Below are positions 1-64,000 of a stretch of DNA of 64,000 nt, in pieces. How positions within the stretch are numbered: position 1 is the first letter of the stretch; each line of letters begins with the position of its first letter. Origin of the DNA: an uncultured Ruminococcus sp. (lineage in GTDB: Bacteria; Bacillota; Clostridia; Oscillospirales; Ruminococcaceae). A model generated the notes under the pieces. The model did no database searches. It worked only from the letters and a program-made list of their open reading frames with translations, and was not told the DNA's origin. Location of the stretch: NCBI GenBank assembly GCA_947629455.1, contig CANRDT010000003.1, positions 1 to 64,000 on the forward strand. Reading direction: 5' to 3'. The position numbers and the translations under genes are program-made.

Positions 1-107
1 CGATATCATAATAATCGTTCGTTTGTGAACTTACCAATAAACTGACCCATTAAATCATATTGAGTTCCGCCGCCGTTAAAGTCATGTTGTCAAAAGCACA
101 TCTTTGC

Positions 108-857
108 TTACTTCAATTTTCCGTACTGCTCGTCGTCAACAGGCTCGAGCCACTCATTTGAACCGTTTTCTCCGGGAACTTCAATAGCAAGATGACTGAA
201 CCAACTGTCAGGCGCAGCGCCGTGCCAGTGTTTTACACCAACGGGAATGTTTATGCAGTCGCCGGGGTTCATCTCGATCGCATCTTTGCCCCACTCCTGA
301 TAGTAACCGCGTCCGCCGATACAAATAAGTATCTGTCCGCCGCCTTTTTCGGCATTGTGGATATGCCAGTTGTTGCGGCATTTAGGTTCAAAAGTCACAT
401 TAAAAATTCCCACCTGCTCTTTTGAAACAGGCGCAAGATAGCTCTGACCGATAAAATACTGCGCAAAACCGTCATTCGGTGCGCCTATCGGGAACAGGAT
501 AGTGTTCTGATACTTGTCTTTTTCGGTAAGCTCCTCGTCTTTCCAGACGTCCTTAGCCAAACGGAAAACCGCCCAAGCCTTAGGCCAGCCTACATAAAAT
601 CCCACATGAGTAACTATCGCCGCAATTTCCGCGCGTGTAACGCCGTGCGCTTTTGCGTTTTCCAGATGAAAGATAAGCGATGTGTCGGTAATTCCCGATG
701 ACATCAGCGCGACTACCGTAATTATGCAGCGCGTTTTCAGGTCAATGTCCGTATTGTTCCAGTTTTCTCCGAAAAGCACATCATCGTTAAAATGTGCAAA
801 GTCGGGTGCAAATTCGCCCAGCTGATCTCTGCCTGCTGTCTGTTTGATCTTTTCCAT
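108..857 (-). CDS. Carboxymuconolactone decarboxylase domain fused to C-terminal cupin domain
   Basis: CMD-like N-terminus (TRCIITVVALMSSGITDTSLIFHLENAKAHGVTRAEIAAIVTHVGFYVGWPKAWAVF) and cupin motifs (RNNWHIHNAEKGGGQILICIGGRGYYQEWG...MNPGDCINIPVGVKHWHGA); RBS AAGGAGG upstream. Confidence 0.88.
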   Translation of the reverse strand: MEKIKQTAGRDQLGEFAPDFAHFNDDVLFGENWNNTDIDLKTRCIITVVALMSSGITDTSLIFHLENAKAHGVTRAEIAAIVTHVGFYVGWPKAWAVFRLAKDVWKDEELTEKDKYQNTILFPIGAPNDGFAQYFIGQSYLAPVSKEQVGIFNVTFEPKCRNNWHIHNAEKGGGQILICIGGRGYYQEWGKDAIEMNPGDCINIPVGVKHWHGAAPDSWFSHLAIEVPGENGSNEWLEPVDDEQYGKLK

Positions 858-877
858 AAAAAATTCCTCCTTAAAAA

Positions 878-1888
878 TTATACAACATTTCCTGCTTTTT
901 GTTTGCCGTTTTGCGCCATAACACCAACAAGCGCGTGCGGAACATACAGTTCTTCCAAATAGTCAATTTCTTGCTGCGTAAGCTCAATATCCACCGCTTT
1001 TGCCGCTCCGTCAACGTGGGAAAATTTCGTCGCGCCGACCACGGGAGCGGTGACTTTTGTAAGCAGCCACGCAAGAGAAATTTCCGTCATAGAAACGCCT
1101 TTTTTGTCCGCTAATTCTTCAACGCGGCGAATAATTTTTCCGTCCGCTTCGGCGGTCTTATCATATTTGAATTTTGCATATGAATCCTCCGCAAGCCGTT
1201 TTGAAGTTTCACCTTGACGCTTTGAGAGCCGTCCGCCTGCAAGCGCACTGTAGGGCGTAAGCGCAATATTCTGATCTTTGCAAAACGGCGACATCTCGCG
1301 CTCCTCCTCACGGAAGATGAGATTGTAATGCCCCTGCACGGAAATAAACTCGGTCAGACCGTTTTCACGCGCGAAGAAATTCGCCTTTGCAAGCTGCCAT
1401 GCGAAGCAGTTTGAAATTCCGATATACCGCGCTTTTCCTGCCTTAACAGCATTGTTCAGACCCTCCATTATCTCCTCCATAGGCGTGTGGTAATCCCACA
1501 TATGATAGATGTAAAGGTCGACATAGTCCAAACCGAGATTTTTTAAACTTTGATTTAAATAATTTTCAATATGCTGCTGACCGCTGATATTATTGTCAAT
1601 TTCCTCCTGCGTTCTGGGCGTGAATTTTGTTGCAATAATGTAATCATCACGCTTTGCAAAATCCCGCAGAGCCTTGCCGACAAACTGTTCGCTTGTGCCG
1701 TTCTGATAGGCAATAGCGGTATCGAAAAAGTTTATCCCAAGTTCAAGCCCGTGTTTAATGATCTCCCTCGTCGAGTCCTCGTCCACAGTCCAGCTATGCT
1801 GACCTGTTGCGGCATTTCCGAATCCCATACAGCCCATACATATCCGGGAAACTTTCAGGTCGGAATTGCCCAGATAGGCGTATTTCAT
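878..1888 (-). CDS. Aldo/keto reductase
   Basis: AKR motifs: GINFFDTAIAYQNGTSEQFVGKAL, YIGISN, LDYVDLYIYHMWD. Confidence 0.93.
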   Translation of the reverse strand: MKYAYLGNSDLKVSRICMGCMGFGNAATGQHSWTVDEDSTREIIKHGLELGINFFDTAIAYQNGTSEQFVGKALRDFAKRDDYIIATKFTPRTQEEIDNNISGQQHIENYLNQSLKNLGLDYVDLYIYHMWDYHTPMEEIMEGLNNAVKAGKARYIGISNCFAWQLAKANFFARENGLTEFISVQGHYNLIFREEEREMSPFCKDQNIALTPYSALAGGRLSKRQGETSKRLAEDSYAKFKYDKTAEADGKIIRRVEELADKKGVSMTEISLAWLLTKVTAPVVGATKFSHVDGAAKAVDIELTQQEIDYLEELYVPHALVGVMAQNGKQKAGNVV

Positions 1889-1899
1889 AACATCACCCC

Positions 1900-2523
1900 T
1901 CAGCCTTTAAGAAGTCTTTTAATGCAGTTGAACGTAATTTCATATATTGACATAAACGCGTAATTGACCCCTGCCGTTTCCATTGCCGTCCGCTGCTTTT
2001 CCGTCACATAGGTGTACGGGTAAATTCCGAACATGAACGGGAAGAAGGTATAGATAAACTGCTGCTTTTCAGCGATAGGCATATCCGGGAAATACCTCTC
2101 TAAACAGTGCATGACCGTTTTTAAGGAATTTCCGTAAGCGACCTTAAATTCCGCAAGCCGTTCGGGGCGGCTGCCTGTTTCCATATCGTAATGATTCATC
2201 GACATTATCTTCAGCAGCTGGGAACGTTTTTCAAGGGAATGTGCCACTTTATCGGCAAATTCGTCCTTTGTAAGCGCAGGAAATTGAGACATCATCTCAC
2301 TTAACTGCACATTCCAAAGCTCGTATTCACGCTGCAAAAGCGCAAGAAAAATTTCCTCTTTCGTCTGAAAATAATTGTAGATAGAAGTGCGTGTAAAGCT
2401 TGTTTCTGCGCTTATTTCTTTCAGCGTGATCTCTTTGAAACTCATCGTTTGATAGAGTTTTTCACAGGCGTTGATTATTTCCTCTTTCCGTGCATTTGTC
2501 AGCTGCGGCGAACCTTTCGGCAT
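1900..2523 (-). CDS. TetR/AcrR family transcriptional regulator
   Basis: N-terminal HTH (ITLKEISAETSFTRTSIYNYFQTKEEIFLALL); palindromic operator-like sequence immediately upstream. Confidence 0.92.
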   Translation of the reverse strand: MPKGSPQLTNARKEEIINACEKLYQTMSFKEITLKEISAETSFTRTSIYNYFQTKEEIFLALLQREYELWNVQLSEMMSQFPALTKDEFADKVAHSLEKRSQLLKIMSMNHYDMETGSRPERLAEFKVAYGNSLKTVMHCLERYFPDMPIAEKQQFIYTFFPFMFGIYPYTYVTEKQRTAMETAGVNYAFMSIYEITFNCIKRLLKG

Positions 2524-2539
2524 TCGGTTTTCCTCCCTT

Positions 2540-2598
2540 ATGTCAATATTGACATAGTGTCATTATAGTTAGTATATCCCAAAACTGACATAATGTCA
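2540..2598. promoter_or_regulatory. Putative TetR operator cluster
   Basis: Perfect palindrome ATGTCAATATTGACAT (2540-2555), then TGACATAGTGTCA (2550-2562) and TGACATAATGTCA (2586-2598). Confidence 0.75.
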
Positions 2599-2725
2599 AT
2601 ATGAAATTCCAACAGTTCACAGAAAGTTTTAAATTTGATTTATTTATTTTAATTTACACTGATTTTTAGCGGATTTTTAGTGGACTCCTCTAAATTCAAT
2701 AATTGATTTTCCACCTACAATATTG

Positions 2726-3952
2726 TCATACAATTTTCCGGCAGACAACTGTGATACAAAACATATTTTCTTTGATCTGAGCGAAAATATCTCCGTTCAT
2801 TTCGCTCATTAAACGGCGGCAGATGTATAGTCCCAAGCCGTTTCCGCTTACTTTTTCTGAATTTGAACCCCTCCAGAAACTCTCGAAAATGTGCGAAATT
2901 TCCATATCGGGCAAAGTATTTCCGCTGTTTGAAATTGTGATAAGTTTACAGTCTTCCTCGTCCGAAATTTGAATACATATTGATTTTCCGTCACCATATT
3001 TAATTGCATTTTCCATAACGTTCTGTAAGACTTCTTCCAGACGTTCAGGGTCGCAAGAGATCAGGCAGTCGGCATAATGCTTTATCACAAAGTCCGTTCC
3101 CGAAATTTTCAGTTTTTCAGAATAATATGCGTTAATTTTTTTAATTACAGCGGAAATGTATTCTTCCCTCTGCCGAATATGAAATTCCATAAAATCTCCG
3201 CTTAATTTACTCGTCAATTCTCTTACATAACGTTCAATTTCATCTGCTTTTATATTGATATTTTCCGCAGAAATACGCTGTTTTTCCGTATCCGAATACA
3301 AATTGTTCGCAATTGCCTTTGCATATAATTTTATCGCCGAAAGCGGTGTTTTTATATCATGTGAAATTGATAATATTGCCGTTTTTTCACGCCTCGCACG
3401 CTCCATTTCACGGTCGCGGGAATTTTCCAACTCCTCACGCAGCATATCCAGTCCCCAGATAAATTTCCCGAAATAACGCGACTTTGTTTCCTTTAACGGT
3501 GCGGTGAGATTACCTTTTGCAAGCGTATAGGCAAGTTCGCTGATCTCGTTAAACGGCTTTATTATCGTCTGCCTGATATATAATAATACAAATAACAATA
3601 TTGCAAATAAAAGTACTGCCGTTAAATTTACAAACAGCAAAACGCGGCTGCTTTTTTGCGAAATTTCTTTAAATTCTATCCGATAAAGTTTACCGTTGAT
3701 TTCCCTAAAAACGCAGGGCTCTTCATAAGAGTAATTGCCGTCTCCGTTACATTCGTAAACGCCCGAGATCGTCTGAAAGTTTTCAATATTTATTTCATTT
3801 TCATCTGAAATTTCTCGAATTATCCTGTTCACTTCAATTTTGAAAACACCCGTGCTGTTTGTCGTATTTTTTGGAAAAAATAAATTTGTCAGTATCAGAA
3901 TTGCGGAAAATATACAAGTTATCCATATAAGAATCTTGTCAAAGTTTTTCAT
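2726..3952 (-). CDS. Sensor histidine kinase
   Basis: Two TM segments, HAMP-like region, H-box SISHDIKTPLSAIK, N-box ENAIKYG, GNGLGLYICRRL; ATG at 3952 overlaps response regulator stop (TGATG). ORF track extends to an upstream TTG at 3961. Confidence 0.92.
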   Translation of the reverse strand: MKNFDKILIWITCIFSAILILTNLFFPKNTTNSTGVFKIEVNRIIREISDENEINIENFQTISGVYECNGDGNYSYEEPCVFREINGKLYRIEFKEISQKSSRVLLFVNLTAVLLFAILLFVLLYIRQTIIKPFNEISELAYTLAKGNLTAPLKETKSRYFGKFIWGLDMLREELENSRDREMERARREKTAILSISHDIKTPLSAIKLYAKAIANNLYSDTEKQRISAENINIKADEIERYVRELTSKLSGDFMEFHIRQREEYISAVIKKINAYYSEKLKISGTDFVIKHYADCLISCDPERLEEVLQNVMENAIKYGDGKSICIQISDEEDCKLITISNSGNTLPDMEISHIFESFWRGSNSEKVSGNGLGLYICRRLMSEMNGDIFAQIKENMFCITVVCRKIV

Positions 3953-4614
3953 CAAGTCCACCTATAGCCTTTTCCCCAGACGGTAACAATTTTTTGCGGA
4001 TCTTTCGGGTCATTTTCAATTTTCTCACGAAGATATTTTATGTGTACTGTCAATGTCTGCATTTCCGATTCACTGTCAATTCCCCATACACGATTGAATA
4101 AAAATTCCTTTGTCAGCGTTTGTCCTTTATTTTGCATTAAAATTTTCAGAAGTTCAAATTCTTTCGCTGAAAAACTGATAAATTTTCCGTTTTTCTCCAC
4201 TGTTTCATTTGAAATATTCAGCGTAATATCTCCGTCTGAAATTATTTCATGCGCAAGCCGACGTTTGAAAATACCCTTTATCTTAGCAAGCAGAATTTCA
4301 ATGTCAAACGGCTTTTCGATATAATCGTCCGCGCCGAGCAAAATTCCGTTCAGCTTATCGTCCCTGTTTGTCCTTGCGGTTATGATCATTATTGGTACAT
4401 TGTCAGTTTTACGCAATTTTTCACACACCGAAAAGCCGTCAACATCAGGTAAATTTATATCGAGCAGGACAAGCCTTGCCCCGTATTTTTCATACAGGGA
4501 CAAGGCTTTTTCACCGCTTTTCGCAATACTCACCGTGTAATTTTCCGCACGCAGGAAATCGGCAAGCAGACTGCATATTTCCTCATTATCCTCAACAATA
4601 AGAATATCGACCAT
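3952..4614 (-). CDS. Response regulator, OmpR/PhoB type
   Basis: Receiver domain (ILIVEDNEEICSLL, VLLDINLPDVDGF, KPFDIEILLAKI) plus winged-helix C-terminus (LTVHIKYLREKIENDPKDPQKIVTVWGKGYRW). Confidence 0.94.
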   Translation of the reverse strand: MVDILIVEDNEEICSLLADFLRAENYTVSIAKSGEKALSLYEKYGARLVLLDINLPDVDGFSVCEKLRKTDNVPIMIITARTNRDDKLNGILLGADDYIEKPFDIEILLAKIKGIFKRRLAHEIISDGDITLNISNETVEKNGKFISFSAKEFELLKILMQNKGQTLTKEFLFNRVWGIDSESEMQTLTVHIKYLREKIENDPKDPQKIVTVWGKGYRWT

Positions 4615-4615
4615 T

Positions 4616-5374
4616 TTACCACCCCATTTCCATGAGCCAGTGATTGAGTGAACGTTCTCTGTCGCGCATGGTTTTCTCTTTGTCTATATTATACTCTCCT
4701 TTTATGTTTCCGTCAACGATAAATAAAACTTTTTCACATCTTGATGCAACTTTTACATCATGGGTGACTATCATCATCGTTGTGCCGTTTGCATTGAGTT
4801 TTTCAAGTTCCTCCATAACTTCCTCGGAAGATGTTCGGTTGAGAGAACCCGTCGGCTCGTCCGCAAAAATAATTTTCGGATCGTTGATCATACTGCGGCA
4901 GATACACGCTCTCTGGAGCTGTCCGCCCGACACTTCATTTATATCATTGTCGGCAATTTCTGCAATACCGAGGCGTTTCATAAGTTCACGTCCGCGTTCT
5001 TCGATTTTTTTATTGCTCTCACGATTTTTTTCGGATTTTACCGCAGGCAGAATAATATTGTCCAGAACGGAAAGATTTTTCATCATATACATCTGCTGAA
5101 AAATAAATCCCATATCCTCAAGTCGCATTCGAGCAAGCTCATTTTCGTGCAGATCCGATAAATTTTTTCCGCTGAAAAATACATCTCCCGCGGTCATTTT
5201 ATCCATTCCCGAAACGGTGTAAAGCAGTGTGGATTTTCCCGAGCCGGACGGTCCCATTACGCCTATCATTTCTCCTTCGTTTACGCAAAAGCTCACGTTG
5301 CGCAGCACATTGTTCTGCCGTTTGTTGACGATATATGTTTTGCAAAGATCTCTTACTTCAAGTACGGTATTCAT
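4616..5374 (-). CDS. ABC transporter ATP-binding protein (LolD/MacB/SalX-like)
   Basis: Walker A GPSGSGKST, signature VSGGQLQRACICR, Walker B IIFADEPTG. Confidence 0.94.
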   Translation of the reverse strand: MNTVLEVRDLCKTYIVNKRQNNVLRNVSFCVNEGEMIGVMGPSGSGKSTLLYTVSGMDKMTAGDVFFSGKNLSDLHENELARMRLEDMGFIFQQMYMMKNLSVLDNIILPAVKSEKNRESNKKIEERGRELMKRLGIAEIADNDINEVSGGQLQRACICRSMINDPKIIFADEPTGSLNRTSSEEVMEELEKLNANGTTMMIVTHDVKVASRCEKVLFIVDGNIKGEYNIDKEKTMRDRERSLNHWLMEMGW

Positions 5375-5389
5375 AATATTTCCTCCTGT

Positions 5390-7768
5390 TTATTCGATAT
5401 TCGCCGTATCGGACGCTTTGATCGTCCTTGTGTATACAGCCGTCAGGAACGCGCTGATAACGACTGTCGCCGTGATGATAAGCGGATAAATCACAAACTG
5501 CTCGAGCGCGTTAAATTGATATTCCATACCTGCCGTTGCACCCATTGTCGAGAAGATCGGGTCGATAAGCAATTTTAGCAGCGGTATGCACAGTCCGCCG
5601 GCAATTATCTGCGCTAAAATGACCGCGATCAAAAATCTTCCCGTGTGCTGCGCCATAATTGAACCGCTTTTTATCCCTATCGCTTTGACAAGCGCAATTT
5701 CCGATCTTTCTTTTGAAATAAACGAACGCTCCATAAGCACCGCGATCAGAATAATTACGATCAAAGAGATGATCAATACAAAATTTCTTACGCTTTTCAG
5801 TGTGTCGGTAACACCTGTTACAGCATTGATAAATCCGCGTGTATCGTGAATATTTTTGTGGTTGTCAAAAATATCTTTTAATTTTTCTATGCGTTTTGAA
5901 ATTGTTTTTTCATCGGGGTGATCGTCAAAATTTATCTGAAACGCGACAGCGCCAGTCATCAATTTATTGGGAATTTTAAATTCCTGACAAAATCTGCCCA
6001 CATTTCCCGTCTGCATGACGCTTTGAAAAAGTGCAGTGACAATAAATTCTTTATCTTCTCCGTCAATATTTATTATCAATGTATCGCCGATATTTACATT
6101 CATTTTTTCAGCCAGCATTTCACTGAGTGCGACTTCGTTTTCATATTTCGGAGCAGCGCCTTTCGTGTATGTGTAATCGCTCATTTTTGTGTCATCGCAC
6201 CACACAAAAGCCACCTTGTATTTTATGCCGTTTGCCATGACGGGCAAGTTATAAAATTCCTCTATGTAAACAGATGCAGGCATATCATTTTGCGCAAGTA
6301 TATCGGAAATTTCCTGTTTTGTTTCATTGACATTCTTTGCACCCGAGATGACTTCTGTGATCCTTTTTGAATCCATAAAATAGACATCGCTTTTTGTTGT
6401 TCCGAGCAATTTCAGCATTTTTTCACTGCCGAGAGTATTCGCCGTAACTGACAAAACCATTACAAAGACCGTGCATACCGCGAAAATAAATGTTATAACG
6501 CAAAATTGCTTCGGCTGACTTATCACGTCGTTTAACGCAAGAAACGCAGTGCTTTTTAATCTTGTTTTTCCAAGGTGCAGAATGCTTTTTTTATGGAAAC
6601 GCTCGCCGGTTTGCCCACTTCTCACCGCGTCAATCGGTGAAAGTTTTTTGATCTTTCCGGTACAATTCCAGCTGAAAAAGAGTATCACGGCGACCACTAA
6701 AATACAGCACAAAATTTCTGTGATCTGCGAATTTTTATTTTCTAAGACCATACCCTCGCTGACGCTTTTAATAAGCATTTTTCCGAACGGAATATTTAAA
6801 AAATATCCGATGATCGCTCCGACAAAAGCGATGCAGAAATATTTTGCAAGATACAGCGAACGAATGGAAGTGTTTTTCAGTCCCACGGCTTTCATAACGC
6901 CTATCTCACGAAATTCTTCTGCAATTGTGAAGCCGATAGTAAAACGAAGCACCACGAATGACACGATAATAAGTCCGATACTTAAAATCAAAATTATCAC
7001 TGCAACGATCATATTCATCAAATAAGTCAGCTTTACAGTGTCGTTGTCTATAGAAAGATAGACGCTTTCCGCATCTGCCGTCTCCGATTGCAGTGCCGTT
7101 AAATTATCCGTTTCAATATAGTAAACACCGCCCGAATTATACTGCTTTACTTGATCATCATTTGCAATTTTTTCAAAATCTTCATCACTGACAAGCATTC
7201 TCGGATTGCCGATCATTTCAGAGCCGAACAATGCATCTTTCAGCACGCCTGCAAATTCAAATTCCATATTTATTTCGCCAATGTTTAGTGAAAATTTGTC
7301 GCCTACCTGCAAGCCCGATTTATTTGCAATCGCTCCGGCGATGTACATTTTTCCCGATTCAACATTTTTGACGGCGTTATTGTTTTCATCAAAAAAATTG
7401 AAATTAGAATCACTCAGTGACTGCACCATTGAAATATTTGAGTATTCCATTATCTTTTTGCCGCCGCGTTTGAAATTGTCCTCTGTTGTAAAAATTACAT
7501 CATCTTTGCGGTAGACTATTGCATTTTCACTGTTTTGGAGCAGTTCCTCAACGGTATCTTTGCCGTCAGTGTTGTGCGACAAAACGTAGTAGTCCGCCAT
7601 CCCCGCTTTTTCAAAATAATTGTCAAGTCCTTTCTCCACTGCCATTATGTTGTTCACGCCGCTTGCCGTAAACATCGCCGACAGTATCACAAACAGCAGC
7701 AGAATGATGTTCATTGTTTTCTTGCGTTTCAGATCTTTCAGGATCATTCTCTTGTACATTCCCGACAA
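5390..7768 (-). CDS. ABC transporter permease, FtsX-like
   Basis: 792 aa with two FtsX-type permease halves; directly upstream of the ATPase gene in the same operon. Confidence 0.9.
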   Translation of the reverse strand: MSGMYKRMILKDLKRKKTMNIILLLFVILSAMFTASGVNNIMAVEKGLDNYFEKAGMADYYVLSHNTDGKDTVEELLQNSENAIVYRKDDVIFTTEDNFKRGGKKIMEYSNISMVQSLSDSNFNFFDENNNAVKNVESGKMYIAGAIANKSGLQVGDKFSLNIGEINMEFEFAGVLKDALFGSEMIGNPRMLVSDEDFEKIANDDQVKQYNSGGVYYIETDNLTALQSETADAESVYLSIDNDTVKLTYLMNMIVAVIILILSIGLIIVSFVVLRFTIGFTIAEEFREIGVMKAVGLKNTSIRSLYLAKYFCIAFVGAIIGYFLNIPFGKMLIKSVSEGMVLENKNSQITEILCCILVVAVILFFSWNCTGKIKKLSPIDAVRSGQTGERFHKKSILHLGKTRLKSTAFLALNDVISQPKQFCVITFIFAVCTVFVMVLSVTANTLGSEKMLKLLGTTKSDVYFMDSKRITEVISGAKNVNETKQEISDILAQNDMPASVYIEEFYNLPVMANGIKYKVAFVWCDDTKMSDYTYTKGAAPKYENEVALSEMLAEKMNVNIGDTLIINIDGEDKEFIVTALFQSVMQTGNVGRFCQEFKIPNKLMTGAVAFQINFDDHPDEKTISKRIEKLKDIFDNHKNIHDTRGFINAVTGVTDTLKSVRNFVLIISLIVIILIAVLMERSFISKERSEIALVKAIGIKSGSIMAQHTGRFLIAVILAQIIAGGLCIPLLKLLIDPIFSTMGATAGMEYQFNALEQFVIYPLIITATVVISAFLTAVYTRTIKASDTANIE

Positions 7769-7833
7769 CCCCTTTCCATAACTTCATTATATCAAAAAAT
7801 TATTAAGAAGTCCTTAAACCGAGAATGAAAAGC

Positions 7834-8105
7834 CACGGAAATCAATTTTTGATTTCCGAAGAAGTCAGAACGCTACGCTTTTAAGAGGTAAGAGGTAAGA
7901 CAATGAGCGCCTGCGGCGCATATTTTAAAATATTATTCCGCGCAGTTTTGGAAGATTTTTGTTATATTTTCCGCCGAAGGCGGAAAATATAACATTAAAT
8001 TATTTTTCCTCCGCCGACGGCGGAGGAAAAATAACACAAAAGTCAACCTGAACAAGTTAAAGTATATTAAAATGCTTACATATAATTTAAAAATTGATTT
8101 CCATG
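7834..8105. repeat. MITE-like element, chimeric copy (copy A)
   Basis: TIR CACGGAAATCAATTTTT ... AAAAATTGATTTCCATG; perfect 10-bp direct repeat AATGAAAAGC at 7824-7833 and 8106-8115; two internal palindromes (GTTATATTTTCCGCC-GAA-GGCGGAAAATATAAC and TTATTTTTCCTCCGCC-GAC-GGCGGAGGAAAAATAA). Confidence 0.85.
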
Positions 8106-8210
8106 AATGAAAAGCTTTTTTAATAATAACGTGATAATTTATCATAAAAAACATTCCCCCTCCGCGGAGAATTTTCCGCAGCGGGGGATAAAACTTTTAA
8201 AACATCTGCG

Positions 8211-9074
8211 CTATCCGTTTTCGCCTGTGATATGCAAAGAGCAGCGTCTGCCGATAGCAAAAGCGGCGCAGGAAAGCAGCAGGCATAATATGCAAAAATA
8301 TATGTATGAGTAGCGTATATCCACTATCGTCTTGTTGAACATACCGTCATAGTGCCAGCCGAACGCGGTGTTAGCTATCGGGAAAAGCCACTTTGCCTTT
8401 ACATCTACCACCCAGAGAACAAGTCCTGTAACTATAAAGCTGACGTTGAGAAAAACACCGAATATCTTTTTGCGCAGCAGCGCAAAGATCATCATAACAA
8501 GTCCCACGGTCAGCATAAAAAGAGTACAGAGCAGTATGGAATGTGTCACCGACATAAACGGTCTTGACTGATTTATTACTGACGCGTCGATTATCGCAAA
8601 GGGGTAATTTATTCTCAGCTCGGCGTTTTCGGGGCTTATGCTGTATTTGGAAACAAGGCTCCACGCATTTATCAGAAAGCTGCGGCTGAAAATACTCAGC
8701 ATAGACGAAAACAGCAGAAAGCACACAAACGTCAGCGCGGCGCAGATAAGAAAGAATATCTGACCGAGCACCCAAGCACTTCTTCCTGTGCGGAAGAGTA
8801 TGAATGTCGAAGAATCGTCCAGCTTCGGCTGATCGCAGACAAGTATCATATATGCCAGCACTGTAAGCGGCAGAAAGTAAACGTTATTCATCAGCGATAC
8901 AAACGGCTCGAGCGCATTCAGCGGAGTGGAAAAATATATCGACAGCTCGATCAGCGGCTTTATAAAATAAACGTAAAAGAACATAAAGACAAACGCAAAT
9001 ACCAGCAGTCTTGAGCTAAAGAGCCAGTGTATGTAAGAGGTCCTCAGGACTACCAGACTTTTTTTCATAGTCAT
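8211..9074 (-). CDS. ABC-2-like permease / multi-pass membrane protein
   Basis: Multiple hydrophobic helices; start chosen at ATG 9074 (RBS GGAGG, ATGA overlap with upstream gene stop) rather than the longer ORF to 9158. Confidence 0.72.
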   Translation of the reverse strand: MTMKKSLVVLRTSYIHWLFSSRLLVFAFVFMFFYVYFIKPLIELSIYFSTPLNALEPFVSLMNNVYFLPLTVLAYMILVCDQPKLDDSSTFILFRTGRSAWVLGQIFFLICAALTFVCFLLFSSMLSIFSRSFLINAWSLVSKYSISPENAELRINYPFAIIDASVINQSRPFMSVTHSILLCTLFMLTVGLVMMIFALLRKKIFGVFLNVSFIVTGLVLWVVDVKAKWLFPIANTAFGWHYDGMFNKTIVDIRYSYIYFCILCLLLSCAAFAIGRRCSLHITGENG

Positions 9075-9982
9075 TGTCTGAGCCTCCTCATCATAAAGAA
9101 ACGGTATATCGCAAACAGCGCCGCCGCAGCCAGTGCAAAGTACAGATAAGCCCACCACAGCGGCTGCCCCATATACTCGCAGAACCAGTTTTCCACACCT
9201 GAAATTCTCTGCGAATTATCGGCAAAAAAGAACCTCGTATCAACAATGCCCTCTATATTCGTGCCGAATTCATAGCTTTCCGCAAACTGCATAAAGAAAA
9301 AGTAAATTATCATGGGAATGCCCATAGACGTGTACTTATTCATCGTGACTGCGGAAAGAGCAAGCGCAAACAAACCGTTCACCGAGGCGACAACGGCTGA
9401 TGTAATGATACGCGCCGCAATGATGAGCGGCTTGCTCGGCGTATCAAAATAATTATTGAAATAGTAATACTCATACCACTTTCCGCCGCGCTCGGCAAGA
9501 AGAGGATCGAGCGAGTTTTCGGGATCGGGGAAAATGCACATACAGATCGCCGCATATATCAGATAGCACAGCGTGATAAGCGCAAAAGCGACAGCTATCA
9601 CGCAGATAAATTTTGAGAGTATGTATTTTCTCCTGCCCGTCCGTTCAACGCAGTGCCGCCAGCAGTTTGAGTTATACTCGTCGCAGAATACCGGAACGCA
9701 GGGGAACGATACCAGAAAAGGCATAAAAACGCCGAGCCACATATTTGCGAACCCCTTGTCAAACATAAGTACATTACTGTATTGCAGATACTGTTCCCAG
9801 AGCGTTCTGTCAGTCTTTAATATAAACAGTGCGATCGGGTAATTTGGGGTATTTGTATTTATAATGACGCAGGGAGTTGAAAATATCAATATCATCAGCA
9901 GGACCGCCGAAAGCAGGAACGGCAGGCTGAACAGGCATTTTCTCAGATCTGAGCGTAATGTATTTATCATATCTGAAGTCAC
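9071..9982 (-). CDS. ABC-2-like permease / multi-pass membrane protein
   Basis: Six or so predicted TM segments (LPFLLSAVLLMILIFSTPCVII..., FICVIAVAFALITLCYLIYAAI...); translationally coupled to the next gene. Confidence 0.72.
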   Translation of the reverse strand: MTSDMINTLRSDLRKCLFSLPFLLSAVLLMILIFSTPCVIINTNTPNYPIALFILKTDRTLWEQYLQYSNVLMFDKGFANMWLGVFMPFLVSFPCVPVFCDEYNSNCWRHCVERTGRRKYILSKFICVIAVAFALITLCYLIYAAICMCIFPDPENSLDPLLAERGGKWYEYYYFNNYFDTPSKPLIIAARIITSAVVASVNGLFALALSAVTMNKYTSMGIPMIIYFFFMQFAESYEFGTNIEGIVDTRFFFADNSQRISGVENWFCEYMGQPLWWAYLYFALAAAALFAIYRFFMMRRLRQ

Positions 9983-9985
9983 CGC

Positions 9986-11356
9986 TCAATATATCGACAG
10001 CTTGCCCGTGAGCGCGTCCACCAGATAGAGCGAGTTAGGTGTGTTAATAGTATCCACACTGGAATCCTGAACATCTGTAAAAGTTTTAGACTTTGTAAAT
10101 GCCCAGTATGGTCTTAGCTGAATATCGGCGGAGTTTAGCATATCAAGGTCGCCCCAGGAACGTTTATTATCCCCGACAGGGTCGGTGAAATGCGGACAAT
10201 CGAGCGCGACATAATAATATTCAAGCTCTGCGGTCTCAAAAGTATAAGTAGTTCCCCCTGCCATTTGCGACGAAATAACGTCAATTGCAGAAGAGAGGGT
10301 AAGCAGCTTTTCGCCGCTGTCAATGGGTTCATCGCCGTGATAGGGCGCAAGTCCTTTATAATATGCGCTCATACTTTCTTTTCCCTTAAAGGTAATATTT
10401 ATTTCCGAATCGTACAGATACGGATTTGAATTTTCAAGATACCCCCAGATCCATTCCAATAGTCTTGGATCAAACCCGGGCTGCTCAATAGGATAAGCCC
10501 GATGATCGTCAAAAAGATTTCCGTCCTTATCTACCCGCTGAAAATATAGGGAATAGCCGAAGTCATCGCCCAATTTTTTAACTCTGAAATCCGTAAGCCT
10601 GTAATCAAAGAGCTCTTTTTCAAGCGGTTTAAAATATGTATCGCAAAAATCCTGCGCGTATTCCGCCGCGTCTTTTACGCTCCACTCGCTGCCGTCCGAC
10701 ATTTTATATGTGCTGTCGTCAAGCTGGTCGCCAAGAAAAATTTTATATCGCTTTTCGGTCGGCAAATCTTCAATATAACGATAAGGATCATCTGCTTCAG
10801 TTGAAGAATAAAATGAATATCCCGTTTCATGGTATACGAGAGATTTTGATGAATCCATATCTTCGGGATAAAACAGTATACAATCAGTGGTATTAGTATA
10901 TGGCTGATCAGGGGATTCAATCAAATCCATTCCTTTTGTATAGTGTTCACAGCGCGGAGAATCGAGTGAAAAATCCGTATGGTAAAAATGATCTATAATA
11001 TCATCAAGCTGATCATAATTTTGATTGTACGGGTCAATTTTATATGTGGGCATCGTTTTGCCGCTGCCCACACGCACTGTACTGAATTTTACATTTGAAT
11101 CATTATTCTTCATAAGTTCGTCAGCGTCTTTTCTTATATCATCGAGAGACGCATATTCAAGTCCATTGTTTTCAGCCGATTCGTTGTTTTCAGCCGACTG
11201 TGAATCGCTGTTTGGAATTTCGGGCTGGGAGAAATTATCGAGAGTTTCTTTTTCCTCCTTGACCTCCTTCGGCGCCTCGGCGCAGGCGGAGAAGAGCAAT
11301 GCTGCCGTTACTACGGGTATCAGCTTACGTTTTGAGATTAATTTTGGTGCTTTCAT
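9986..11356 (-). CDS. Putative lipoprotein
   Basis: Signal peptide with lipobox LLFSAC near the N-terminus, then an acidic linker; co-directional with the two permeases. Confidence 0.75.
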   Translation of the reverse strand: MKAPKLISKRKLIPVVTAALLFSACAEAPKEVKEEKETLDNFSQPEIPNSDSQSAENNESAENNGLEYASLDDIRKDADELMKNNDSNVKFSTVRVGSGKTMPTYKIDPYNQNYDQLDDIIDHFYHTDFSLDSPRCEHYTKGMDLIESPDQPYTNTTDCILFYPEDMDSSKSLVYHETGYSFYSSTEADDPYRYIEDLPTEKRYKIFLGDQLDDSTYKMSDGSEWSVKDAAEYAQDFCDTYFKPLEKELFDYRLTDFRVKKLGDDFGYSLYFQRVDKDGNLFDDHRAYPIEQPGFDPRLLEWIWGYLENSNPYLYDSEINITFKGKESMSAYYKGLAPYHGDEPIDSGEKLLTLSSAIDVISSQMAGGTTYTFETAELEYYYVALDCPHFTDPVGDNKRSWGDLDMLNSADIQLRPYWAFTKSKTFTDVQDSSVDTINTPNSLYLVDALTGKLSIY

Positions 11357-11539
11357 TTTTGTTACCTCCTGAAATTTTAAAAAGTTGTTTAAAACTTATG
11401 ATTATTTCTCCCTTTGTTCACACACGGTCAACAAATATATCAGTTTAATTTTCTTTATAGTTATAGAATAACGCGTATTTGTAAAATAATAAATACATTT
11501 TTGTAAACTTTTTACCGTTTATATAATTACACGCAAAAG

Positions 11540-11561
11540 CAAACCGACCGCATAACGGTCG
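11540..11561 (-). terminator. Rho-independent terminator downstream of the cysteine desulfurase-like gene
   Basis: On minus strand ACCGACC-GTTATGC-GGTCGGT followed by TTGCTTTT. Confidence 0.7.
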
Positions 11562-11571
11562 GTCAAATGTT

Positions 11572-12711
11572 CTACGCTATGCTCTGCACAGCCGAGATAA
11601 GCGCGCTTACCTGCTGTCTGCTGTTAAAAGCCGACGGCGAAAACCTGACAACGCCCTGACCGAGCGTCCCGAGAGAATTGTGCATAAGCGCGGCGCACTG
11701 TAATCCTCCGCGCAGAGCAAAACCCATATCCGAAAGCTGCGCCGCGACCGATTCGGAATGTCTGTCCCCAAGATTGAACGCAACTATCGGAGCGTATTCT
11801 CCTCCGCCGCGATATATCCTGACGTCGCGCACGCCTTTTATTCCCTCCGTAAACTGACGGCAAAGCTGCTGTTCATGCGCCATAATGCGCTTTTGCGTCT
11901 TTTCGCGGACAAACCGCAGCCCCTCGCCCAGACCGATTATCCCGACGGTGTTTATAGTGCCGCTCTCCAGCTTTTCCGGCAGATAGGGCGTCTGTGCAAG
12001 CTGTGAGGAAGTCGCGCCCGTACCCCCTTCGATTATCGTTGACAACGCATACTCCCCGTCGGTAATGAGCAGTCCCGTTCCGGTAGGACCGTACAGCGAT
12101 TTGTGTCCCGATGTGCATATGAAATTAAAACCGTCTTTGAGCGTCACGTCCATTACTCCGGCAGCCTGTGCGCAGTCGCCGATAAAGCATATCCCACGTC
12201 TGCGGCACAGCGCGGCTAACTCTTTGTAGGGCAGTATTTTCCCCGTCACATTCGACGCGGCTGTAACGCATATGCACTTGGTGTCTGCTCTGATAAGCTG
12301 TTCAAAATTTTGGACAGTTTCTTCCGTGTCGTCGGTAACTTCCGCTATGGAGTATTCTATCCCCCTCCCGACCGAGAGAGCATATACCGGTCTTGATACG
12401 GCGTTGTGCTCGTGATCGGATATTATGATATGTCCGCCGTACTGCATAATTCCCTTTATCGCCATATTCAAAGCAAACGTGCAGTTGGGAGTGAATGCAA
12501 GGTTTTCTGTCTGTGCGCCGAACATTTTCGCGGCGCTTTCTCTTACTCTGTATATCTCGGCAGCCGCCTCCATGGAAAGTCTGTGACCGCTCCGCCCGGG
12601 ATTTCCGCCGTACCGCGTAACTGCGGTATTGACGGCTGCTGCCACCGAACGCGGTTTCGGAAAGCTTGTCGCCGAATTGTCAAAATTTATTATCTGCTGC
12701 AATCTCTTCAC
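11572..12711 (-). CDS. Cysteine desulfurase-like / class V aminotransferase family protein
   Basis: INFDNSATSFPKPRSVAAAV, PLP lysine region CTSGHKSLYGPTGTGLL, ESGTINTVGI. Confidence 0.9.
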   Translation of the reverse strand: MKRLQQIINFDNSATSFPKPRSVAAAVNTAVTRYGGNPGRSGHRLSMEAAAEIYRVRESAAKMFGAQTENLAFTPNCTFALNMAIKGIMQYGGHIIISDHEHNAVSRPVYALSVGRGIEYSIAEVTDDTEETVQNFEQLIRADTKCICVTAASNVTGKILPYKELAALCRRRGICFIGDCAQAAGVMDVTLKDGFNFICTSGHKSLYGPTGTGLLITDGEYALSTIIEGGTGATSSQLAQTPYLPEKLESGTINTVGIIGLGEGLRFVREKTQKRIMAHEQQLCRQFTEGIKGVRDVRIYRGGGEYAPIVAFNLGDRHSESVAAQLSDMGFALRGGLQCAALMHNSLGTLGQGVVRFSPSAFNSRQQVSALISAVQSIA

Positions 12712-12719
12712 CGTCCTTT

Positions 12720-12935
12720 TTATATTACATATGCTTTTTTGTGCGGTATTTTATTTGCATCAAGTATCCCGAGAGCTTTGTCCGGCTCTCCCTTTACCCG
12801 GATAGAATATCCGCAGCCTGTGCCAATATTCCGGGGAGTTCTTTCTATTTCGCAGTACATTCCCATGCCGTTGAGCAGATTCTTTGCCTTCATAGCATAG
12901 GTGATCGAAGTCATGGCAATAAGTGTTTTTTCCAC
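12720..12935 (-). CDS. DUF3343 (putative Se/S carrier-like) protein
   Basis: 71 aa; MTSITYAMKAKNLLNGMGMYCEIERTPRNIGTGCGYSIRVKG pattern; adjacent to the desulfurase-like gene. Confidence 0.82.
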   Translation of the reverse strand: MEKTLIAMTSITYAMKAKNLLNGMGMYCEIERTPRNIGTGCGYSIRVKGEPDKALGILDANKIPHKKAYVI

Positions 12936-13122
12936 GGTTTATCCTCCTGGCGATCTGTTATGTCCTTTCGGACAGCGCGGGCGTAAATGCCCCGACACTA
13001 TAAAATATGCCCCTGTCGGGTATTGTGTTACATTGTCCGCGGTAGATGTAATAACGATCTTACGGAAATTATTCCTGCCGCGTTGGGGGATAAAACAAAA
13101 AAATTTCCGCATTTTGCGCCTA

Positions 13123-13151
13123 TTGACTTGTTTGTTTAATGGTGGTATAAT
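13123..13151 (+). promoter_or_regulatory. Sigma70-type promoter for the YfhO gene
   Basis: TTGACT - 17 bp - TATAAT. Confidence 0.75.
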
Positions 13152-13221
13152 AATTATGCGCCGTTTTGGCTATTAAGGCGCACAAAATCAGGTCTGCTAT
13201 TCTTGAACGGAGGAGCAAAAT

Positions 13222-15792
13222 ATGACTGCTGCTGTCGCACCCGTCGGACGACCTCTCCCGACGGTCAGAAAAAAACGCGAGAAATATCTTTTTGTCTTTC
13301 TGGTATCCTTTTTTGGAATGTTGGTGGCGTTTATACCGTCGCTTATAGATAACAAAGGCATTTTTCTGTATTACGGAGATTTCAATTCTCAGCAGATGAT
13401 GTTCTATCAGCACGCCAACGAGGCTGTCCGCAGCGGAAATACCGCCTGGGACTGGGGAACGGATCTTGGCTCTAACTTTGTGGGGTCATACTCATTTTAT
13501 CTGCTGGGAAGTCCTTTTTTCTGGCTCTCGACGCTCTTTCCCCTGAAAGCCGTGCCTTACCTTATCCCGTGGCTGCTCTGCCTTAAAACGGCGGTCGCCT
13601 CTACTCTGGCGTATGCCTATATCCGCAGATTCGTCCGCAGCCCCGACGCGGCGGCTATCGGCGGATTTCTCTACGGATTTTCGGGATTTCAGATATACAA
13701 CGTGTTCTTTAATCATTTCCACGACGCAACTGCGTTCTTTCCTCTGCTGCTGCTGGGATTTGAACTGCTTACGCAGGAAAAACGAAAAGGCGCGTTTGCA
13801 CTTTCCGTTGCCCTTTGCGCGTCGATAAGCTACTTTTTCTTTGTGTGCGAAGTGATTTTTCTGGTCATCTACTTCTTCGTGCGCCTTACCGACCGTTCCT
13901 TTAAAATGGATCTGAAAATGTTCGGTCTGCTTGCGCTCGAATCGGTGCTTGGCGTAATGCTGTCCTGCTGCATACTTCTTCCCGCTGTTATAGACGTTTT
14001 CACCAATCCACGTATCGACGGCAGACTTTACGGTCTGGATATGGTCATCTACAGCGAAAACGTGCGTATACCGAGAATAATCCAGTCGTTCTTTATGCTG
14101 CCGGATATGCCTGCGAGAGTCAATATCCTCAAATCGGACAAGGCAAGATGGGCGTCTATGGCAGGTTATCTTCCGCTATTTTCAATGTGCGGCGTTATCG
14201 CGTTTATGCGTACAAGGAAAAAGCACTGGGCGAGCCGTATAATTTGGATATGTATGCTTATGGCATTTGTGCCGATACTCAATTCCGCCTATGTCCTCTT
14301 TAACAGCAGCTACTACGCAAGGTGGTACTATATGCCGGTACTGATAATGTGCCTTATGACCTCCAAAGTTATCGGCGAACGGCGTGACGATCTGAAATCG
14401 GGATTTATTCCGGTAGCGGCAGTATGCGCAATATTTGTGGGTATCGGTCTGCTGCCAAAGCTTGAAAATGAAAAGATCGTTTACGGAAAAGTACCGCAGT
14501 ATCCCGAGCTTTACTACATTCAGGCGGTTGTCACGGCTATTATGGTGATAATGCTCTTCTTTGCAGTCTACAAGGGCGCAAAAAAGAAAAAGAACTGGTA
14601 TCGCCATATAACCTATATGACAGTAGTCGCCTGTATAATATGTATGACTTCGTCGGTAGTATACGGAGTTGCGCAGGGCAGCGATAACGCGGATTATATC
14701 GACAGAGCCATTTACGGCAGTAAAAATCTTGATATGGCAAAGCTTGACGCTCTCGATGAGGACTTTGCCGATTCGCAGAATAAATTCTACAGAATAGACA
14801 CCTCCGAGAACGTTGACAACTGGTGTATGTTCTGGGGACTTTCCTCGATGAGGACCTTTCACAGCGTTGTCCCGACTTCGATAATGGATTTCTACACCTC
14901 TATAGATCAGACAAGGGACGTTGCCTCCCGTATGGAAACAAAGCTTTATCCGCTGAGGGCAATGTTCTCGGTAAAATATTATTTTGACGAGTTGGATTAT
15001 AAAGTCCGTATCGGCAAAGAGGAAAACGAGCCGCCCGAGCAGATGCCCAATCTCGTAGGATTTACTTATGTGGATACGCAGAACGGCTTTAATATCTACA
15101 AGAACGAATACTTTATCCCAATGGGATTCGCATATGATAAATATGTGGACAGCAAAACTATCGAGGACGCAACGGAAGTCCGCAAGACTTCTATCCTTAC
15201 GGAGGCTCTTGTTCTCAATAAGAATCAAGTGGAAAAGTACTCGGATATAGTCACAAAATTTGACGAGGATACGGCGCCCCTCGATACGGACGAGTACAGA
15301 TCGGCGTGTCTTGAAAAGAAAGGTCAGTCCTGTTATTATTTCAAGGAAAGTACGAACGGCTTTGACGCGGCGATAGAGCTTGACAGTCCGCACCTGGTAT
15401 TTTTCAGTGTTCCCTATGAATCGGGCTGGACGGCGGAAGTAAACGGCGAACCTGCCGTGATCGAAAAAGTCAGCTACGGATTTATGGCGGTGAAATGCCC
15501 TGCCGGCGACAGCAGTATAACGTTCAGATATAAGACCGCAGGGCTTGCCGAGGGACAGATCATAAGCATAGTTGGAGCAGGCATACTGGCGATATACTTA
15601 GCCGCAGCATATGTCACAAAGAAAAAGCAGCAAAAAGCCGCAGATATGTCACAAATATCCGCAGATCAAAAGGACATTTCCGACGCGCAGGAACAGGTCG
15701 GCGATAACGAAACGGATAGTAACAGTAACAATAATGCGCCGCAGAGCGGTGAAATAAATGACTCAGGGAGTGAAGAAAATGCATCTCAATGA
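13222..15792 (+). CDS. YfhO family membrane protein (GT-C-like)
   Basis: 856 aa with many TM helices; YGDFNSQQMMFY, WDWGTDLGSNFVGSYSFYLLGSPFFWL and C-terminal PYESGWTAEVNGEPAVIEKV are typical of YfhO proteins. Confidence 0.88.
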   Translation: MTAAVAPVGRPLPTVRKKREKYLFVFLVSFFGMLVAFIPSLIDNKGIFLYYGDFNSQQMMFYQHANEAVRSGNTAWDWGTDLGSNFVGSYSFYLLGSPFFWLSTLFPLKAVPYLIPWLLCLKTAVASTLAYAYIRRFVRSPDAAAIGGFLYGFSGFQIYNVFFNHFHDATAFFPLLLLGFELLTQEKRKGAFALSVALCASISYFFFVCEVIFLVIYFFVRLTDRSFKMDLKMFGLLALESVLGVMLSCCILLPAVIDVFTNPRIDGRLYGLDMVIYSENVRIPRIIQSFFMLPDMPARVNILKSDKARWASMAGYLPLFSMCGVIAFMRTRKKHWASRIIWICMLMAFVPILNSAYVLFNSSYYARWYYMPVLIMCLMTSKVIGERRDDLKSGFIPVAAVCAIFVGIGLLPKLENEKIVYGKVPQYPELYYIQAVVTAIMVIMLFFAVYKGAKKKKNWYRHITYMTVVACIICMTSSVVYGVAQGSDNADYIDRAIYGSKNLDMAKLDALDEDFADSQNKFYRIDTSENVDNWCMFWGLSSMRTFHSVVPTSIMDFYTSIDQTRDVASRMETKLYPLRAMFSVKYYFDELDYKVRIGKEENEPPEQMPNLVGFTYVDTQNGFNIYKNEYFIPMGFAYDKYVDSKTIEDATEVRKTSILTEALVLNKNQVEKYSDIVTKFDEDTAPLDTDEYRSACLEKKGQSCYYFKESTNGFDAAIELDSPHLVFFSVPYESGWTAEVNGEPAVIEKVSYGFMAVKCPAGDSSITFRYKTAGLAEGQIISIVGAGILAIYLAAAYVTKKKQQKAADMSQISADQKDISDAQEQVGDNETDSNSNNNAPQSGEINDSGSEENASQ

Positions 15793-16339
15793 AAAAAGGC
15801 TATCGACAAAGGAGATATTTAACGGAAAAGTGGTAAAGCTGTCGGTGGACGAAGTGCGTCTTGAGGACGGAAGAAACGCCCTGCGCGAGGTCATCTCACA
15901 CCCGGGCGGAGTATGCGTCGTACCCTTAAACGACGACGGAGAAATATATATGGTAAGGCAGTTCCGCTATCCGTTCGGGAAAGTACTTATGGAGATACCG
16001 GCAGGAAAATTGGAGTACGGCGAAGATCACCGCGCCTGCGGCATACGGGAGTTAAAGGAGGAAACGGGCGCGGAGGCGGACAGTTTTGAATATCTCGGCT
16101 GCCTCTATCCTACCGTTGCATACGACACCGAAGTGATACATATGTATCTGGCGAGAGGACTTCATTTCGGCGACAGATTGCTTGACGAGGACGAGTTTCT
16201 CGATGTTGAAAAGATACCATTTGAGCAGGCGGTGGAAATGGTTATGCGCGGCGAGCTGCCGGATGCGAAAACTCAGCTTGCTATACTCAAAGCCAAGGCG
16301 CTTATCGACAAGGAAAAGGAAAATAAAAACAAAGGCTGA
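15779..16339 (+). CDS. NUDIX hydrolase (ADP-ribose pyrophosphatase-like)
   Basis: Nudix box GIRELKEETGAEADSFEYLG; ATG 15779 preferred over 15758. Confidence 0.92.
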   Translation: MHLNEKRLSTKEIFNGKVVKLSVDEVRLEDGRNALREVISHPGGVCVVPLNDDGEIYMVRQFRYPFGKVLMEIPAGKLEYGEDHRACGIRELKEETGAEADSFEYLGCLYPTVAYDTEVIHMYLARGLHFGDRLLDEDEFLDVEKIPFEQAVEMVMRGELPDAKTQLAILKAKALIDKEKENKNKG

Positions 16340-16439
16340 CCCAAGCGGAAGTTTCGCACGGACAGCCGAAAATACGCTTATACAAACCGATCCCCAAAGC
16401 AAATTCCGTGGTAAATTTACTTCGGGGATCGCGCCGTTA

Positions 16440-16883
16440 TCAGAGAAATTCTTCAATATCCTTGACAAGCTTTTCTTCGGATTTTATCAGATCCTTTGTG
16501 ATGTTTGATACCTCCCTGTCCGCGTCGGAATACTGATTGAGGTACTTATTAAGCGACTTTATTCCCATATTGCACCCGTCTGTCAGCAGGCTTGCCACCG
16601 ATTGATCGGAGGAATCATACGCCAGCCTGACGTTGGTCTTCACCCATGACATTCCCTTTGCCATAGGGTGAGGCTCTTTTCCCGGGTCGCCGTACTTGTT
16701 GAGCAGTTCGTGCGTTCTGCTCCCCAGCCGCTGATGAGTTTCCTTACATTCTTTCATAACGTCCCTTAACCTGTTATCCTTTACGGAAGGCAGCATATCG
16801 TCAATGGAATCTATTCCCATTTTGATACCGGCATTACATTCCTTCAGCAGATTTTCAGTATCGCTCATAGACATTTTCATCAC
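16440..16883 (-). CDS. Hypothetical helical (four-helix-bundle-like) protein
   Basis: 147 aa, predicted all-helical; repeated pattern KECNAGIKMGIDSIDDMLP / TDGCNMGIKSLNKYLNQY. Confidence 0.65.
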   Translation of the reverse strand: MMKMSMSDTENLLKECNAGIKMGIDSIDDMLPSVKDNRLRDVMKECKETHQRLGSRTHELLNKYGDPGKEPHPMAKGMSWVKTNVRLAYDSSDQSVASLLTDGCNMGIKSLNKYLNQYSDADREVSNITKDLIKSEEKLVKDIEEFL

Positions 16884-16973
16884 TCCTGTTAGATTGGATA
16901 TATGTATTATTCTGCCCGTGAGCGGGGGTTATATTCATAAGGGAAACTCATAAATAATAAAGCTGCAAAAAAT

Positions 16974-17010
16974 AACAGCGGACGTCCCAAATAGAATGTC
17001 CGCTGTTTTT
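16974..17010. terminator. Terminator downstream of ilvE (possibly bidirectional)
   Basis: ACAGCGGAC ... GTCCGCTGT flanked by A-rich and T-rich tracts. Confidence 0.82.
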
Positions 17011-17025
17011 GTCCGAAAAATTTTA

Positions 17026-18114
17026 TTACTTTACGGGAACTATCCAACCGAACTTGTCCTCGATAGTGCCCCACTGGATACCCGTCATAGTATCGTAAAG
17101 CATCTGCGAGATAGGTCCGATCTCGTTGTTGTTTATAGTCATTATCTTGTCGCCCCACTTGAGATGACCCACGGGCGAAATTACGGCGGCAGTACCCGTT
17201 CCGAACACCTCGTCAAGCTTGCCGTTGTCATAAGCCTCGGCGATCTCCTGAATGGTGATCCTGCGCTCCGTTACCTTATATCCCTTATCGCGGCAGACCT
17301 CGATCGCCGATTTTCTGGTGATACCCGGCAGAACCGAACCCGTCAGCTCGGGAGTGATGACCTCGCCGTCTATAACAAAGAATATGTTCATAGAACCAAC
17401 TTCTTCAACATATCTTCTTTCAACGCCGTCCAGCCAGAGCACCTGTTCGTAATCCTGCTGATGAGCCTCCTCCTGTCCGGCAAGGGAGATAGCATAGTTA
17501 GCGGCAGTCTTGGCAAATCCCGTACCGCCCCTTACCGCTCTGACATACTTGTTCTCGACATATATCTTGACGGGATTAAGACCGGTGGAATAATACGCTC
17601 CCGACGGTGAAAGAATGATAAGGAACAGATAGTGATCCGCAGGACGAACACCAACATAAGGATCGGTCGCGAAAATAAACGGTCTGATGTAAAGCGCTGC
17701 GCCCTCGGTATGCGGTACCCAATCTTTTTCAATATTGAGCAGAGCCATAAGACCGTCCATGCAGTCCTGCTCGTCAAGCTTGGGGATAACCATTCTTTCC
17801 GCAGATACGTTCATTCTCTTGAAGTTTTCATCAGGTCTGAAAAGCTGAACACTGCCGTCCTTGGTGCGGTAGGCTTTGAGTCCCTCAAATATTTCCTGAC
17901 CGTAGTGCAGGCACATTGCCGCAGGCGAAAGCGATATGTCGCCGAAAGGCACTATCCTTGCGTTATGCCAGCCCTCTCCCGTGTCATAGTTCATAACAAA
18001 CATATGATCCGTGAAAATGTGACCAAAGCCAAGCTTTGTTTCATCGGCAGGCTTTTCCTTTGGAGATGTGGTACGCTCGATTTTAATATCCAACATACAA
18101 GATCCTTCTTTCAT
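17026..18114 (-). CDS. ilvE: Branched-chain amino acid aminotransferase
   Basis: 362 aa; [59 protein letters not shown]. Confidence 0.94.
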
Positions 18115-18266
18115 AAAATAATTCCACTACTATTATAATACACCTTGATATATTTTTCAAGAGGTAAGCGGCATTTTTTCTTGAAAAAATGAATAATTTC
18201 GTTTCACTTCCTGCAAAATCGGCTTTTCTTATCCGTCCTTTCGGATATGCCGCACAGGATCGTCTG

Positions 18267-18746
18267 TCATTTCAGAGAATTGAGCAGACCGTTTGAATTG
18301 ATGATATTTATCAGAAATTCGGGGAAAGACTGACCCTGATAGCTTTCTCCCCTGGTAATATCGGTAATAACGCCGCTTTCAAAGTCGATCTCGACCTCGT
18401 CACCGTCCTCGATCTTTTCAGCCGCCTCGTCACATTCAATAATGGGCAGACCGATATTTATGGCGTTTCTGTAGAAGATTCTTGCAAACGATCTTGCAAT
18501 GACGCAGGATATTCCGCTTGCCTTTATCGACGCAGGAGCGTGTTCTCTCGACGAACCGCAGCCGAAATTTGACTTCGCCACCATAATATCGCCCTTATTG
18601 ACCTTTGACGCAAATTCAGCGTCTATATCCTCCATGCAGTGCTTTGCCAGCTCCTGCATATCGGCAGTATTGAGATACCTCGCCGGGATTATTACGTCGG
18701 TATCGACGTTATCCCCGTATTTATGCACTTTTCCGTGTGCTTTCAT
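18267..18746 (-). CDS. leuD: 3-isopropylmalate dehydratase small subunit
   Basis: [61 protein letters not shown]. Confidence 0.95.
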
Positions 18747-18762
18747 AAGTAAGACCTGCCTT

Positions 18763-19155
18763 TCAACCTTTATTCAAATACTCGGGAGAATTAAAAACAT
18801 TTTCGCCCGCTGTCTGTCTGCGCAGCTCGTCATATACCTGATCGAGATATTCAACGGTTATTGCGTCCTTGTTTCTTGTAATAAAATAACGCAGCTTGAC
18901 CTTGTTGAACATTCCAGTTTTGACGAGAGCATAGACCGGAGAACCGTTTATATTGGCGGTATAAAAATCATTAAGACCTTTTTTGTCAATGATCGCCTGA
19001 GTCATATCCACAGTAAAGCTGTCGCTGTCATGCAGCTGTTGGATATACTCGTCGGCTTTGTCCTCTCTTTGCTGATCGTTTATTGACGTTCCGTATTTTT
19101 TGGTAATAATGCTGAGGATAATATCCCAGAAAATATCACGAATATAATTCTTCAT
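18763..19155 (-). CDS. Hypothetical protein between leuD and leuC
   Basis: 130 aa ORF co-directional with leuD; no family recognised. Confidence 0.6.
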
Positions 19156-19205
19156 TTCACTGTTCCTTATATACAGGTCGGATATATTCAGCCTACCCCA
19201 ACTGC

Positions 19206-19505
19206 TCAGATCTCAAAGTCTGTGCATTTCCGGCTTTTTACCACCTGTGAGATATATTGCTTTACCTTGATATGTTCAGGGTGATCGGCATAATATGCAA
19301 GCGCCGCGGCATCGTCAAAAGAGCTGTCAAGAAGCATATCGCCGTTTGATGAGGGCAGCATATCGGTATACACCTTTATACTGCGCAGCCCCTCTATAAC
19401 GCCGTCAAGAGCCTCGAGTTCACGCTTTATCCTGCAAGCCGCAGAAGCGCGCTCCTCACCGCTGAGTTCGTCATTAAACTCCCATATAATAATATGTTTT
19501 ACCAT
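19206..19505 (-). CDS. Dabb (stress-responsive A/B barrel) family protein
   Basis: MVKHIIIWEFNDELSGEERASAACRIKRELEALDGVIEGLRSIKV ... DAAALAYYADHPEHIKV. Confidence 0.85.
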   Translation of the reverse strand: MVKHIIIWEFNDELSGEERASAACRIKRELEALDGVIEGLRSIKVYTDMLPSSNGDMLLDSSFDDAAALAYYADHPEHIKVKQYISQVVKSRKCTDFEI

Positions 19506-19523
19506 TCAGGCTTTCCCCTTTTC

Positions 19524-20789
19524 TTAGTCTGTCAGTTCGCTCGGCTGCGAGATCTTTCCCGTTACAGCCGACGCCGCCGCAACATAGGGAGATGCAAGAT
19601 AGACCTCAGACTCGGGGTGTCCCATTCTTCCGACAAAATTGCGGTTAGTAGTCGCTACCGCTCTTTCGCCCTTTGCAAGAATACCCATATGACCGCCCAG
19701 ACAAGGCCCGCAGGTGGGTGTGGATACCGCGCAGCCTGCATTGATGAATATTTCAAGCAGACCTTCTTTCATAGCCTGCATATACACCTTCTGAGTTGCC
19801 GGTATAATTATACATCTCACGCCGTCGGCAACTTTCCTGCCCTTGAGTATGCTTGCCGCCGCTCTGATGTCCTCTATCCTGCCGTTCGTACACGAGCCGA
19901 TAACGACCTGATCTATCGCAATGTCGCCGATCTGGTCGAACGTCCTTGCGTTCTCGGGAAGATGAGGAAACGCAACGGTCGGTCTGATCTGCGAAAGATC
20001 AATATCGTATACCGCGTCATACTCCGCGTCCTCGTCCGCCTCATATATCTTGTAATCCTTGGTGACCTTATCCGCGATATAATCAAGAGTCACCTGATCT
20101 ACCGCAAATATTCCGTTCTTAGCGCCTGCCTCGATAGCCATATTCGCCATACAGAGCCTGTCCTCCATCGTGAGGTTTTTAAGTCCCTCGCCCGAAAACT
20201 CCATGGACTTGTAAAGCGCTCCGTCCACCCCGATCATTCCGATAATATGCAGTATAACGTCCTTGGCGGCAGAATACTCGGGCAGCTTGCCGGTTATATT
20301 GAATTTTATCGCCGAAGGCACTCTGAACCAGTCCTTGCCCTTAGCCATTCCGGCGCACATATCGGTAGAACCTACGCCTGTTGAGAACGCGCCCAACGCT
20401 CCGTATGTACAGGTATGAGAATCCGCGCCGATAACGCAGTCGCCCGGAGCGACAAGACCTTTTTCGGGCAGCAGGGCGTGTTCGATACCCATATCGCCGA
20501 CGTCGAAATAATTGCGGATCTTATACTGCCTTGCAAAGTCGCGGCACTGCTTGCACTGAGCCGCCGCCTTTATATCCTTGTTAGGGGTAAAGTGATCCAT
20601 GACCATTGTGACTTTTTCATTGTCAAAGACCGAATCAAATCCCGCCTTGTTAAACTCATTGATAGCGACGGGCGTCGTTACATCATTTCCCAGGACCAGA
20701 TCCAGATCCGCCATTATGAGCTGTCCGGGCTTTACGCTGTCAAGACCGGCATGAGCGGCGAGGATCTTCTGAGTCATAGTCATTCCCAT
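19524..20789 (-). CDS. leuC: 3-isopropylmalate dehydratase large subunit
   Basis: [77 protein letters not shown]. Confidence 0.95.
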
Positions 20790-20961
20790 AAAATCTTCTC
20801 CTTACCAGATCGGCTGTTTTGCAGTACGATCTTAATACTTTCTTGTTATATACCAAACTCAACGGCAGGACTGCAATACCTAATAAAAGTATGACATACA
20901 TTATTTATATGCCTTTCTTGCAATATCTTACAGAAGAGTTTAGTTTACATCTGCGTATATT

Positions 20962-21085
20962 ATATCATAAAAGCGTAAGCGTTATGATATAATTGTCCGA
21001 TACGTCGGGAGCAGACCCATTGGTCTGCGTATCGACGAGGACATAAAAATATAATGAAATCATTTATGATTTTATTATATCATAT
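20962..21085. other. Cluster of three adjacent inverted repeats; candidate structured RNA or regulatory region
   Basis: ATATCATAA/TTATGATAT (20962-20990); compound hairpin CGATAC ... GCAGACC-CATT-GGTCTGC-GTATCG with outer GTCC/GGAC (20995-21042); AATGAAATCAT-TT-ATGATTTTATT (about 21053-21076). Confidence 0.45.
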
Positions 21086-21293
21086 ATCATAAACCGCTGT
21101 AAATACATAAATATTTTCTTAAGTATGAACAAATTTTCCCATATGCTTTCAAAAAGCGGTATAAACTGCGTGATTTTGTATATTTTTACTCAAAAATATG
21201 CAGAACTAACCTTGTATCGCAGGCAAATTTCCGCAAAAAATAAATACGGCAGTACTTGCGGGTACGGCAATATTTGTGAAAGGAGCGGCAGAT

Positions 21294-21467
21294 ATGAGTA
21301 TCACTTCAATAGCCAAGGGAGTTACCGTCGGCATAGCGGCAGGAGCGGTGGCATATGCTTTTGCGAACGCCTCGGCGAAAGAAAAAAGGCGTATGAAATC
21401 AAACGCCGGAAGAGCCATACACGCTATAGGCGATATGGTCGAGGGATTCAATATGATGATGAAATAA
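21294..21467 (+). CDS. Small hypothetical protein, single hydrophobic segment
   Basis: MSITSIAKGVTVGIAAGAVAYAFANASAKEKRRMKSNAGRAIHAIGDMVEGFNMMMK; RBS AAAGGAG upstream; terminator-like hairpin after stop (ATCCGCCT...AGGCGGAT). Confidence 0.72.
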   Translation: MSITSIAKGVTVGIAAGAVAYAFANASAKEKRRMKSNAGRAIHAIGDMVEGFNMMMK

Positions 21468-21520
21468 GCAAAATATCCGCCTCAGCTGTAAACACTAAGG
21501 CGGATAATTATTTATGATCG

Positions 21521-23305
21521 TCAGAGAGATTTTCTTTTTCCGCTCACATATTGCAGGATAGTCAGCGCGTCTACTACGTCTGCCGAACCGCTTTTGTCAA
21601 TATCCGCGGCTGTTATCTGTGCGGAGGACAGCTTGCTCTTGCCTGCGCTGTAGCTGAGTATTTCCAGCGCGTCCACGACAGTCACCGTTCCGTCGCCGTT
21701 GACGTCGCCTTTTTTCAGAGTAGCACCTTTTTTACGGGTTATATTTATGGTATATGTCCTCTTTGAGCCGCTTGCCGCGGTGACGGTTAATTTTACCGTA
21801 TTTGAACCCTCTTTAAGTATGACTTTTCCCGAGCCTGATACCTTTGCCGCGCCGCCGAGCGCAGTCGCCTTGACCGATACGGAAGAAACATTACTCGGCA
21901 CGGTGACCGTGTAGGAGGTCGTGTACTTATCAAACGAGGGGGAAAGCTTTTGTCCTTCGACGCTGAGAGAACGCAGCAGATCGTTGTTGTCGCCGCTGCT
22001 TACAGGCTTTGACGCAGGTGTCGCCGGCATATCCTTATAGACCGGTATCTTGAACTCCAGAGCGGAATTAAGTACTGCCTCGGAATAAGCCTTTTTCATT
22101 CCTGCCGCCTCATTTGCCGCGCCGAAAATGCAGGTCATATACTGATGAAAATACAGACCGTTGCCGTCGTCCGACACGTCAAATTTTTGCAGATAAATGG
22201 TGTCCTGTCCCTTTGTGATGTAACCCGTTCCAACGAATATCGCTCCGCCTACGATAGCCTTGTACTGATTTGTCCACGGCAGAAGATATGCGGGATTTGT
22301 AGTCTTGGCGTAGCGGCAGCCCATTTCGGCGGCTGTCATGGTAGATGTGGCATATGCCTGAACGTCAAAGAAATTGAAATAATTCTCATAGCCTTTGACC
22401 GTTCCGAGCGACTGCGGCGCTCCATTGACTCCCTGCTCGCTGCGGCATCTTGACGCCATATGATAGGGCGAAACTCCCGACCTTTCAGCCGCCTCCATAA
22501 ACGTTTCGGCATAGTCGTACACTTCTTTAGTATCGGGGCAGGTAAAATTGCCGTTCATAAAGGTATCGGCAAGGATATTCCTTACCCCTTCGATATTGTG
22601 TATATCCTTGTTATAGGATAGATTTTCAAACATAAAGACGTATGTATCGTCAAGGAAGTTGCGCGGATCGAGATAATATCTCACTATCTGTTCGGACGCG
22701 GCTACCCACGAGCCGTCCAGACCATACCACTTTCCGTTGGCAAAATCATATGCACCCTTTTCCATAGATTTCCACGACGCAAGAGCCGAGGCGTGAACAA
22801 GACTTCTGCCGAGGACCATTTCTTCTTTAAGAGCCGATTCAAACGTAATATCCAGCTGCTGCGAGGTGAACACCCATTTCGGATATTTGCGGTGAAGCTC
22901 TCTCAGTGCAGGGCGATAGCTTTCGGGAAATCCCTGACTGTCAAGATATTTTTCAAAGCTCTTGTCCGTGACGTTTGTTGTCTGATCATCCTGCGAAGGA
23001 GTATTTTTTACATCTATATATTTTGAGGAAACATATCCGCTTTTTTCAGTCCCGTTTTTTGTGAATGTCACCATATACCAGCTGCCGCCGTCGGACGCTT
23101 TAAGCGTTTTCTCGACCGTTACCGTATCGCCGTAAGCCAGATAGCCGACGGACGGATATGACGTCCCTGCTCCGCTGCGGACGTTGAGAGATGTTGCCGT
23201 ACAAACGCCGTACTCCGCAGCCGCAGCCGTGAATGAAGACGTAAGCACGCCGAATATAATGACTGCCGCAGTCAGCAGCGCAAGCTTGATTTTTCGGGTG
23301 ATCAC
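21521..23305 (-). CDS. Secreted SH3b + glucosaminidase-like + cadherin-like + type I dockerin protein
   Basis: Signal peptide; CTATSLNVRSGAGTSYPSVGYLAYGDTV (SH3b); AASEQIVRYYLDPRNFLDDTYVFMFENL; SFDKYTTSYTVTVPSNVSSVSV (cadherin-like); duplicated DVNGDGTVTVVDALEIL / DIDKSGSADVVDALTIL (dockerin). Confidence 0.88.
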   Translation of the reverse strand: MITRKIKLALLTAAVIIFGVLTSSFTAAAAEYGVCTATSLNVRSGAGTSYPSVGYLAYGDTVTVEKTLKASDGGSWYMVTFTKNGTEKSGYVSSKYIDVKNTPSQDDQTTNVTDKSFEKYLDSQGFPESYRPALRELHRKYPKWVFTSQQLDITFESALKEEMVLGRSLVHASALASWKSMEKGAYDFANGKWYGLDGSWVAASEQIVRYYLDPRNFLDDTYVFMFENLSYNKDIHNIEGVRNILADTFMNGNFTCPDTKEVYDYAETFMEAAERSGVSPYHMASRCRSEQGVNGAPQSLGTVKGYENYFNFFDVQAYATSTMTAAEMGCRYAKTTNPAYLLPWTNQYKAIVGGAIFVGTGYITKGQDTIYLQKFDVSDDGNGLYFHQYMTCIFGAANEAAGMKKAYSEAVLNSALEFKIPVYKDMPATPASKPVSSGDNNDLLRSLSVEGQKLSPSFDKYTTSYTVTVPSNVSSVSVKATALGGAAKVSGSGKVILKEGSNTVKLTVTAASGSKRTYTINITRKKGATLKKGDVNGDGTVTVVDALEILSYSAGKSKLSSAQITAADIDKSGSADVVDALTILQYVSGKRKSL

Positions 23306-23539
23306 CGCTATCTCCTCCAGATAAGTATTTTTCCGATAATAACATTATAGGACAAGCCGCAGTTATTGTCAAGTGCGATTTTATTTACAAAAAGTTTAAA
23401 ATTGTCGTTTTGGATATATATTACAATTCGGTTACAATATATATTGTATTTTGTAATATAAAAACGGACATATATTGAGCTTTTCAGCCAATCTCGCAAA
23501 ATAGATAAAATTTCGACCTGTTTTTCGCCATTTTGACTA

Positions 23540-23569
23540 TTGACTTATTTGTCATAGATATGATATAAT
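23540..23569 (+). promoter_or_regulatory. Sigma70-type promoter for the cohesin gene
   Basis: TTGACT - 18 bp - TATAAT. Confidence 0.65.
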
Positions 23570-23713
23570 CTTAATACTCAATGTAACCATTTAGCGTTGT
23601 GTTCAAATTTATGTACAAATAGAAAAGAAAAAGAAAATATGAACAAAATTTGAATCAGCAAAAGCCTTCAACTTGTGTAACAGACTTATTATGATCGGGA
23701 GGTATGATACCCA

Positions 23714-25471
23714 ATGACTTTAAAAGTAAATAAGCCGGCGCTTGCGGCGGCAACGGCAGGTCTTATGACTATGTCGGCTATGTCGGCGTTCTCACTTGCA
23801 GGATCAGCCGCGCAGAACAGCGAGATCACCCTGTCGGCGGACAAGCTCACCGCCTCGGCAGGCGATATGGTAAACGTAAAAGTGGGATTTGAACCGGGCG
23901 ATACGGGCGCGGCAGGATTCACGATCGACCTGCATTACGATCCCGACAAGGTAGACGTCTATATCCCGAACAGTACTGAGCTTTCTTCAAAGTACGATGT
24001 CGGCAGCAAATTCTCCGTAATTGCCAACTATTCCTCCGCTCCGGGCGAGGTGAGAATAGTCGGCGCGAACCTTTCGAGCGACAACATTACCTCCGATACC
24101 GATCTTGCTCTTGCAAGCTTTAAGGTAAAGGACGGCGCAAAAGGTGATCTGGATTTCTGGGTGGAAGTAGATACTATCGTCTCGGCAAGCGACGACGGAT
24201 TTGTCAACGCGGCATATTCCGCTCCGACCGAAAGTTCGCCGTTTACTGTCAGCGTTCCCGAAAAGACCGTGACAAAGGCGACGACAACTACGACCGCCGC
24301 GGCAACGACAAGCGCCACCACTACAAAAGCCGAGACTGTATCTACCACGGCAAAGCCTACCACCACAAAGGCTGAGACTGTGTCCACAACGACAAAGCCT
24401 ACCACCACAAAAGCTGAGACTGTGTCCACAACGACAAAATCCACCACCACAAAAGCCGAGACCGAATCCACAACATCAAAAGCTACTACCACTACAAAAG
24501 CCGAGACCGAATCCACAACGGCAAAAACCACTACCACTACAAAAGCGGTAACGACCACACAGCCGCAAACTTCCGAGGAAACGGAAAAGCCGCAGGTGAC
24601 GACTGTTCCTCAGTCCACCCCGGAGAGCAATACCGCCGAGCAGCAGACAACGCATGCGGAAAAAGTTCCCGAAGATGAGCAGCTGCCGACCTCACCCGAG
24701 GTAAACGACAGTGATGTGGATAGCTCCAGCGACGAGCAGACAAGTCTGTTCAGCTACACTCAGGGAGATACGGATTTCAATTCCGAGGAAGATCTCAGCT
24801 ATTCGTTCAGTCTGGACGACTACATAACCGATTATTCCAGAAATTACAACATCAGCGTTGACATAAGCACTACGGGCAATGTGAACGGCGGCATTGGTAT
24901 GAATGTCGGCGGCGAATGGGTATCTTTCCGCAGCACTTCCCATTATGTGGACAAAGACGTCTGGACCGCGGAAAATATCGACCCCAACAAGACGGGCAAT
25001 GATGTTTTCGTGCAGCTTTATTATCTCAAAGCAAATGCGACGTTCAGCATAGACGCTATCACGGTCGAGCCGACCGAAACTGTTTCTGCACCGACGGATC
25101 AGGACGATGAACAGACTCCCCTGCCCGAGGAACAGCCGCAGGTCAGTGAAACCACGGATAATACGAATGATACGGATAACACATCAGACGAGCAGTCTGC
25201 GGAGAATGATAATGCAAACGGCGCAGACGCAGATAATTCCGACGACACCGCAGCGCCTTCGACAGGCGAAGAGCAGACAGCAGACCCCGAGGTCATAGAA
25301 GAGGCAGTAGACAGTGCAGCGGCGGAGGCTGACAGTCAGCCTGATCACAATCCCACTACCGGCAGCAAGGCAAGTCCGATAAAGTTTTTGCTTATGCTTG
25401 CCTGCCTTGGCGAAATTGCATGGTCACTGTTCGTAACGGTATTCAACCGTCTGAAAGGCAGATCGGAATAA
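23714..25471 (+). CDS. Cohesin-domain surface protein with Thr-rich repeat and NPTTG-type C-terminal sorting-like signal
   Basis: Signal peptide; cohesin-like domain (ITLSADKLTASAGDMVNVKVGFEPGDTGAAGFTIDLHYDPDKVDVY...); TTTKAETVSTTTKP repeats; C-terminal NPTTGSKASPIKFLLMLACLGEIAWSLFVTVFNRLKGRSE. Confidence 0.85.
   Translation: MTLKVNKPALAAATAGLMTMSAMSAFSLAGSAAQNSEITLSADKLTASAGDMVNVKVGFEPGDTGAAGFTIDLHYDPDKVDVYIPNSTELSSKYDVGSKFSVIANYSSAPGEVRIVGANLSSDNITSDTDLALASFKVKDGAKGDLDFWVEVDTIVSASDDGFVNAAYSAPTESSPFTVSVPEKTVTKATTTTTAAATTSATTTKAETVSTTAKPTTTKAETVSTTTKPTTTKAETVSTTTKSTTTKAETESTTSKATTTTKAETESTTAKTTTTTKAVTTTQPQTSEETEKPQVTTVPQSTPESNTAEQQTTHAEKVPEDEQLPTSPEVNDSDVDSSSDEQTSLFSYTQGDTDFNSEEDLSYSFSLDDYITDYSRNYNISVDISTTGNVNGGIGMNVGGEWVSFRSTSHYVDKDVWTAENIDPNKTGNDVFVQLYYLKANATFSIDAITVEPTETVSAPTDQDDEQTPLPEEQPQVSETTDNTNDTDNTSDEQSAENDNANGADADNSDDTAAPSTGEEQTADPEVIEEAVDSAAAEADSQPDHNPTTGSKASPIKFLLMLACLGEIAWSLFVTVFNRLKGRSE
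24317..24548 (+). repeat. Intragenic tandem repeat of about 42-45 bp, five or so units
   Basis: Units of ACCACNACAAAAGCNGAGACNGNNTCNACNACGNCAAAGCCT encoding TTTKAE(T)(V/E)STT(T/A)K(P/S/A/T). Confidence 0.9.
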
Positions 25472-25490
25472 CAAATACTATAACAGCAAA

Positions 25491-25526
25491 GATCCCGAAG
25501 TTACTTTCCTTCGGGATCTCTTTTTT
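25491..25526 (+). terminator. Rho-independent terminator after the cohesin gene
   Basis: GATCCCGAAG-TTACTTTC-CTTCGGGATC-TCTTTTTTC. Confidence 0.9.
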
Positions 25527-25541
25527 CTGATATATTTACTT

Positions 25542-26744
25542 TTACTCTTCGGTATCGTCATCTTTATCTTCAACTTCGCCGCCGTCCTGAACATCATCGG
25601 ACGGCTCCGTTTCTTCCGAATGTTCCGATTCTTCCGAATGTTCTGTTTCCTGCGTATCGCCGATATTTTCAACATCTTCAATATCCGCGTCATCTGCGGC
25701 AAGATCGTCGGTATCCTCCTCGTCCTCCTGATCTTGCAGGTACACTCTCTGCCCGGCGTTACGTTTCTTTTTGAACGGCTTGAATATCACTATGTATTCC
25801 ACAATGATCGCCGCGATAGCCAGAAAGACAACAATAATTATTGCTATTGACATCTTCTTTTCGCTGCCGTCCGAGGATTTGGAGATATGCTTTTTGGCAT
25901 CTTCCGCAGTAAGGCTGTCGGAGGAAATTTGCTCCTGATCGAAAATAGTCAGGTGATAAACGCTCTGTGTGCCGTCGCTGTGCAGTACCGTCAGATCGGT
26001 CTCTCCCTCCGACAAAGTGGAAAGCAGACCGTCCTGCACCAGAGCCTTTTCCCCGTCCGTCACCGTGACAGACTCTGCGTCGTCTATCCCCAGTGATTCA
26101 AGAGTTACCGCAGTTTCCGACATGGGCAGAGATATCTGATACACGCTGTCGGGAGAAATTTCTGCGTTTGCGTCTATCGCCTTGCGGTTGCTGACTATTC
26201 CGTTGCCTATCACATTTGAAAGCGGCATAAGATCGACGTCCTCAAGAGAATCCACCGTCAGGTAGATCACCGTAGACATAAGATCGGGGTCTTTTACTCT
26301 GAAAGTCAGGGTGGTATACGTTCCGCAGAAATCCGAACCCTTGGTATTCATATACTTGAAAATGTACGAACCCTCCTGTGAATCCTCCAGATAGATACCG
26401 CCTATCTCCTCGCTGTTCATTTCAGAGCTTTTCAGCTCCAGCATATCGCTGTCGTATTCTATTGTTATATCCGCCTGGGCGATAGGTATCTGCGTATCTA
26501 TATTCAGAAATACATCAAACCTCTGATTCTCGATCTCTCCCACCTCAAGCTGCACGCTTACGGGAGCCATAGTCAGATTTTCCTCCGAGGAGAGATCTTC
26601 CGCCGCACTGACGCTCTCAGCGGCAGAACTCTCCGCCTGCTGCGTATCAGCCTGCGCATATGCGGAAAAAGCAGCCGAACCGCACATTAAAAGCGCGGCG
26701 GCAAAAGCCGGAAATCCCGATACCTTCAAATCCATCACTCCCAT
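25542..26744 (-). CDS. Cohesin-like domain membrane protein with acidic cytoplasmic tail
   Basis: Cohesin-like segment VSVQLEVGEIENQRFDVFLNIDTQIPIAQADITIEYDSDMLELKSSEMN; late TM (MSIAIIIVVFLAIAAIIVEYIVIF) then D/E-rich tail; start at 26744 or 26735, not the 26879 ORF start, which overlaps the upstream gene. Confidence 0.75.
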   Translation of the reverse strand: MGVMDLKVSGFPAFAAALLMCGSAAFSAYAQADTQQAESSAAESVSAAEDLSSEENLTMAPVSVQLEVGEIENQRFDVFLNIDTQIPIAQADITIEYDSDMLELKSSEMNSEEIGGIYLEDSQEGSYIFKYMNTKGSDFCGTYTTLTFRVKDPDLMSTVIYLTVDSLEDVDLMPLSNVIGNGIVSNRKAIDANAEISPDSVYQISLPMSETAVTLESLGIDDAESVTVTDGEKALVQDGLLSTLSEGETDLTVLHSDGTQSVYHLTIFDQEQISSDSLTAEDAKKHISKSSDGSEKKMSIAIIIVVFLAIAAIIVEYIVIFKPFKKKRNAGQRVYLQDQEDEEDTDDLAADDADIEDVENIGDTQETEHSEESEHSEETEPSDDVQDGGEVEDKDDDTEE

Positions 26745-26766
26745 TGCGGCGCAGATACAAGGCTTG

Positions 26767-28668
26767 TCAGTTTCTTCTGCGATAGCTTGTACTCCTGCCG
26801 GCTTTTTTCTTATACATACGCTCATCGGCGATCTTGATAAGCTCGTCAATATTATCCAGACCGCCCGAGCTTGCGGCAACTATGCCAAAGCTTGCCGAAA
26901 CGGTATACGGCTTTGACGAATTGCTGTTGACATAATCCAGATATTCGTAAAAGCTTTTTTCATATTCAAGATAGTATTTATCGTTATCGTAAATTCCTGC
27001 GACTATAAACTCGTCGCCGCCGAATCTCGCGCAGATCTCTCCCTTTACGGATATTGACATAAGTGCTTTCGCAACGGCGTTTATAGCGTAATCGCCTTCG
27101 TTATGACCGTACTCGTCATTTATCATTTTAAGATTGTCAAGATCTATTGACGCCACCGTCAGATCGTGGGTCTTTCCGTCAACAAACAATTCTTTAAGCT
27201 TGCTGAAAAATCCTCTGCGGTTGTAAAGCTGCGTCATTGAATCGCGTATATACATATCCTCCAGACGGGCGATCATATGCCTTAACTGCGCCTGCTGTCT
27301 GAGGGTCGAAAAAGCGTTTGACATATTCATCGAATAGAGCAGCCACTGGTGCTCGTAAATGCTTTTTGTATGCTCCTTTGCGATATACCCGATAATGCGG
27401 CTGTTGACGTGCAGCGGCATAAACAGCACCGAACGGCACTCGTCCAGTTCTCTGTCGAGATCGGGCAGCAGTTCGCTCGTTTCAAAAGGTCTGCATTTAT
27501 CCGAAACCGTATCGTTCTTGAACGCCAGTACTTCCATCACCTGCGGAAAAGACGTTCCCGCCGCCTGAGAAACTATATCGCCGGCAGCCGAGGAAGAGTC
27601 GAAATATCCGTTTTCCACGCATATCCACATTTTCTTCGTCCACGCTCTCATAGCGGTGGAGCGCAGTTTATCGACCGCGTCGCTGACACGGGAGCTTTCG
27701 GTTATTCTGGAGCATATCCTCATGATCTGACGGGTGAAGATGTTCAGGTCGTCCCACGCGTTTGAACGTCTGCGGTGATAATGATTTGCGTCGGGACGGA
27801 CTTCCTTACAGCCGCAGCTGCCGCGGTAGATAACGTCCGATCTTATGATATTCCTGCCGTTCGGATTTTCTCCGCCGAAGATCATTTCAAGCAGTCTGAG
27901 AGCCTCCGCACTGCCCTTTTTATATCCCATTCGCGCCGTGGTGATATCGGGATAATGATACCTCGCTTCCTCCAGATCGTCAATTCCGGTAACTGATACC
28001 TGCTGCGGAACGGATATCCCGTGCGCCTCAAGTTCCTCGGCGGCAGACATAGCCATAATATCGTTTGCGCACACTACCGCGTCAAATTCCTGTCCGGAAT
28101 CTATCCATTTTCTGACCGTTTCCCTTGTGGGTTCGTCCCACCACATACCTTCGCCCACGCGCGTGGGGTCGTAGCTTAATCCGCAGCTTTCAAGAGCGCG
28201 TTTGTAAGCCTCCACCCGCCGCGTGGAAATATCCTGCCCTATCACGCCCGTGATAAAATTTATCCTGCTGCGCTTGTGGACATTCACAAGATGACATACT
28301 ATATCATAAATAGAGTTTGCATAGTCGAACAGAATATTGATGCAGCCGTCTATCTCCGCGTCAAGAGAAACCACAGGAATATTTGCCGCGCGGGCATTAT
28401 CAACAATGTTTTTGAGAATACACTCGTCCTTGATAGTCTCGCTCAGCAGGATAAGCGCGTCAAGCTTATCGTAATTTATCAGGCTGAAGATCGCACATTC
28501 GCCCATATCGTGTGCCGAGCCGGAAAATCTGTCGGAAAAACAGGTAAAAAACATAAGCCTCAGCCACGGAAGATCTTTTTGTTTTTCCAGAAGTCCGTTT
28601 ATCATTTCGGACTGATATTCGTCGCCGATACCGGCGTAACACACGCCTACGACTTTTCTGTCTGTCAA
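26767..28668 (-). CDS. Periplasmic-binding-protein/LacI-type sensor domain fused to GGDEF (diguanylate cyclase)
   Basis: LacI-like ligand domain (VVCANDIMAMSAAEELEAHGISVPQQVSVTGIDDLEEARYHYPDITTARM) without an N-terminal HTH; C-terminal RDSMTQLYNRRGFF ... ARFGGDEFIVAG. Confidence 0.9.
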   Translation of the reverse strand: MTDRKVVGVCYAGIGDEYQSEMINGLLEKQKDLPWLRLMFFTCFSDRFSGSAHDMGECAIFSLINYDKLDALILLSETIKDECILKNIVDNARAANIPVVSLDAEIDGCINILFDYANSIYDIVCHLVNVHKRSRINFITGVIGQDISTRRVEAYKRALESCGLSYDPTRVGEGMWWDEPTRETVRKWIDSGQEFDAVVCANDIMAMSAAEELEAHGISVPQQVSVTGIDDLEEARYHYPDITTARMGYKKGSAEALRLLEMIFGGENPNGRNIIRSDVIYRGSCGCKEVRPDANHYHRRRSNAWDDLNIFTRQIMRICSRITESSRVSDAVDKLRSTAMRAWTKKMWICVENGYFDSSSAAGDIVSQAAGTSFPQVMEVLAFKNDTVSDKCRPFETSELLPDLDRELDECRSVLFMPLHVNSRIIGYIAKEHTKSIYEHQWLLYSMNMSNAFSTLRQQAQLRHMIARLEDMYIRDSMTQLYNRRGFFSKLKELFVDGKTHDLTVASIDLDNLKMINDEYGHNEGDYAINAVAKALMSISVKGEICARFGGDEFIVAGIYDNDKYYLEYEKSFYEYLDYVNSNSSKPYTVSASFGIVAASSGGLDNIDELIKIADERMYKKKAGRSTSYRRRN

Positions 28669-28740
28669 TGCAATTCACCTGCCGGTCATAGATATTAAAA
28701 TCGGTATAACAAAGACCGCCGCACAACAGCGGCGCACGGT

Positions 28741-28925
28741 CATTGAAATCAATTTTTACAAAATTGATCTTAAAAAAACAAGATTTTCAGAGACAAGAAG
28801 CAAGAAAAAAGTCTGCAAAGCGGAATAATATTTTAAAATATTCGCCGTAGGCGCTCCTTGTCTGACCTCTTACCTCTTAAAAGCGCAGCGTTCTAACTTC
28901 CGGAAATCAAAAATTGATTTCCGAG
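28741..28925. repeat. MITE-like element, type-1 copy B (inverted relative to copy C)
   Basis: Flanked by perfect 10-bp direct repeat GGCGCACGGT at 28731-28740 and 28926-28935; terminal AAAAATTGATTTCCGAG; body near-identical in reverse complement to 34841-35023. Confidence 0.85.
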
Positions 28926-28976
28926 GGCGCACGGTCTTGATTCATTGCCGCAGAACGGCGATCGTTTATCCTTGAT

Positions 28977-29456
28977 CTATTCGATCGTGACTTTCTTCAT
29001 CACCTGCGGAGTAACGGGTCTGTCGCCGAATCCCACCGGCGTCTGCGCGATCTCGTCAACTGCGTCCATACCCTCGACTACCCTGCCGAACGCGGCATAC
29101 TGACCGTCAAGGTGGGGCGCGTCCTTATGCATAATAAAGAACTGCGAACCTGCCGAATCAGGATCGGCAGTGCGCGCCATAGACACTACACCTCTTGTGT
29201 GTTTCAGATCGTTAGGAACGCCGTTTGCAAGAAATTCTCCTTTGATACGCTCTTTCGGACCGCCCATACCCGTTCCGTCGGGACAGCCGCCCTGTATCAT
29301 AAAGCCTTTTATAACTCTGTGGAAGATAAGACCGTCATAAAAGCCTTCCTTTACCAGCTTTTCAAAATTTGCGACTGTGATCGGCGCGGTTTCGGGGTAA
29401 AGCTCGATCTTTATCTTCTTGCCGTTTTCCATTTCAATAACTACCATTGCCGTCAT
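28977..29456 (-). CDS. Peptidyl-prolyl cis-trans isomerase, cyclophilin type
   Basis: FYDGLIFHRVIKGFMIQGGCPDGTGMGGP, MARTADPDSAGSQFFIMHKDAPHLDGQYAAFGRVVEGMD. Confidence 0.95.
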   Translation of the reverse strand: MTAMVVIEMENGKKIKIELYPETAPITVANFEKLVKEGFYDGLIFHRVIKGFMIQGGCPDGTGMGGPKERIKGEFLANGVPNDLKHTRGVVSMARTADPDSAGSQFFIMHKDAPHLDGQYAAFGRVVEGMDAVDEIAQTPVGFGDRPVTPQVMKKVTIE

Positions 29457-29470
29457 TCTCCTGACATCTG

Positions 29471-29980
29471 TTATTTTGATCTCGGCAGCTTGCCCTGTTC
29501 GTTAAATTCCATAAGCTGCTTGAAATACTCCGCCTCGGGAGTAAGCTTTTTCTTGAAAGGACCGTTCTTCTCCTGCGCGTCGCAGTAGATATAATCCTTT
29601 TCGCCGTTATTGTTTATGCAGTAGATCCTGTCCACTACGTCAAATTCCTCATTTTCGTCATATCTGTTCTTGTCAAAGCAACAGAAAATATCCTTAGCCA
29701 TAAGCTCCGCAAGTCTTGTCGTCCTTGCATACTGATCCAGCCCGTTCCATTTTGCAAGATCGTCCTTGAAAAATTCCAGAACGGGTACGCCGTTGACCTC
29801 CATTTTCTTGAATATCCTCGCAAGGCAGCGCGCGGCGTCCTCCTCCGTAAGCTTATCGAGCCTTGCGTTCTTGAATTCAAGAATATACGGCTCGATGGTA
29901 GCATAAAACAGTTTATCGTACTGAAAAGGCTTGCCCTTGTCGGAATATTTGATTATCGGATTTTCCACATTGATTATCAT
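29471..29980 (-). CDS. Hypothetical protein
   Basis: 169 aa, RBS GGAGAG upstream of ATG 29980; no family recognised. Confidence 0.65.
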   Translation of the reverse strand: MIINVENPIIKYSDKGKPFQYDKLFYATIEPYILEFKNARLDKLTEEDAARCLARIFKKMEVNGVPVLEFFKDDLAKWNGLDQYARTTRLAELMAKDIFCCFDKNRYDENEEFDVVDRIYCINNNGEKDYIYCDAQEKNGPFKKKLTPEAEYFKQLMEFNEQGKLPRSK

Positions 29981-30023
29981 TGTATCTCTCCTGATCTGTA
30001 TCTGTATGATTTAAAACAGACGG

Positions 30024-30749
30024 CTATTTTCTGTCGCCGTACTGCTCCATAAATTCCTGAGTCTTTTTCTCAACATAGTCCTCGGGAACGGATTCTATCT
30101 CGTCGTCTTCAACGACCTCTTCACGGGTATCGAGCTGCGTGCGGATATACTCGGCGGCGCCCTCCATATCCTTGTCGGAAACGGATTCGATATTCTTGAA
30201 ATTTTCGTCCTTGGTAACGTCCTTGGGATCGTTGAGCTGCGCAAGACCCTTGCTTACCTCTTCCTGATCCACCTGTTCAATACCGTAATTCTTCGCCTTT
30301 ACCGCCTGAGCGCGTCTTTCGGTCTCATCTACCATTTCGGTGATCTTCTCGTCAACGCCCTCGGAATTTGCCGAGGCTATGTCCTGAACATGAGATTCGA
30401 GATAACGCTTATGCTCTTCCTCGTACTTTTCCTCGAATTTGTCCTGCGCGATATCCACCTCGGACTGCGCCACGGGATCAGTGTCAAAGTCGGAATAAGT
30501 CATCACCGGCTTATTCTTCTGCTCCTCAAGCTCCTTCTCGAGCAGTTCCATCTTCTTGCGGATAGTTTCGGGATCGATAGAATCAACGCTCACTGCCTCC
30601 GGCGCAGGTTCGTCGTATTTCGATTCCTTGATCACCACGGTATCCTTTTTCCGTTCCGACGGCGTATTCCAGATGTCATCGGGATTGACCGCCGGCTTTG
30701 GCGCGGTCTTTACGTCCTCAGTACGTTTTTTATGTCCGAATAATGCCAC
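30024..30749 (-). CDS. Hypothetical acidic coiled-coil protein
   Basis: 241 aa, E/K/D-rich, long helix predicted (PETIRKKMELLEKELEEQKNK); GTG start. Confidence 0.65.
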   Translation of the reverse strand: MALFGHKKRTEDVKTAPKPAVNPDDIWNTPSERKKDTVVIKESKYDEPAPEAVSVDSIDPETIRKKMELLEKELEEQKNKPVMTYSDFDTDPVAQSEVDIAQDKFEEKYEEEHKRYLESHVQDIASANSEGVDEKITEMVDETERRAQAVKAKNYGIEQVDQEEVSKGLAQLNDPKDVTKDENFKNIESVSDKDMEGAAEYIRTQLDTREEVVEDDEIESVPEDYVEKKTQEFMEQYGDRK

Positions 30750-31083
30750 AAAAACTTCCCCCTTGTATTTTTATTTGAAAACATTCAGATAGATATTATT
30801 ATCTTAATTATACAACATTTAATTTCAAATTGCAATAAGCTTTTGGTTTTTTTCTGAGAATTAACGTATAATTTTTATGATATTTTGCCAAATTCACATT
30901 TTATATTTATTTAGTTAATATTGAATTGATATATATATATGAAAAATTTGATATACTTAAAATTGTAAAGATGTGCATAAAGGTCACCGGACATTCGGTG
31001 CCGACATATGCCTGCCGTGAAGTCTGCGCAGTATCCTTGACGGAAAGCGGTCGGCGTAAATATAAAAAACAGGGGGAATCAAC

Positions 31084-32934
31084 TTGCCAGCTCAAACTAT
31101 CGGCGTTACCGCAACAGAATTATTTGCCTGCAATCCGTACAGAGTGCTCGGCGTAGCGGTAAATGCGACTTCTTCTCAGATCAACGAAAATTATCAGCAG
31201 ATCCTCGCAATGGCTGAAAACGGCACGGCGGACAGCTTTACTTCTCCGTTTGATTTCAGCTCGCTGCCTCCCTTTCAGAGAACCACAGATACAGTAAAGA
31301 CCGCATATGCAAAGCTTGCCAGCAACGGATACAGGTGCTTTGCCTATTCGGACAGTCAGTTCACAATGGCGCTCAACATCGACGATGTTATGCTCAACAT
31401 ACGTGACGTCACCTGCTACGACTGCTTTTTAAGATGTTATATGTGGCTGGTAATAAACGACCGCGAAATGGAAGAGGAAGAGCTCTGGATAAATATGGCG
31501 AAGGTCATCGACAAAATGATCGCCGCAGCTCCCGAGCAATACGAAAAATATTTTGACAACCGTTTCCCGGATGGAATGAATAATCCCACCGCGCTGAGGT
31601 CTTTCCATTCCACATTCTGCGAGATCATACTTCTGCCGCTCAAAGAAATGGTAAGAGGTTCTATGAGGTGTCAGACAGCTGCCGAGATACTTACCATAAA
31701 GGGAATAGATGTCAATCAGACATTTGATTACATCGAGATACCGCAGGCAAATGTTCCCAAGCCGGGCGAACCTGCGCCGAAACTCAAGATCGCGCTGAAA
31801 GACGGAGACGAATATTTCGACATTTCCACCGGAAAAATGATGTCATTCGAGTCGGAAAATTCGGCGGATATTGAAAGCAATGTATTTGCACAGGCGGCTG
31901 CGCCCATCACGGCGGCGGCTATCATAAACGAACCGCCCGAGGAAGAGCCCGAGCCTGTTCCTGCCGCTCAGGAAGTACAGCCGCAAGCGGCTGAGGATAC
32001 ATATGTATACGAGCAGCCGCAAGAGGAAGAGACCCCCGAGCCTGCCGTGCAGACTCCCGTTTACGAACAGCCGCAGGAGGAAGTTATCCCCGAACCTGCC
32101 GTTTCGGAGTATACTCAGCCCGAGCCGCAGCCTGTCGAGGTAAAACAGCCTGCGCACACTCCTCCTCCTGCTCCCGTCCGTACCGCGCCAGCTCCCTCTC
32201 CTGCTCCTGCGGCGAACAAGGTCGCTCCGCAGCTGAGGAAAAGGACTTCCTCGGACGATACGGGCGTGACTTCACCGTCCATATCGCTTGAAAGCGCGGC
32301 ACAGTCAAGACCCGTTCAGACCGCTCCGCAGCTGAGAAAAAGACCTTCACAGGAAAGCGACACCGCTGCCGCTCCCACACAGACCGCTCCCAAGCTTATG
32401 AGAAAGAGCTCGGGACTTATGGGCAACGAAGGTGTGGAAAACGCCGATGCCGCATCTGAGGTACATCTCACCGACGAGGCTGAAAACGAGGAGAATCTGT
32501 ACACCGATGCGCTTATCCAGATGCTCCGCGCCAACCGCAGCCGCAATCAGCTTATGAAAGACGTTGACACAAGGCACGCTTTCAACAACGGCGACGTTCT
32601 GGAATCCCCGTCGGCTACCCCAGAGCTTACTATGGAAGGCATAAATATGAAGAAGTATGACTCTTCGCTGCTCGCCTCTCCGTATGAGACCGAATACGGC
32701 ACCGCTCCGCTCACCCGTGAGGAAAAATACAAGAACATAAAGATCGACGATATGCTCAATCCGACTCTCGGCAACAACAAAGGTCAGCGCGCTTTCCAGC
32801 CGGACGCTATCGAGGAATTCAAAAAGCATAAAGCCGCCAAGAAGTCAGCCGTCTGGTCAATTCTAAAGATCGGTCTGATAATCGCGGTGCTGTTCCTCAT
32901 CTTTATCGCGCTGAATCTTCTCGATATTTTCTAA
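31084..32934 (+). CDS. J-domain-like N-terminus, Pro/Glu-rich linker, C-terminal TM protein
   Basis: NPYRVLGVAVNATSSQINENYQQILAMAENG resembles the start of J-domains but no HPD is visible; PAPVRTAPAPSPAPAANKVAPQLRKR repeats; C-terminal AVWSILKIGLIIAVLFLIFIALNLLDIF; TTG start. Confidence 0.7.
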   Translation: MPAQTIGVTATELFACNPYRVLGVAVNATSSQINENYQQILAMAENGTADSFTSPFDFSSLPPFQRTTDTVKTAYAKLASNGYRCFAYSDSQFTMALNIDDVMLNIRDVTCYDCFLRCYMWLVINDREMEEEELWINMAKVIDKMIAAAPEQYEKYFDNRFPDGMNNPTALRSFHSTFCEIILLPLKEMVRGSMRCQTAAEILTIKGIDVNQTFDYIEIPQANVPKPGEPAPKLKIALKDGDEYFDISTGKMMSFESENSADIESNVFAQAAAPITAAAIINEPPEEEPEPVPAAQEVQPQAAEDTYVYEQPQEEETPEPAVQTPVYEQPQEEVIPEPAVSEYTQPEPQPVEVKQPAHTPPPAPVRTAPAPSPAPAANKVAPQLRKRTSSDDTGVTSPSISLESAAQSRPVQTAPQLRKRPSQESDTAAAPTQTAPKLMRKSSGLMGNEGVENADAASEVHLTDEAENEENLYTDALIQMLRANRSRNQLMKDVDTRHAFNNGDVLESPSATPELTMEGINMKKYDSSLLASPYETEYGTAPLTREEKYKNIKIDDMLNPTLGNNKGQRAFQPDAIEEFKKHKAAKKSAVWSILKIGLIIAVLFLIFIALNLLDIF

Positions 32935-32970
32935 AAAACCGAATACTATTTGAACGAAGGTGTTTCTTCA

Positions 32971-33897
32971 ATGCTGATAAAGGATATACAAAATGAGATA
33001 CTCAGACTGAAAAAGGAAAAGGATATATGTATCCTCGCTCACAGCTATCAGGCGCGCGAGATCGTCGAGATCGCCGACTGCGTGGGAGATTCGTACAAGC
33101 TCAGCGTTGACGCGTCAAAGACAGACAATGAGAATATCCTGTTCTGCGGAGTGCATTTTATGGCAGAAACGGCGAAAATGCTTTCCCCCGACAAGCACGT
33201 CTATCTTGCAAATCCCGGCGTGGGCTGTCCCATGGCGGAGCAGATGGAGCCTGAGATTATCGAGGCGGTAAAACGCTCCGACCCCGACAGAAAGGTAGTA
33301 GCTTACATCAACACCACCGCCAAACTGAAAGCGGTCTGCGACGTCTGCGTGACTTCCTCCTCCGCCGTGAAGATAGTTTCCGCAATGAAAGAAAACAAGC
33401 TTTTGTTTATCCCCGACTGCAATCTGGGCGCGTTTGTACAGAAAGCCGTCCCCGATAAGGATATAAAGCTGCTGCAGGGCGGCTGTCCCGTTCACGCGGC
33501 AGTCGATCCCGATGAGGTAAGAGCCGCCAAAGCCGCTCACCCGAACGCGCTTGTGCTCGTCCACCCCGAATGCCGCCCCTCCGTTACCGAACAGGCTGAT
33601 TATGTAGGTTCGACCTCCGGCATTATGGATTTTGCAAAAAAATCAGACGCAAAAGAGTTCATAATCGGCACGGAGATGAGCATTGCGGAGCATTTGCAGT
33701 ATGAATGTCCCGACAAGAAATTCTACATTCTCTCGAAAAAGATACTCTGTCCGAATATGAAGATGACTACTCTTATGGACGTTTACAATTCCTGCGTGGG
33801 TATCGGCAGCGGCGGAGCGTATGAAATAATTATGTCCCCCGAAGAGATAGCCTCGGCGAGGGTATGTATCGACGAAATGCTGCGTCTTGGCGGCTGA
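32971..33897 (+). CDS. nadA: Quinolinate synthase
   Basis: IQNEILRLKKEKDICILAHSYQAREIVEIADCVGDSYKLS, GGCPVHAAVDPDEV, VLVHPECRPSV, CPNMKMTTL; ATG 32971 preferred over TTG 32950. Confidence 0.94.
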   Translation: MLIKDIQNEILRLKKEKDICILAHSYQAREIVEIADCVGDSYKLSVDASKTDNENILFCGVHFMAETAKMLSPDKHVYLANPGVGCPMAEQMEPEIIEAVKRSDPDRKVVAYINTTAKLKAVCDVCVTSSSAVKIVSAMKENKLLFIPDCNLGAFVQKAVPDKDIKLLQGGCPVHAAVDPDEVRAAKAAHPNALVLVHPECRPSVTEQADYVGSTSGIMDFAKKSDAKEFIIGTEMSIAEHLQYECPDKKFYILSKKILCPNMKMTTLMDVYNSCVGIGSGGAYEIIMSPEEIASARVCIDEMLRLGG

Positions 33898-33924
33898 CGG
33901 ATATATCCGAAAACAATAAAAATA

Positions 33925-33966
33925 AAGAGTATTGTTCCCTTATCTTTGGGGCAATACTCTTTTTTA
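33925..33966 (+). terminator. Rho-independent terminator after nadA
   Basis: AAGAGTATTG ... CAATACTCTT-TTTT. Confidence 0.88.
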
Positions 33967-34002
33967 CATATATTACATATATACCGTCTGCGCGGCAATC
34001 TT

Positions 34003-34506
34003 TTATATATCGTAAAACAGGATCGGGGTATCGGTATTTTCAACATTGCCGTATCTGACATCGAAACTCTTGAGCTTTTCAAAATTGGAGATTATCATCA
34101 TAAGCGTAATATCCCTGCCGTCTTTGATCGCGGCTGAAATATCCGTCTGGCAGATAAGCTGACCCGGTGCGATCTCATCGCCTACGTTTACTTTCAGTAC
34201 CGTTTCTTTAAGATCGCGTGCGTTGTTCATGACCGTACCCAGATGTATCACTGCGATTATCCCGTCGTGGGAAACTACGGTTATCGCCCTGCCGTTGTTT
34301 GCGATCTTGCGCACTGTACCCTTCAGCGGACTGTAAACGTTATTTTCCGACGGTACGACCGCGTAGCCGTTTCCGACTATCAGAGAGGATATTATCTGAT
34401 CTTTTATGCTTTCAAGAGAAATGACCTCTCCGGGGGCAAGCGGATACATTTTTCCTACTGCCGCAGAAACATTTTCAGACGCTCTTCTGAACAAAGTCAT
34501 TTTCAC
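34003..34506 (-). CDS. PTS EIIA-Glc-like single-domain protein
   Basis: YAVVPSENNVYSPLKGTVRKIANNGRAITVVSHDGIIAVIHLGTVM ... KVNVGDEIAPGQLICQTD aligns by eye with EIIA(Glc). Confidence 0.85.
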   Translation of the reverse strand: MKMTLFRRASENVSAAVGKMYPLAPGEVISLESIKDQIISSLIVGNGYAVVPSENNVYSPLKGTVRKIANNGRAITVVSHDGIIAVIHLGTVMNNARDLKETVLKVNVGDEIAPGQLICQTDISAAIKDGRDITLMMIISNFEKLKSFDVRYGNVENTDTPILFYDI

Positions 34507-34840
34507 TCACCTCTTGATCGCAATTCAGATATTCTTACCAAACTCATAGCAAAATCCGCTAAAGATCTCACAAAAAGTTGAATATATGATTTTCGGGAGA
34601 TCATTCTGCGGAAGTTTACATCTGCTTTGTATATATATAATTTTAACAAACTATTATGTTTTTTGCAATAGTTTTTTATAGAATTTACATTTCTTGAAGT
34701 ATTTTTGGAACACGTTACAAATTACTGTAAGAATTTAGTTGATTTTTGTGCAACTTCACAATTGCGAAATATTGTGTATACGTTTACATAACAAATGCCG
34801 CCCAATGCGGCAAAGGCATTTTAATTCCTCGGGCTTAAAC

Positions 34841-35023
34841 CACGGAAATCAATTTTGATTTCCGTAGAAGTCAGAACGCTGCGCTTTTAAGAGGTAAGAG
34901 GTAAGACAAGGAGCGCCTGCGGCGCATATTTTAAAATATTATTCCGCTTTGCAGACTTTTTCTTGCTTCTTGTTTCTAAAAATCTTGTTTTTTAAGATAG
35001 ATTTTGTTAAAATTGATTTCCAT
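34841..35023. repeat. MITE-like element, type-1 copy C
   Basis: CACGGAAATCAATTTTGATTTCCG ... AAAATTGATTTCCAT; flanks GGGCTTAAAC (34831-34840) and CGGCTTAAAC (35024-35033), 9/10 match. Confidence 0.85.
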
Positions 35024-35110
35024 CGGCTTAAACTTTTACGCCTTGAAATGCCTGCGCTTTTATGTTATAATACAGTATATTAAATGACAGAATTTTGCGA
35101 GGTTTGAAAA

Positions 35111-37048
35111 ATGCTCCTGAGTATAGAACATATTTATAAATATTTTAACGGCGAGCCGCTGCTAAAGGATATTTCCTTTACACTTGACGACAAAGAGACC
35201 GTGGGACTTATCGGCTCAAACGGCTGCGGAAAATCCACGCTGCTCAACATTATCACGGGTTCGGAAAGCTTTGACAGGGCAGCGGACGGCATAGGTTCGG
35301 TAACTCTCTCCCCCACTGCCGCTGTAGGCTTTCTCAGACAGAACAGCGGTCTTGATTCCTCACTTTCAATAAAGGAGGAAATGCTCAGGGCGTTCGGCGA
35401 TCTGACGGAAGTCCGCAGGAGAATGACGGAACTGGAATCGGTCATGGTAAAGGAGAGCGGCGCAGGACTGAATGACGTCAACATCGAGTATTCCCAGCTT
35501 GCGGCTTATTTTGAGTCGCGCGACGGCTACCGCATGGACGTGAAGATCAGGCAGGTGCTTAACGGAATGGGTTTTGCCGAAAAGTCGGACGGGCAGATAG
35601 TTTCCACCCTTTCCGGCGGCGAAAAGACACGTCTTGCACTGGCAAAGCTGCTGCTTGAAGACCCCGATCTTCTCATACTTGACGAGCCTACCAATCATCT
35701 CGATCTCAGGACGCTTATGTGGCTGGAGGACTACCTCAAAGAATACCGCGGCTGCATACTCATAGTTTCGCACGACAGATATTTTCTCAATAAAATATGC
35801 AGCCGTATCTGCGAAATAGAAAACGGCAGGCTGACTTCCTATAAGGGCGGATATTCGGCATATCTCGTACAAAAGAAAATGGACCGCGACCGCCTGATGA
35901 AAGAATATGAATCCCAACAGAAGGAGATAGCAAAGCTGGAGGAATATGTTATCCGCAACAAGACGAGAGCCTCCACCGCTAAAATGGCAAAGTCGCGGCA
36001 GCATATGCTGGACAGGATAGAGCGTATCGAAAAGCCTGTCTTTTATGAAAAACCGCCCTCTATAAGGCTTGAATACGACATTGAGCCTACGAAAGACATA
36101 CTTAAAGTAACCGACTGCCCTGTTTGCGTCGGCGAAGGAGCGGAGCGCAAAGTCCTTGTCAGAGCTCTCGACCTGCATATCCGACGCGGCGAACACGTCG
36201 GGATAATAGGCGACAACGGCGTGGGCAAATCGACCATACTCAAACTGATACAAGGTCTTGTCCCGCGATACGGAGGAGAGATACTCTGGGGCAGGAACGT
36301 AAAAATATCCTATTTCGATCAGGAGCATAACGATCTCGACCCATACGCCACGGTAATGGAAACGGTGGACAAGCGGTTTCCCCTGCTTACTCCGCAGGAG
36401 GTACGCAATATGCTCGGCGCGGTCAGGCTGACGGGCGAAAACGTGTTCAAGCCAGTATCCGTGATAAGCGGCGGCGAAAAAGCCAAGCTCTGTTTTGCTC
36501 TTATGGCTTTTGAACGCGGCAACGTACTCATTCTCGACGAACCGACAAACCATATTGATCTCAATACCAAAGAGGTTTTGGAGGACGCTCTCGCGGAATT
36601 TAAAGGCACGGTCATAATAGTTTCCCACGACAGATACCTGCTTGACAAGACGGTAAACAGGATCGTTGAGATAAGCGCGGAGGGTGCGAGAGTATTCGAG
36701 GGAAATTTCGAGCTCTATGAAAAAACTATCCGTCAGGAACGGCTTGAATCGGAGCAGGCAGAACAGCTTGAAAAGCAGGAACGCCTTAAAGAGGAATATA
36801 TCCGCAGCAAGCAGGCAAAATACCGCTCCAAAGAACAGCGTGCCGCCGATGCGAAACGCCGCGCAAGGATAAAGGAGCTTGAAAGCGAGATAGAATCGCT
36901 GGAGGAGCGTATCGCCGAGCTTTCGGCGGAAATATCACAGCCTGAAACGGCGGCGGACTTCGCTCTGATGAGTGAAAAATGCAGCGAGCTTGAAAACTGC
37001 CGCAAAACTCTCGATGAAAAAATGGAAGAGTGGGCGCAGTTGGAATAG
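35111..37048 (+). CDS. ABC-F family ATP-binding protein
   Basis: Two ABC domains (GSNGCGKST / GDNGVGKST; LSGGEKTRLALAKLLLEDPDLLILDEPTNHLDL; ISGGEKAKLCFALMAFERGNVLILDEPTNHIDL) with charged linker and C-terminal coiled coil. Confidence 0.94.
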   Translation: MLLSIEHIYKYFNGEPLLKDISFTLDDKETVGLIGSNGCGKSTLLNIITGSESFDRAADGIGSVTLSPTAAVGFLRQNSGLDSSLSIKEEMLRAFGDLTEVRRRMTELESVMVKESGAGLNDVNIEYSQLAAYFESRDGYRMDVKIRQVLNGMGFAEKSDGQIVSTLSGGEKTRLALAKLLLEDPDLLILDEPTNHLDLRTLMWLEDYLKEYRGCILIVSHDRYFLNKICSRICEIENGRLTSYKGGYSAYLVQKKMDRDRLMKEYESQQKEIAKLEEYVIRNKTRASTAKMAKSRQHMLDRIERIEKPVFYEKPPSIRLEYDIEPTKDILKVTDCPVCVGEGAERKVLVRALDLHIRRGEHVGIIGDNGVGKSTILKLIQGLVPRYGGEILWGRNVKISYFDQEHNDLDPYATVMETVDKRFPLLTPQEVRNMLGAVRLTGENVFKPVSVISGGEKAKLCFALMAFERGNVLILDEPTNHIDLNTKEVLEDALAEFKGTVIIVSHDRYLLDKTVNRIVEISAEGARVFEGNFELYEKTIRQERLESEQAEQLEKQERLKEEYIRSKQAKYRSKEQRAADAKRRARIKELESEIESLEERIAELSAEISQPETAADFALMSEKCSELENCRKTLDEKMEEWAQLE

Positions 37049-37070
37049 TCAACACCGCTCGGCTTTCACA

Positions 37071-37290
37071 CAAGGAATTCAATTTTAAAATTTTGTGTAA
37101 GCATTTTTTATGCAGGCGGTTATATTTCATTGAATAAAGGAATCTTTTTTGCTGTTTTCCTCGCCAACGGCGAGGAAAACAGCTTTTAGTGTATATTTTC
37201 CGCCTGCGGCGGAAAATATACCCCGAAACAGACTATTTTCCCCAATGGGGGGGAAAACAGTATCCGTAAAGTTGAAAATTGATTTTCGTG
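37071..37290. repeat. MITE-like element, type-2 copy E
   Basis: Left end CAAGGAATTCAATTTTAAAATTTTGTGTAAGCATTTTTT, right end GAAAATTGATTTTCGTG; internal palindromes GCTGTTTTCCTCGCC-AAC-GGCGAGGAAAACAGC and GTATATTTTCCGCC-TGC-GGCGGAAAATATAC; degraded direct repeat at the ends. Confidence 0.75.
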
Positions 37291-37366
37291 GTCTTCACAC
37301 AATTGACTTTCGCTCAGTATAATATAATGACAGCGCGCAAAAATACGCCGTATTGGGGGTGAGATT

Positions 37367-37900
37367 CTGGATATACAGCAGATCTCGGAAAACTGCGCGA
37401 GGATAGTCCTCGATCCGTATGATTGTGAAAAGCTGGAATTATCCTTTGAGAGCTTTGAAAACGGCGATGAAAATACCGCGGAATTTCTTTCATATATGCT
37501 TACTCTGCTGCGCAGCTCCACGGCGTTCGATCTTCAAAAGGGAGCGGAGGTCTCGGCGGACGTATACGAGCAGAACGACGGCGGACTGGTAATATATCTT
37601 TCCTTTATCAGCGTTTCGGAAAAGCCGCTGACAGCCGTGACTATCAGGCACAAGGATCCGACAGATTTTTTCACTTCCGTCCCTGCGCTGACAAATTCAT
37701 CTGCAAATGATATTTCCTCCGCCGCACTGTACGAATATGAAGATCTCTACGCGCTGATAGTGTGGTTCAATATTTCTAAAAGCACGCTCAGCAAGCGCCT
37801 TTCATATATCCCCGGACTGACATTCAGCCGCATAAAGGCTGAAAAAATAAGAGAGTACGGAAAACTCATTTCCGACTCTCCTTTAGAACTTTTTATATGA
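37367..37900 (+). CDS. Hypothetical protein with probable non-canonical start (CTG 37367 or ATT 37364)
   Basis: Open frame extends upstream of ORF-track ATG 37496 to a stop at 37328; strong RBS GGGGGTGAG immediately before ATT CTG; predicted N-terminus (M)DIQQISENCARIVLDPYDCEKLELSFESFENG. Confidence 0.6.
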   Translation: MDIQQISENCARIVLDPYDCEKLELSFESFENGDENTAEFLSYMLTLLRSSTAFDLQKGAEVSADVYEQNDGGLVIYLSFISVSEKPLTAVTIRHKDPTDFFTSVPALTNSSANDISSAALYEYEDLYALIVWFNISKSTLSKRLSYIPGLTFSRIKAEKIREYGKLISDSPLELFI

Positions 37901-37911
37901 TACGTCCGACA

Positions 37912-38556
37912 TCATCTGAGGGAATCCACCGCGCTTTTCATATCCTCCGCGCCGAACAGATAAGAACCCGATACCAGTACATTACAGCCGTTTTCTCTGA
38001 CAAGAGAGGCGGTTTTTTCGTTTATGCCGCCGTCCGTTTCAATAAGCATATCAAGACCGCGCCTGTCACATTCCTCCCGAATAATGCGTATCTTGCGTAG
38101 CATACCATCCATAAACGACTGACCGCCGAATCCCGGTTCTACCGTCATAACGAGTATCATATCAACAATGTCGAGATATTCAAAGACTTCTCGCGCGTCG
38201 GTAGAGGGCTTTATCGAAATGCCTGCTTTGGCTCCGCAGTCATGGATAGCCGAGATCACCTGTGCAGGAGAATCGGCAGCCTCGAGGTGAAATGTTATAT
38301 ACGATGCACCGAGCTTGGCGTAACGGCTGACATATCTTATCGGATCGCAGATCATCAGGTGAACGTCGAGCGGCAGACTCGTCAGCTGCGAAACGCTTTT
38401 CAGCACCGGCTCGCCGAATGAAATACTCGGCACGAACATTCCGTCCATAACGTCAAAATGTATCCAGTCCGCTGCGGCGTTTTCGGCGCGGCGCACTTCC
38501 CGTCCAAGCTCGGCAAAGTCCGCCGAAAGCAGCGATGCGGAAACGATAGTTTTCAT
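37912..38556 (-). CDS. rpe: Ribulose-phosphate 3-epimerase
   Basis: VSASLLSADFAELGREV, WIHFDVMDGMFVPSISFG, LVMTVEPGFGGQSF, DGGI. Confidence 0.95.
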   Translation of the reverse strand: MKTIVSASLLSADFAELGREVRRAENAAADWIHFDVMDGMFVPSISFGEPVLKSVSQLTSLPLDVHLMICDPIRYVSRYAKLGASYITFHLEAADSPAQVISAIHDCGAKAGISIKPSTDAREVFEYLDIVDMILVMTVEPGFGGQSFMDGMLRKIRIIREECDRRGLDMLIETDGGINEKTASLVRENGCNVLVSGSYLFGAEDMKSAVDSLR

Positions 38557-38587
38557 AGGATCAGCTCCTTAAATATGCTCTTAAAGA

Positions 38588-39169
38588 TCAGCACTGCTCG
38601 TCAAGCGTCAGGCTGTAGGAGGACATAAATTCCTCAAGAAACAATTCCGCCTCGGGCAGATCGAGAGAATGTATTGCGTCGGCGCAGCTTTTCTCTGCGG
38701 AGGAAAAATCGCTGTTACCCATCTGACGTTCCTCAACGCATTTTATGAGCGCGGAGATCTTGTCCGCCGCCTTTACGAGCCGCCACAGCTGCTCGTCCTC
38801 GTCGGTATGGAAAAAGAGAGAGCGGTATTCGCCGCGCATATCTTCGGGTAAATATGACAAAAGCTGTTCCTGCGCGTTATCCTCTATCTCCGAATAAACA
38901 TTCTTTATCTGTCTGTTGTAGTATTTTATCGGCGTAGGCAGATCGCCCGTGATTATCTCGGCGGCGTCGTGATACATAGCAAGCAGCGCACATCTCTGAG
39001 CGTCATAGCTTTTGCCGAGTCTCAGATTTCCAAGCACCGCCAGCGCGTGGGCGATAAAAGCCGTTTCAAGGGAATGTTCGCTTATATTCTCCCTGATAGT
39101 GTTTCGCATAAGCGACCAGCGGCTGATATATTTCATACGCGAGATGACCGCGAAAAATTTACTGTCCAT
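38588..39169 (-). CDS. HD-domain phosphohydrolase, YfbR-like 5'-nucleotidase
   Basis: SRWSLMRNTIRENISEHSLETAFIAHAL, AMYHDAAEIITGDLPTPIKYYN; start set at ATG 39169 (RBS GGAGGAG) rather than 39250. Confidence 0.87.
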   Translation of the reverse strand: MDSKFFAVISRMKYISRWSLMRNTIRENISEHSLETAFIAHALAVLGNLRLGKSYDAQRCALLAMYHDAAEIITGDLPTPIKYYNRQIKNVYSEIEDNAQEQLLSYLPEDMRGEYRSLFFHTDEDEQLWRLVKAADKISALIKCVEERQMGNSDFSSAEKSCADAIHSLDLPEAELFLEEFMSSYSLTLDEQC

Positions 39170-39269
39170 AAACTCCTCCATAACGCGCTCAGGCAAGCGG
39201 CAGATGATTTTATCCATATAAATTATATCACAAGCCTTTCGATATGTCAACGAGGAATATAAGCGTTTA

Positions 39270-39588
39270 GAAGTAAGAGGTTAGAGAAAAGAGGTAAGAA
39301 ATGCTTATTGTGACCTTGTACCGCAATAAATTCAAACCGCCCGATTTGCAAGGTCTGACCGCGCCGCACATTGCAGAGGGCGACAAGCGCGCCCGCGCGA
39401 GGGCAGACTTTTTTGTTATTTTTCCTCCGCCAGCGGCGGAGGTCCTCCCGGACGGGGCATTTCCGCCCGTCCACGGTGCATATCGATTCGCCTTTATAAA
39501 TGGGGCGGAGAAAGTTTTTTGGCATTTTGCTGAAATATACAAAATATAACAATAAGGCTAAATATACCCTCATAAATTGATTTCCGTG
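39270..39588. repeat. Degenerate MITE-like modules, copy N
   Basis: Contains AGAGGTAAG modules, TTATTTTTCCTCCGCC-AGC-GGCGGAGG, CGGAGGTCCTCCCGGACGGGGCATT and right end AAATTGATTTCCGTG. Confidence 0.6.
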
Positions 39589-39748
39589 TAGAGGCTTTTC
39601 CCATGCTAAAACAAACTCTCCGAATTACAATTTTCGTCATAATGCACAAAAATCCTGCCGCGTTTTGCCGCCGACAAGGGGAGGTTTTATACAATCTGCC
39701 GAAAAAGACGGCTGATAAAAATGACTTTTGTCTTTTCGTTCTATCCTC

Positions 39749-39777
39749 TTGATTTTTTCGTCAAAAAAGTGTATAAT
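39749..39777 (+). promoter_or_regulatory. Sigma70-type promoter for the ExbB-like cluster
   Basis: TTGATT - 17 bp - TATAAT. Confidence 0.7.
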
Positions 39778-39824
39778 TATATTTATAAATTAACGGCAGG
39801 TGCATCAGCCGGGAGGGCTTGGAT

Positions 39825-40343
39825 ATGAAGGATTTCTTTTCGGTCATAATGATGAACATAATGGGATTTGATATGATAATATTTATTGTCGCGCTGTGCA
39901 ACGCGGCGGTGTATTATCTTACCCGAAAGTCGGCGGACGAGCTTTACAAAAAAATGCATCTGACTGTTTTTGTCCCCGACAAAACCGAGTCGCAGGCAGA
40001 GACCGCTGCGGAACTGGAAAATCTGCGCGAATCGGACGTCGCCGCCATGCGCAACCGCACGGGCAGGCTTTATTCGGTGTTCGTTAATCTTACGGGTATC
40101 TTCCCGTTGCTCGGTATACTCGGAACGGTGGTCTCGCTGCTGTCGCTCGTGCAGGATATTTCTAACGTACAGGGGAATTTCTACGGCGCTCTGACTTCCA
40201 CCTTCTGGGGACTGGTCTTTGCTATTATTTTTAAATTTCTGGACGGCGTTATCAGTCCGAAGATAGAGGATAACGAAAAGACCGTGCAGCTTTATCTCGA
40301 AAGAAACTCAATGAACAAGCTTGACAAGGCGGAAAAGCGATGA
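39825..40343 (+). CDS. MotA/TolQ/ExbB proton channel family protein
   Basis: Three predicted TMs; signature GRLYSVFVNLTGIFPLLGILGTVVSLLSLVQD ... NFYGALTSTFWGLVFAIIFKFLDGVISPKIED; ATG 39825. Confidence 0.85.
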   Translation: MKDFFSVIMMNIMGFDMIIFIVALCNAAVYYLTRKSADELYKKMHLTVFVPDKTESQAETAAELENLRESDVAAMRNRTGRLYSVFVNLTGIFPLLGILGTVVSLLSLVQDISNVQGNFYGALTSTFWGLVFAIIFKFLDGVISPKIEDNEKTVQLYLERNSMNKLDKAEKR

Positions 40344-40870
40344 AAAACAAGGGAATGATAATCGAGCTGACCTCGCTGCTGGACGTTATACTCATAATGC
40401 TGTTCTGGGTGATGATAACCTCATCCGACAGGGCGGCTCAGGCGGAAAACGAGGCGCAAAAACAGATAGACGATATTCGCGAGGAATACCGTCAGGAATC
40501 GCAGGACAAGGATATTCAGATCGAACAGCTCGACCGCTATTTTTCCGCAGTGGAGGGCTTTGAGGACGGCGAAATGCTCACGGTGAGCGTTACATATTCG
40601 GAAAACGAGGACGTGCTTTCATTTTCAAGACGGGACGAGGTGCTGTTTTCGCAGACGATGGACGGTCTGACCGACCCCGAAACTCAGCTGCGGCTCGTTC
40701 TGGACGGTCTTACCGCTGACCGTGACGGCGTTATCTTGTGCGCTTTTGTATTTGACGGCTCTTCCGCTCTCTACCGCGACGTTACCGCCGTGAAAGATGC
40801 GTTTGAATCGGTGCGCGGCGATTATGAAAATCTGTATTTTACAATGGTAAATACAAATCCTAAGATATGA
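40340..40870 (+). CDS. ExbD/TolR/MotB-like protein with one N-terminal TM and coiled coil
   Basis: N-terminal TM with buried Asp (IIELTSLLDVILIMLFWVMITS); coiled coil (EAQKQIDDIREEYRQESQDKDIQIEQLD); ATGA overlap with the ExbB-like gene. Confidence 0.75.
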   Translation: MKNKGMIIELTSLLDVILIMLFWVMITSSDRAAQAENEAQKQIDDIREEYRQESQDKDIQIEQLDRYFSAVEGFEDGEMLTVSVTYSENEDVLSFSRRDEVLFSQTMDGLTDPETQLRLVLDGLTADRDGVILCAFVFDGSSALYRDVTAVKDAFESVRGDYENLYFTMVNTNPKI

Positions 40871-40943
40871 CCGTTTAAAACCGCTGTCTGCGGCGTTTGT
40901 CAAGCCGCGGCAGGGGCAAGTATAATGTAAAGGGGAAATTATT

Positions 40944-41480
40944 ATGGCAGGAAATTACATTCATCCGGCTCAGGAAAAACAGGAAAAACACGAAAAAAAG
41001 CGTCAGAAAAAGAAAAAGAATAAAACTCTAATCTTTTTGATCGTTCTGGCTTTACTCATCGTCTGCCTGCTCCTGCTCTTTAACGCTCTCGGTCTCGGAC
41101 TGGGCGGCGGCAAAGGCGAGGGCGACGGCGGCAAAGATTCAAGCAGCGCTGCCGAATCCGCGGCGGACAGCTCCGTGCCGGACGATTCCTCCGAAGTGGA
41201 AAAGAACGTTTTCCGGGTAAGAATATCCGGCAGCTCGTACATCTGCGACGATAAGGTCTACACGCTTGACGAATTCAAGACTTTTGTTGAAGTTATGGAT
41301 AAAAATACCGTCATCATCGAACTGCTCGACGATAACGCGGTGACAAACGCCGTGGAAAGTATGCATTCAATGCTTGACGAGCTGCAAATATCCTACACCG
41401 ATTCCGTCTACAGCGAGGCAGGTCAGGATACTCAGGCTGATACTTCTTCCTCTGCGGAAGATACCTCCGCCGCTTACTGA
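40944..41480 (+). CDS. Single-TM protein with extracytoplasmic TolR/ExbD-like domain (inferred)
   Basis: Lys-rich cytoplasmic N-terminus, TM (TLIFLIVLALLIVCLLLLFNALGLG), Ser/Asp linker, C-terminal VRISGSSYICDDKVYTLDEFKTFVEVMDKNTVIIELLDDNAVTNAVESMHSMLDELQISY resembling the ExbD periplasmic fold. Confidence 0.65.
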   Translation: MAGNYIHPAQEKQEKHEKKRQKKKKNKTLIFLIVLALLIVCLLLLFNALGLGLGGGKGEGDGGKDSSSAAESAADSSVPDDSSEVEKNVFRVRISGSSYICDDKVYTLDEFKTFVEVMDKNTVIIELLDDNAVTNAVESMHSMLDELQISYTDSVYSEAGQDTQADTSSSAEDTSAAY

Positions 41481-41506
41481 TACCGCGCGAAAGGCAGGGC
41501 TTGACA

Positions 41507-42358
41507 ATGTTAGGGATAGTATGCGAAGGAGGCGGCAGCCGCACGGTCTATTCCTGCGGTATTTTGGACGTTCTTCTTGAAGAAAACATCATAGCCGATC
41601 ACTTTATCGGCGTTTCCGCAGGCATTGCTTTCGGAGTATCCTACTGTTCGGGACAGATCGGCAGAAATCTCACTCTTGCAACGCAATTTATGAACAGACC
41701 GGAATACTCGGGAATAAAGCACCTGCTCGATCCGAAAAACCGCAGCTATTACAATCTCGACTACGCCTATTATCAGGTGCCGGACAAGGAACTTCCTTTT
41801 GATATGGATGCATATAAAGCCTTCCCCGGCGATATAATTTCAGTAGTGACGAATCTGCGCACGGGACAGGCGGAGTATCTCCCCTGCGACCGTGACGACA
41901 AGTATTTTACCCACCTCAGAGCAAGCTGTGCGCTGCCGCTGCTCTTTCCGCCAATCGAGATCGGCGGCGAGCTTTATATGGACGGCGGCATTGCCGACTC
42001 GATACCGTACAAACAGGCAATAAAAGCAGGCTGCGACAAACTTATCGTCATTCTTACCCGACCGAGGGATTACATCAAGCGCGACGAACCTGCAATAAAG
42101 CTTGCCTGCGCTTATTACAGGAAATATCCAGGCTTTGTTGAGTCAATGCGCACCCGTGCGGAAAGATATAACCGGACGGTCAGCGAATTGAAAGAGCTGC
42201 AAAGTCAGGGCAAGGTCTTTGTATTCACGCCAAAGAGGACTTACGGTACGCGCCGTACCGAGGGCGATCCGCAAAAGCTGAAAAAGCTCTACGATCACGG
42301 CTACGGTCACGCGCGCTGGGCTATGGACTCGCTGAGAAAATATCTTGGCAGACCGTGA
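41507..42358 (+). CDS. Patatin-like phospholipase
   Basis: GIVCEGGGSRTVYSCGILDVL (oxyanion motif), GVSAG (GXSXG), YMDGGIADSIP (DGG). Confidence 0.92.
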   Translation: MLGIVCEGGGSRTVYSCGILDVLLEENIIADHFIGVSAGIAFGVSYCSGQIGRNLTLATQFMNRPEYSGIKHLLDPKNRSYYNLDYAYYQVPDKELPFDMDAYKAFPGDIISVVTNLRTGQAEYLPCDRDDKYFTHLRASCALPLLFPPIEIGGELYMDGGIADSIPYKQAIKAGCDKLIVILTRPRDYIKRDEPAIKLACAYYRKYPGFVESMRTRAERYNRTVSELKELQSQGKVFVFTPKRTYGTRRTEGDPQKLKKLYDHGYGHARWAMDSLRKYLGRP

Positions 42359-42424
42359 GCCTTGGGAATTGTCCCGAAAAGCCGGAATTTTATAAAAATT
42401 TGTTCTTAGTTTTCACAGAAAAGA

Positions 42425-43279
42425 GTGTTCATATTGAACGGAAAAAAACTTGCTTTGCCTGCCTTGGCGGCAGCTGTCTGGTTTCTTTTTGAAAACGACC
42501 GTCTGGTCACGGATCATTATACGGTAGAAGTGTCCAATTTACCGGATAGTTTTGTCGGAAAGAGGATAGTTCATCTCTCCGATCTTCACCAGAAAAAATA
42601 CCCCGACGGCTACGGGCGGCTGATCGAAAAATGTCGGGAATGTGAGCCTGACTATATTTTCTTTACGGGCGATCTGTTCAGCAGGAACCAGACTGTCCCC
42701 GGCGACAAGCTCACGCTTATGAAAGGACTTCTGAGTATCGCGCCGGTATATTATATAGTCGGCAACCACGAGATCTTCTATCCCGAAAAGGCAAGGTATA
42801 TGAACGACAGGCTGACCGAAGTCGGTGTGAACGTTCTGATAAACCGCCGTGTCCGTCTTGTCTGCAATGACGAGTCGGTCGATCTCTACGGGCTGGCGCT
42901 GCCTATGGAACATTATAAATCTCCGAGCGGCAGCTACCGCAGGCTTGCTCCCGTAACAAAACAAGAGCTTGACTCGCTGCTTGGCACGCCTGACAAAAAC
43001 AGGTGCAGCATACTTCTGGCGCACACTCCCCTGCCGTTTCGCGAATATGCGTCCTGGGGCGCGGACCTCGTTTTTGCAGGTCACGTACACGGCGGAGTTA
43101 TACGTCTCCCCGCTGTCGGCGGACTGCTTTCTCCCGAGAGAAAATTCCTCCCCGAATTTACAAAGGGAGTCTATACCGATGGGGATTCCTCAATGATAGT
43201 TTCGGCAGGGCTCGGAAAATTCAGGCTGATGAATCCGTCTCAGGTGATCTGCGCCGAGCTGAAAAAAAGCGAAAAATAA
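42425..43279 (+). CDS. Metallophosphoesterase (YkuE-like)
   Basis: KRIVHLSDLHQKKYPDGYGRLIEKCRECEPDYIFFTGDLF, YYIVGNHEIFYP, DLVFAGHVHGGVIRLP; GTG 42425 or TTG 42434 start. Confidence 0.92.
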   Translation: MFILNGKKLALPALAAAVWFLFENDRLVTDHYTVEVSNLPDSFVGKRIVHLSDLHQKKYPDGYGRLIEKCRECEPDYIFFTGDLFSRNQTVPGDKLTLMKGLLSIAPVYYIVGNHEIFYPEKARYMNDRLTEVGVNVLINRRVRLVCNDESVDLYGLALPMEHYKSPSGSYRRLAPVTKQELDSLLGTPDKNRCSILLAHTPLPFREYASWGADLVFAGHVHGGVIRLPAVGGLLSPERKFLPEFTKGVYTDGDSSMIVSAGLGKFRLMNPSQVICAELKKSEK

Positions 43280-43302
43280 TTTTCCGTCAAGGAGCGTTTC
43301 CT

Positions 43303-44592
43303 ATGGATTTTGAGAAATATTTTGACGATAATCTTGACAGTATCATCGCAAGTATGAGAGAGATAATGTCTATTGACAGCAGCTTTTCGCAGCCGCTCCC
43401 CGATATGCCTTTCGGAGCAGGCTCTGCAAAGGCGCTTGCCTGGGCGGAGGACTTTGCGAAAAAACTGGGACTGTATGTGCGCAATATAGATAATTACGCG
43501 GTGACTATGGATTGGGATAACTGCGAACCCGAGCTTGCGGTGCTTTCACATCTGGACGTTGTTCCGGCAGGCGGCGGCTGGACGTATGAACCTTTCGGCT
43601 GTACTGTCAAGGACGGCGTCATTTACGGCCGCGGCGCGATCGACGACAAAGGTCCGTCCGTGGCGGTGCTTTATGCGGTAAAGTGTCTTAAAGATATGGG
43701 CGTCAGGCTGAAAAAGAGTTTCCGTCTGATAATGGGCGGCAATGAAGAGGGCGGCTGTAAGGATATAGAGTATTACTCGACAAAGGAAAAGTTTCCCTCA
43801 ATGGTCATAACTCCCGACGGTTCCTTCCCGATACTCAACTGCGAGAAAGGACTTCTCCACATCACTTTTTCCGCACCGTTTGAGGATAAGGATATTTTCT
43901 TAATAAACGGCGGAACGGCTCTCAACGCCATTCCCGACAAGTGTGAGATAACACGAAGGGACGGCTATAACCTGCTGTACAGAGGACAGTCCGCGCACGG
44001 TTCGCGCCCCGAAAACGGCGAGAATGCGGTGACGAAGTTTCTGGCGGACTACAAGGGCGGCAACACTCTGCTGAATGGTCTGGCGAGGCTGTTCCCCCAC
44101 GGCGAATACGACGGTTCGTCCTGCGGATTGGGATTTGAAGATAACATTTCAGGAAAAATGACTGCCGCGCTCACAATGCTGAATACCAAAGACGGCTTTC
44201 TCACCTGCGGCATCGACATAAGATTCCCCATTGACAGAACCCTTTCACAGATAAAGGAAATAATAATTTCCGCACTTGGCGGTATCGGTTTTGAAGTAGT
44301 TTCCTGCGACGGAATGGAGCCTCATTACGTCCCCGAGAACAGCAGACTGGTGCAGACGCTTTTGAAAGTATACGAAAAAGTCACCGGTAAGAAAGGCAGC
44401 TGCATTGCCGAGGGCGGCGTTACATACGTCCACCGGACCGAGGGCGGCGTGGCGTTCGGCGCGGAATTTCCCGAGGAAAATAACAATATGCACGGCGCTG
44501 ACGAGCATATTTCAATCAGTACTTTGAAATGTAATTTTATGGCATATGCAAATGCGATCGTTGAGATATGCGGCATAGAGGAACAGGACTGA
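43303..44592 (+). CDS. pepV: Sapep/PepV-type dipeptidase (M20 family)
   Basis: AVLSHLDVVPAGGGWTYEPFGCTVKDGVIYGRGAIDDKGPSVAVLYAVKCLKD, MGGNEEGGCKDIEYY; RBS AAGGAG before ATG 43303; the longer ORF from 43003 overlaps the previous gene. Confidence 0.92.
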   Translation: MDFEKYFDDNLDSIIASMREIMSIDSSFSQPLPDMPFGAGSAKALAWAEDFAKKLGLYVRNIDNYAVTMDWDNCEPELAVLSHLDVVPAGGGWTYEPFGCTVKDGVIYGRGAIDDKGPSVAVLYAVKCLKDMGVRLKKSFRLIMGGNEEGGCKDIEYYSTKEKFPSMVITPDGSFPILNCEKGLLHITFSAPFEDKDIFLINGGTALNAIPDKCEITRRDGYNLLYRGQSAHGSRPENGENAVTKFLADYKGGNTLLNGLARLFPHGEYDGSSCGLGFEDNISGKMTAALTMLNTKDGFLTCGIDIRFPIDRTLSQIKEIIISALGGIGFEVVSCDGMEPHYVPENSRLVQTLLKVYEKVTGKKGSCIAEGGVTYVHRTEGGVAFGAEFPEENNNMHGADEHISISTLKCNFMAYANAIVEICGIEEQD

Positions 44593-44766
44593 GGAAAAAT
44601 TTTTACAAAAAAATAAAAAAATTTTCCCATACCCCTTGCAAAGGGTGGGGAATATATGTTAAAATGGTTTAAGAGACTAATGCGGCGCTGCCGCAGGTCA
44701 GACAAGTAAGATCATCTTCGCCCGGTGCGGAGAATCGGATAAAATTTAATTATAAGGAGAAGAAAA

Positions 44767-47175
44767 ATGAAGTACGGTTATTTTGATCTGAAAAACAAGG
44801 AGTATGTTATCACCCGTCCCGATACTCCGGCTCCATGGGCTAACTACCTTGGCTCGCCCGAGTACGGCGCGATAATCTCCAACAACGCAGGCGGCTACAG
44901 CTTTGTAAAAAGCGGAGCTAACGGAAGGATCGCCCGTTATCGTTTCAATTCCAATATGGCTCTGCCCGGAAGATACGTTTATATCCGCGATAACGACGAT
45001 TACGATTACTGGTCTGCGTCATGGCAGCCTGTAGGCAAGCCGCTGGACGTATACAGATCGGTCTGCCGCCACGGTACGGCTTACACGACTATGGAATCTG
45101 ACTATTCGTCCATACATTCCGAGGTTACATACTATGTTCCGCTCAACAAGACCTATGAAGTATGGAGAACAAAGGTGACGAATAATTCCGATATGGTGAG
45201 AAATCTCTCGTTGTTCGGCTTTGTCGAGTTCACCAACGAAAACAACTACGAACAGGATCAGGTGAACCTGCAGTACACTCTCTTTATCACAAGGACTTCA
45301 TTTGACGGCAATATGATCGTTCAGCACATCAACGAAAACAGCGGCAAGGACGCGGAAGGCTCTAACTGGAGAGAAAGATTTTTCGGTCAGGTAGGCGCTC
45401 CCGTTTCGGCTTACAACGGCAACCTTGACAGCTTTATCGGCTCTTACAGAACATACAGCGATCCTATTGCGGTAGAGCGCGGTTTCTGCGACAACAAGCT
45501 CAACTACAACGGCAACGCCTGCGGCGCGCTCCAGTCGGAGCTTATGCTCGCTCCCGGGGAGACTGCCGAGATCATATATGTTCTCGGTCAGAAAAGACCC
45601 TCCGAGGCAAAGGCTATACTGAAAAGCTACGAGGAAAAGGGCAAATGCGACGCCGAAATAAAGGAGCTTATCGACTACTGGCACGGTCAGCTCGATAATT
45701 TCCAGGTCGAGACTCCCTCGGACGAATTTAACAATATGGTAAGCGTATGGAACGCATATCAGTGCTTTATCACCTTTATCTGGTCGAGAGCCGCATCGTT
45801 CATTTACTGCGGTCTGAGAAACGGCTACGGCTACCGCGATACCGTTCAGGATATACAGGGTATTATCCACATCGACCCCGAGCTGGCTGCCGAGAAGATC
45901 AGGTTTATGATCTCCGCTCAGGTGGATAACGGCGGCGGTCTGCCTCTTGTCAAGTTTGATCACAACGCCGGTCACGAGACTTGTCCCGATGAGAACGACG
46001 AAAATTCCGTTTACGCCAAGGAAACGGGTCACCCCTCTTACAGAGCGGACGACGCGCTGTGGCTCTTCCCCACCGTATTCAAGTATATCGGTGAAACGGG
46101 CAACAAGGGATTCCTTGACGAGGTCATCGTTTACGCAAACGGCGGCGAAGATACGGTTTACGATCATCTCAAGAACGCGATACGTTTTTCGATGGAACGT
46201 CTCGGCGCTCACAAAATGCCTGCCGGTCTGCACGCTGACTGGAACGATTGTCTGAGAATGGGCAAGCAGGGCGAGTCCACCTTCGTGGCATTCCAGCTCT
46301 ATTACGCTATGACCGTTATCAAGGACTTTGCGAAAGAAAGAAACGATACGGAATATGTTGAATATATCGAAAAGGTACAGGCGGAGCTTGGCAGCAGCCT
46401 TGCCGACTGCTGGGACGAGGACAGATTTATCCGCGGTATCCGCGAGGACGGCGTGGTAGTAGGCGCAAAGAACGATCCCGAGGCGAATATGTGGCTCAAT
46501 CCGCAGTCGTGGTCGGTAATTTCCGGCTTTGCAAGCAAGGAGCAGGCTGAAACGGCAATGGAGAGCGTTCACAGGATACTCAATACGCCTTACGGTGTAA
46601 AACTGCTCGAGCCGCCTTATGTGGATAATTACTTTGACGGTGCGCTTATGCACATTTTCAATCCCGATACCAAGGAAAACGGCGGTATATTCTCGCAGAC
46701 TCAGGGCTGGGCGATACTGGCGGAATCTCTGCTCGGTCACGGCGACAGAGCTTTCGAGTACTTTCTTGAATCCTCTCCCGCAAGTATGAACGACAAGGCG
46801 GAGATAAGAGTTCTCGAGCCGTACGTTCACGGTCAGTTCACCGAATCCACCCGTTCGCCTTTCGCAGGACGTTCTCACGTTCACTGGCTGACAGGTACAG
46901 GTTCTACCGTAATGGTAGGCTGCGTCGAGGGTATCTGCGGTATGCGTCCCAATGCCGACGGACTGGTGATAGATCCTGCTATCCCTCACGACTGGGACGG
47001 CTTTAAGATTGAAAAGAATTTCAGAGGAAAGCACCTTTCCATTGATATACTCAATCCCGATCACGTTCAGAGCGGCGTAAAGAGCGTTACGGTAAACGGC
47101 GAAAAGCTTGACGGCAACTTCGTATGTGAATGCAAGATGACCGAACAGACAAACATCACCGTCGTTCTCGGCTGA
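44767..47175 (+). CDS. Cellobiose phosphorylase, GH94
   Basis: MKYGYFDLKNKEYVITRPDTPAPWANYLGSPEYGAIISNNAGGYSFVKS, RNGYGYRDTVQDIQGI, LHADWNDCLRMGKQGESTF. Confidence 0.94.
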   Translation: MKYGYFDLKNKEYVITRPDTPAPWANYLGSPEYGAIISNNAGGYSFVKSGANGRIARYRFNSNMALPGRYVYIRDNDDYDYWSASWQPVGKPLDVYRSVCRHGTAYTTMESDYSSIHSEVTYYVPLNKTYEVWRTKVTNNSDMVRNLSLFGFVEFTNENNYEQDQVNLQYTLFITRTSFDGNMIVQHINENSGKDAEGSNWRERFFGQVGAPVSAYNGNLDSFIGSYRTYSDPIAVERGFCDNKLNYNGNACGALQSELMLAPGETAEIIYVLGQKRPSEAKAILKSYEEKGKCDAEIKELIDYWHGQLDNFQVETPSDEFNNMVSVWNAYQCFITFIWSRAASFIYCGLRNGYGYRDTVQDIQGIIHIDPELAAEKIRFMISAQVDNGGGLPLVKFDHNAGHETCPDENDENSVYAKETGHPSYRADDALWLFPTVFKYIGETGNKGFLDEVIVYANGGEDTVYDHLKNAIRFSMERLGAHKMPAGLHADWNDCLRMGKQGESTFVAFQLYYAMTVIKDFAKERNDTEYVEYIEKVQAELGSSLADCWDEDRFIRGIREDGVVVGAKNDPEANMWLNPQSWSVISGFASKEQAETAMESVHRILNTPYGVKLLEPPYVDNYFDGALMHIFNPDTKENGGIFSQTQGWAILAESLLGHGDRAFEYFLESSPASMNDKAEIRVLEPYVHGQFTESTRSPFAGRSHVHWLTGTGSTVMVGCVEGICGMRPNADGLVIDPAIPHDWDGFKIEKNFRGKHLSIDILNPDHVQSGVKSVTVNGEKLDGNFVCECKMTEQTNITVVLG

Positions 47176-47192
47176 TAAGCGTATATAAAACG

Positions 47193-47226
47193 ATCGTCCG
47201 GAATTTATTTTCCGGACGATTTTTTG
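47193..47226 (+). terminator. Rho-independent terminator after the GH94 gene
   Basis: ATCGTCCGGA-ATTTATTT-TCCGGACGAT-TTTTTT. Confidence 0.9.
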
Positions 47227-47266
47227 ATAATAAGTATTTCGTTATAACGGCGGCTGATCTTCAAAA

Positions 47267-47416
47267 TACAAATCAACTTTTCAAAAAGCTGCTATTCCAA
47301 ATGGGGATAACTTGTTTTGTGAGTATATTTTCCGCCGCAGGCGGAAAATATACACTAAAAGCTGTTTTCCTCGCCGACGGCGAGGAAAACAGCAAAAATG
47401 CTGATTGATTTAGTGG
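47267..47416. repeat. MITE-like element, type-2 copy F (degenerate ends)
   Basis: GTATATTTTCCGCC-GCA-GGCGGAAAATATAC and GCTGTTTTCCTCGCC-GAC-GGCGAGGAAAACAGC, the module order of copy E reversed; degenerate TIRs. Confidence 0.7.
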
Positions 47417-47512
47417 AATTTTACTATCTGAAAAATGCTTAATATAATTTCAAGATCTATCTCTCTACTTCGTTATAGTTACAAGAAGATAAATCCGTTC
47501 TTAAAGCCGTTT

Positions 47513-47605
47513 TCAGTTTTTCTTTTCGCCGAAAGCGGACAAAAGCACCATAAGAAATGAACATATAACACTTCCTGCAATAAATCCGACTACAAACTGA
47601 CGCAT
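47513..47605 (-). CDS. 30-aa single-TM peptide (DUF3789-like)
   Basis: Manual translation MRQFVVGFIAGSVICSFLMVLLSAFGEKKN; RBS AGAGGTGATC before ATG; below the ORF-track length cutoff. Confidence 0.6.
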   Translation of the reverse strand: MRQFVVGFIAGSVICSFLMVLLSAFGEKKN

Positions 47606-47644
47606 AATGATCACCTCTGAAATTGCGTTCTCATATCTTGCCGC

Positions 47645-48628
47645 TTATGTTTCAATGTCGCTCTGATCTTCAAGTATACTCTCTATAGGAGTAGCATACG
47701 CATCGACCGCGTTGACGACCTGCTGCTCTGCGGTCTTTTCATCAGGCATTACGATAAACCTCACCGCCTGCTTGTGATTGATGATTTTCACGTCCGAATA
47801 TGAACCGCCCGATTCGCCGTCAAGCGTCCACGATATGGGAGTTTCCGACTTGAGCGTAAGTCTTGAAGTCTTGAACGTCACAAAATGCTTATCGCTCAGC
47901 TTGTTGAGCGCCGCCTCGGTCAGCAGGCTCTGCAGGGCAAGCGCCGTTTCGGGAGTTTTTACCAGAGTGACTTCAAACAGACCGTCGTCAAAACACACAC
48001 CGCTGCGAATAATATTCCTCAGTCCGCCGATCGAACGGGTGTTTGAAATAAGTCCCAGTATAAAGCTGCCCTTGACGACCTCGCCGTCATGCTCTACCAC
48101 CATATCGTAGCCTGTGTATGTAGGCAGGCGGCGTATACCCTCGGCAACATAAGCCATATGTCCGAACAGGTTCTTATAGGACTGCTTGGTTTCGTATGAC
48201 ACGTCGGTAAACGCGCCGAACGCTGCAACATAGACGTAATTCTTTCCGTTCAGCTCGCCGACGTCATAGTCAAAGAATACGCCGTCCACAACAGCCTGAG
48301 CCGCGCTTTTCATACGGGTAGGTATCGACATACTCGCCGCAAAATCGTTGGTAGTGCCTGCCGGAATATATCCGAGCGGTATCTTCTCGGTCTGCTCCAT
48401 CATACCGCACACCGCCTCGTTCAACATTCCGTCGCCGCCGGAAACTACCACGGTATCGTAATTTGACGCGTCGTTCTTTATTTTTTCATAGCCGTCCATT
48501 ACTTTCTGGGTGGGATAGGCGGTCACTTCATATCCGCCCTGAGTGAAAATATCGAGTATATCGCTCAGGTTCATTCTTATAAGACCTTTTCCCGCGTGGG
48601 GATTGTATACAAGCAAAAGTTTTTTCAT
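47645..48628 (-). CDS. Diacylglycerol/lipid kinase family protein
   Basis: KKLLLVYNPHAGKGLIR, VVVSGGDGMLNEAVCGMM, PLGYIPAGTTNDFAAS. Confidence 0.93.
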   Translation of the reverse strand: MKKLLLVYNPHAGKGLIRMNLSDILDIFTQGGYEVTAYPTQKVMDGYEKIKNDASNYDTVVVSGGDGMLNEAVCGMMEQTEKIPLGYIPAGTTNDFAASMSIPTRMKSAAQAVVDGVFFDYDVGELNGKNYVYVAAFGAFTDVSYETKQSYKNLFGHMAYVAEGIRRLPTYTGYDMVVEHDGEVVKGSFILGLISNTRSIGGLRNIIRSGVCFDDGLFEVTLVKTPETALALQSLLTEAALNKLSDKHFVTFKTSRLTLKSETPISWTLDGESGGSYSDVKIINHKQAVRFIVMPDEKTAEQQVVNAVDAYATPIESILEDQSDIET

Positions 48629-48866
48629 AATATCCTTTCTTTCCCTGTATCCGAAAATGCGCCGCACTTCAACAATGAATAAAAGCGTTTTGTTTTCTAT
48701 AAAATATACAAAGACTTCCCTTTGCCTTAAAGAATATTATATCACTTCTGCCAAAAATGTCAAGTCGGTTGAATGTGAAAAAAGTAAGATCAATAGTATT
48801 TTATGTATGCATTTTATATTTTAGACGGTTAAACTACGCTAAATCCTGCGGTTTTCGGGTATGATC

Positions 48867-48939
48867 CCCCAAAACAGTCTGTTATTCCAGACAAGCGGGG
48901 AAATAACAGCTTTCAGAAAGTTAAGAATTGATTTGCGTG
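48867..48939. repeat. MITE-like partial element, copy G
   Basis: CTGTTATTCCAGACAAGCGGGGAAATAACAG hairpin followed by CTTTCAGAAAGTTAAGAATTGATTTGCGTG; same module as 60904-60962. Confidence 0.65.
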
Positions 48940-49004
48940 TATGCCTGCAAAAAATACTTTACTTATTCGGCGAAGTGTGTTATTATAATAAAGGTGATCT
49001 GTAT

Positions 49005-49886
49005 ATGAAATTATTAAGGGCGATAGCAGCAGCTGCGGCAGCCGTTCTCCTCGTTTCGGTATCGACGAGCATTTTATGTGTCGCAGCGGCGTATCTTCTG
49101 ACCAACGGCAGACTAAAGCACCCTTTTTACTGCGGACTGCTCTTTGCCGCCGCAAGCGCGGTGATAATGCTTGCGATACTGGCAGTCAGGATACTAATTA
49201 TAAACGCAAGGTACAGCCGCATACGCAAAATAATGTACGAGCAGGGAGTTACTGAAGAAGTCGTGAGCATACTCTCCGCACAGATCGAGAAACATTCAAA
49301 TCCTGTTATAAAAGATCAGAACCGTATCGTACTCGCATCATACCTTGCCGAGGGCGGAATGTTTAAGCAGTGCTTTGAAGTACTCAGTCAGATAGACGCC
49401 TCGCTGCTCTCCCACAGGTGGCAGGAGGAGTATTACAACGTATATGTTTACGCCAATCTCATTATGGGGGACATAGATACCGCAAGGCAGATATATCAAA
49501 GCTCAAAAGAAATATTCGACCGCGCCCGACTCCGCCCCGACTGCTCGTCGATAATGCACACCGTCGGCGTAATGGAATATGCCGTCGGCAATTATGCGCA
49601 GGCGGAATCGCTCTTTATTCAGGCGAAAAACCGCAGCAGTGACAAAAGCGGCAGGTGTGAGTGCGATCTCTATCTGGGACTATGCTATCTCAGAACGGAC
49701 AGACCTGATTACGCAAGACTTGCCGCAGAAGAGGCTGCCGCCTGCGTCACTACAATTTATCAGCGCCAGAATCTGGAAAAACTCAAAAAGCATATCGAAA
49801 AAGCCTACTTAAAGCAAAAGGGCGCATACTCCGCTCTGAATGATATTGAAAACAATGAAGATACCGACGAACAGACCGATACATAA
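49005..49886 (+). CDS. Membrane-anchored TPR-like protein
   Basis: Two N-terminal TM segments then helical repeats (YAVGNYAQAESLFIQAKNRSSDKSGRCECDLYLGLCYLRTDRPDYARLAAEEA); start ATG 49005. Confidence 0.72.
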   Translation: MKLLRAIAAAAAAVLLVSVSTSILCVAAAYLLTNGRLKHPFYCGLLFAAASAVIMLAILAVRILIINARYSRIRKIMYEQGVTEEVVSILSAQIEKHSNPVIKDQNRIVLASYLAEGGMFKQCFEVLSQIDASLLSHRWQEEYYNVYVYANLIMGDIDTARQIYQSSKEIFDRARLRPDCSSIMHTVGVMEYAVGNYAQAESLFIQAKNRSSDKSGRCECDLYLGLCYLRTDRPDYARLAAEEAAACVTTIYQRQNLEKLKKHIEKAYLKQKGAYSALNDIENNEDTDEQTDT

Positions 49887-49901
49887 GAAAGGATACATAT
49901 T

Positions 49902-50405
49902 ATGTCAGACGCAATTGTTACATGGTTTACGGAAAATCTCAGCTGGCTGCCAAGGGAGGCTGTCTGCTTTATAATATCAATGGTGCCGATACTCGAACTG
50001 AGGGGCGGTCTGGTAGCTGCGGCTTTACTGAAAATAGAAATGTGGAAGGCTATCCCTATCTGCATAATCGGCAACATTATCCCGATACCGTTTATACTGC
50101 TGTTTATCAACAAGATATTCGCATGGCTCAAAACAACTGAAAAGCTCGGCGGAGTTATCAGGCGGCTTGAGGAAAAGACGCTTGCCAAGGGCGATACCGT
50201 GAGAAAATACGAATTTTTCGGACTGCTGCTCTTTGTCGGAATACCCCTCCCGGGAACGGGCGCATGGACGGGCGCTCTGCTTGCCTGCCTGCTGGAGGTC
50301 AAATACCGCAAGGCAGTACCTGCGATATTTCTCGGACTGCTGCTTGCGACTGCCATTATGTGCGTGATAACCTACTTTATCCCGTGGCTCGTATCGGTAC
50401 TCTGA
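49902..50405 (+). CDS. Small multidrug export (COG2426-like) membrane protein
   Basis: SMVPILELRGGLVAAALLKIEMWKAIPICIIGNIIPIPFILLFINKIF, FVGIPLPGTGAWTGALLACLL. Confidence 0.88.
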   Translation: MSDAIVTWFTENLSWLPREAVCFIISMVPILELRGGLVAAALLKIEMWKAIPICIIGNIIPIPFILLFINKIFAWLKTTEKLGGVIRRLEEKTLAKGDTVRKYEFFGLLLFVGIPLPGTGAWTGALLACLLEVKYRKAVPAIFLGLLLATAIMCVITYFIPWLVSVL

Positions 50406-50410
50406 TATGG

Positions 50411-51205
50411 CTATGGCTTGCCCAGCAGCTTTCTCATTTCTGCCGCCGCGCTGAAATCATTATTGCTGCCGATGACCTTTGCGGCAGCTTTCTTTGCAAG
50501 AGGGTGAGCGTTTGCCATAGCAAAGCTGTAGTATGCGCTTTCAAGCATTTCCACGTCGTTGAGATAGTCGCCGAAAGCGGCGGTTTCCTCGTATTCCGCG
50601 CCGATCAGACTGCGTATTTTTCTCACCGCCGCTCCCTTGCTGACACCGCCGTTCATAATATCCACCCAGTAATATCCCGAAAGACAGACGGACAGATCTG
50701 CGCCGAATCTGCTTTCGAGCATTGACAGACCGTTTTTCTCTATCCCTTTTTCACAGTAGACGGCAATTTTGAATATGCCGTCGCTTTTTGCGGATACGGA
50801 CAGATCGGGAGAATAAACGGTGTTGTTGTAATATTTCCTGACTTCGGCTGAATACTCCGCGTCCGAGGAAGAATAGTATGTACCGTTTTCTCCGCACAAG
50901 AGAGGTATCAGCCGATCTTCATAACAAGTTTTCAGAACGGCGTCAACATATTCGGTCGGCATAAGCGAACGGCTGACCGGCTTATTTTTATATATAACGT
51001 TTGCGCCGTTGTCGCAGATAAAGTAAAATCTGTCGGAATATCTCTCAAACTGATCTATAAGCGCGGCATAGCTCCTGCCGCTCGATACCGCAAAGACTGC
51101 GCCGCACTCGTAAATGCTTTGGATAAGTCCGTCAAAATCGGGCGGCAGCTCTTTTGCGTCGTTTACAAGCGTTCCGTCTATATCAGTCGCGAATAGTTTT
51201 ATCAT
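50411..51205 (-). CDS. HAD-IIB family (Cof-type) hydrolase
   Basis: MIKLFATDIDGTLVNDAKELPPD, VSSGRSYAAL, AAFGDYLNDVEMLE. Confidence 0.93.
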   Translation of the reverse strand: MIKLFATDIDGTLVNDAKELPPDFDGLIQSIYECGAVFAVSSGRSYAALIDQFERYSDRFYFICDNGANVIYKNKPVSRSLMPTEYVDAVLKTCYEDRLIPLLCGENGTYYSSSDAEYSAEVRKYYNNTVYSPDLSVSAKSDGIFKIAVYCEKGIEKNGLSMLESRFGADLSVCLSGYYWVDIMNGGVSKGAAVRKIRSLIGAEYEETAAFGDYLNDVEMLESAYYSFAMANAHPLAKKAAAKVIGSNNDFSAAAEMRKLLGKP

Positions 51206-51234
51206 AGGATCTTCCTTTCAAGCCGATCTGCGCC

Positions 51235-51425
51235 GGCATTTTTGTTATTTTCTCCCTGACGGGACAATGCGCCCCCCTGCATCGTGCGGAGCGTTATAAC
51301 CTTAGAAATCGGGCGGTCAAGGCACTTTGACATTGTGCTATTATTCCCCCACCGGGGGAATAATAGCTTGTTTCGGGTCAATATACGTTAAAAGCATTTT
51401 CCTCGCCGTTCGCGAAGAAATCAGC
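51235..51425. repeat. MITE-like module cluster, copy H (degenerate)
   Basis: TTGTTATTTTCTCCCTGACGGGACAATGCGCCCCCCTGCATCGTGCGGAGCGTTATAACCTTAGAAATCGGGCGGTCAAGGCACTTTGACATTGTGC parallels 60755-60903; CTATTATTCCCCCACCGGGGGAATAATAG palindrome. Confidence 0.6.
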
Positions 51426-51738
51426 AGTATCAAAACGCTTTGTGCGCCTGTTTTCGGGGCTGCGTATATATTATACTACATTTTGAGCCGTCTTTCAATA
51501 GCGGCGTTTTTATGTAAGAAAATTTTTACACAATGTGAAATTTAGTTGAAAAATCAGCCTGCCTTGTTGACTTTTGAGTAAAGTTAATGTAAAATATATT
51601 GTAGTGTAATGCGCCCACAGATATAAAACAGGGCATAACATATACATCGGATATACAAACGGCGGAGTTTCTGCGGTGCCGCCGATATGCATAAATATGG
51701 TAAATATGAAAAAACACCGCAGAGAACAGGAGCAGGAA

Positions 51739-54024
51739 ATGAAAGAAATGATAAAAAAGATCCCCGGCAAAGTCCGCGGATACGTTTATAATAATCTGCT
51801 TTTCTTAACATTCGTAGTTTCGTCTATACTGAACGCTTTCCTGCTGAGAGCGTTTACCGTAAAATTCAGCTATAACCAGATAAAGCCGCTGCTTGCCGAT
51901 ATTGCGGTAGTGTTGTTTATCGGTCTTTTCAGCTATTGTATCAAGCCAAAGCGCAGGTTTATCTATTATCTCATCTGGACGATAATATTTGTTATACTTA
52001 CCGCAGGAAATTCCATTTATTACACAAATTATCGGTCTTTCCTGTCATTTTCGCTGCTTTCGACCGCCTCGCAGTTAGGCGGAGTTATGGACGCAGTGAC
52101 CGAGAATATTATGGAAGCAAAGGATTTTATTTTCCTCTTCCCTCTTGTCACGCTGATAACAGTGTATATCATTCTCAGGAAAAGATCCCCCGAGCATTTT
52201 AAAAATGTAGAAGAGAAAAAACTCGGCAAAAAGTACGCTTTGGGAACGTTGGCAGTATCCGTCGCATTTGCGGGAGTATTTGCCACCACCCTCACGGGAA
52301 CGGACGTTTCACGTCTTGCAAAGCAGTGGAACAGAGAGTATGTTCTCGGAACGTTCGGACTGTACACATACCAGATAAGCGACTCGGTATCCTGTCTGTA
52401 TGCAAAGCTGAAAATATCTTTCGGCTATGAGGAAAACGAACAGATCTTCAAGGAATTTTATGAGGAAAAGAAAGAGGAAGAAGATCCCGTTGCCGAGAAG
52501 AACGAGTATACCGATATTTTCAAGGGCAAGAACATAATCGTCATACACGCGGAAAGTATGCAGCAGTTTGTTATGGATACCAGCTTTAACGGCGAGGAGC
52601 TTACTCCGAATCTGAACAAGCTTGCAAGAGAAGGTCTGTATTTCTCCAACTTTTATGCACAGGAGAGCGTGGGTACAAGCTCCGACTCGGAATTTACATT
52701 CTCGTCCTCGCTTATGCCTGCCTCGAGCGGAACGGTAGCGATAAACTACTGGGACAGAAAATACATTACCACGCAGACAATGCTGAGGGATATGGGGTAT
52801 CACACTTTCAGTATGCACGGAAACAACGGTTCTTACTGGAACAGACTGAACCTCCACAGCACGCTCGGCTATGACGAATTTTACAATTATACGGACGATT
52901 TTGTCATTGACGAAGTGATCGGACTGGGACTTTCGGACAAGTCGTTTTTCAGGCAGGCAGTCCCGAAAATAAAGGAAATTTCCGAGAAATATGATAATTT
53001 CTACGGAACGCTCATTATGCTCACAAATCACACCCCCTTTACCGACATCGAAAGAGTGAGCGATTATCAGGTAGACTTCAAATATACTCAGTACAATGCC
53101 GAAACGGGACTGTACGAGGAGATCTCGCGCCCGTTCCTCGAGGGTTCAAAGCTGGGCAGTTATTTCAAGTCCGTTCACTATGCGGACGAGGCGATCGGTC
53201 AGCTTATGAACGATCTTGACAGCGAAGGTCTGCTTGATAACACGGTCATTGTCATCTACGGAGATCACGACGCAAAGATAAAAGAGGAACAATACGAATA
53301 CTACTGCAACTACGATCCTTTTTCCGATACGACTCTTGACGACGACGATCCCGGCTATATCCCCATCGAGGACGACGGATTCTACTACAATATAAACCGC
53401 AAAGTACCGTTCATAATCTGGAGTAAGGACGGCGGTTACGAGCCTACCGAGATCAAGCAGGTAATGGGTATGTACGATGTACAGCCTACGCTGGGAAATA
53501 TGTTCGGATTCTCAAATACCTATGCGTTGGGACATGATATATTCTCTTTCGATGAGGACGAGGAAAACGTAGTCATCTTCCCTGACGGCAACTTCATCAC
53601 CGACACGATATACTATGACAGTCAGAAGGACAGGTATTTCGATCTCAGGGATTATGAGAACGTTATGACGAAGGTTTCCTGCAATCAGGTCTATAAGGAT
53701 ACCCCCATTCCCACCTTCTCATATCTCGATCAGGGCGTTTTCAAGACTTTGCCGGACGAGAATTACTCTCAGGAGGCAGCCGATATGCGCACCGACAACG
53801 GCGTTGTGGACGACGAGTACATAGACGAGCGGGTAGCCTACGCCGAGGAGCGGATAAACGTTTCAAACACGATAGTCTACTACGATATAATCAGGAAAAT
53901 GGATACCGGATTCGGCGGCGATGTGACCGTGCCCGTAACTCCGCCTGACGATTCACAATCGCAGAGCGTATATCCGTTTGCACCGCCCAAGCGCGATGAC
54001 AGAGATCTGCTCTTTGCGGCGTAA
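51739..54024 (+). CDS. LTA synthase family / sulfatase-type membrane phosphotransferase
   Basis: Five N-terminal TMs; IIVIHAESMQQFVMDTSFNGEELTPNLNKLAREGLYFSNFYAQESVGTSSDSEFTFSSSLMP; NTVIVIYGDHDAKI; start set at ATG 51739 (RBS AGGAG). Confidence 0.92.
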   Translation: MKEMIKKIPGKVRGYVYNNLLFLTFVVSSILNAFLLRAFTVKFSYNQIKPLLADIAVVLFIGLFSYCIKPKRRFIYYLIWTIIFVILTAGNSIYYTNYRSFLSFSLLSTASQLGGVMDAVTENIMEAKDFIFLFPLVTLITVYIILRKRSPEHFKNVEEKKLGKKYALGTLAVSVAFAGVFATTLTGTDVSRLAKQWNREYVLGTFGLYTYQISDSVSCLYAKLKISFGYEENEQIFKEFYEEKKEEEDPVAEKNEYTDIFKGKNIIVIHAESMQQFVMDTSFNGEELTPNLNKLAREGLYFSNFYAQESVGTSSDSEFTFSSSLMPASSGTVAINYWDRKYITTQTMLRDMGYHTFSMHGNNGSYWNRLNLHSTLGYDEFYNYTDDFVIDEVIGLGLSDKSFFRQAVPKIKEISEKYDNFYGTLIMLTNHTPFTDIERVSDYQVDFKYTQYNAETGLYEEISRPFLEGSKLGSYFKSVHYADEAIGQLMNDLDSEGLLDNTVIVIYGDHDAKIKEEQYEYYCNYDPFSDTTLDDDDPGYIPIEDDGFYYNINRKVPFIIWSKDGGYEPTEIKQVMGMYDVQPTLGNMFGFSNTYALGHDIFSFDEDEENVVIFPDGNFITDTIYYDSQKDRYFDLRDYENVMTKVSCNQVYKDTPIPTFSYLDQGVFKTLPDENYSQEAADMRTDNGVVDDEYIDERVAYAEERINVSNTIVYYDIIRKMDTGFGGDVTVPVTPPDDSQSQSVYPFAPPKRDDRDLLFAA

Positions 54025-54047
54025 GTATACTAAGTATACAAAATATA

Positions 54048-54083
54048 AAAACAGCACCGAACTAAAATGTTCAGTGCTGTTAT
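54048..54083. terminator. Bidirectional terminator
   Basis: AACAGCAC-CGAACTAAAATGTTCA-GTGCTGTT between convergent genes. Confidence 0.75.
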
Positions 54084-54484
54084 TTGTTTTCACGTTTTTG
54101 ACGAGCCTTGTTGGATAATTTTATCAAAAAGCCGATAAAAGGCAGCAGATAGAGACCTGCGCCCATAATTGCCGCTAAACAGTAATATGCTGCGAAATCC
54201 CGTACACAGATCGCTTTATCGGGGTGTTTTGGAGCATACCAGAGAGTGATCTGAGTACCTATTCTGATAGATTTTCCCCTTCCGTACTCTGAAGTACGTT
54301 CGTACGCTTTATCATTTACAGTATATTGCAGGTGTACAATAGTACCGCGGTTATACCTTTCTACATCAGTGACGGTACCCGGTATTTTTTCATAAGTAAC
54401 GAAACAGAAAATCGAATAAAGAGAAACAATGAGTGACAAGATAAAAGTGACCTGAACTGCAATGTAAGGGAATGTTTTCTTCAT
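54080..54484 (-). CDS. DUF3592-like membrane protein
   Basis: Two TMs flanking GTVTDVERYNRGTIVHLQYTVNDKAYERTSEYGRGKSIRIGTQITLWYAPKHPDKAI. Confidence 0.8.
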   Translation of the reverse strand: MKKTFPYIAVQVTFILSLIVSLYSIFCFVTYEKIPGTVTDVERYNRGTIVHLQYTVNDKAYERTSEYGRGKSIRIGTQITLWYAPKHPDKAICVRDFAAYYCLAAIMGAGLYLLPFIGFLIKLSNKARQKRENK

Positions 54485-54547
54485 AATAAAAACCGCCTGT
54501 ATATTTCTATATCAATATTATACACAACTCTATAAAAATAGTCAATA

Positions 54548-54715
54548 GCATGGAAATCAATTTTTGATTTCCAGAAGTTAGAACGCTACGCTTTTAAGAG
54601 ATAAGAGGTAAGACAAGGAGCGCCTGCGGCGCATTATTTTTAATATTAGTTCGCTTTGCAGACTTTTTTCTCGCTTCTTGTCTCTAAAACTCATGTTTTG
54701 GGAAATCAATTCTCT
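54548..54715. repeat. MITE-like element, type-1 copy D (right end degraded)
   Basis: CATGGAAATCAATTTTTGATTTCCAGAAGTTAGAACGCTACGCTTTTAAGAGATAAGAGGTAAGACAAGGAGCGCCTGCGGCGC parallels copies B and C. Confidence 0.75.
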
Positions 54716-54745
54716 AAGGCTGTTTGATACGATATGTCGGGCGGT

Positions 54746-54925
54746 TTATCCGTTCAGATCGAGAACTTCCTGCACGACCTTGGCAGCGTCCTCCTCGCAG
54801 ACGCCGAAATCTCTTATAAGCATAGAGATAAGCGAATCTATGCTCCACTCGTCGTTGCTCCTGTCATGGACTGTCTCCGCCATTTCAGGCGTTATCACAG
54901 TGCTGCCGACTTTCCACATAAACAT
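54746..54925 (-). CDS. 59-aa PqqD/RRE-like small protein (tentative)
   Basis: Manual translation MFMWKVGSTVITPEMAETVHDRSNDEWSIDSLISMLIRDFGVCEEDAAKVVQEVLDLNG; strong RBS GGGAGGTT; pattern W-s-x-D-x-L-i--l---fgv-ee-A---v-evL. Confidence 0.6.
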   Translation of the reverse strand: MFMWKVGSTVITPEMAETVHDRSNDEWSIDSLISMLIRDFGVCEEDAAKVVQEVLDLNG

Positions 54926-55082
54926 AACCTCCCGTAAGCTGTGGACAAATGTCCGTTTTTTACATTATAGCATAATTATATGCGGATTTCAAGAGTGAAG
55001 AACAGCCAGTTTGGGCGTGTATTCTACGCTACAGGCGGAGAATATGCCATAAAAGCTATTTCCTCTGCAAAAGCGATCGCCG

Positions 55083-56579
55083 TCAGTCTGACCGCTCGTT
55101 TTGTATTTCAAGCAGCAGACGGATATTACTTCTGTCTTTCTCCTTTTCTTCACTGCTAAGCTCGTCATACGCAATGAGATCCATATGCACTCTTGCGGCG
55201 GCGTCCTTTCTTTTACCGTTTTCGGGAACGCCGTACCTCCAGTTATTCAGTATATGATACCTGCACCACCTTAAATGTTCCAAATTTGCAAGATATTCTA
55301 TTTTATCCTCGGGAATATCTTCATATTTTTCCGACAGCCCCATATTTTTCATCATTTGCAGACGTATTTCGTGATAATCGGCAGCGCTTATATTTGAATA
55401 TTTGGTAAAAGTATCGAGCATTCGCCATTGCGTTTCAAGATCATCATTATTAAATTCCACTTCGGAATAAATAGATGCATATTTAAGATTGATAAGCTTT
55501 GCAAGCCTCATCAGCTTGTCGTCCATAATATAATCTATATGATTCGCAGCTGACCGCCAATCCGTCAGTGTCAGATGATCATATCCCGAAAGTATTCCCT
55601 CAAAAAACGGTTCGGCTAAGAACACCGTGATCTCCTTATTCGGCAGGAGTATATTTATTTCATTTATCAGCTGTATCTGTCCGCTCTGCTCGACCAGCAG
55701 CACCATATCAGCCTTTTCTATCAGTTCCCTGCCGTCGTACCACTTTTCACCGTGCATTATCACCTTGTCGCCGATCTCTCCAAGCTCGGTGTGAACGGCA
55801 AGAAAATCTTCGCAGTCTCCGAATATATGATATGTAATTTCCTGACGCGGCGAAAAGATATTATTCAAAAGCCCGTGATAAAGCAATTCTTCGCCAAGTC
55901 GTCCAAAGCCGATCATAACAATATCGAGCTTGTGAGCCTTACTTTCAGAAAGCTTATAAATGCAGCTGCGTTTCCAGAAAAGCCGCGCCGCGATCTCTTC
56001 AATGGAATAGAGCGTTATTTCGTCGTCGATCGTCATCTGCGAACGGATAGTATCACATTTGAGATATACCCTTTTGCCGTTCAGTTTATTTTTATTATTG
56101 TAATAAAATTTTATATTTTCATTTTCGTCATATGCAAGAATATACCTTTGCGCATTGACAAAACGGTCTTTGCCGTCAATGCCGTATTTGCCGAGCTGCG
56201 AGAGAATTATACTGCCGTCCGCACCCGAACCGTATACCGCCACGCTTTTTCCCGATCTGTACAGAAAATAATTTGATATACTGTCCTTGACGTATGATAC
56301 AGCCATAATTACACCGCTTGCAGTCGCGAGCGGCGCAAGCCACCTTGCCAACTCTACCAGAATATTTCCGGGCGTGTCCCCGTAGTTCATAACGTACATA
56401 GTAAGGGTCAAAAACAGCGCGTCCTGCGGCGAGGTATCCCCCTGAATAATAAAGCCGACTGTTCCCATAAGAAACGGCAGAACGAACAACAGGCATTTTG
56501 CCGCAAAAAGCAGTTTCTTTTTCAATGACAGCTCCCCCTTTTTTAATGGAATTGTAGCATATTTCACGAAAAAAGTCAA
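55083..56579 (-). CDS. Ion-channel-like membrane protein with NAD-binding (TrkA-N-like) and RyR domains
   Basis: N-terminal TMs and pore-like segment; two Rossmann-like motifs (VAVYGSGADGSIILSQLGKYG; IVMIGFGRLGEELLYHGL); C-terminal LEHLRWCRYHILNNWRYG ... HMDLIAYDELSSEEKEKDRSNIRLLLE matches the RyR repeat pattern. Confidence 0.82.
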   Translation of the reverse strand: MTFFVKYATIPLKKGELSLKKKLLFAAKCLLFVLPFLMGTVGFIIQGDTSPQDALFLTLTMYVMNYGDTPGNILVELARWLAPLATASGVIMAVSYVKDSISNYFLYRSGKSVAVYGSGADGSIILSQLGKYGIDGKDRFVNAQRYILAYDENENIKFYYNNKNKLNGKRVYLKCDTIRSQMTIDDEITLYSIEEIAARLFWKRSCIYKLSESKAHKLDIVMIGFGRLGEELLYHGLLNNIFSPRQEITYHIFGDCEDFLAVHTELGEIGDKVIMHGEKWYDGRELIEKADMVLLVEQSGQIQLINEINILLPNKEITVFLAEPFFEGILSGYDHLTLTDWRSAANHIDYIMDDKLMRLAKLINLKYASIYSEVEFNNDDLETQWRMLDTFTKYSNISAADYHEIRLQMMKNMGLSEKYEDIPEDKIEYLANLEHLRWCRYHILNNWRYGVPENGKRKDAAARVHMDLIAYDELSSEEKEKDRSNIRLLLEIQNERSD

Positions 56580-56598
56580 GTTTTTGGGAGGGTATTGA

Positions 56599-56811
56599 AC
56601 GGAATTGAATTTTATAAGAGTGCTTTTAGTCTTATAATTATATTTCGCTCAGTCCGGCGAGATTTTTGTTATATTCTCCGCCTGCGGCGGAGAATATAAC
56701 ATTAAATTATTTTTCCTCCGCCAACGGCGGAGGAAAAATAACCCAAAAGTCTGCATTACCAAGTAAAATAAATTAAAATGCTTACATAAAATTTTAAAAT
56801 TGATTTCCGTG
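56599..56811. repeat. MITE-like element, type-2 copy J
   Basis: Ends ACGGAATTGAATTTTAT ... ATTTTAAAATTGATTTCCGTG; palindromes GTTATATTCTCCGCC-TGC-GGCGGAGAATATAAC and TTATTTTTCCTCCGCC-AAC-GGCGGAGGAAAAATAA; flanking GGTATTGA at 56591-56598 and 56814-56821. Confidence 0.8.
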
Positions 56812-56822
56812 ATGGTATTGAC

Positions 56823-57121
56823 AGGGAAATCAATTTCTTCTTTTAGGTATGTTACAGCCGCCGTAAACGGCGGCTGTAACAAATGCCGCCCCGACTAAGG
56901 GGACGCCCTCTCTTACAGGTCGTCCCCTCTTTCAAAACAGTCCACCGGACTGTTTTGAAATTCACCCCTTGCGGAGCGCAGACGGTTGGGGCTTTCGCCG
57001 TCTGCGGACGGCGACAAGGGACGCTGTCCCTTGACCCTGCAAGCCTTTTTTAGGAAAAGGCTTGACCGAAAACCTTTTCTTGATTCCGACGTTACTTCCT
57101 CCACAACTGCGGAGCGTGAAA
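56823..57121. repeat. Array of consecutive hairpins (non-coding), about 300 bp
   Basis: GTTACAGCCGCCG-TAAA-CGGCGGCTGTAAC (56851-56880), TTCAAAACAGTCC-ACC-GGACTGTTTTGAA (56931-56959), AAGGGAC-GCT-GTCCCTT (57016-57032), AAGCCTTTT...AAAAGGCTT (57041-57063). Confidence 0.8.
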
Positions 57122-57275
57122 TCAATATGCTGAGCATTGTCCCATAAATGACGACTTGACCGCAAAAATAAACGTTTTGAAGATATACACAAAATATCAC
57201 TTGCATTTTTTCAAGATAAGTGATATAATATACTTTGTCGTTATATTGCTGTTAAAAGGAGGCGGCGTAGGTACA

Positions 57276-57566
57276 ATGAACGGCGAGCTTGTTTCCCTGC
57301 TTGTAAAACTTGCGGCAGGCAGTCTTATAATAATGGCTGTTATCGCGTTCGCGTGCATTATCACGCCGAAGATCGCCGCCGCTTTGATAAAACGCTTTCC
57401 AAAGCTGCGCGAAAGTCCCGAAAGGGTGGACAGTGAAATTTCAGCCGGGACAGGTCCTTCGGTCAAAGGTCCTTATGACGCCCAGCAAGAGGAATACGAC
57501 CTGAACTATAAGATATACAATAAAGACATATATGGAGTTGAATTCAGACATGGCAAAGAAAAATGA
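57276..57566 (+). CDS. Small single-TM hypothetical protein upstream of proS
   Basis: [46 protein letters not shown]...; ATG 57276 preceded by AAAGGAGGCG; end overlaps proS start. Confidence 0.65.
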
Positions 57567-58995
57567 AAAAATGGTCGATGCTATCACGTCAATGGACGAG
57601 GATTTCGCAAAGTGGTACACCGACATCTGCAAAAAAGCCGAACTTATCGAATACACAAGCGTAAAGGGCTGTATGGTCATACGCCCCTACGGCTACGCTA
57701 TATGGGAAAATATTCAGAAAATTCTTGACGATTCGTTCAAGCAGCTGGGACATGAAAACGTGTGTATGCCGATGTTTATCCCGGAAAGCCTGCTCAATAA
57801 GGAAAAAGATCACGTCGAAGGATTTGCTCCCGAAGTTGCGTGGGTAACGCACGGCGGCTCGGAAAAGCTGGAGGAAAGGCTCTGCGTGCGTCCGACCTCC
57901 GAAACGCTCTTCTGCGAACATTATGCAAATATAGTACATTCCTACCGCGATCTGCCAAAGCTTTACAATCAGTGGGTATCCGTTGTAAGGTGGGAAAAGA
58001 CTACCCGTCCTTTCCTCAGATCGAGAGAGTTCCTCTGGCAGGAGGGTCACACGATCCACGCCACCGCCGAGGAAGCTATCGAAGAGACTGAGAGAATGCT
58101 CAACTGCTATGCGGATTTCTGCGAAAGATCGCTCGCGATACCCGTTGTGAAAGGCAAAAAGACCGAAAGCGACAAATTCGCCGGAGCAGTTTCCACCTAC
58201 GCTATCGAGGCGCTTATGCACGACGGAAAGGCTCTTCAGGCAGGAACGTCCCACTATTTCGGCGACGGATTTGCCAAGGCTTTCGGTATCCAGTACACCA
58301 ATAAAGAAAATAAGCTTGCATATCCTCACCAGACTTCATGGGGAGTTACCACAAGGCTTATCGGCGCGATAATTATGACACACGGCGACGATAACGGTCT
58401 TGCCCTTCCGCCTGCCGTTGCGCCAATTCAGGCGGTGATAATCCCCGTAGCTCAGTTTAAAGAGGGCGTGCTCGATAAGGCGAAAGAGCTGCTTGACCGA
58501 CTTCTCTCGGTAGGTATCCGCGCCAAGCTGGACGATTCTGACAATTCTCCCGGCTGGAAATTTGCTGAATATGAAATGAAAGGCGTTCCTCTCAGGATAG
58601 AGATAGGTCCCAAGGATATAGAGAACGATCAGTGTGTAATGGTGACGCGTCACAACAGGGAAAAGTCATTTATCCCTCTTGACGATCTGGAAACTGCGGC
58701 TGCGGCAAAGCTGCTTGAAGTACGCGACGGTCTGTATGAAAAAGCGCTTGAAAACCGACAGAGGAGAACATATCAGTGCAAAACCATGGAAGAGATCACT
58801 GCCGTACTCGAAAGCAAGGGCGACGGATTTGTCGAGGCTATGTGGTGCGGCGACGAGGCTTGCGAGGACAAGGTCAAGGAGATGACGGGCGTCGGATCAA
58901 GGTGCATACCCTTTGAACAGCACGAGATCTCGGACAAATGCGTCTGCTGCGGCAAGCCTGCAAAGCATATGGTGCTCTGGGGCAAGGCATACTGA
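57550..58995 (+). CDS. proS: Prolyl-tRNA synthetase (short, archaeal/eukaryote-like type)
   Basis: [105 protein letters not shown]-terminal Cys-containing region. Confidence 0.95.
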
Positions 58996-59022
58996 CGGCG
59001 CAGCTCAGTCAGAGAATAATTA

Positions 59023-59062
59023 AACGCCGGTATCCGTATTTTTCGGGTGCCGGCTTTGCTGT
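59023..59062 (+). terminator. Rho-independent-like hairpin after proS
   Basis: GCCGGTATCCG-TATTTTT-CGGGTGCCGGC followed by TTTGCT. Confidence 0.65.
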
Positions 59063-59297
59063 GATATGCATTTTTGGTATCTGTGTATAAACTGTAATTG
59101 ATATGTGAACCGCGCGAATTTTTATTATGTAAATTGCCCACATATCTGTAAAAACGCTCGTCGGATATGTGTAATTTAATGATTTTTTGCAGGATTCATC
59201 AAAACGACTTGCAAAATTCGCCGCAAAGGTATAAAATAAATAAGGAACAATAATTTTCTGCCCGTCTGCGGCGGAATAAAACTGGAGGATATTTGTT

Positions 59298-60584
59298 ATG
59301 CTGATGTCTGAAATGAACAGGGAACAGCTTGAAAATTTTTTGAAAGACGAAAGATCGCAGTATGAGGAGTACAAATCGCTCGGTCTTGATCTCAATATGG
59401 CAAGAGGCAAGCCTTCGTCCGAGCAGCTCGATCTGGCGATGAAAATGCTCGCCGCGGTAAACAGCTACGATAAGGATTACAAGGCGAGCGACGGAACGGA
59501 TTGCCGCAATTACGGCGGTCTGGACGGTATCATCGACGCCAAGAATCTTTTCGCGTCAATGCTCGGCGTATCTGCCGACGAGATAATCGTTTGCGGAAAC
59601 TCCAGTCTGAACATTATGTACGATATGATCGCAAGGTGCATTATCTTCGGCGTGGACGGCAAGCAGAAACCGTGGAAGGACTATGAAAAGATCAAATGGC
59701 TCTGCCCTGCTCCGGGATATGACCGCCACTTTGCAATATGCGAAAGCTTCGGCATAGAGATGATAACCGTCCCTATGAACGACGAAGGTCCCGATATGGA
59801 TATGATAGAAAAGCTGGTAGAGCAGGACGATACGATAAAGGGTATCTGGTGCGTTCCGATGTATTCAAATCCCACGGGCATAACATATTCGGACGAAGTG
59901 GTGAGACGCTTTGCCGCACTTAAACCAAAAGCCAAGGATTTCCGGATATTCTGGGACAACGCTTACTGCATACATCACCTCACCGACAAGCCCGATACTC
60001 TGCTGAATCTCCTTGACGAGTGCAAGAAAAACGGCACGGAGGATATGGTCTATATGTTCGCTTCCACCTCAAAGATAACATTTGCAGGCGGCGGCGTAGC
60101 GGTTATGGCGGCGTCGGTAAAGAACGTCGAGTACATCAAGTCGCTGATGACGGTGCAGACTATCGGATATGACAAGATCAATCAGTTAAGACACGCTAAA
60201 TTTTTCGGTAACTATTACGGACTTATGTCGCAAATGGAAAAGCACAGGGCGATAATCGCTCCCAAATTCGACGCGGTGCTTGACGCTCTTGACAGTGAGA
60301 TCAAACCGCTCGGTATAGGCGAATACAAAAGACCGAACGGCGGATATTTCATAAGCTTTAACACCATTGACGGCTGCGCCAAAAAGGTCGTCAGTCTGTG
60401 CAGGGACGCAGGCGTTACGCTTACGGACGCAGGCGCGACTTATCCCTACGGCAAAGATCCGCACGACAGCAACATAAGGATCGCGCCCACTCTGCCGCCT
60501 GTTGACGAGCTTGTAAGCGCGATGAAGATATTCGTATGTGCCGTAAAGATCGCCAGCGCGGAAAAAATGCTTGAAAGCAAGTAA
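59298..60584 (+). CDS. Class I/II aminotransferase (PLP, Aminotran_MocR-like)
   Basis: LDLNMARGKPSSEQLDLAMKML, WCVPMYSNPTGITYSDEVV, FASTSKITFAGGGVAVMA, NGGYFISFN. Confidence 0.92.
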   Translation: MLMSEMNREQLENFLKDERSQYEEYKSLGLDLNMARGKPSSEQLDLAMKMLAAVNSYDKDYKASDGTDCRNYGGLDGIIDAKNLFASMLGVSADEIIVCGNSSLNIMYDMIARCIIFGVDGKQKPWKDYEKIKWLCPAPGYDRHFAICESFGIEMITVPMNDEGPDMDMIEKLVEQDDTIKGIWCVPMYSNPTGITYSDEVVRRFAALKPKAKDFRIFWDNAYCIHHLTDKPDTLLNLLDECKKNGTEDMVYMFASTSKITFAGGGVAVMAASVKNVEYIKSLMTVQTIGYDKINQLRHAKFFGNYYGLMSQMEKHRAIIAPKFDAVLDALDSEIKPLGIGEYKRPNGGYFISFNTIDGCAKKVVSLCRDAGVTLTDAGATYPYGKDPHDSNIRIAPTLPPVDELVSAMKIFVCAVKIASAEKMLESK

Positions 60585-60645
60585 CTATCATTACACAGAT
60601 ATTCCCCCGTCTTACAGCAAGGCGGAGGATCTTTAATAAAAATAG

Positions 60646-60678
60646 ACGTCCGTTTTTATCGTGAAACGGACGTTTTTC
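60646..60678 (+). terminator. Rho-independent terminator after the aminotransferase
   Basis: ACGTCCGTTT-TTATCGTG-AAACGGACGT-TTTTC. Confidence 0.9.
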
Positions 60679-60680
60679 TA

Positions 60681-60962
60681 TTAAAAATCAAATTTAAAAA
60701 TTCAAAGCAAACATTATTTAATGATAGTATATTTCACTGAATCAGACAGATTTTTTGTTATTTTTCTTCGCCGCAGGCAATAATTCAATGGTATATTCTC
60801 CGCCAACGGCGGAGTCCTCCCGGACTGGGCAATGCGCCCTCCACACCGTGCGGAGCGTTCTAACCTTGGAAATCGTGCGGTTAAGAATTTTGACATTGTG
60901 CTTTTATTCCCAACAAGCGGGAAAATAACAGTTTTCAGAAAGTTCAAAATTGATTTCAGTGG
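60681..60962. repeat. MITE-like module cluster, copy L
   Basis: Left AAAAATCAAATTTAAAAATT, right TTCAAAATTGATTTCAGTG; CTCCGCCAACGGCGGAG, GGTCCTCCCGGACTGGGCAATGCGCCC and TTTTATTCCCAACAAGCGGGAAAATAA modules shared with copies G, H and N. Confidence 0.7.
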
Positions 60963-60983
60963 GGATCGTCGATGTGAGGTTTA

Positions 60984-62225
60984 TTATACCTTGATGATAC
61001 TAAGCAGTACGCCTGCGGCGACCGCCGAACCGATAACGCCTGCAACGTTCGGTCCCATAGCGTGCATAAGCAGATAGTTGGTAGGCACTTCCTCCTGTCC
61101 GACCTTCTGCGAAACACGCGCCGCCATCGGCACTGCGGAAACGCCGGCAGAACCGATCAGGGGATTGATCTTTCCGCCCGAAACAAGATACATAACTTTG
61201 CCGAGCAGAACGCCGCAGGCAGTACCGATCGAAAACGCAATAACGCCGAGCAGTATGACCTCTCCGAACTGAATGGTAAGTATCTTGTCGGCTCTCGTGG
61301 TCGCGCCGACGGAAACTCCAAGGAAGATCGTGATGATATTCATAAGCTCGTTCTGAGCCGTCTTAGCTATACGGTCGCAGCAGCCGCTCTCTTTGAGCAG
61401 ATTGCCGAACATAAGCATACCGACCAGCGGAGCGGCAGAGGGTATCATCAGCGAAATGATTATCGTAACAAGTATCGGGAAAATGAGCTTTTCGACTTTA
61501 GATACCTGCCTGAGCTGTCCCATAACCACCGAACGTTCCTTTTTGGTGGTGAGTGCGCGCATTATCGGAGGCTGGATTATAGGGACGAGCGCCATATAAG
61601 TATACGCCGCAAGCGCGATAGTACCGACGCCGATGTTATCCGTCTTGGAAAGCAGTCTTGACGAAACATATATCGCGGTAGGACCGTCAGCGCCGCCGAT
61701 TATCGCAATAGAACCACATTCCGCCGCGCTCATACCGAGTACAGCCGCGCCAATGAATGTAAAGAATATACCGCCCTGCGCCGCCGCACCGAGCAGAAAG
61801 CTCTTCGGATTGGCTATCAGCGGACCAAAGTCGGTCATTGCGCCAATGCCGAGGAAGATAAGCGGAGGATATATCTGCAACTTGACGCCCATATACAGTA
61901 TATCGAGCAATCCGCCGTGCTGTAGTATACGCCCGTAATCAATGTAATGATCGTTTACCGCGCCGCTGCTCTCGGTGATAGTACCGTAGTCCCAGAACTC
62001 GGGGTGATACATCTCCGCATACGGAAGATTGGTGAGCAGCATACCGAAAGAGATCGGCAAAAGCAGCAGCGGCTCAAATCCCTTGGCGATAGCCAGATAC
62101 ATAAAAACAAAGGAAATAAGTATCATTATTATATTTTTCCAGCCGCCGTCCACAAGGAAACCCGCTATGCCGGACTGACGGGCAAGGTCTGCCAATGTTT
62201 CTAAAAAGCTTGTAATAATGCCCAT
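60984..62225 (-). CDS. oadB: Sodium ion-translocating decarboxylase beta subunit
   Basis: FMYLAIAKGFEPLLLLPISFGMLLTNLP, IGAMTDFGPLIANPKSFLLGAAAQGGIF, SIAIIGGADGPTAIYV, GNLLKESG. Confidence 0.95.
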   Translation of the reverse strand: MGIITSFLETLADLARQSGIAGFLVDGGWKNIIMILISFVFMYLAIAKGFEPLLLLPISFGMLLTNLPYAEMYHPEFWDYGTITESSGAVNDHYIDYGRILQHGGLLDILYMGVKLQIYPPLIFLGIGAMTDFGPLIANPKSFLLGAAAQGGIFFTFIGAAVLGMSAAECGSIAIIGGADGPTAIYVSSRLLSKTDNIGVGTIALAAYTYMALVPIIQPPIMRALTTKKERSVVMGQLRQVSKVEKLIFPILVTIIISLMIPSAAPLVGMLMFGNLLKESGCCDRIAKTAQNELMNIITIFLGVSVGATTRADKILTIQFGEVILLGVIAFSIGTACGVLLGKVMYLVSGGKINPLIGSAGVSAVPMAARVSQKVGQEEVPTNYLLMHAMGPNVAGVIGSAVAAGVLLSIIKV

Positions 62226-62276
62226 TAAAGATCCACTGTCCTTTCAAAATAAAATGCTGTGTTCAATTGCCCATTG

Positions 62277-62723
62277 TCAGAACTGACGCGTATTTTCGGC
62301 AATACCTGCGCTCGCCCACACACTGCGCGAGGGCTTTGCGTTCTTTACGCTGCGCAGAACAAGCTTTTTGCCGCTTTGAGCACTCATTGCAGCTACTGCG
62401 GCAGCTATCACGGCGACTATCTCATCGCTTATGCCGTCCTCAATCTCCATTGGCGCGGCAGGCGCTGACCGGGCGCTGTTTTCAGCCTCTTTGCGGGTAT
62501 TCTCCGCTGCCGCCTCAGCCTCCGCCTTGATCTTAGCCGCCTTCTTGTCGTTTATATTTTTAAAGATAAGACCGTATAACGTAACAAACAGTATAAGCAG
62601 AATAAGTCCTATAAAAACAACTACCAGTCCGGTAATGACCACCGAAGAGACCGTTCCCGCATCGAGATGACGATCCGTACCCTTTAACAGCAGCTGCGCA
62701 ACATCATTAAAACACCGATCCAT
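62277..62723 (-). CDS. OadG family (decarboxylase gamma chain-like) protein
   Basis: N-terminal TM (SSVVITGLVVVFIGLILLILFVTLYGLIF), then Ala/Glu linker and C-terminal VAVIAAAVAAM ... RSVWASAGIAENTRQF; upstream of oadB. Confidence 0.82.
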   Translation of the reverse strand: MDRCFNDVAQLLLKGTDRHLDAGTVSSVVITGLVVVFIGLILLILFVTLYGLIFKNINDKKAAKIKAEAEAAAENTRKEAENSARSAPAAPMEIEDGISDEIVAVIAAAVAAMSAQSGKKLVLRSVKNAKPSRSVWASAGIAENTRQF

Positions 62724-63025
62724 ACCGCTACCCCTTTATATTAAGAATAATTTGCGATCTTTAAAGACAGTCGGAAACGTCCGCTGCAGATCGCCGACAA
62801 GAGCAGAAATACTCTTCCCAATCATATTAATTATACACTATTCCCGTGCGGAATACAAGACCGGTAACAATATTTTCAAATGTTTTTGACGTTTTTTTCA
62901 TATCCGCGGAAAAAATAGCTTTATGTCAGGAAATTTACAAATAAAGCATTGCAATTTTCAGAGAGTGTGCTACAATTATATTCAGATACACCTGCCATAA
63001 ATTTTTGTTTTCGGAGGCGCTTGCG

Positions 63026-63841
63026 GTGACGGATAAACTTCTTGAAAAGCTTGAACAGTTCATGCCTGTACTCATCTCTGCGGTGATCGTTTTCATGATC
63101 GGCGCGACGGTGATAAAGCTGCTCACAAAGGGACTGGCTAAGGCTCTTAAACGCAGTAAGGTAGACCCAACGGCGCACGACTTTCTCGTTTCGCTCGTGC
63201 GTTCGCTTATGTATGTGCTGCTCGTGATAATCGTGCTTTCTATGCTGAGCGTGCCTATGACATCTATCATAGCAACGCTGAGCGCAGCAGGACTTGCAAT
63301 AGGTCTTGCACTGCAAAGCAGCCTTTCAAACGTTGCGGGCGGATTTATCATAATGTTCTCGCAGCCGTTCCACGCCGGAGATTTTGTCGAAATAAACGGC
63401 GTTACGGGTACGGTGACGGGTATAACCGTGCTTTATACCAGACTGCTCACCATTGACAACAAGGCTGTCCTTATCCCAAACGGAACGGTCTCCGCGTCCA
63501 CGATAATCAATTACACACAAGAGGATCTGCGGCGGCTGGATATGCGCTTTTCAATAGATTACAAGGCGGATCACCGCCTTGCCCAACAGCTTGTTTATCA
63601 GGTGCTTGAAAACGAACCTCTCGCCCTTGATTCGCCCGATCCGCCCTCCGTAGTAATGTGCGAACACAGCGCAAGTGCCATAAAGCTGCTTGCCAAAGTA
63701 TGGGTGAAGTCGGACAAATACTGGGAGCTCAACTATTCCCTGCTTGAAAAGGTCAAGGACGCATTTGACAAAAACGGAATAAGTATTCCCTACGACCAGC
63801 TTGACGTACATATTTCCTCCGACCCCGACGGCGAATCATAA
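63026..63841 (+). CDS. mscS: Small-conductance mechanosensitive channel (MscS family)
   Basis: AGLAIGLALQSSLSNVAGGFIIMFSQPFHAGDFVEINGVTGTVTGITVLYTRLLTIDNKAVLIPNGTV; GTG 63026 with RBS GGAGG preferred over TTG 63005. Confidence 0.94.
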   Translation: MTDKLLEKLEQFMPVLISAVIVFMIGATVIKLLTKGLAKALKRSKVDPTAHDFLVSLVRSLMYVLLVIIVLSMLSVPMTSIIATLSAAGLAIGLALQSSLSNVAGGFIIMFSQPFHAGDFVEINGVTGTVTGITVLYTRLLTIDNKAVLIPNGTVSASTIINYTQEDLRRLDMRFSIDYKADHRLAQQLVYQVLENEPLALDSPDPPSVVMCEHSASAIKLLAKVWVKSDKYWELNYSLLEKVKDAFDKNGISIPYDQLDVHISSDPDGES

Positions 63842-63845
63842 TGCC

Positions 63846-64000
63846 CAAGGAGTTCAGTTTTGAAATTTTGTGTAAGCGTTTTTTATCTTAGGTAATTGGC
63901 AGCTTTTTTGGTTATTTTTCCTCCGCCGCAGGCGGAGGAAAAATAATTTAATGGTATATTCTCCGCTGTTAGCGGAGAATATACACCAAAAGCCGACTAT
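63846..64000. repeat. MITE-like element, type-2 copy M (truncated by window end)
   Basis: CAAGGAGTTCAGTTTTGAAATTTTGTGTAAGCGTTTTTTATCTTAGG parallels copy E left end; TTATTTTTCCTCCGCC-GCA-GGCGGAGGAAAAATAA and GTATATTCTCCGC-TGTTA-GCGGAGAATATAC palindromes. Confidence 0.75.

Follow-up and report, generated by a model that had tools for sequence, protein, structure and literature searches.

The 64,000-nucleotide stretch analysed here (the window: positions 1 to 64,000 of contig CANRDT010000003.1 from an uncultured Ruminococcus sp.) carries members of a large MITE family, which was very probably moved in trans, by cut-and-paste or similar DDE transposition, by a transposase of the ISAs1 family. A sequence-only reading of the window had proposed non-autonomous MITEs mobilised in trans, and this proposal is supported by flanking duplications, an empty orthologous site and full-length IS elements with identical ends. 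The family hinted at in the same reading, IS4/IS231-like, did not hold up, as the transposases found with these ends match ISAs1 at 265-287 bits and the most frequent duplication length is 9 bp.

The elements end in the 16-mer CACGGAAATCAATTTT. At up to three mismatches, this sequence has 17 matches in the window where 1.55 are expected, and 0 shuffles reached 17, so the shared inverted ends that had been read from the window are genuine. As the reading had advised, the search was extended to the whole assembly, which comprises 2.04 Mb in 54 contigs and is 86% complete. It yielded 188 terminal inverted repeat (TIR) ends at up to one mismatch versus 0 for a reversed control pattern. Exact GGAAATCAATTTT alone occurs 133 times in the assembly, several contigs of which terminate at these repeats, and the copy number in the genome is about a hundred. 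From the stretches around the listed TIR ends, a sample rather than a whole-genome census, 52 paired copies were obtained, two further pairs having been discarded because their ends belonged to separate copies. These span 93-384 bp, sit essentially between genes and contain no transposase gene. With lengths below about 600 bp, a 16-bp TIR, target-site duplications, many dispersed copies and, for one copy, an empty site, the family has the properties by which MITEs are recognised.

Within the window, copy A (7834-8105, forward strand) is a 272-bp mosaic consisting of module a, hairpins H1 and H2, and module d, with full-length copies at 92% identity elsewhere. Its left TIR (7834-7849, forward strand) is exactly CACGGAAATCAATTTT, while its right TIR (8090-8105, reverse strand) has one mismatch. 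The exact flanking 10-mer reported for this copy is indeed present on both sides as AATGAAAAGC (7824-7833 and 8106-8115, 10/10 identity). The same applies to copy B, a 185-bp a-b element on the reverse strand (28741-28925), which lies between two exact copies of the 10-mer GGCGCACGGT (28731-28740 and 28926-28935). Two further copies stand as elements, but their limits had to be adjusted. Copy C, a 184-bp a-b element on the forward strand, was read as 34841-35023 with a 9/10 duplication, but it ends at 35024 and is flanked by the exact 9-mer GGCTTAAAC (34832-34840 and 35025-35033). Copy J, a 214-bp g-H1-H2-d element on the forward strand, was read as 56599-56811, also with 9/10, but it starts at 56598 and its duplication is AGGGTATTG/ATGGTATTG, identical in 8 of 9 positions. 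In addition, an older 220-bp copy is found at 37071-37290 (duplication GCTTTCACA/GTCTTCACA, 7/9), and the left part of a 210-bp copy at 63846-64000 continues to contig position 64055 (duplication CATAATGCC/TATACTGCC, 7/9; right TIR at C3:64040-64055). A truncated a-b copy on the forward strand retains only its left TIR (54549-54719, right limit approximate). At 39402-39588, a partial or degenerate copy combines an H2-type hairpin, module N and a g-type end; it has one TIR (39573-39588), and no left end was found.

Other repeats were observed in the window as well. A second dispersed repeat of about 285-300 bp directly adjoins copy J at 56841-57140; the same genome holds some 20 copies of it or more, 86-94% identical, and others are found in the same-genus genomes G006, G001 and G011, often at contig ends. 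At 47316-47393, an H1-like hairpin is followed by a GCTGTTTTCCTCGCC-type hairpin with no recognisable TIRs, which is either the remnant of a MITE or a pair of hairpins independent of the family. Tandem repeats of about 42 bp (24303-24537) lie within the ORF at 23714-25471, the Thr/Lys-rich product of which resembles a surface-protein linker.

Transposition is indicated first of all by the flanks. Exact duplications of 8-10 bp border 29 of the 52 paired copies (9 bp in 18, 10 bp in eight and 8 bp in three), whereas shuffling the right flanks among copies in 2000 trials gave 0.57 on average and never more than 4. The duplications predicted for copies genome-wide are therefore present. At an identity of at least 75%, a duplication is recognisable in 43 of the 52 copies, leaving nine without one at this threshold. 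Among the sampled copies, no duplications swapped between copies lacking their own were detected. The length of 10 bp given in the sequence-only reading should be corrected to 8-10 bp, mostly 9. Since each length corresponds to a distinct register of the left and right flanks, this variation is real and not the result of chance extension.

The second line of evidence is an empty site, another check that had been proposed. The genes flanking the copy at 37071-37290 are syntenic in two same-genus genomes (G003 and G009), and this is the sole copy for which a comparison could be made. When the 220-bp element and one 9-mer are removed, the flanks align without gaps from CTTTCAC to AGTATAATA in both relatives, in which the target is present once. 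The empty-site evidence thus concerns one old copy, with a duplication of 7/9, and relatives that share only about 70% identity in coding DNA. Most intergenic sites are not comparable, because the relatives are too divergent, being approximately 65-80% identical in coding DNA. For copies B and C, the synteny comparison showed that the flanking genes are not neighbours in the relatives. Intragenic insertions were also considered as base-exact empty sites; the joined flanks gave frames resembling antisense noise, with no convincing interrupted gene.

Regarding age, the median identity of a copy to its nearest neighbour is 92%. For five copies of 214 bp, the nearest neighbour lies at another site and differs by a single base, and one difference in 214 bp between different sites points to recent mobility. 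Recent and old insertions coexist in the family.

The interiors of the elements are modular. The ends fall into no fewer than four modules (a, b, g and d), every one terminating in the same 16 bp, and these occur in the pairings a-b, g-d, a-d, a-g and a-a. Among the 52 copies, the a-b architecture is found in 14 and g-H1-H2-d, the type of copy J, in 13, followed by a-H1-H2-d in four, including copy A; hybrids in which a is joined to g or to a second a are rarer. H1 and H2 are near-perfect hairpins in the middle of the element. In the fold of copy A, H1 (7962-7995, forward strand) is formed by TTATATTTTCCGCC GAA GGCGGAAAATATAA, and the terminator-like H2 (7999-8035, reverse strand) has a 17-pair stem. 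Both copies A and J fold far better than shuffled sequences (z = -9.3 and -10.4, respectively). In about nine of the MITE copies, a distinct sequence, module N, is lodged within the hairpins or next to them. At 39427-39530 of the window it appears as a G+C-rich repeat with GGACGGGCGGAAATGCCCCGTCC, and it is possibly an element in its own right, with the MITE hairpins as its target.

The mosaic interiors probably arose by recombination between copies. Many mosaics, copy A among them, keep their own duplications, which indicates that they moved as mosaics. The family may evolve combinatorially, with the transposase pairing the ends of different neighbouring elements or with recombination at the shared hairpins continually building transposable hybrids; we consider this a plausible scheme, held tentatively and at somewhat less than even confidence. 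The interiors of copies A, B and J have no match in the fetched loci of other species with the same TIR, and copy A has none in 40 relatives, so the interior looks lineage-specific.

The strong hairpins of copies A and J, the terminator-like shape of H2 and the essentially intergenic placement would also suit static repeats, of the REP/ERIC-like or terminator-hairpin kind, that are kept for regulation and are immobile, with the TIRs being part of a long stem-loop. We regard this as extremely improbable, since duplications far beyond chance, an empty orthologous site and near-identical copies at unrelated sites all speak against it. Moreover, the copies match no Rfam family and show no gene-orientation bias, with 21 in tandem, 10 in convergent and 10 in divergent contexts according to a rough ORF-based call. 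The duplications refute static repeats as the sole explanation. H2 could still serve as a terminator in addition, but this possibility has no support.

The identity of the mobilising enzyme is suggested by full-length IS elements with the same TIR, the search for which had been recommended as well; all three of those found belong to ISAs1. The first, on contig C31 of a same-family genome (G034), is 1230 bp long, has CACGGAAATCAATTTT exactly at both ends and encodes a 372-aa transposase. This protein scores 287 bits against the NCBIfam ISAs1 model NF033564 (cutoff 70) and matches the Pfam domains DDE_Tnp_1 and DDE_Tnp_1_assoc (PF01609 and PF13808) above cutoff. The second is located on plasmid pRUMAL01 of Ruminococcus albus 7 (NC_014824.1, 88346-89575; WP_013483367.1) and is again 1230 bp long with both 16-bp TIRs exact. 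It carries GTAAATGTA on both sides, an exact 9-bp duplication, and its transposase is 85.5% identical to that of G034. The third, from Treponema vincentii OMZ 806, is a 1236-bp IS with both TIRs exact, an exact 9-bp duplication and a transposase that is 52% identical. With the same cutoff of 70, the three transposases score 287, 285 and 265 bits against NF033564. A D in IDGK/LDGK, a D in VVADALNCQ and an E in EWSVESMHW are invariant in all three, and these are the putative DDE catalytic residues.

ISAs1-family elements generate duplications of 8-10 bp according to their ISfinder description. Both the IS copies of R. albus 7 and T. vincentii (9 bp, exact) and the MITEs (8-10 bp) fit this range. 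In the proposed mechanism, an ISAs1 transposase would recognise the 16-bp ends CACGGAAATCAATTTT and join them to staggered cuts 8-10 bp apart, mostly 9, in intergenic DNA, after which gap repair by the host would create the flanking duplication. Counting against an ISAs1 partner, the MITEs and the IS share only the TIR of about 16 bp, and the former need not descend from the latter by internal deletion. For instance, the IS of R. albus 7 resembles the MITEs in having the same 16-bp TIR at both ends and a 9-bp duplication, but it is 1230 bp long with a 372-aa transposase, and the interiors are unshared.

Alternatively, the MITEs could be mobilised by an IS4/IS231-family transposase, to which CA-ATCAA-like ends and duplications of 10-12 bp would belong. 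The ends of IS231 begin with CATG and contain ATCAA, its duplications are 10-12 bp, and eight of the 29 exact duplications of the MITEs are 10 bp long. Nevertheless, we judge this alternative highly improbable, as every full-length element found with exact ends encodes an ISAs1 transposase. Furthermore, the duplications range from 8 to 10 bp with a mode of 9 and none of 11-12 bp in the genome of the window, which also holds no PF01609 protein. Membership of the transposases themselves in IS4/IS231 was considered and rejected: ISAs1 lies above its cutoff, and the only other model match, IS1634, falls far below its own.

While the reading had reported no transposase in the window, none of the ISAs1 type was detected in the whole 86%-complete assembly either, and a search with PF01609 (DDE_Tnp_1) gave none. 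Likewise, 15 same-genus genomes contain no intact transposase of this kind, with a 51-residue fragment in one of them only (G014). This leaves three options for the partner in this species: absence from the draft alone, loss, or supply by an external source. Given that the assembly is 86% complete and that several contigs end at MITEs, the IS could be missing from the assembly. An ISAs1 transposase that was since lost, or that is missing from this assembly, probably moved the copies in the genome of the window. In a separate genome of the same family (G020, 100% complete), 28 ends with the same TIR are paired at about 190-208 bp and no ISAs1 transposase was detected; this is a further MITE family whose partner is not resident.

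The absence of a transposase from the available assembly, the median nearest-neighbour identity of 92% and the many imperfect duplications are also what would be expected of relics, moved by an ISAs1 element that is now extinct in the lineage and immobile today. We consider this possible, at roughly one chance in three, but some copies that are one base apart in 214 have intact 9-bp duplications, which argues for recent movement, and an IS may be hidden in the part of the genome that the assembly lacks.

As for distribution, MAGs and genomes of Ruminococcus, Lachnospiraceae, other Clostridia and Treponema contain the same ends, which are frequently paired at the distance of a MITE and bordered by exact duplications of 9 bp. 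Since this spacing is also seen outside Ruminococcus, in each of the other three, the group is widespread.

Several known systems are comparable. IS231 and the mobile insertion cassettes of the IS4 family include non-autonomous derivatives moved in trans, as is proposed here. The ends of IS231 are loosely similar to those of the MITEs, whereas its transposase family and duplication length differ. Elements of the Tn3 family, including TIMEs, give 5-bp duplications. TIMEs are Tn3-derived mosaic mini-elements (PMC4133298) that are also non-autonomous, miniature and able to form mosaics, but they have Tn3-family rather than ISAs1-type ends. Bacterial MITEs of the IS-derived, TIR-sharing class, such as MITEAba12 (PMC6382973) or those described in Anabaena sp. 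90 (PMC3542288), are likewise short and non-coding, with inverted ends and many, mostly intergenic copies. The Anabaena sp. 90 MITEs are reported to match no IS TIR of their own genome (PMC3542288). In the accessible text of the open-access literature searched, no precedent for an ISAs1-linked MITE was found. A large ISAs1-linked MITE family with modular interiors can thus be regarded as a new family of an already known kind of element.

These results tie an abundant, unnamed intergenic repeat of a Ruminococcus-like gut and rumen lineage to a specific transposase family, and the repeats account for genome fragmentation at the sites where they occur. The IS transposase of R. albus 7 and these MITEs form a ready test pair. 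The mosaic structure is the most interesting part, as such interiors make the diversification of MITEs testable.

Follow-up and report, generated by a model that had tools for sequence, protein, structure and literature searches.

Copy A, an element in the window (the whole 64,000-nucleotide stretch analysed), is a member of an amplified sub-family of hybrid MITEs rather than a lone recombinant. It is highly probable that this sub-family, in its Ruminococcus / Oscillospiraceae host, is derived from ISAs1, originated in a single microhomology fusion, was copied in trans and later exchanged arms between copies. Copy A and its parts are placed as follows.

7834..8105, + strand: copy A, hybrid (type-3) MITE, 272 bp
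7824..7833, + strand: left target site duplication copy AATGAAAAGC, 10 bp
8106..8115, + strand: right target site duplication copy AATGAAAAGC, 10 bp
7834..7850, + strand: left terminal inverted repeat CACGGAAATCAATTTTT
8089..8105, - strand: right terminal inverted repeat CATGGAAATCAATTTTT (inverted)
7834..7933, + strand: type-1 left module, from identity to type-1 copies
7934..7941, + strand: 8 bp microhomology TATTCCGC at the junction, common to type 1 and type 2
7942..8105, + strand: type-2 right module, nearly identical to sub-family T2a
7960..7994, unstranded: first internal palindrome, folding at -20 kcal/mol as RNA
8000..8034, unstranded: second internal palindrome, folding at -26 kcal/mol as RNA

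The initial annotation described copy A as a chimera with a type-1 left part and a type-2 right part, spanned as a whole by a 10 bp duplication. This is borne out by 93–97% identity on the left, a T2a-like right part and the perfect (10/10) duplication of AATGAAAAGC on both sides. The terminal inverted repeats are 17 bp with one mismatch. The match to type 1, previously drawn to about 115 bp, is real but ends at about 108: positions 1–100 of the element have a mean identity of ~93% to 12 type-1 copies and positions 1–108 are 96–97% identical to type-1 copy B, beyond which the alignment breaks down. Copy J, which had been named as the match for the right part, is indeed of type 2 and 84% identical over positions 92–272, but is a more distant copy; the nearest type-2 relatives are found beyond the window, on contigs C35, C31, C20, C33 and C5, with 94–96% identity over the same positions. 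Identity to T2a is 1.00 over positions 121–180, and over 121–272 the two are essentially identical save for loop and end changes. No ORF of at least 100 aa overlaps copy A, and there are no Rfam matches at gathering score within the window. The joined flanks of copy A, compared with 16 genomes of the genus as a search for an empty site, gave partial matches, none of which spans the junction.

The genome is a 2.04 Mb draft of 54 contigs, 86% complete, in which the terminal end sequence (≤2 mismatches) occurs 229 times, against 0 for the reversed pattern. When flanks were swapped between elements a duplication of at least 9/10 was seen in 0.02% of pairs, while in the same strict test 11 of the 69 true pairs had one; a search with boundary shifts allowed found 44 non-overlapping elements with a duplication of at least 9/10. 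These two controls mean that the features of copy A are not due to chance. It is short with inverted ends, has a target duplication and no transposase gene, and its ends are multicopy, as in a MITE. Copies were parsed in 40 stretches and match flanks, amounting to 838 kb or 41% of the genome, and the copy counts from this DNA are lower bounds biased toward places with hits. The other copies in the window are listed here.

28741..28925, - strand: type-1 copy, 185 bp, 10/10 target duplication
34841..35024, + strand: type-1 copy B, 184 bp, 9/10 target duplication
54549..54699, + strand: type-1 copy for which a matching right end was not found
56598..56811, + strand: type-2 copy J, 214 bp, 9/10 target duplication
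37071..37290, - strand: type-2-like copy, 220 bp, 8/10 duplication, with different palindromes
63846..64000, - strand: type-2-like copy, extending to C3:64055 past the window

The source of the ends is found in related genomes. At locus L283 (genome G034, another species) there is a 1230 bp ISAs1-family IS with CACGGAAATCAATTTT at both ends, a perfect 16 bp that is identical to the MITE ends, and an unbroken frame of 384 aa that matches NF033564 at 287 bits. The contig starts at the end of this IS, and the 10 bp target duplication is read from the MITEs. A decayed 1230 bp ISAs1 copy with these ends is also present in G150 (L217/L290). Judged by the ends they have in common with the 1230 bp IS of related genomes, the elements are ISAs1-derived MITEs. 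Target duplications of the ISAs1 family are ~8–10 bp (ISfinder), a range that the 10 bp duplication of the MITEs fits. Several genera of the family have many copies of the MITE ends, with 67 in G042 and 56 in G316 and controls near 0. No ISAs1 transposase was found in the element's own genome, the 86% complete draft. Multicopy IS are frequently lost in draft assembly, and the transposase may have been lost from the genome or may be absent from the draft. From the identity of the ends and the length of the duplication, the MITEs are probably moved in trans by an ISAs1-type enzyme carried by relatives. An IS4/IS231-type transposase had been suspected from the end sequence; there are no PF01609 matches in the element's own genome, and the transposase at these ends in the relatives is ISAs1.

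Three structures can be distinguished in the 838 kb. Type 1 is ~185 bp, type 2 is 213–215 bp and the hybrid is ~270 bp, some copies having deletions or insertions. Types 1 and 2 have common ISAs1-like ends and different interiors, and many copies of both, with their own ends and their own target duplications, are present alongside the hybrids. The junctions are TATTCCGC|TTTGCAGA in type 1, TATTCCGC|TCAGTTTTGC in type 2 and TATTCCGC|GCAGTTTT in the hybrid. A search for chimeras with the junction of copy A, suggested in the initial annotation, showed that at least 13 copies have it, copy A included, and it is not the case, as had been considered there, that all copies have the structure of copy A, with at least 16 type-1 and at least 21 type-2 junctions in the same DNA. 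The hybrid junction is identical in all 13 counted hybrids, save for a C-to-T change in three; a further hybrid, C4:21044, has lost the junction through deletion. Among the elements parsed there is no reciprocal hybrid with a type-2 left and a type-1 right part. The proposal that the recombinant moved as a unit is supported for copy A and beyond it, eight hybrids having duplications of different targets (10/10 for copy A, C4:46855, C44 and C7; 9/10 for C21, C2, C11 and C4:21044). Misjoining of reads from two repeat copies, for which a 54-contig draft containing such repeats offers the opportunity, can practically be discounted as the origin of the hybrid structure, since a perfect duplication spans copy A and other hybrid loci combine the same junction with other duplications.

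Thirteen copies with one junction indicate that the fusion is ancestral and was then amplified, and that copy A is not itself the first product of recombination. The simplest reading is one fusion inside the 8 bp microhomology, followed by transposition. The first hybrid would have arisen once, through microhomology-mediated fusion at TATTCCGC, either by template switching or by deletion between neighbouring copies in the same orientation. Both of its outer ends would be substrates of the same ISAs1 transposase, so that the fusion would have remained mobile and could have been copied around in trans.

The initial annotation had suggested end-swapping. Repeated use by the transposase of a type-1 left end with a nearby type-2 right end, the segment being moved and its interior lost, would give hybrids of many origins. 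Neighbouring type-1 and type-2 copies in the same orientation do exist, 189 and 851 bp apart, yet in both pairs type 2 precedes type 1, the opposite of what this hybrid would need, and repeated end-swapping should leave differing internal junctions where the 13 hybrids have one, save for point changes. A composite in a relative speaks for such events. L202 (G105:C18:32897–35081; L202:198–2382) is a 2185 bp unit flanked by a perfect 10 bp duplication. Its left part resembles a MITE and contains an inner right end of its own; its right end is ISAs1-like and resembles a transposase C-terminus by eye. Between these are a TetR gene and a 400 aa ORF, without Pfam match and membrane-protein-like. Such a unit suggests that ends lying far apart can act jointly, and by analogy with this composite only, transposase-mediated end-swapping is plausible as a process; as the origin of the hybrids it is unlikely. 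The idea fits the later replacement of the right arm of copy A by that of T2a, while the overall pattern looks like that of microhomology fusion and exchange from copy to copy.

Evidence for this later exchange comes from the right arms of the hybrids, which resemble different type-2 sub-families. The right arm of copy A clusters with T2a (support 93/92), whereas the copies C4/C21 and C10/C44 pair up separately. Forcing five hybrids into one clade for the right arm was rejected with a p-AU of 0.038, a marginal value from few informative sites. A permutation test in the style of PHI, run on 28 sites, gave P=0.0007 for site incompatibility, which indicates recombination; a first recombination test that included one copy with a deletion was uninformative. 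The left-arm tree was likewise uninformative on a single hybrid origin (p 0.125). The right arms have been exchanged again after the first fusion. The clustering with T2a and the two tests together indicate that copy A is probably hybrid twice over, with the left arm and junction of the hybrid and the right arm of T2a. Exchange between dispersed copies would have swapped the arms to give this combination.

The distribution in other genomes gives a direction to these changes. When copy A was compared with 398 genomes of the family its left half (1–108) had matches of up to 82% in other genera, and type-2 and hybrid matches were short pieces only, with the best two candidates per genome scored. 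Complete type-1 elements, whose right end is also of type 1, occur in other genera, for example at L203 (10/10 duplication), L232, L238 and L245, the carriers being rumen, roe-deer and rabbit MAGs labelled Ruminococcus or Clostridia. Type-2 and hybrid-junction sequences are absent from all loci examined from other genomes. In 15 other genomes of the genus the element was not found, save for a 41 bp piece of a related element in G012. That complete type-1 elements occur elsewhere, where neither type 2 nor the hybrid was found, makes it most likely that type 1 is oldest and the hybrid derived. It is very improbable that the structure of copy A is instead ancestral, with types 1 and 2 derived from it by arm replacement or deletion. 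The hybrid is multicopy and diverse, its other copies being 85–92% identical to copy A, as an ancestral form might be, but it was not found in the other genera with complete type-1 elements, and deletion alone cannot yield the right end of type 1 or the left end of type 2, neither of which is in copy A. In the type-1 MITEs of relatives at L236, L238, L239, L240, L244 and L245, several different internal sites have insertions of ~20 bp palindromes, GTCTGAACTTCGTTCAGAC being one example.

Other units have the same modular appearance. At C5:37040–37383 (in L067) a hybrid left half and an inverted type-2 left half are joined via the palindrome and a 70 bp repeat. There is no target duplication at this mosaic, which is therefore not evidence of a mobile unit and is likely to be a rearrangement through the palindrome. 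In G050 a 939 bp unit (L191:536–1474) and a 673 bp unit (L188:1501–2173) have CACGCAAATCAATTTT-type ends and duplications of 9/10 and 10/10; there is no transposase-sized ORF in the 939 bp unit. A broader and rather doubtful reading is a modular MITE system throughout the Oscillospiraceae, in which hairpin and end modules would be continually exchanged among ISAs1-ended elements, palindromes would serve as exchange points, also in inverted form as at C5:37040–37383, and units would sometimes capture genes, as in L202.

The elements lie between genes, 25 in tandem, 14 in divergent and 13 in convergent gaps, against 241, 86 and 94 of all gaps by crude ORF calls. A terminator role for the palindromes was considered from gene orientation, and there is no convergent excess. 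The palindrome loops (7960–7994, 8000–8034 and those of other type-2 and hybrid elements) are reverse complements between copies, GTT/AAC and TGC/GCA, and look as if hairpins had inverted. A ~70 bp repeat starting TCCTCCCGGACGGGGCATTTCCGCCCGTCC is present at 39443–39513 in the window and on C34, C13, C7, C5, C4, C9 and C6. It has 21 copies within the DNA read. Most of them immediately follow a ...GGCGGAGG palindrome stem in a type-2 or hybrid MITE, and in two copies the GGCGGAG(A) stem sequence is found again on the far side, like a 7–8 bp duplication. This repeat, which has no Rfam match in the window, is possibly a nested element that targets hairpins. Also in the window, 42–45 bp direct tandem repeats are present at 24303–24537 within the ORF at 23714–25471.

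With parents, hybrid and re-exchanged hybrid all having target duplications, the origin and spread of a chimeric MITE can be traced in one bacterial genome. ISAs1 is the likely mobiliser of repeats that are abundant in Ruminococcus-like bacteria of rumen and gut, and the cargo unit L202 suggests that such ends can move genes. No paper joining Ruminococcus and ISAs1 was found in the literature searched. What is new here is the ISAs1-derived MITE family with its amplified hybrid sub-family, mosaic MITEs themselves having been described already; the hybrids are an unusually clear, not a fundamentally new, case of MITE diversification.

The elements are like known ISAs1 IS and MITEs in having 16 bp ends identical to those of the 1230 bp IS, a 10 bp duplication and no gene inside. 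They are unlike them in that no host transposase was found, the interior is not recognisably that of an IS, and there are two types and a hybrid. BOX, RUP and SPRITE are short intergenic hairpin repeats, some with exchangeable internal blocks. As modular or palindrome-bearing short repeats they resemble the elements here, whereas ends, host and mobiliser differ, and membership is not claimed. RUP and SPRITE are named in a review of prokaryotic MITEs which treats MITEs as recombination hotspots (PMC10969869). TIMEs and TIME-COMP, which are Tn3-derived MITEs, form mosaics and composites for which transposition as a unit was shown experimentally (PMC4133298). TIMEs are alike in being non-autonomous and in building mosaics and composites, but they are derived from Tn3, generate 5 bp duplications and are usually single copy, whereas the elements here have ISAs1 ends, 10 bp duplications and a copy number of the order of 100.

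Follow-up and report, generated by a model that had tools for sequence, protein, structure and literature searches.

Paired hairpins with conserved stems and variable three-nucleotide loops are inner parts of a lineage-specific MITE in a Ruminococcus genome

The 64,000-nt stretch of DNA analysed here (the window), from an uncultured Ruminococcus sp., contains the same palindromic stems at several places with different trinucleotide loops, which raises the question of what keeps the arms paired while the loop changes. We addressed this within one draft genome (2.04 Mb, 54 contigs, 86% complete), about 1.50 Mb of which was read as stretches with mechanical gene calls. All ten stem-loops listed in a preliminary description were found, at or adjoining the positions it gave. 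The stems had been called fully complementary; most proved to be perfect over 14-16 bp, longer than had been reported, but some are mispaired or decayed, with one mispair in 8 of 74 hairpins of the canonical subtype and decayed or hybrid hairpins in some elements for which the end repeats were the sole basis of choice. The loop length is 3 nt exactly. A scan of 859 kb of the genome yielded 77 perfect hairpins with a stem of at least 12 bp and a 3-nt loop versus 0-10 for each other loop size, and such hairpins with a 3-nt loop were absent from a Markov shuffle of the sequence. Most of the listed stem-loops belong to pairs of a hairpin A and a hairpin B, whose loops lie 38-42 bp apart. The stem of hairpin A is TGTTATATTYTCCGCC or GTATATTYTCCGCC, and that of hairpin B is TTATTTTTCCTCCGCC or GCTGTTTTCCTCGCC. 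The feet are TGTTATA/TATAACA for A and TTATTTTT/AAAAATAA for B, followed by TTAAA or CCCAAAAG, and the short linker between A and B is TTAAA or ACTAAAA.

We found that these hairpins are not free-standing modules but lie inside a MITE bounded by inverted repeats and 9-bp duplications (Table 1). The span singled out in the preliminary description corresponds to one whole element, to the base. Terminal inverted repeats (TIRs) of 17 bp (CACGGAAATCAATTTTT) flank each A-B pair at both ends, and 109 end-repeat pairs were detected in the 1.50-Mb sample, which amounts to about a hundred copies. The identity of the bases just outside the ends peaked at exactly 9 bp (0.63 versus 0.27 in permuted controls, 109 pairs), and this sharp peak indicates that the entire unit has transposed and duplicated 9 bp of its target. 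The duplication is perfect in 24 of the 109 pairs and matches at 7 or more of the 9 positions in 54; mobility is read here from these duplications rather than from empty sites. The elements measure 62-395 bp, with a mode of 214 bp, and have no transposase gene inside, and 105 of the 109 inverted-repeat pairs are intergenic. Hairpins A and B are thus firmly identified as the inner stem-loops of a lineage-specific non-autonomous MITE, and much of the stem identity once ascribed to independent modules reflects shared descent or copy-to-copy exchange of one element.

Table 1. MITEs and hairpins in the 64-kb window (positions in nt of the window)
Feature	Position	Strand	Remarks
Complete MITE, 272 bp	7834..8105	+	AAGAGGTAAG module in left part, then A, B; TIR mismatches 0 and 1
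Hairpin A, TGTTATATTTTCCGCC	7960..7994	+	loop GAA
Hairpin B, TTATTTTTCCTCCGCC	8000..8034	+	loop GAC
Related MITE without A/B, 185 bp	28741..28925	-	
Related MITE without A/B, AAGAGGTAAG type, 184 bp	34841..35024	+	perfect 9-bp duplication GGCTTAAAC
Imperfect 9-bp duplication, GCTTTCACA / GTCTTCACA	37062-37070 and 37291-37299		flanks of the 37071 MITE
Complete MITE, 220 bp, hairpins C-A-B subtype	37071..37290	-	TIR mismatches 2 and 1; A to B reads on minus strand
Hairpin B, GCTGTTTTCCTCGCC-AAC-GGCGAGGAAAACAGC, 15-bp stem	37151..37183	-	loop GTT in element orientation; DNA fold -17.9 kcal/mol, z -8.4
Hairpin A, GTATATTTTCCGCC-TGC-GGCGGAAAATATAC, 14-bp stem	37191..37221	-	loop GCA in element orientation
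Hairpin C, imperfect, C-rich core	37231..37262	-	third stem-loop of the C-A-B subtype
Decayed mosaic copy	39412..39590	+	B left arm with AGC loop, CCGTCC module, right end AAATTGATTTCCGTG; stem-loop near 39430 half destroyed, with the 5' T-rich arm and GC core alone left
Hairpin A	47323..47353	+	loop GCA; copy with decayed end repeats (roughly 47265-47450)
Hairpin B, CTCGCC type	47361..47393	+	loop GAC
Hairpin C, perfect 14-bp stem	51337..51367	+	loop ACC; then decayed A-B region
Related MITE without A/B	54550..54715		
Complete MITE, 214 bp, main size class	56598..56811	+	TIR mismatches 2 and 0; duplication AGGGTATTG / ATGGTATTG
Hairpin A	56667..56701	+	loop TGC
Hairpin B	56707..56741	+	loop AAC
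MITE cut by window end (to 64055 in contig)	63846..64000	-	duplication CATAATGCC / TATACTGCC
Hairpin B	63912..63946	-	loop GCA (TGC in element orientation)
Hairpin A, compensated innermost pair GCT...AGC	63954..63984	-	loop GTT (AAC in element orientation)

The MITEs have mosaic interiors, in which left halves, hairpin cassettes and right tails are combined in various ways. The AAGAGGTAAG module or a CCGTCC module is present in some copies, and in two the left arm of A is joined to the right arm of B as a hybrid hairpin. One copy (C17_13434) combines flanks of the GCA/GCT cluster with a TTTTCC-GAA plus GAC cassette, indicating cassette exchange. A GC-rich module (CCGTCCACGGTGCATATC ... GGACGGGCGG), present at 39440-39530 and in other copies, is inserted at one hairpin arm or replaces it, and its joint lies exactly at the CTCCGCC core in several copies. 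The related class of MITE without A and B, represented three times in the window, combines AAGAGGTAAGAGGTAAG repeats with a GCGCC-NNN-GGCGC core, whose loop is TGC or TAC only. Related elements without A/B hairpins carry perfect duplications too, and the hairpins are therefore not needed for insertion.

No transposase with matching end repeats (ends reading CACGGAAATCAA) was identified in the 1.50 Mb of the 86%-complete draft. PF00872 and PF01609 (Transposase_mut and DDE_Tnp_1) were absent from the assembly in searches whose positive controls worked, and PF06782 (UPF0236) was absent in a search run without a positive control. Candidate autonomous partners at C44 (TIRs 1.37 kb apart), C6 and C12 were rejected, these being ordinary genes beside or between MITEs. 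Plasmid, phage and viral collections gave no match. Among the gene products of the window, a 498-aa protein (55083-56579) showed a weak RyR domain match, which is unusual for a bacterium.

We then compared the parts of 45 A-B-type elements, picked by their end repeats only so that selection by stems was avoided. The mean pairwise difference was 0.11 and 0.08 for the two arms of A and 0.05 and 0.04 for those of B; it was about 0.15 for the end repeats, 0.35 for the left body and 0.22 for the tail, and the loops differed most of all parts (0.63 and 0.58). Three clusters of near-identical copies showed 7 changes at 18 loop sites versus 25 at 432 flank sites (Fisher p 9e-5), with some of the loop and stem changes counted coming from C17_13434 and its exchanged cassette, and the resulting loop rate of about 7 times that of the flanks is approximate at this small sample size. 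In this limited form of check, loop variation exceeded that of flanking unpaired sequence, in line with the proposal that the loop is free or diversifying. Stem changes, also checked in a limited form, were compensatory to a degree above that of shuffles: both-sided changes in A (10) lay above the shuffled maximum (8), and those in B (4) equalled it (4), but 11 and 10 distinct stem rows make this modest evidence. The share of paired cells lay above every shuffle for A and B alike. Distinct perfect stem variants included TTCTCC/GGAGAA versus TTTTCC/GGAAAA, CTCC versus CTC on both sides, and GCT/AGC.

None of the 94 A/B loops started with C, and none of the 94 ended with G. Read in fixed element orientation, AAC and GTT, GCA and TGC, and AGC and GCT were each found in both directions at the same hairpin, and such reverse-complement loops co-occurred above chance (combined p 0.002, with the same frequencies randomly assigned to allowed triplets and shared descent ignored). 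This suggests that a loop may occasionally flip into its reverse complement, as template switching predicts. In yeast, template switching is reported to flip spacers of 2-5 nt in inverted repeats whose arms measure about 10 bp, with the arms left perfect (PMC8604942), and the process has been put forward as a source of RNA hairpins and a means of their upkeep (PMC8794818). Flipping was rejected as the main source of loop diversity, because the closest copies show few exact flips and their loop changes are mostly single transitions (GCT/GTT, GTT/GTC, GCA/GTA). Both parts of the earlier reading, a conserved hairpin and a free or diversifying loop, were supported, but that reading lacked the MITE context and the constraints on the loop.

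No flipping was detected in two other hairpin families with 3-nt loops, Q and D, which showed one loop orientation in all 50 and 19 copies, respectively. Family Q, unrelated to the MITE, is found at 56850-57100 and at about 50 sites in the sampled genome, and is composed of consecutive stem-loops (GGGGACGCCC.. and AAACAGTCC-ACC-GGACTGTTT) and GC-rich stems. It has paired variants (GGGGACGCCC versus GGGAAAGCGC; outer arms TTTCA, TTACC and TTTCT), and its loop is ACC in 45 of 50 copies. Family Q had no Rfam match, and looks like a structured RNA or a multi-hairpin mobile element. Family D, found at 19 sites in the sampled genome (for example C5 41972 and C9 42393), reads TTTTTATTTTAC or TTTTTCTTTTGC with loops TTC, TGC and GTT tied to the stem type, and often has a Q element at a distance of about 112 bp.

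The B core TCCTCCGCC-NNN-GGCGGAGGA was counted 55 times in the genome; among the 393 genomes of the order that were compared, one other contained it, a single time. Same-style hairpins were found in named genomes, mostly Ruminococcus and other Oscillospiraceae or Clostridia assemblies. One Ruminococcus had 7 copies of a same-style core with the loops TGC, GCA, GTT, AAC and CGC, and an uncultured Ruminococcus had such a core, with loops TAC and GTA, in at least 3 repeats resembling another inverted-repeat element. In two elements of a congener (G012), the same end repeats surround a different pair of hairpins, of which one is perfect and has a 3-nt loop (AAATTGCCGC-GCA-GCGGCAATTT), and it therefore seems that architecture rather than sequence is kept. 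A further G012 repeat, found by its arm, was rejected as a MITE hairpin, being another, imperfect hairpin repeat. An identical 35-base B hairpin (loop GTA), too long for chance, occurs just once in a genome that belongs to another family (L072 814-840 and L100). Moreover, a genome from another family of the order (G042; e.g. L041, L043, L045) contained 23 TTTTCCGCC-NNN-GGCGGAAAA hairpins, and the GC-rich repeat around them is a different one.

We propose, with a probability of roughly 0.55, that pairing in the MITE core is maintained jointly by templating of one arm on the other, by exchange of cassettes and by selection for structure, and that the loop is untemplated and fast-changing. The MITE has been inserted at about a hundred intergenic sites with 9-bp duplications, presumably by a trans-acting transposase, and each arm would template its partner whenever replication changes strand inside the palindrome. 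Copies swap whole hairpin cassettes, an exchange that is visible in the sequences and may contribute to keeping the arms paired. Elements that keep two well-formed stem-loops may also be favoured, as the same ends around different stems in G012 suggest. The 3-nt loop is the sole part with no partner arm; it mutates several-fold faster than the flanks, as judged from small numbers, and is perhaps sometimes flipped to its reverse complement. Since templating alone predicts that stems drift between copies, and hardly any drift was seen, selection or copy-to-copy exchange must be added. A more tentative and rather doubtful extension is that palindromes of 35 bp often extrude or fold in replication, so that their single-strand-exposed tips evolve fastest of all sites in the element and are flipped by template switching, with the arms repairing each other all the time.

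A recent spread of a few subfamilies, consisting of young, exchanging copies with no selection on pairing and, apart from a loop that tolerates change, no special mutational process, is an unlikely explanation of these patterns. Several clusters indeed differ by 0-3% in their flanks, the canonical stems are nearly invariant so that few pairs vary, and the mosaic copies indicate frequent exchange. However, body and tail differ by 22-35% in the same elements whose stems differ by 4-11%, loop variation lies above that of the flanks, stem changes are two-sided, and in a second species the same ends enclose different stems.

We also considered that the element acts at the RNA level, its transcribed stem-loops stopping transcription or protecting or processing messenger ends, with pairing selected and the loop free. 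The fold energies are strong, and transcripts of prokaryotic MITEs often form stable stem-loops (PMC10969869). At the 37071 copy, the plus-strand B hairpin is followed by TTTTAGTG, a terminator-like arrangement reading out of an ABC-F gene (35111-37048) whose stop codon lies 14 bp before the 5' target duplication, and a weak T-rich stretch follows the reverse-strand B hairpin in 37 of 47 A-B elements. However, the other three hairpin faces have no T tract, and the 5' arm holds T tracts and the 3' arm A tracts, which is the reverse of an intrinsic terminator. The MITEs showed no preference for gene 3' ends or convergent gaps, in tandem gaps neither orientation was favoured (12 versus 11), and their hairpins had no Rfam match at curated (gathering) thresholds. 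Termination as the main function is unlikely and was rejected on position, orientation and tract order, and an RNA-level role in general appears decidedly improbable; single copies may have local effects, as the 37071 copy suggests. Least probable of all is that the palindromes serve as a DNA site for a protein, which would recognise the duplex, the cruciform or the single-stranded hairpin and could be a nucleoid protein or, as in REP/RAYT systems, a Y1 (HUH) transposase. A dimer-bound palindrome would give conserved arms and a free centre, same-style hairpins recur in other Oscillospirales and the genome has one Y1_Tnp (C2:724-1080), near which the sample showed no A/B hairpin. However, no GTAG or CGTC tag adjoins the feet of the A/B stems, 9-bp duplications at the ends suggest a transposase of the DDE type, and the hairpins are dispensable for the insertion of related elements.

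Adjacent stem-loops that spread between intergenic sites occur in the double-hairpin elements of fungal mitochondria and the repetitive hairpin-forming elements of sponge mitochondria. Unlike the MITE, those elements are organellar. Prokaryotic MITEs such as QMITE2 of Coxiella are short, non-coding and intergenic, with TIRs and strong secondary structure, and the 9-bp duplication falls in their usual range (PMC10969869); here, in contrast, there are two separate perfect stem-loops with fixed 3-nt hypervariable loops, a mosaic interior and exchangeable cassettes. REP, BIME and REPIN elements (GTAG and CGTC families) share paired stem-loops, complementary stem variants, intergenic location, lineage-specific families and short loops of few main types, whereas their stems are 5-13 bp (PMC3733652) and ours 14-16 bp, and our hairpins have no GTAG/CGTC tag, are enclosed in a MITE with target duplications and have no linked RAYT that we found. 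Hairpins maintained by template switching show arm homogenisation and flipped spacers of 2-5 nt in perfect inverted repeats of about 10 bp or more, but as single loci across species or strains rather than as many copies in one genome (PMC8794818, PMC8604942).

It is still debated whether selection or the copying machinery itself preserves long perfect hairpins, and work on this question has usually followed single loci across species. Here one genome holds tens of copies that are nearly identical and have two perfect stems and two tagged 3-nt loops apiece, which makes the rates of stem repair, loop mutation and flipping measurable in one organism. The genome also adds a MITE family, and a hairpin core that is common in style to Oscillospirales genomes. 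If the extrusion and self-templating reading is true, the double-hairpin architecture would outlast the stem sequence, which would be replaced between species.

Follow-up and report, generated by a model that had tools for sequence, protein, structure and literature searches.

Genes at the locus

The window, a 64,000-nucleotide stretch at the start of a contig from an uncultured Ruminococcus sp., comes from a genome assembly of 2.04 Mb in 54 contigs that is 86% complete. Three consecutive open reading frames, which we call genes B, D and T, lie in it at the coordinates that a first-pass annotation of this DNA had given them, and the ATGA overlap joining genes B and D is there as described. The features of the locus are as follows.

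39749..39777, + strand: promoter-like site TTGATT-17-TATAAT upstream of gene B (consensus match alone, 10/12)
39825..40343, + strand: gene B, a compact MotA/TolQ/ExbB-family channel subunit of 172 amino acids (Pfam, profiles, invariant T101 and T126)
40340..40870, + strand: gene D, an ExbD/TolR-type subunit of 176 amino acids (helix with invariant D15, coiled coil, C-terminal domain)
40897..40926, + strand: promoter-like site TTGTCA-18-TATAAT just 5' of gene T (consensus match alone, 11/12)
40944..41480, + strand: gene T, a single membrane helix and a predicted ExbD-type C-terminal domain (profile comparison, AF2)
41507..42358, + strand: patatin-like phospholipase with DUF6363, a neighbour that we judge not to be part of the cassette

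Gene B starts at 39825 behind a good ribosome-binding site (GGGAGGG). Gene T has a ribosome-binding site of its own as well as the promoter-like site in front of it, which may allow it to be expressed by itself too. Gene B is the sole MotA_ExbB-family gene in the window genome, as far as an assembly that is 86% complete can tell. In the same 86% of a genome we found no Omp85 and no match to TonB_C over the cut-off, and these two absences support the monoderm host that had been claimed earlier.

The usual explanation of Exb and Tol motors is that an outer membrane has to be powered. Apart from the flagellar motors, the superfamily is heterogeneous and contains many unknowns (PMC12505986), and ExbB-family genes in Gram-positive bacteria have been noted as untested (PMC9389320). 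Among open-licence papers, we found none on an Exb/Tol-like system in Ruminococcus and none describing a B-D-T cassette.

Genes B and D carry the marks of ion-driven motor subunits

The product of gene B matches the Pfam family MotA_ExbB (PF01618) with an E-value of 5.8e-11 (42.7 bits, with a cut-off of 22.9), which bears out the MotA/TolQ/ExbB signature that had been read from this gene by eye. A profile of the B family finds the structures of MotA, ExbB and TolQ with E-values from 1.5e-6 to 2.8e-3. Two threonines of gene B, T101 and T126, are invariant in 20 of 20 diverse relatives, and hhalign aligns them to T145 and T178 of E. coli TolQ. In MotAB, ExbBD and TolQR, threonines surround the aspartate (PMC12204202). 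Both its Pfam score, which is over the cut-off, and its conserved threonines in TM2 and TM3 place gene B in the MotA/TolQ/ExbB superfamily. In a tree of B-type channel proteins (48 rows), ExbB/TolQ form a closed clade with support of 99/99 and MotA forms another with 99/97, and neither has a cassette B protein inside it. The cassette B proteins group together with weak support (70/65), and two long-branch members of this group are possibly misplaced.

Gene D alone falls below the cut-off of the Pfam ExbD family (PF02472), with an E-value of 0.028 and 14.9 bits against a cut-off of 25.4. At the level of the family the relationship is clearer–15 of 60 D family members match PF02472 at E ≤ 0.01 (the best at 6.6e-6), and hhalign aligns the D family profile to the helix of 20 true ExbD proteins at a probability of 91%–and the ExbD/TolR-type transmembrane segment with an aspartate that had been proposed for gene D is upheld on this basis. 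The membrane helix, TSLLDVILIMLFWVM, carries the invariant D15, which is Asp in 60 of 60 D sequences and aligns to the ExbD aspartate; T11 and L14 are also invariant in the family. With its transmembrane aspartate set in this helix motif, gene D has the helix mark of the ExbD/TolR family. After the helix, AF2 predicts a coiled coil and then a C-terminal alpha/beta domain, whose order of strands and helices (b-b-b-a-b-a-b) is the same as in the domain of gene T. We detected no profile match between this outside domain of D and ExbD, and for want of profile support we do not read it as a second ExbD domain.

Gene T has an ExbD-type domain and no membrane acid

The product of gene T is predicted to begin with a Lys-rich cytoplasmic N-terminus, followed by one membrane helix, a Gly-rich stretch, a low-complexity linker rich in Ser, Asp and Glu, an ExbD-type C-terminal domain at about residues 88-154, and a tail that is also of low complexity. 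No D, E or H occurs in the transmembrane window of any of 60 T proteins, so that gene T does not have the transmembrane aspartate of the ExbD/TolR family. Lacking a membrane acid, T cannot carry the protons, and with no transmembrane histidine it does not have the residue for TonB/TolA docking.

The first-pass annotation had seen in gene T a C-terminal segment resembling the ExbD fold, and this proposal stood in profile comparisons (93-94%) and was not borne out by a search of structures. Using a reference set of 20 true ExbD proteins, we obtained an hhalign probability of 93% for the T domain against ExbD with full profiles, and of 94% (E = 1.5e-7) against the ExbD outside domain with cropped profiles, where the reversed control gave 1.3%. 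PF02472 is touched by 2 of 60 T family members. The AF2 model of the domain has a pLDDT above 90. When the T and D models were compared to the PDB by Foldseek, ExbD/TolR was not among the top 50 matches, which were weak RNase H-like and generic alpha/beta folds; because these matches are generic, we did not use fold comparison with the PDB as support. Similarly, the T domain has no match to the single E. coli ExbD or TolR sequences, but the family profile does match. Since neither Foldseek nor single sequences give a match, the relation between the T domain and ExbD rests on profile comparison, by which we regard the assignment of the predicted outside domain of T to the ExbD/TolR type as confirmed. 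No other T-domain protein was found in the window genome, where further matches cover only the low-complexity and transmembrane half of the profile.

Some divergent cassettes have second T-type genes directly after T (L144:7729-8241, L149:8048-8482, L153:10954-11379, L142:2748-3167 and L028:26-445), and tandem second T genes are also present in the divergent locus L145. In L144 and L149 the second T begins with a signal of lipoprotein type, which suggests that a lipid can anchor the ExbD-type domain. In the most divergent cassettes (L153 and L148), T has two hydrophobic segments instead of one.

The three genes are linked and under selection

Using iterated profiles on all fetched loci, we found that genes B, D and T recur as a unit in about 100 loci. 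T is within 500 bp 3' of D in 78 of 79 Ruminococcus loci and in 17 of 18 divergent loci. The divergent exception is L142, where the T frame has an over-long predicted start and overlaps D, and the Ruminococcus exception is L110, where T lies about 5.6 kb further on from D. This grouping is far beyond chance. The interval between D and T at the exceptional Ruminococcus locus (L110:464-7571, about 5.6 kb) includes an open reading frame of about 1050 amino acids. In genome G105, B and D share a contig but are about 16 kb apart (B at 9376-9882 of L141, G105:C21; D-T in L211), and T still overlaps D. Between close relatives the median dN/dS values are 0.07 for B, 0.15 for D and 0.21 for T, and all three genes are under purifying selection.

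Named carriers of the cassette are Ruminococcus albus, R. flavefaciens and R. bicirculans, besides many assemblies from the rumen and gut. The D profile hits 24 of the 248 family genomes that were sampled, spread over 14 of 126 genera, and samples of the order and class contain a few three-gene cassettes in other families (L122, L128 and L129). By contrast, a phylum sample of 300 genomes mostly from outside the class has no cassette besides the window's own; true ExbD genes are common in that sample (75 of 300). From these samples the cassette looks like a Clostridia-type system with a patchy distribution in its home family, and because it is patchy its job appears to be an accessory one.

Genes beside the cassette

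The patatin phospholipase reported from 41507 is real (Pfam E-value 3.8e-23). It is present within 1.5 kb 3' of D in 23 of the 68 Ruminococcus loci that have enough sequence, and at none of the 17 divergent loci. These counts led us to reject patatin as a partner of the motor; it is a lineage-specific neighbour, outside the cassette. Downstream genes in other lineages are aroB/aroA/aroC, an amidohydrolase, folC/uvrC or unrelated genes, by labels that were assigned by eye, with Pfam run for the window's own neighbours only. Across the inspected loci, there are no conserved neighbours beyond the three genes that would name the function.

The window also contains, at 42425-43279, a metallophosphoesterase that is YaeI/LpxG-like by a weak NCBIfam match. 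A homologue of it follows patatin-less cassettes in several lineages (L040, L065, L069 and L097).

Comparison with known systems

The cassette resembles ExbB-ExbD in having a PF01618 channel with two pore threonines, a partner with an Asp-bearing helix, and an operon that also encodes an outside domain of ExbD type, here on T. It differs in that this domain is on a separate protein without the aspartate, in that a coiled coil and a different domain are part of D, and in that there is no TonB and no outer membrane. Of the marks of a Ton system, neither TonB nor an outer membrane is evident in the window genome (86% complete), and B is not inside the ExbB/TolQ clade where a Ton or Tol motor would place it. 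The gene order recalls TolQ-TolR-TolA, with a channel, an Asp-helix partner and then a third protein that crosses the membrane once and has a linker and a domain outside, but T lacks the transmembrane histidine of TolA (SHLS motif), its domain is of ExbD type rather than TolA type, and the host is a monoderm.

The Agl machinery of Myxococcus gliding works through an outer membrane. Like the cassette, AglR-AglQ-AglS consists of one MotA/TolQ-type and two TolR/MotB-type proteins; AglQ and AglS both bear a transmembrane aspartate (PMC9389320), whereas T does not. The vWA transducers of diderm phyla, whose function is unknown, have TolQ-like genes together with paired TolR-like genes (PMC12204202). 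They too are TolQ-like motors with unusual extra partners, but these partners are vWA-domain proteins of diderms, whereas T is a Clostridia protein with a domain of ExbD type.

MotA is the best match of gene B among solved structures in the profile search. However, D and T have no OmpA-type domain of the kind found in MotB (at E ≤ 1), B has no long cytoplasmic domain, and B does not group with MotA, whose clade (99/97) excludes the cassette proteins. We rejected a flagellar stator, because there is no other MotA_ExbB gene in the genome (86% complete) and B is outside the MotA clade.

A candidate envelope motor and its alternatives

Judged by the rest of the superfamily (PMC9389320), an ion-driven motor of 5:2 type is what B and D should assemble into. 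The conserved residues make B-D a likely motor part, and gene linkage makes T a likely regular partner. Five B subunits would form a ring in the cytoplasmic membrane, with two D helices as its axle. Protons (or Na+) would pass via D15 of D and T101/T126 of B, and this flow would drive the movement of D relative to B, as we infer from homology to TolQR, ExbBD and MotAB. D would have, besides its coiled coil, an outside domain of its own, and T, separately anchored, would act as stator or as output partner, engaging D on the outside and coupling the motion to the wall. Diderms have the proton-carrying helix and the ExbD-type domain in one ExbD chain; here the two would be on separate proteins.

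The TolR domain can bind peptidoglycan, an activity that is cryptic until a rearrangement releases it (PMC4646322). Given this precedent and the ExbD/TolR-type domain predicted for T, the simplest picture would be that the motion of D is handed to T, or braced by it, against the wall. On balance we favour, with some confidence, a PMF-driven motor of the 5:2 type made of B, D and T and probably acting on the cell wall; the wall as its target is in itself a guess, perhaps a correct one. Because the working parts are conserved, the genes travel together and selection is strong, an envelope motor that has not been described so far probably exists in single-membrane bacteria. We suggest tentatively that this PMF-driven envelope motor may form a class of its own that is native to Clostridia with a single membrane, with its proton-carrying axle and its ExbD-type outside domain on two proteins and its work on the cell wall or surface layer.

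The compact B, with its small cytoplasmic part, would also suit an ion channel or ion-driven sensor. B-D would then not generate force, and the T domain would bind a wall fragment or peptide, gate the entry of ions and signal the state of the wall. The anchors of T vary (a membrane helix, two hydrophobic segments or a lipoprotein-type signal; L144, L149 and L153), as those of ligand-binding partners do. However, no signalling gene is conserved beside the cassette, and those relatives with the Asp/Thr pathway that have been characterised are motors (PMC9389320), so we think a sensor unlikely.

We consider it very unlikely that the cassette is a vestige of a Ton/Tol system, left without function after descent from a diderm ancestor or after transfer. 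Its distribution is patchy, as a relic's might be, and complete Ton systems are occasional in monoderm Clostridia, where a survey judged Ton systems of monoderms likely to be non-functional (PMC12204202). Against this, dN/dS is 0.07-0.21 across the three genes, the proton-pathway residues are invariant down to about 20% identity, B is outside the ExbB/TolQ clade (99/99 for that clade), T is nearly always present although it is foreign to any Ton system, and the window genome (86% complete) has neither TonB nor Omp85.

Even less probable is a motor coupled to the patatin, metallophosphoesterase and M20 peptidase genes in lipid or envelope turnover. T and the patatin gene are on the same strand, 26 bp apart and with no clear terminator between them, and patatin is downstream in 23/68 Ruminococcus loci. 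The first-pass annotation had proposed this coupling to lipid turnover and had made it depend on conservation of patatin beside the channel genes, but patatin is at 0/17 divergent cassettes, many Ruminococcus loci have other genes downstream, and at L101 the patatin gene is upstream and on the opposite strand.

ZorAB is a motor in the same wide superfamily, non-flagellar and outside Ton/Tol like the cassette, and patatins are effectors in some defence systems. A Zorya-type anti-phage system, with B and D as a ZorA/ZorB-like sensor motor and the patatin as the effector nearby (it has a weak PADLOC phospholipase match, E = 0.0055), is the most improbable of these readings, and we rejected it, because none of the three proteins is matched in PADLOC, including its ZorA and ZorB models, at E ≤ 1, an OmpA-type domain is absent from D and T at the same threshold, patatin is not conserved, and the inspected neighbours are biosynthetic or housekeeping genes by label.

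For the favoured motor of B, D and T, a conserved and selected cassette in monoderm Clostridia, with named strains of R. albus, R. flavefaciens and R. bicirculans among its carriers, makes the role of such a machine without an outer membrane directly testable. With its ExbD-type domain split from the helix that carries the protons, the cassette is also a natural experiment on that domain's purpose.

Dockerins in cassette-positive genomes

At least 5 dockerins are present in 15 of 27 cassette-positive genomes of the family, compared to 3 of 31 negative genomes, in a hand-picked sample dominated by related species. The other 12 cassette-positive genomes lack this richness, and they include the window genome, which has one dockerin. 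A link between the cassette and the cellulosome is a lead that is confounded by relatedness. At one locus (L134:11232-13121), a dockerin-bearing secreted protein is encoded just 5' of a cassette.
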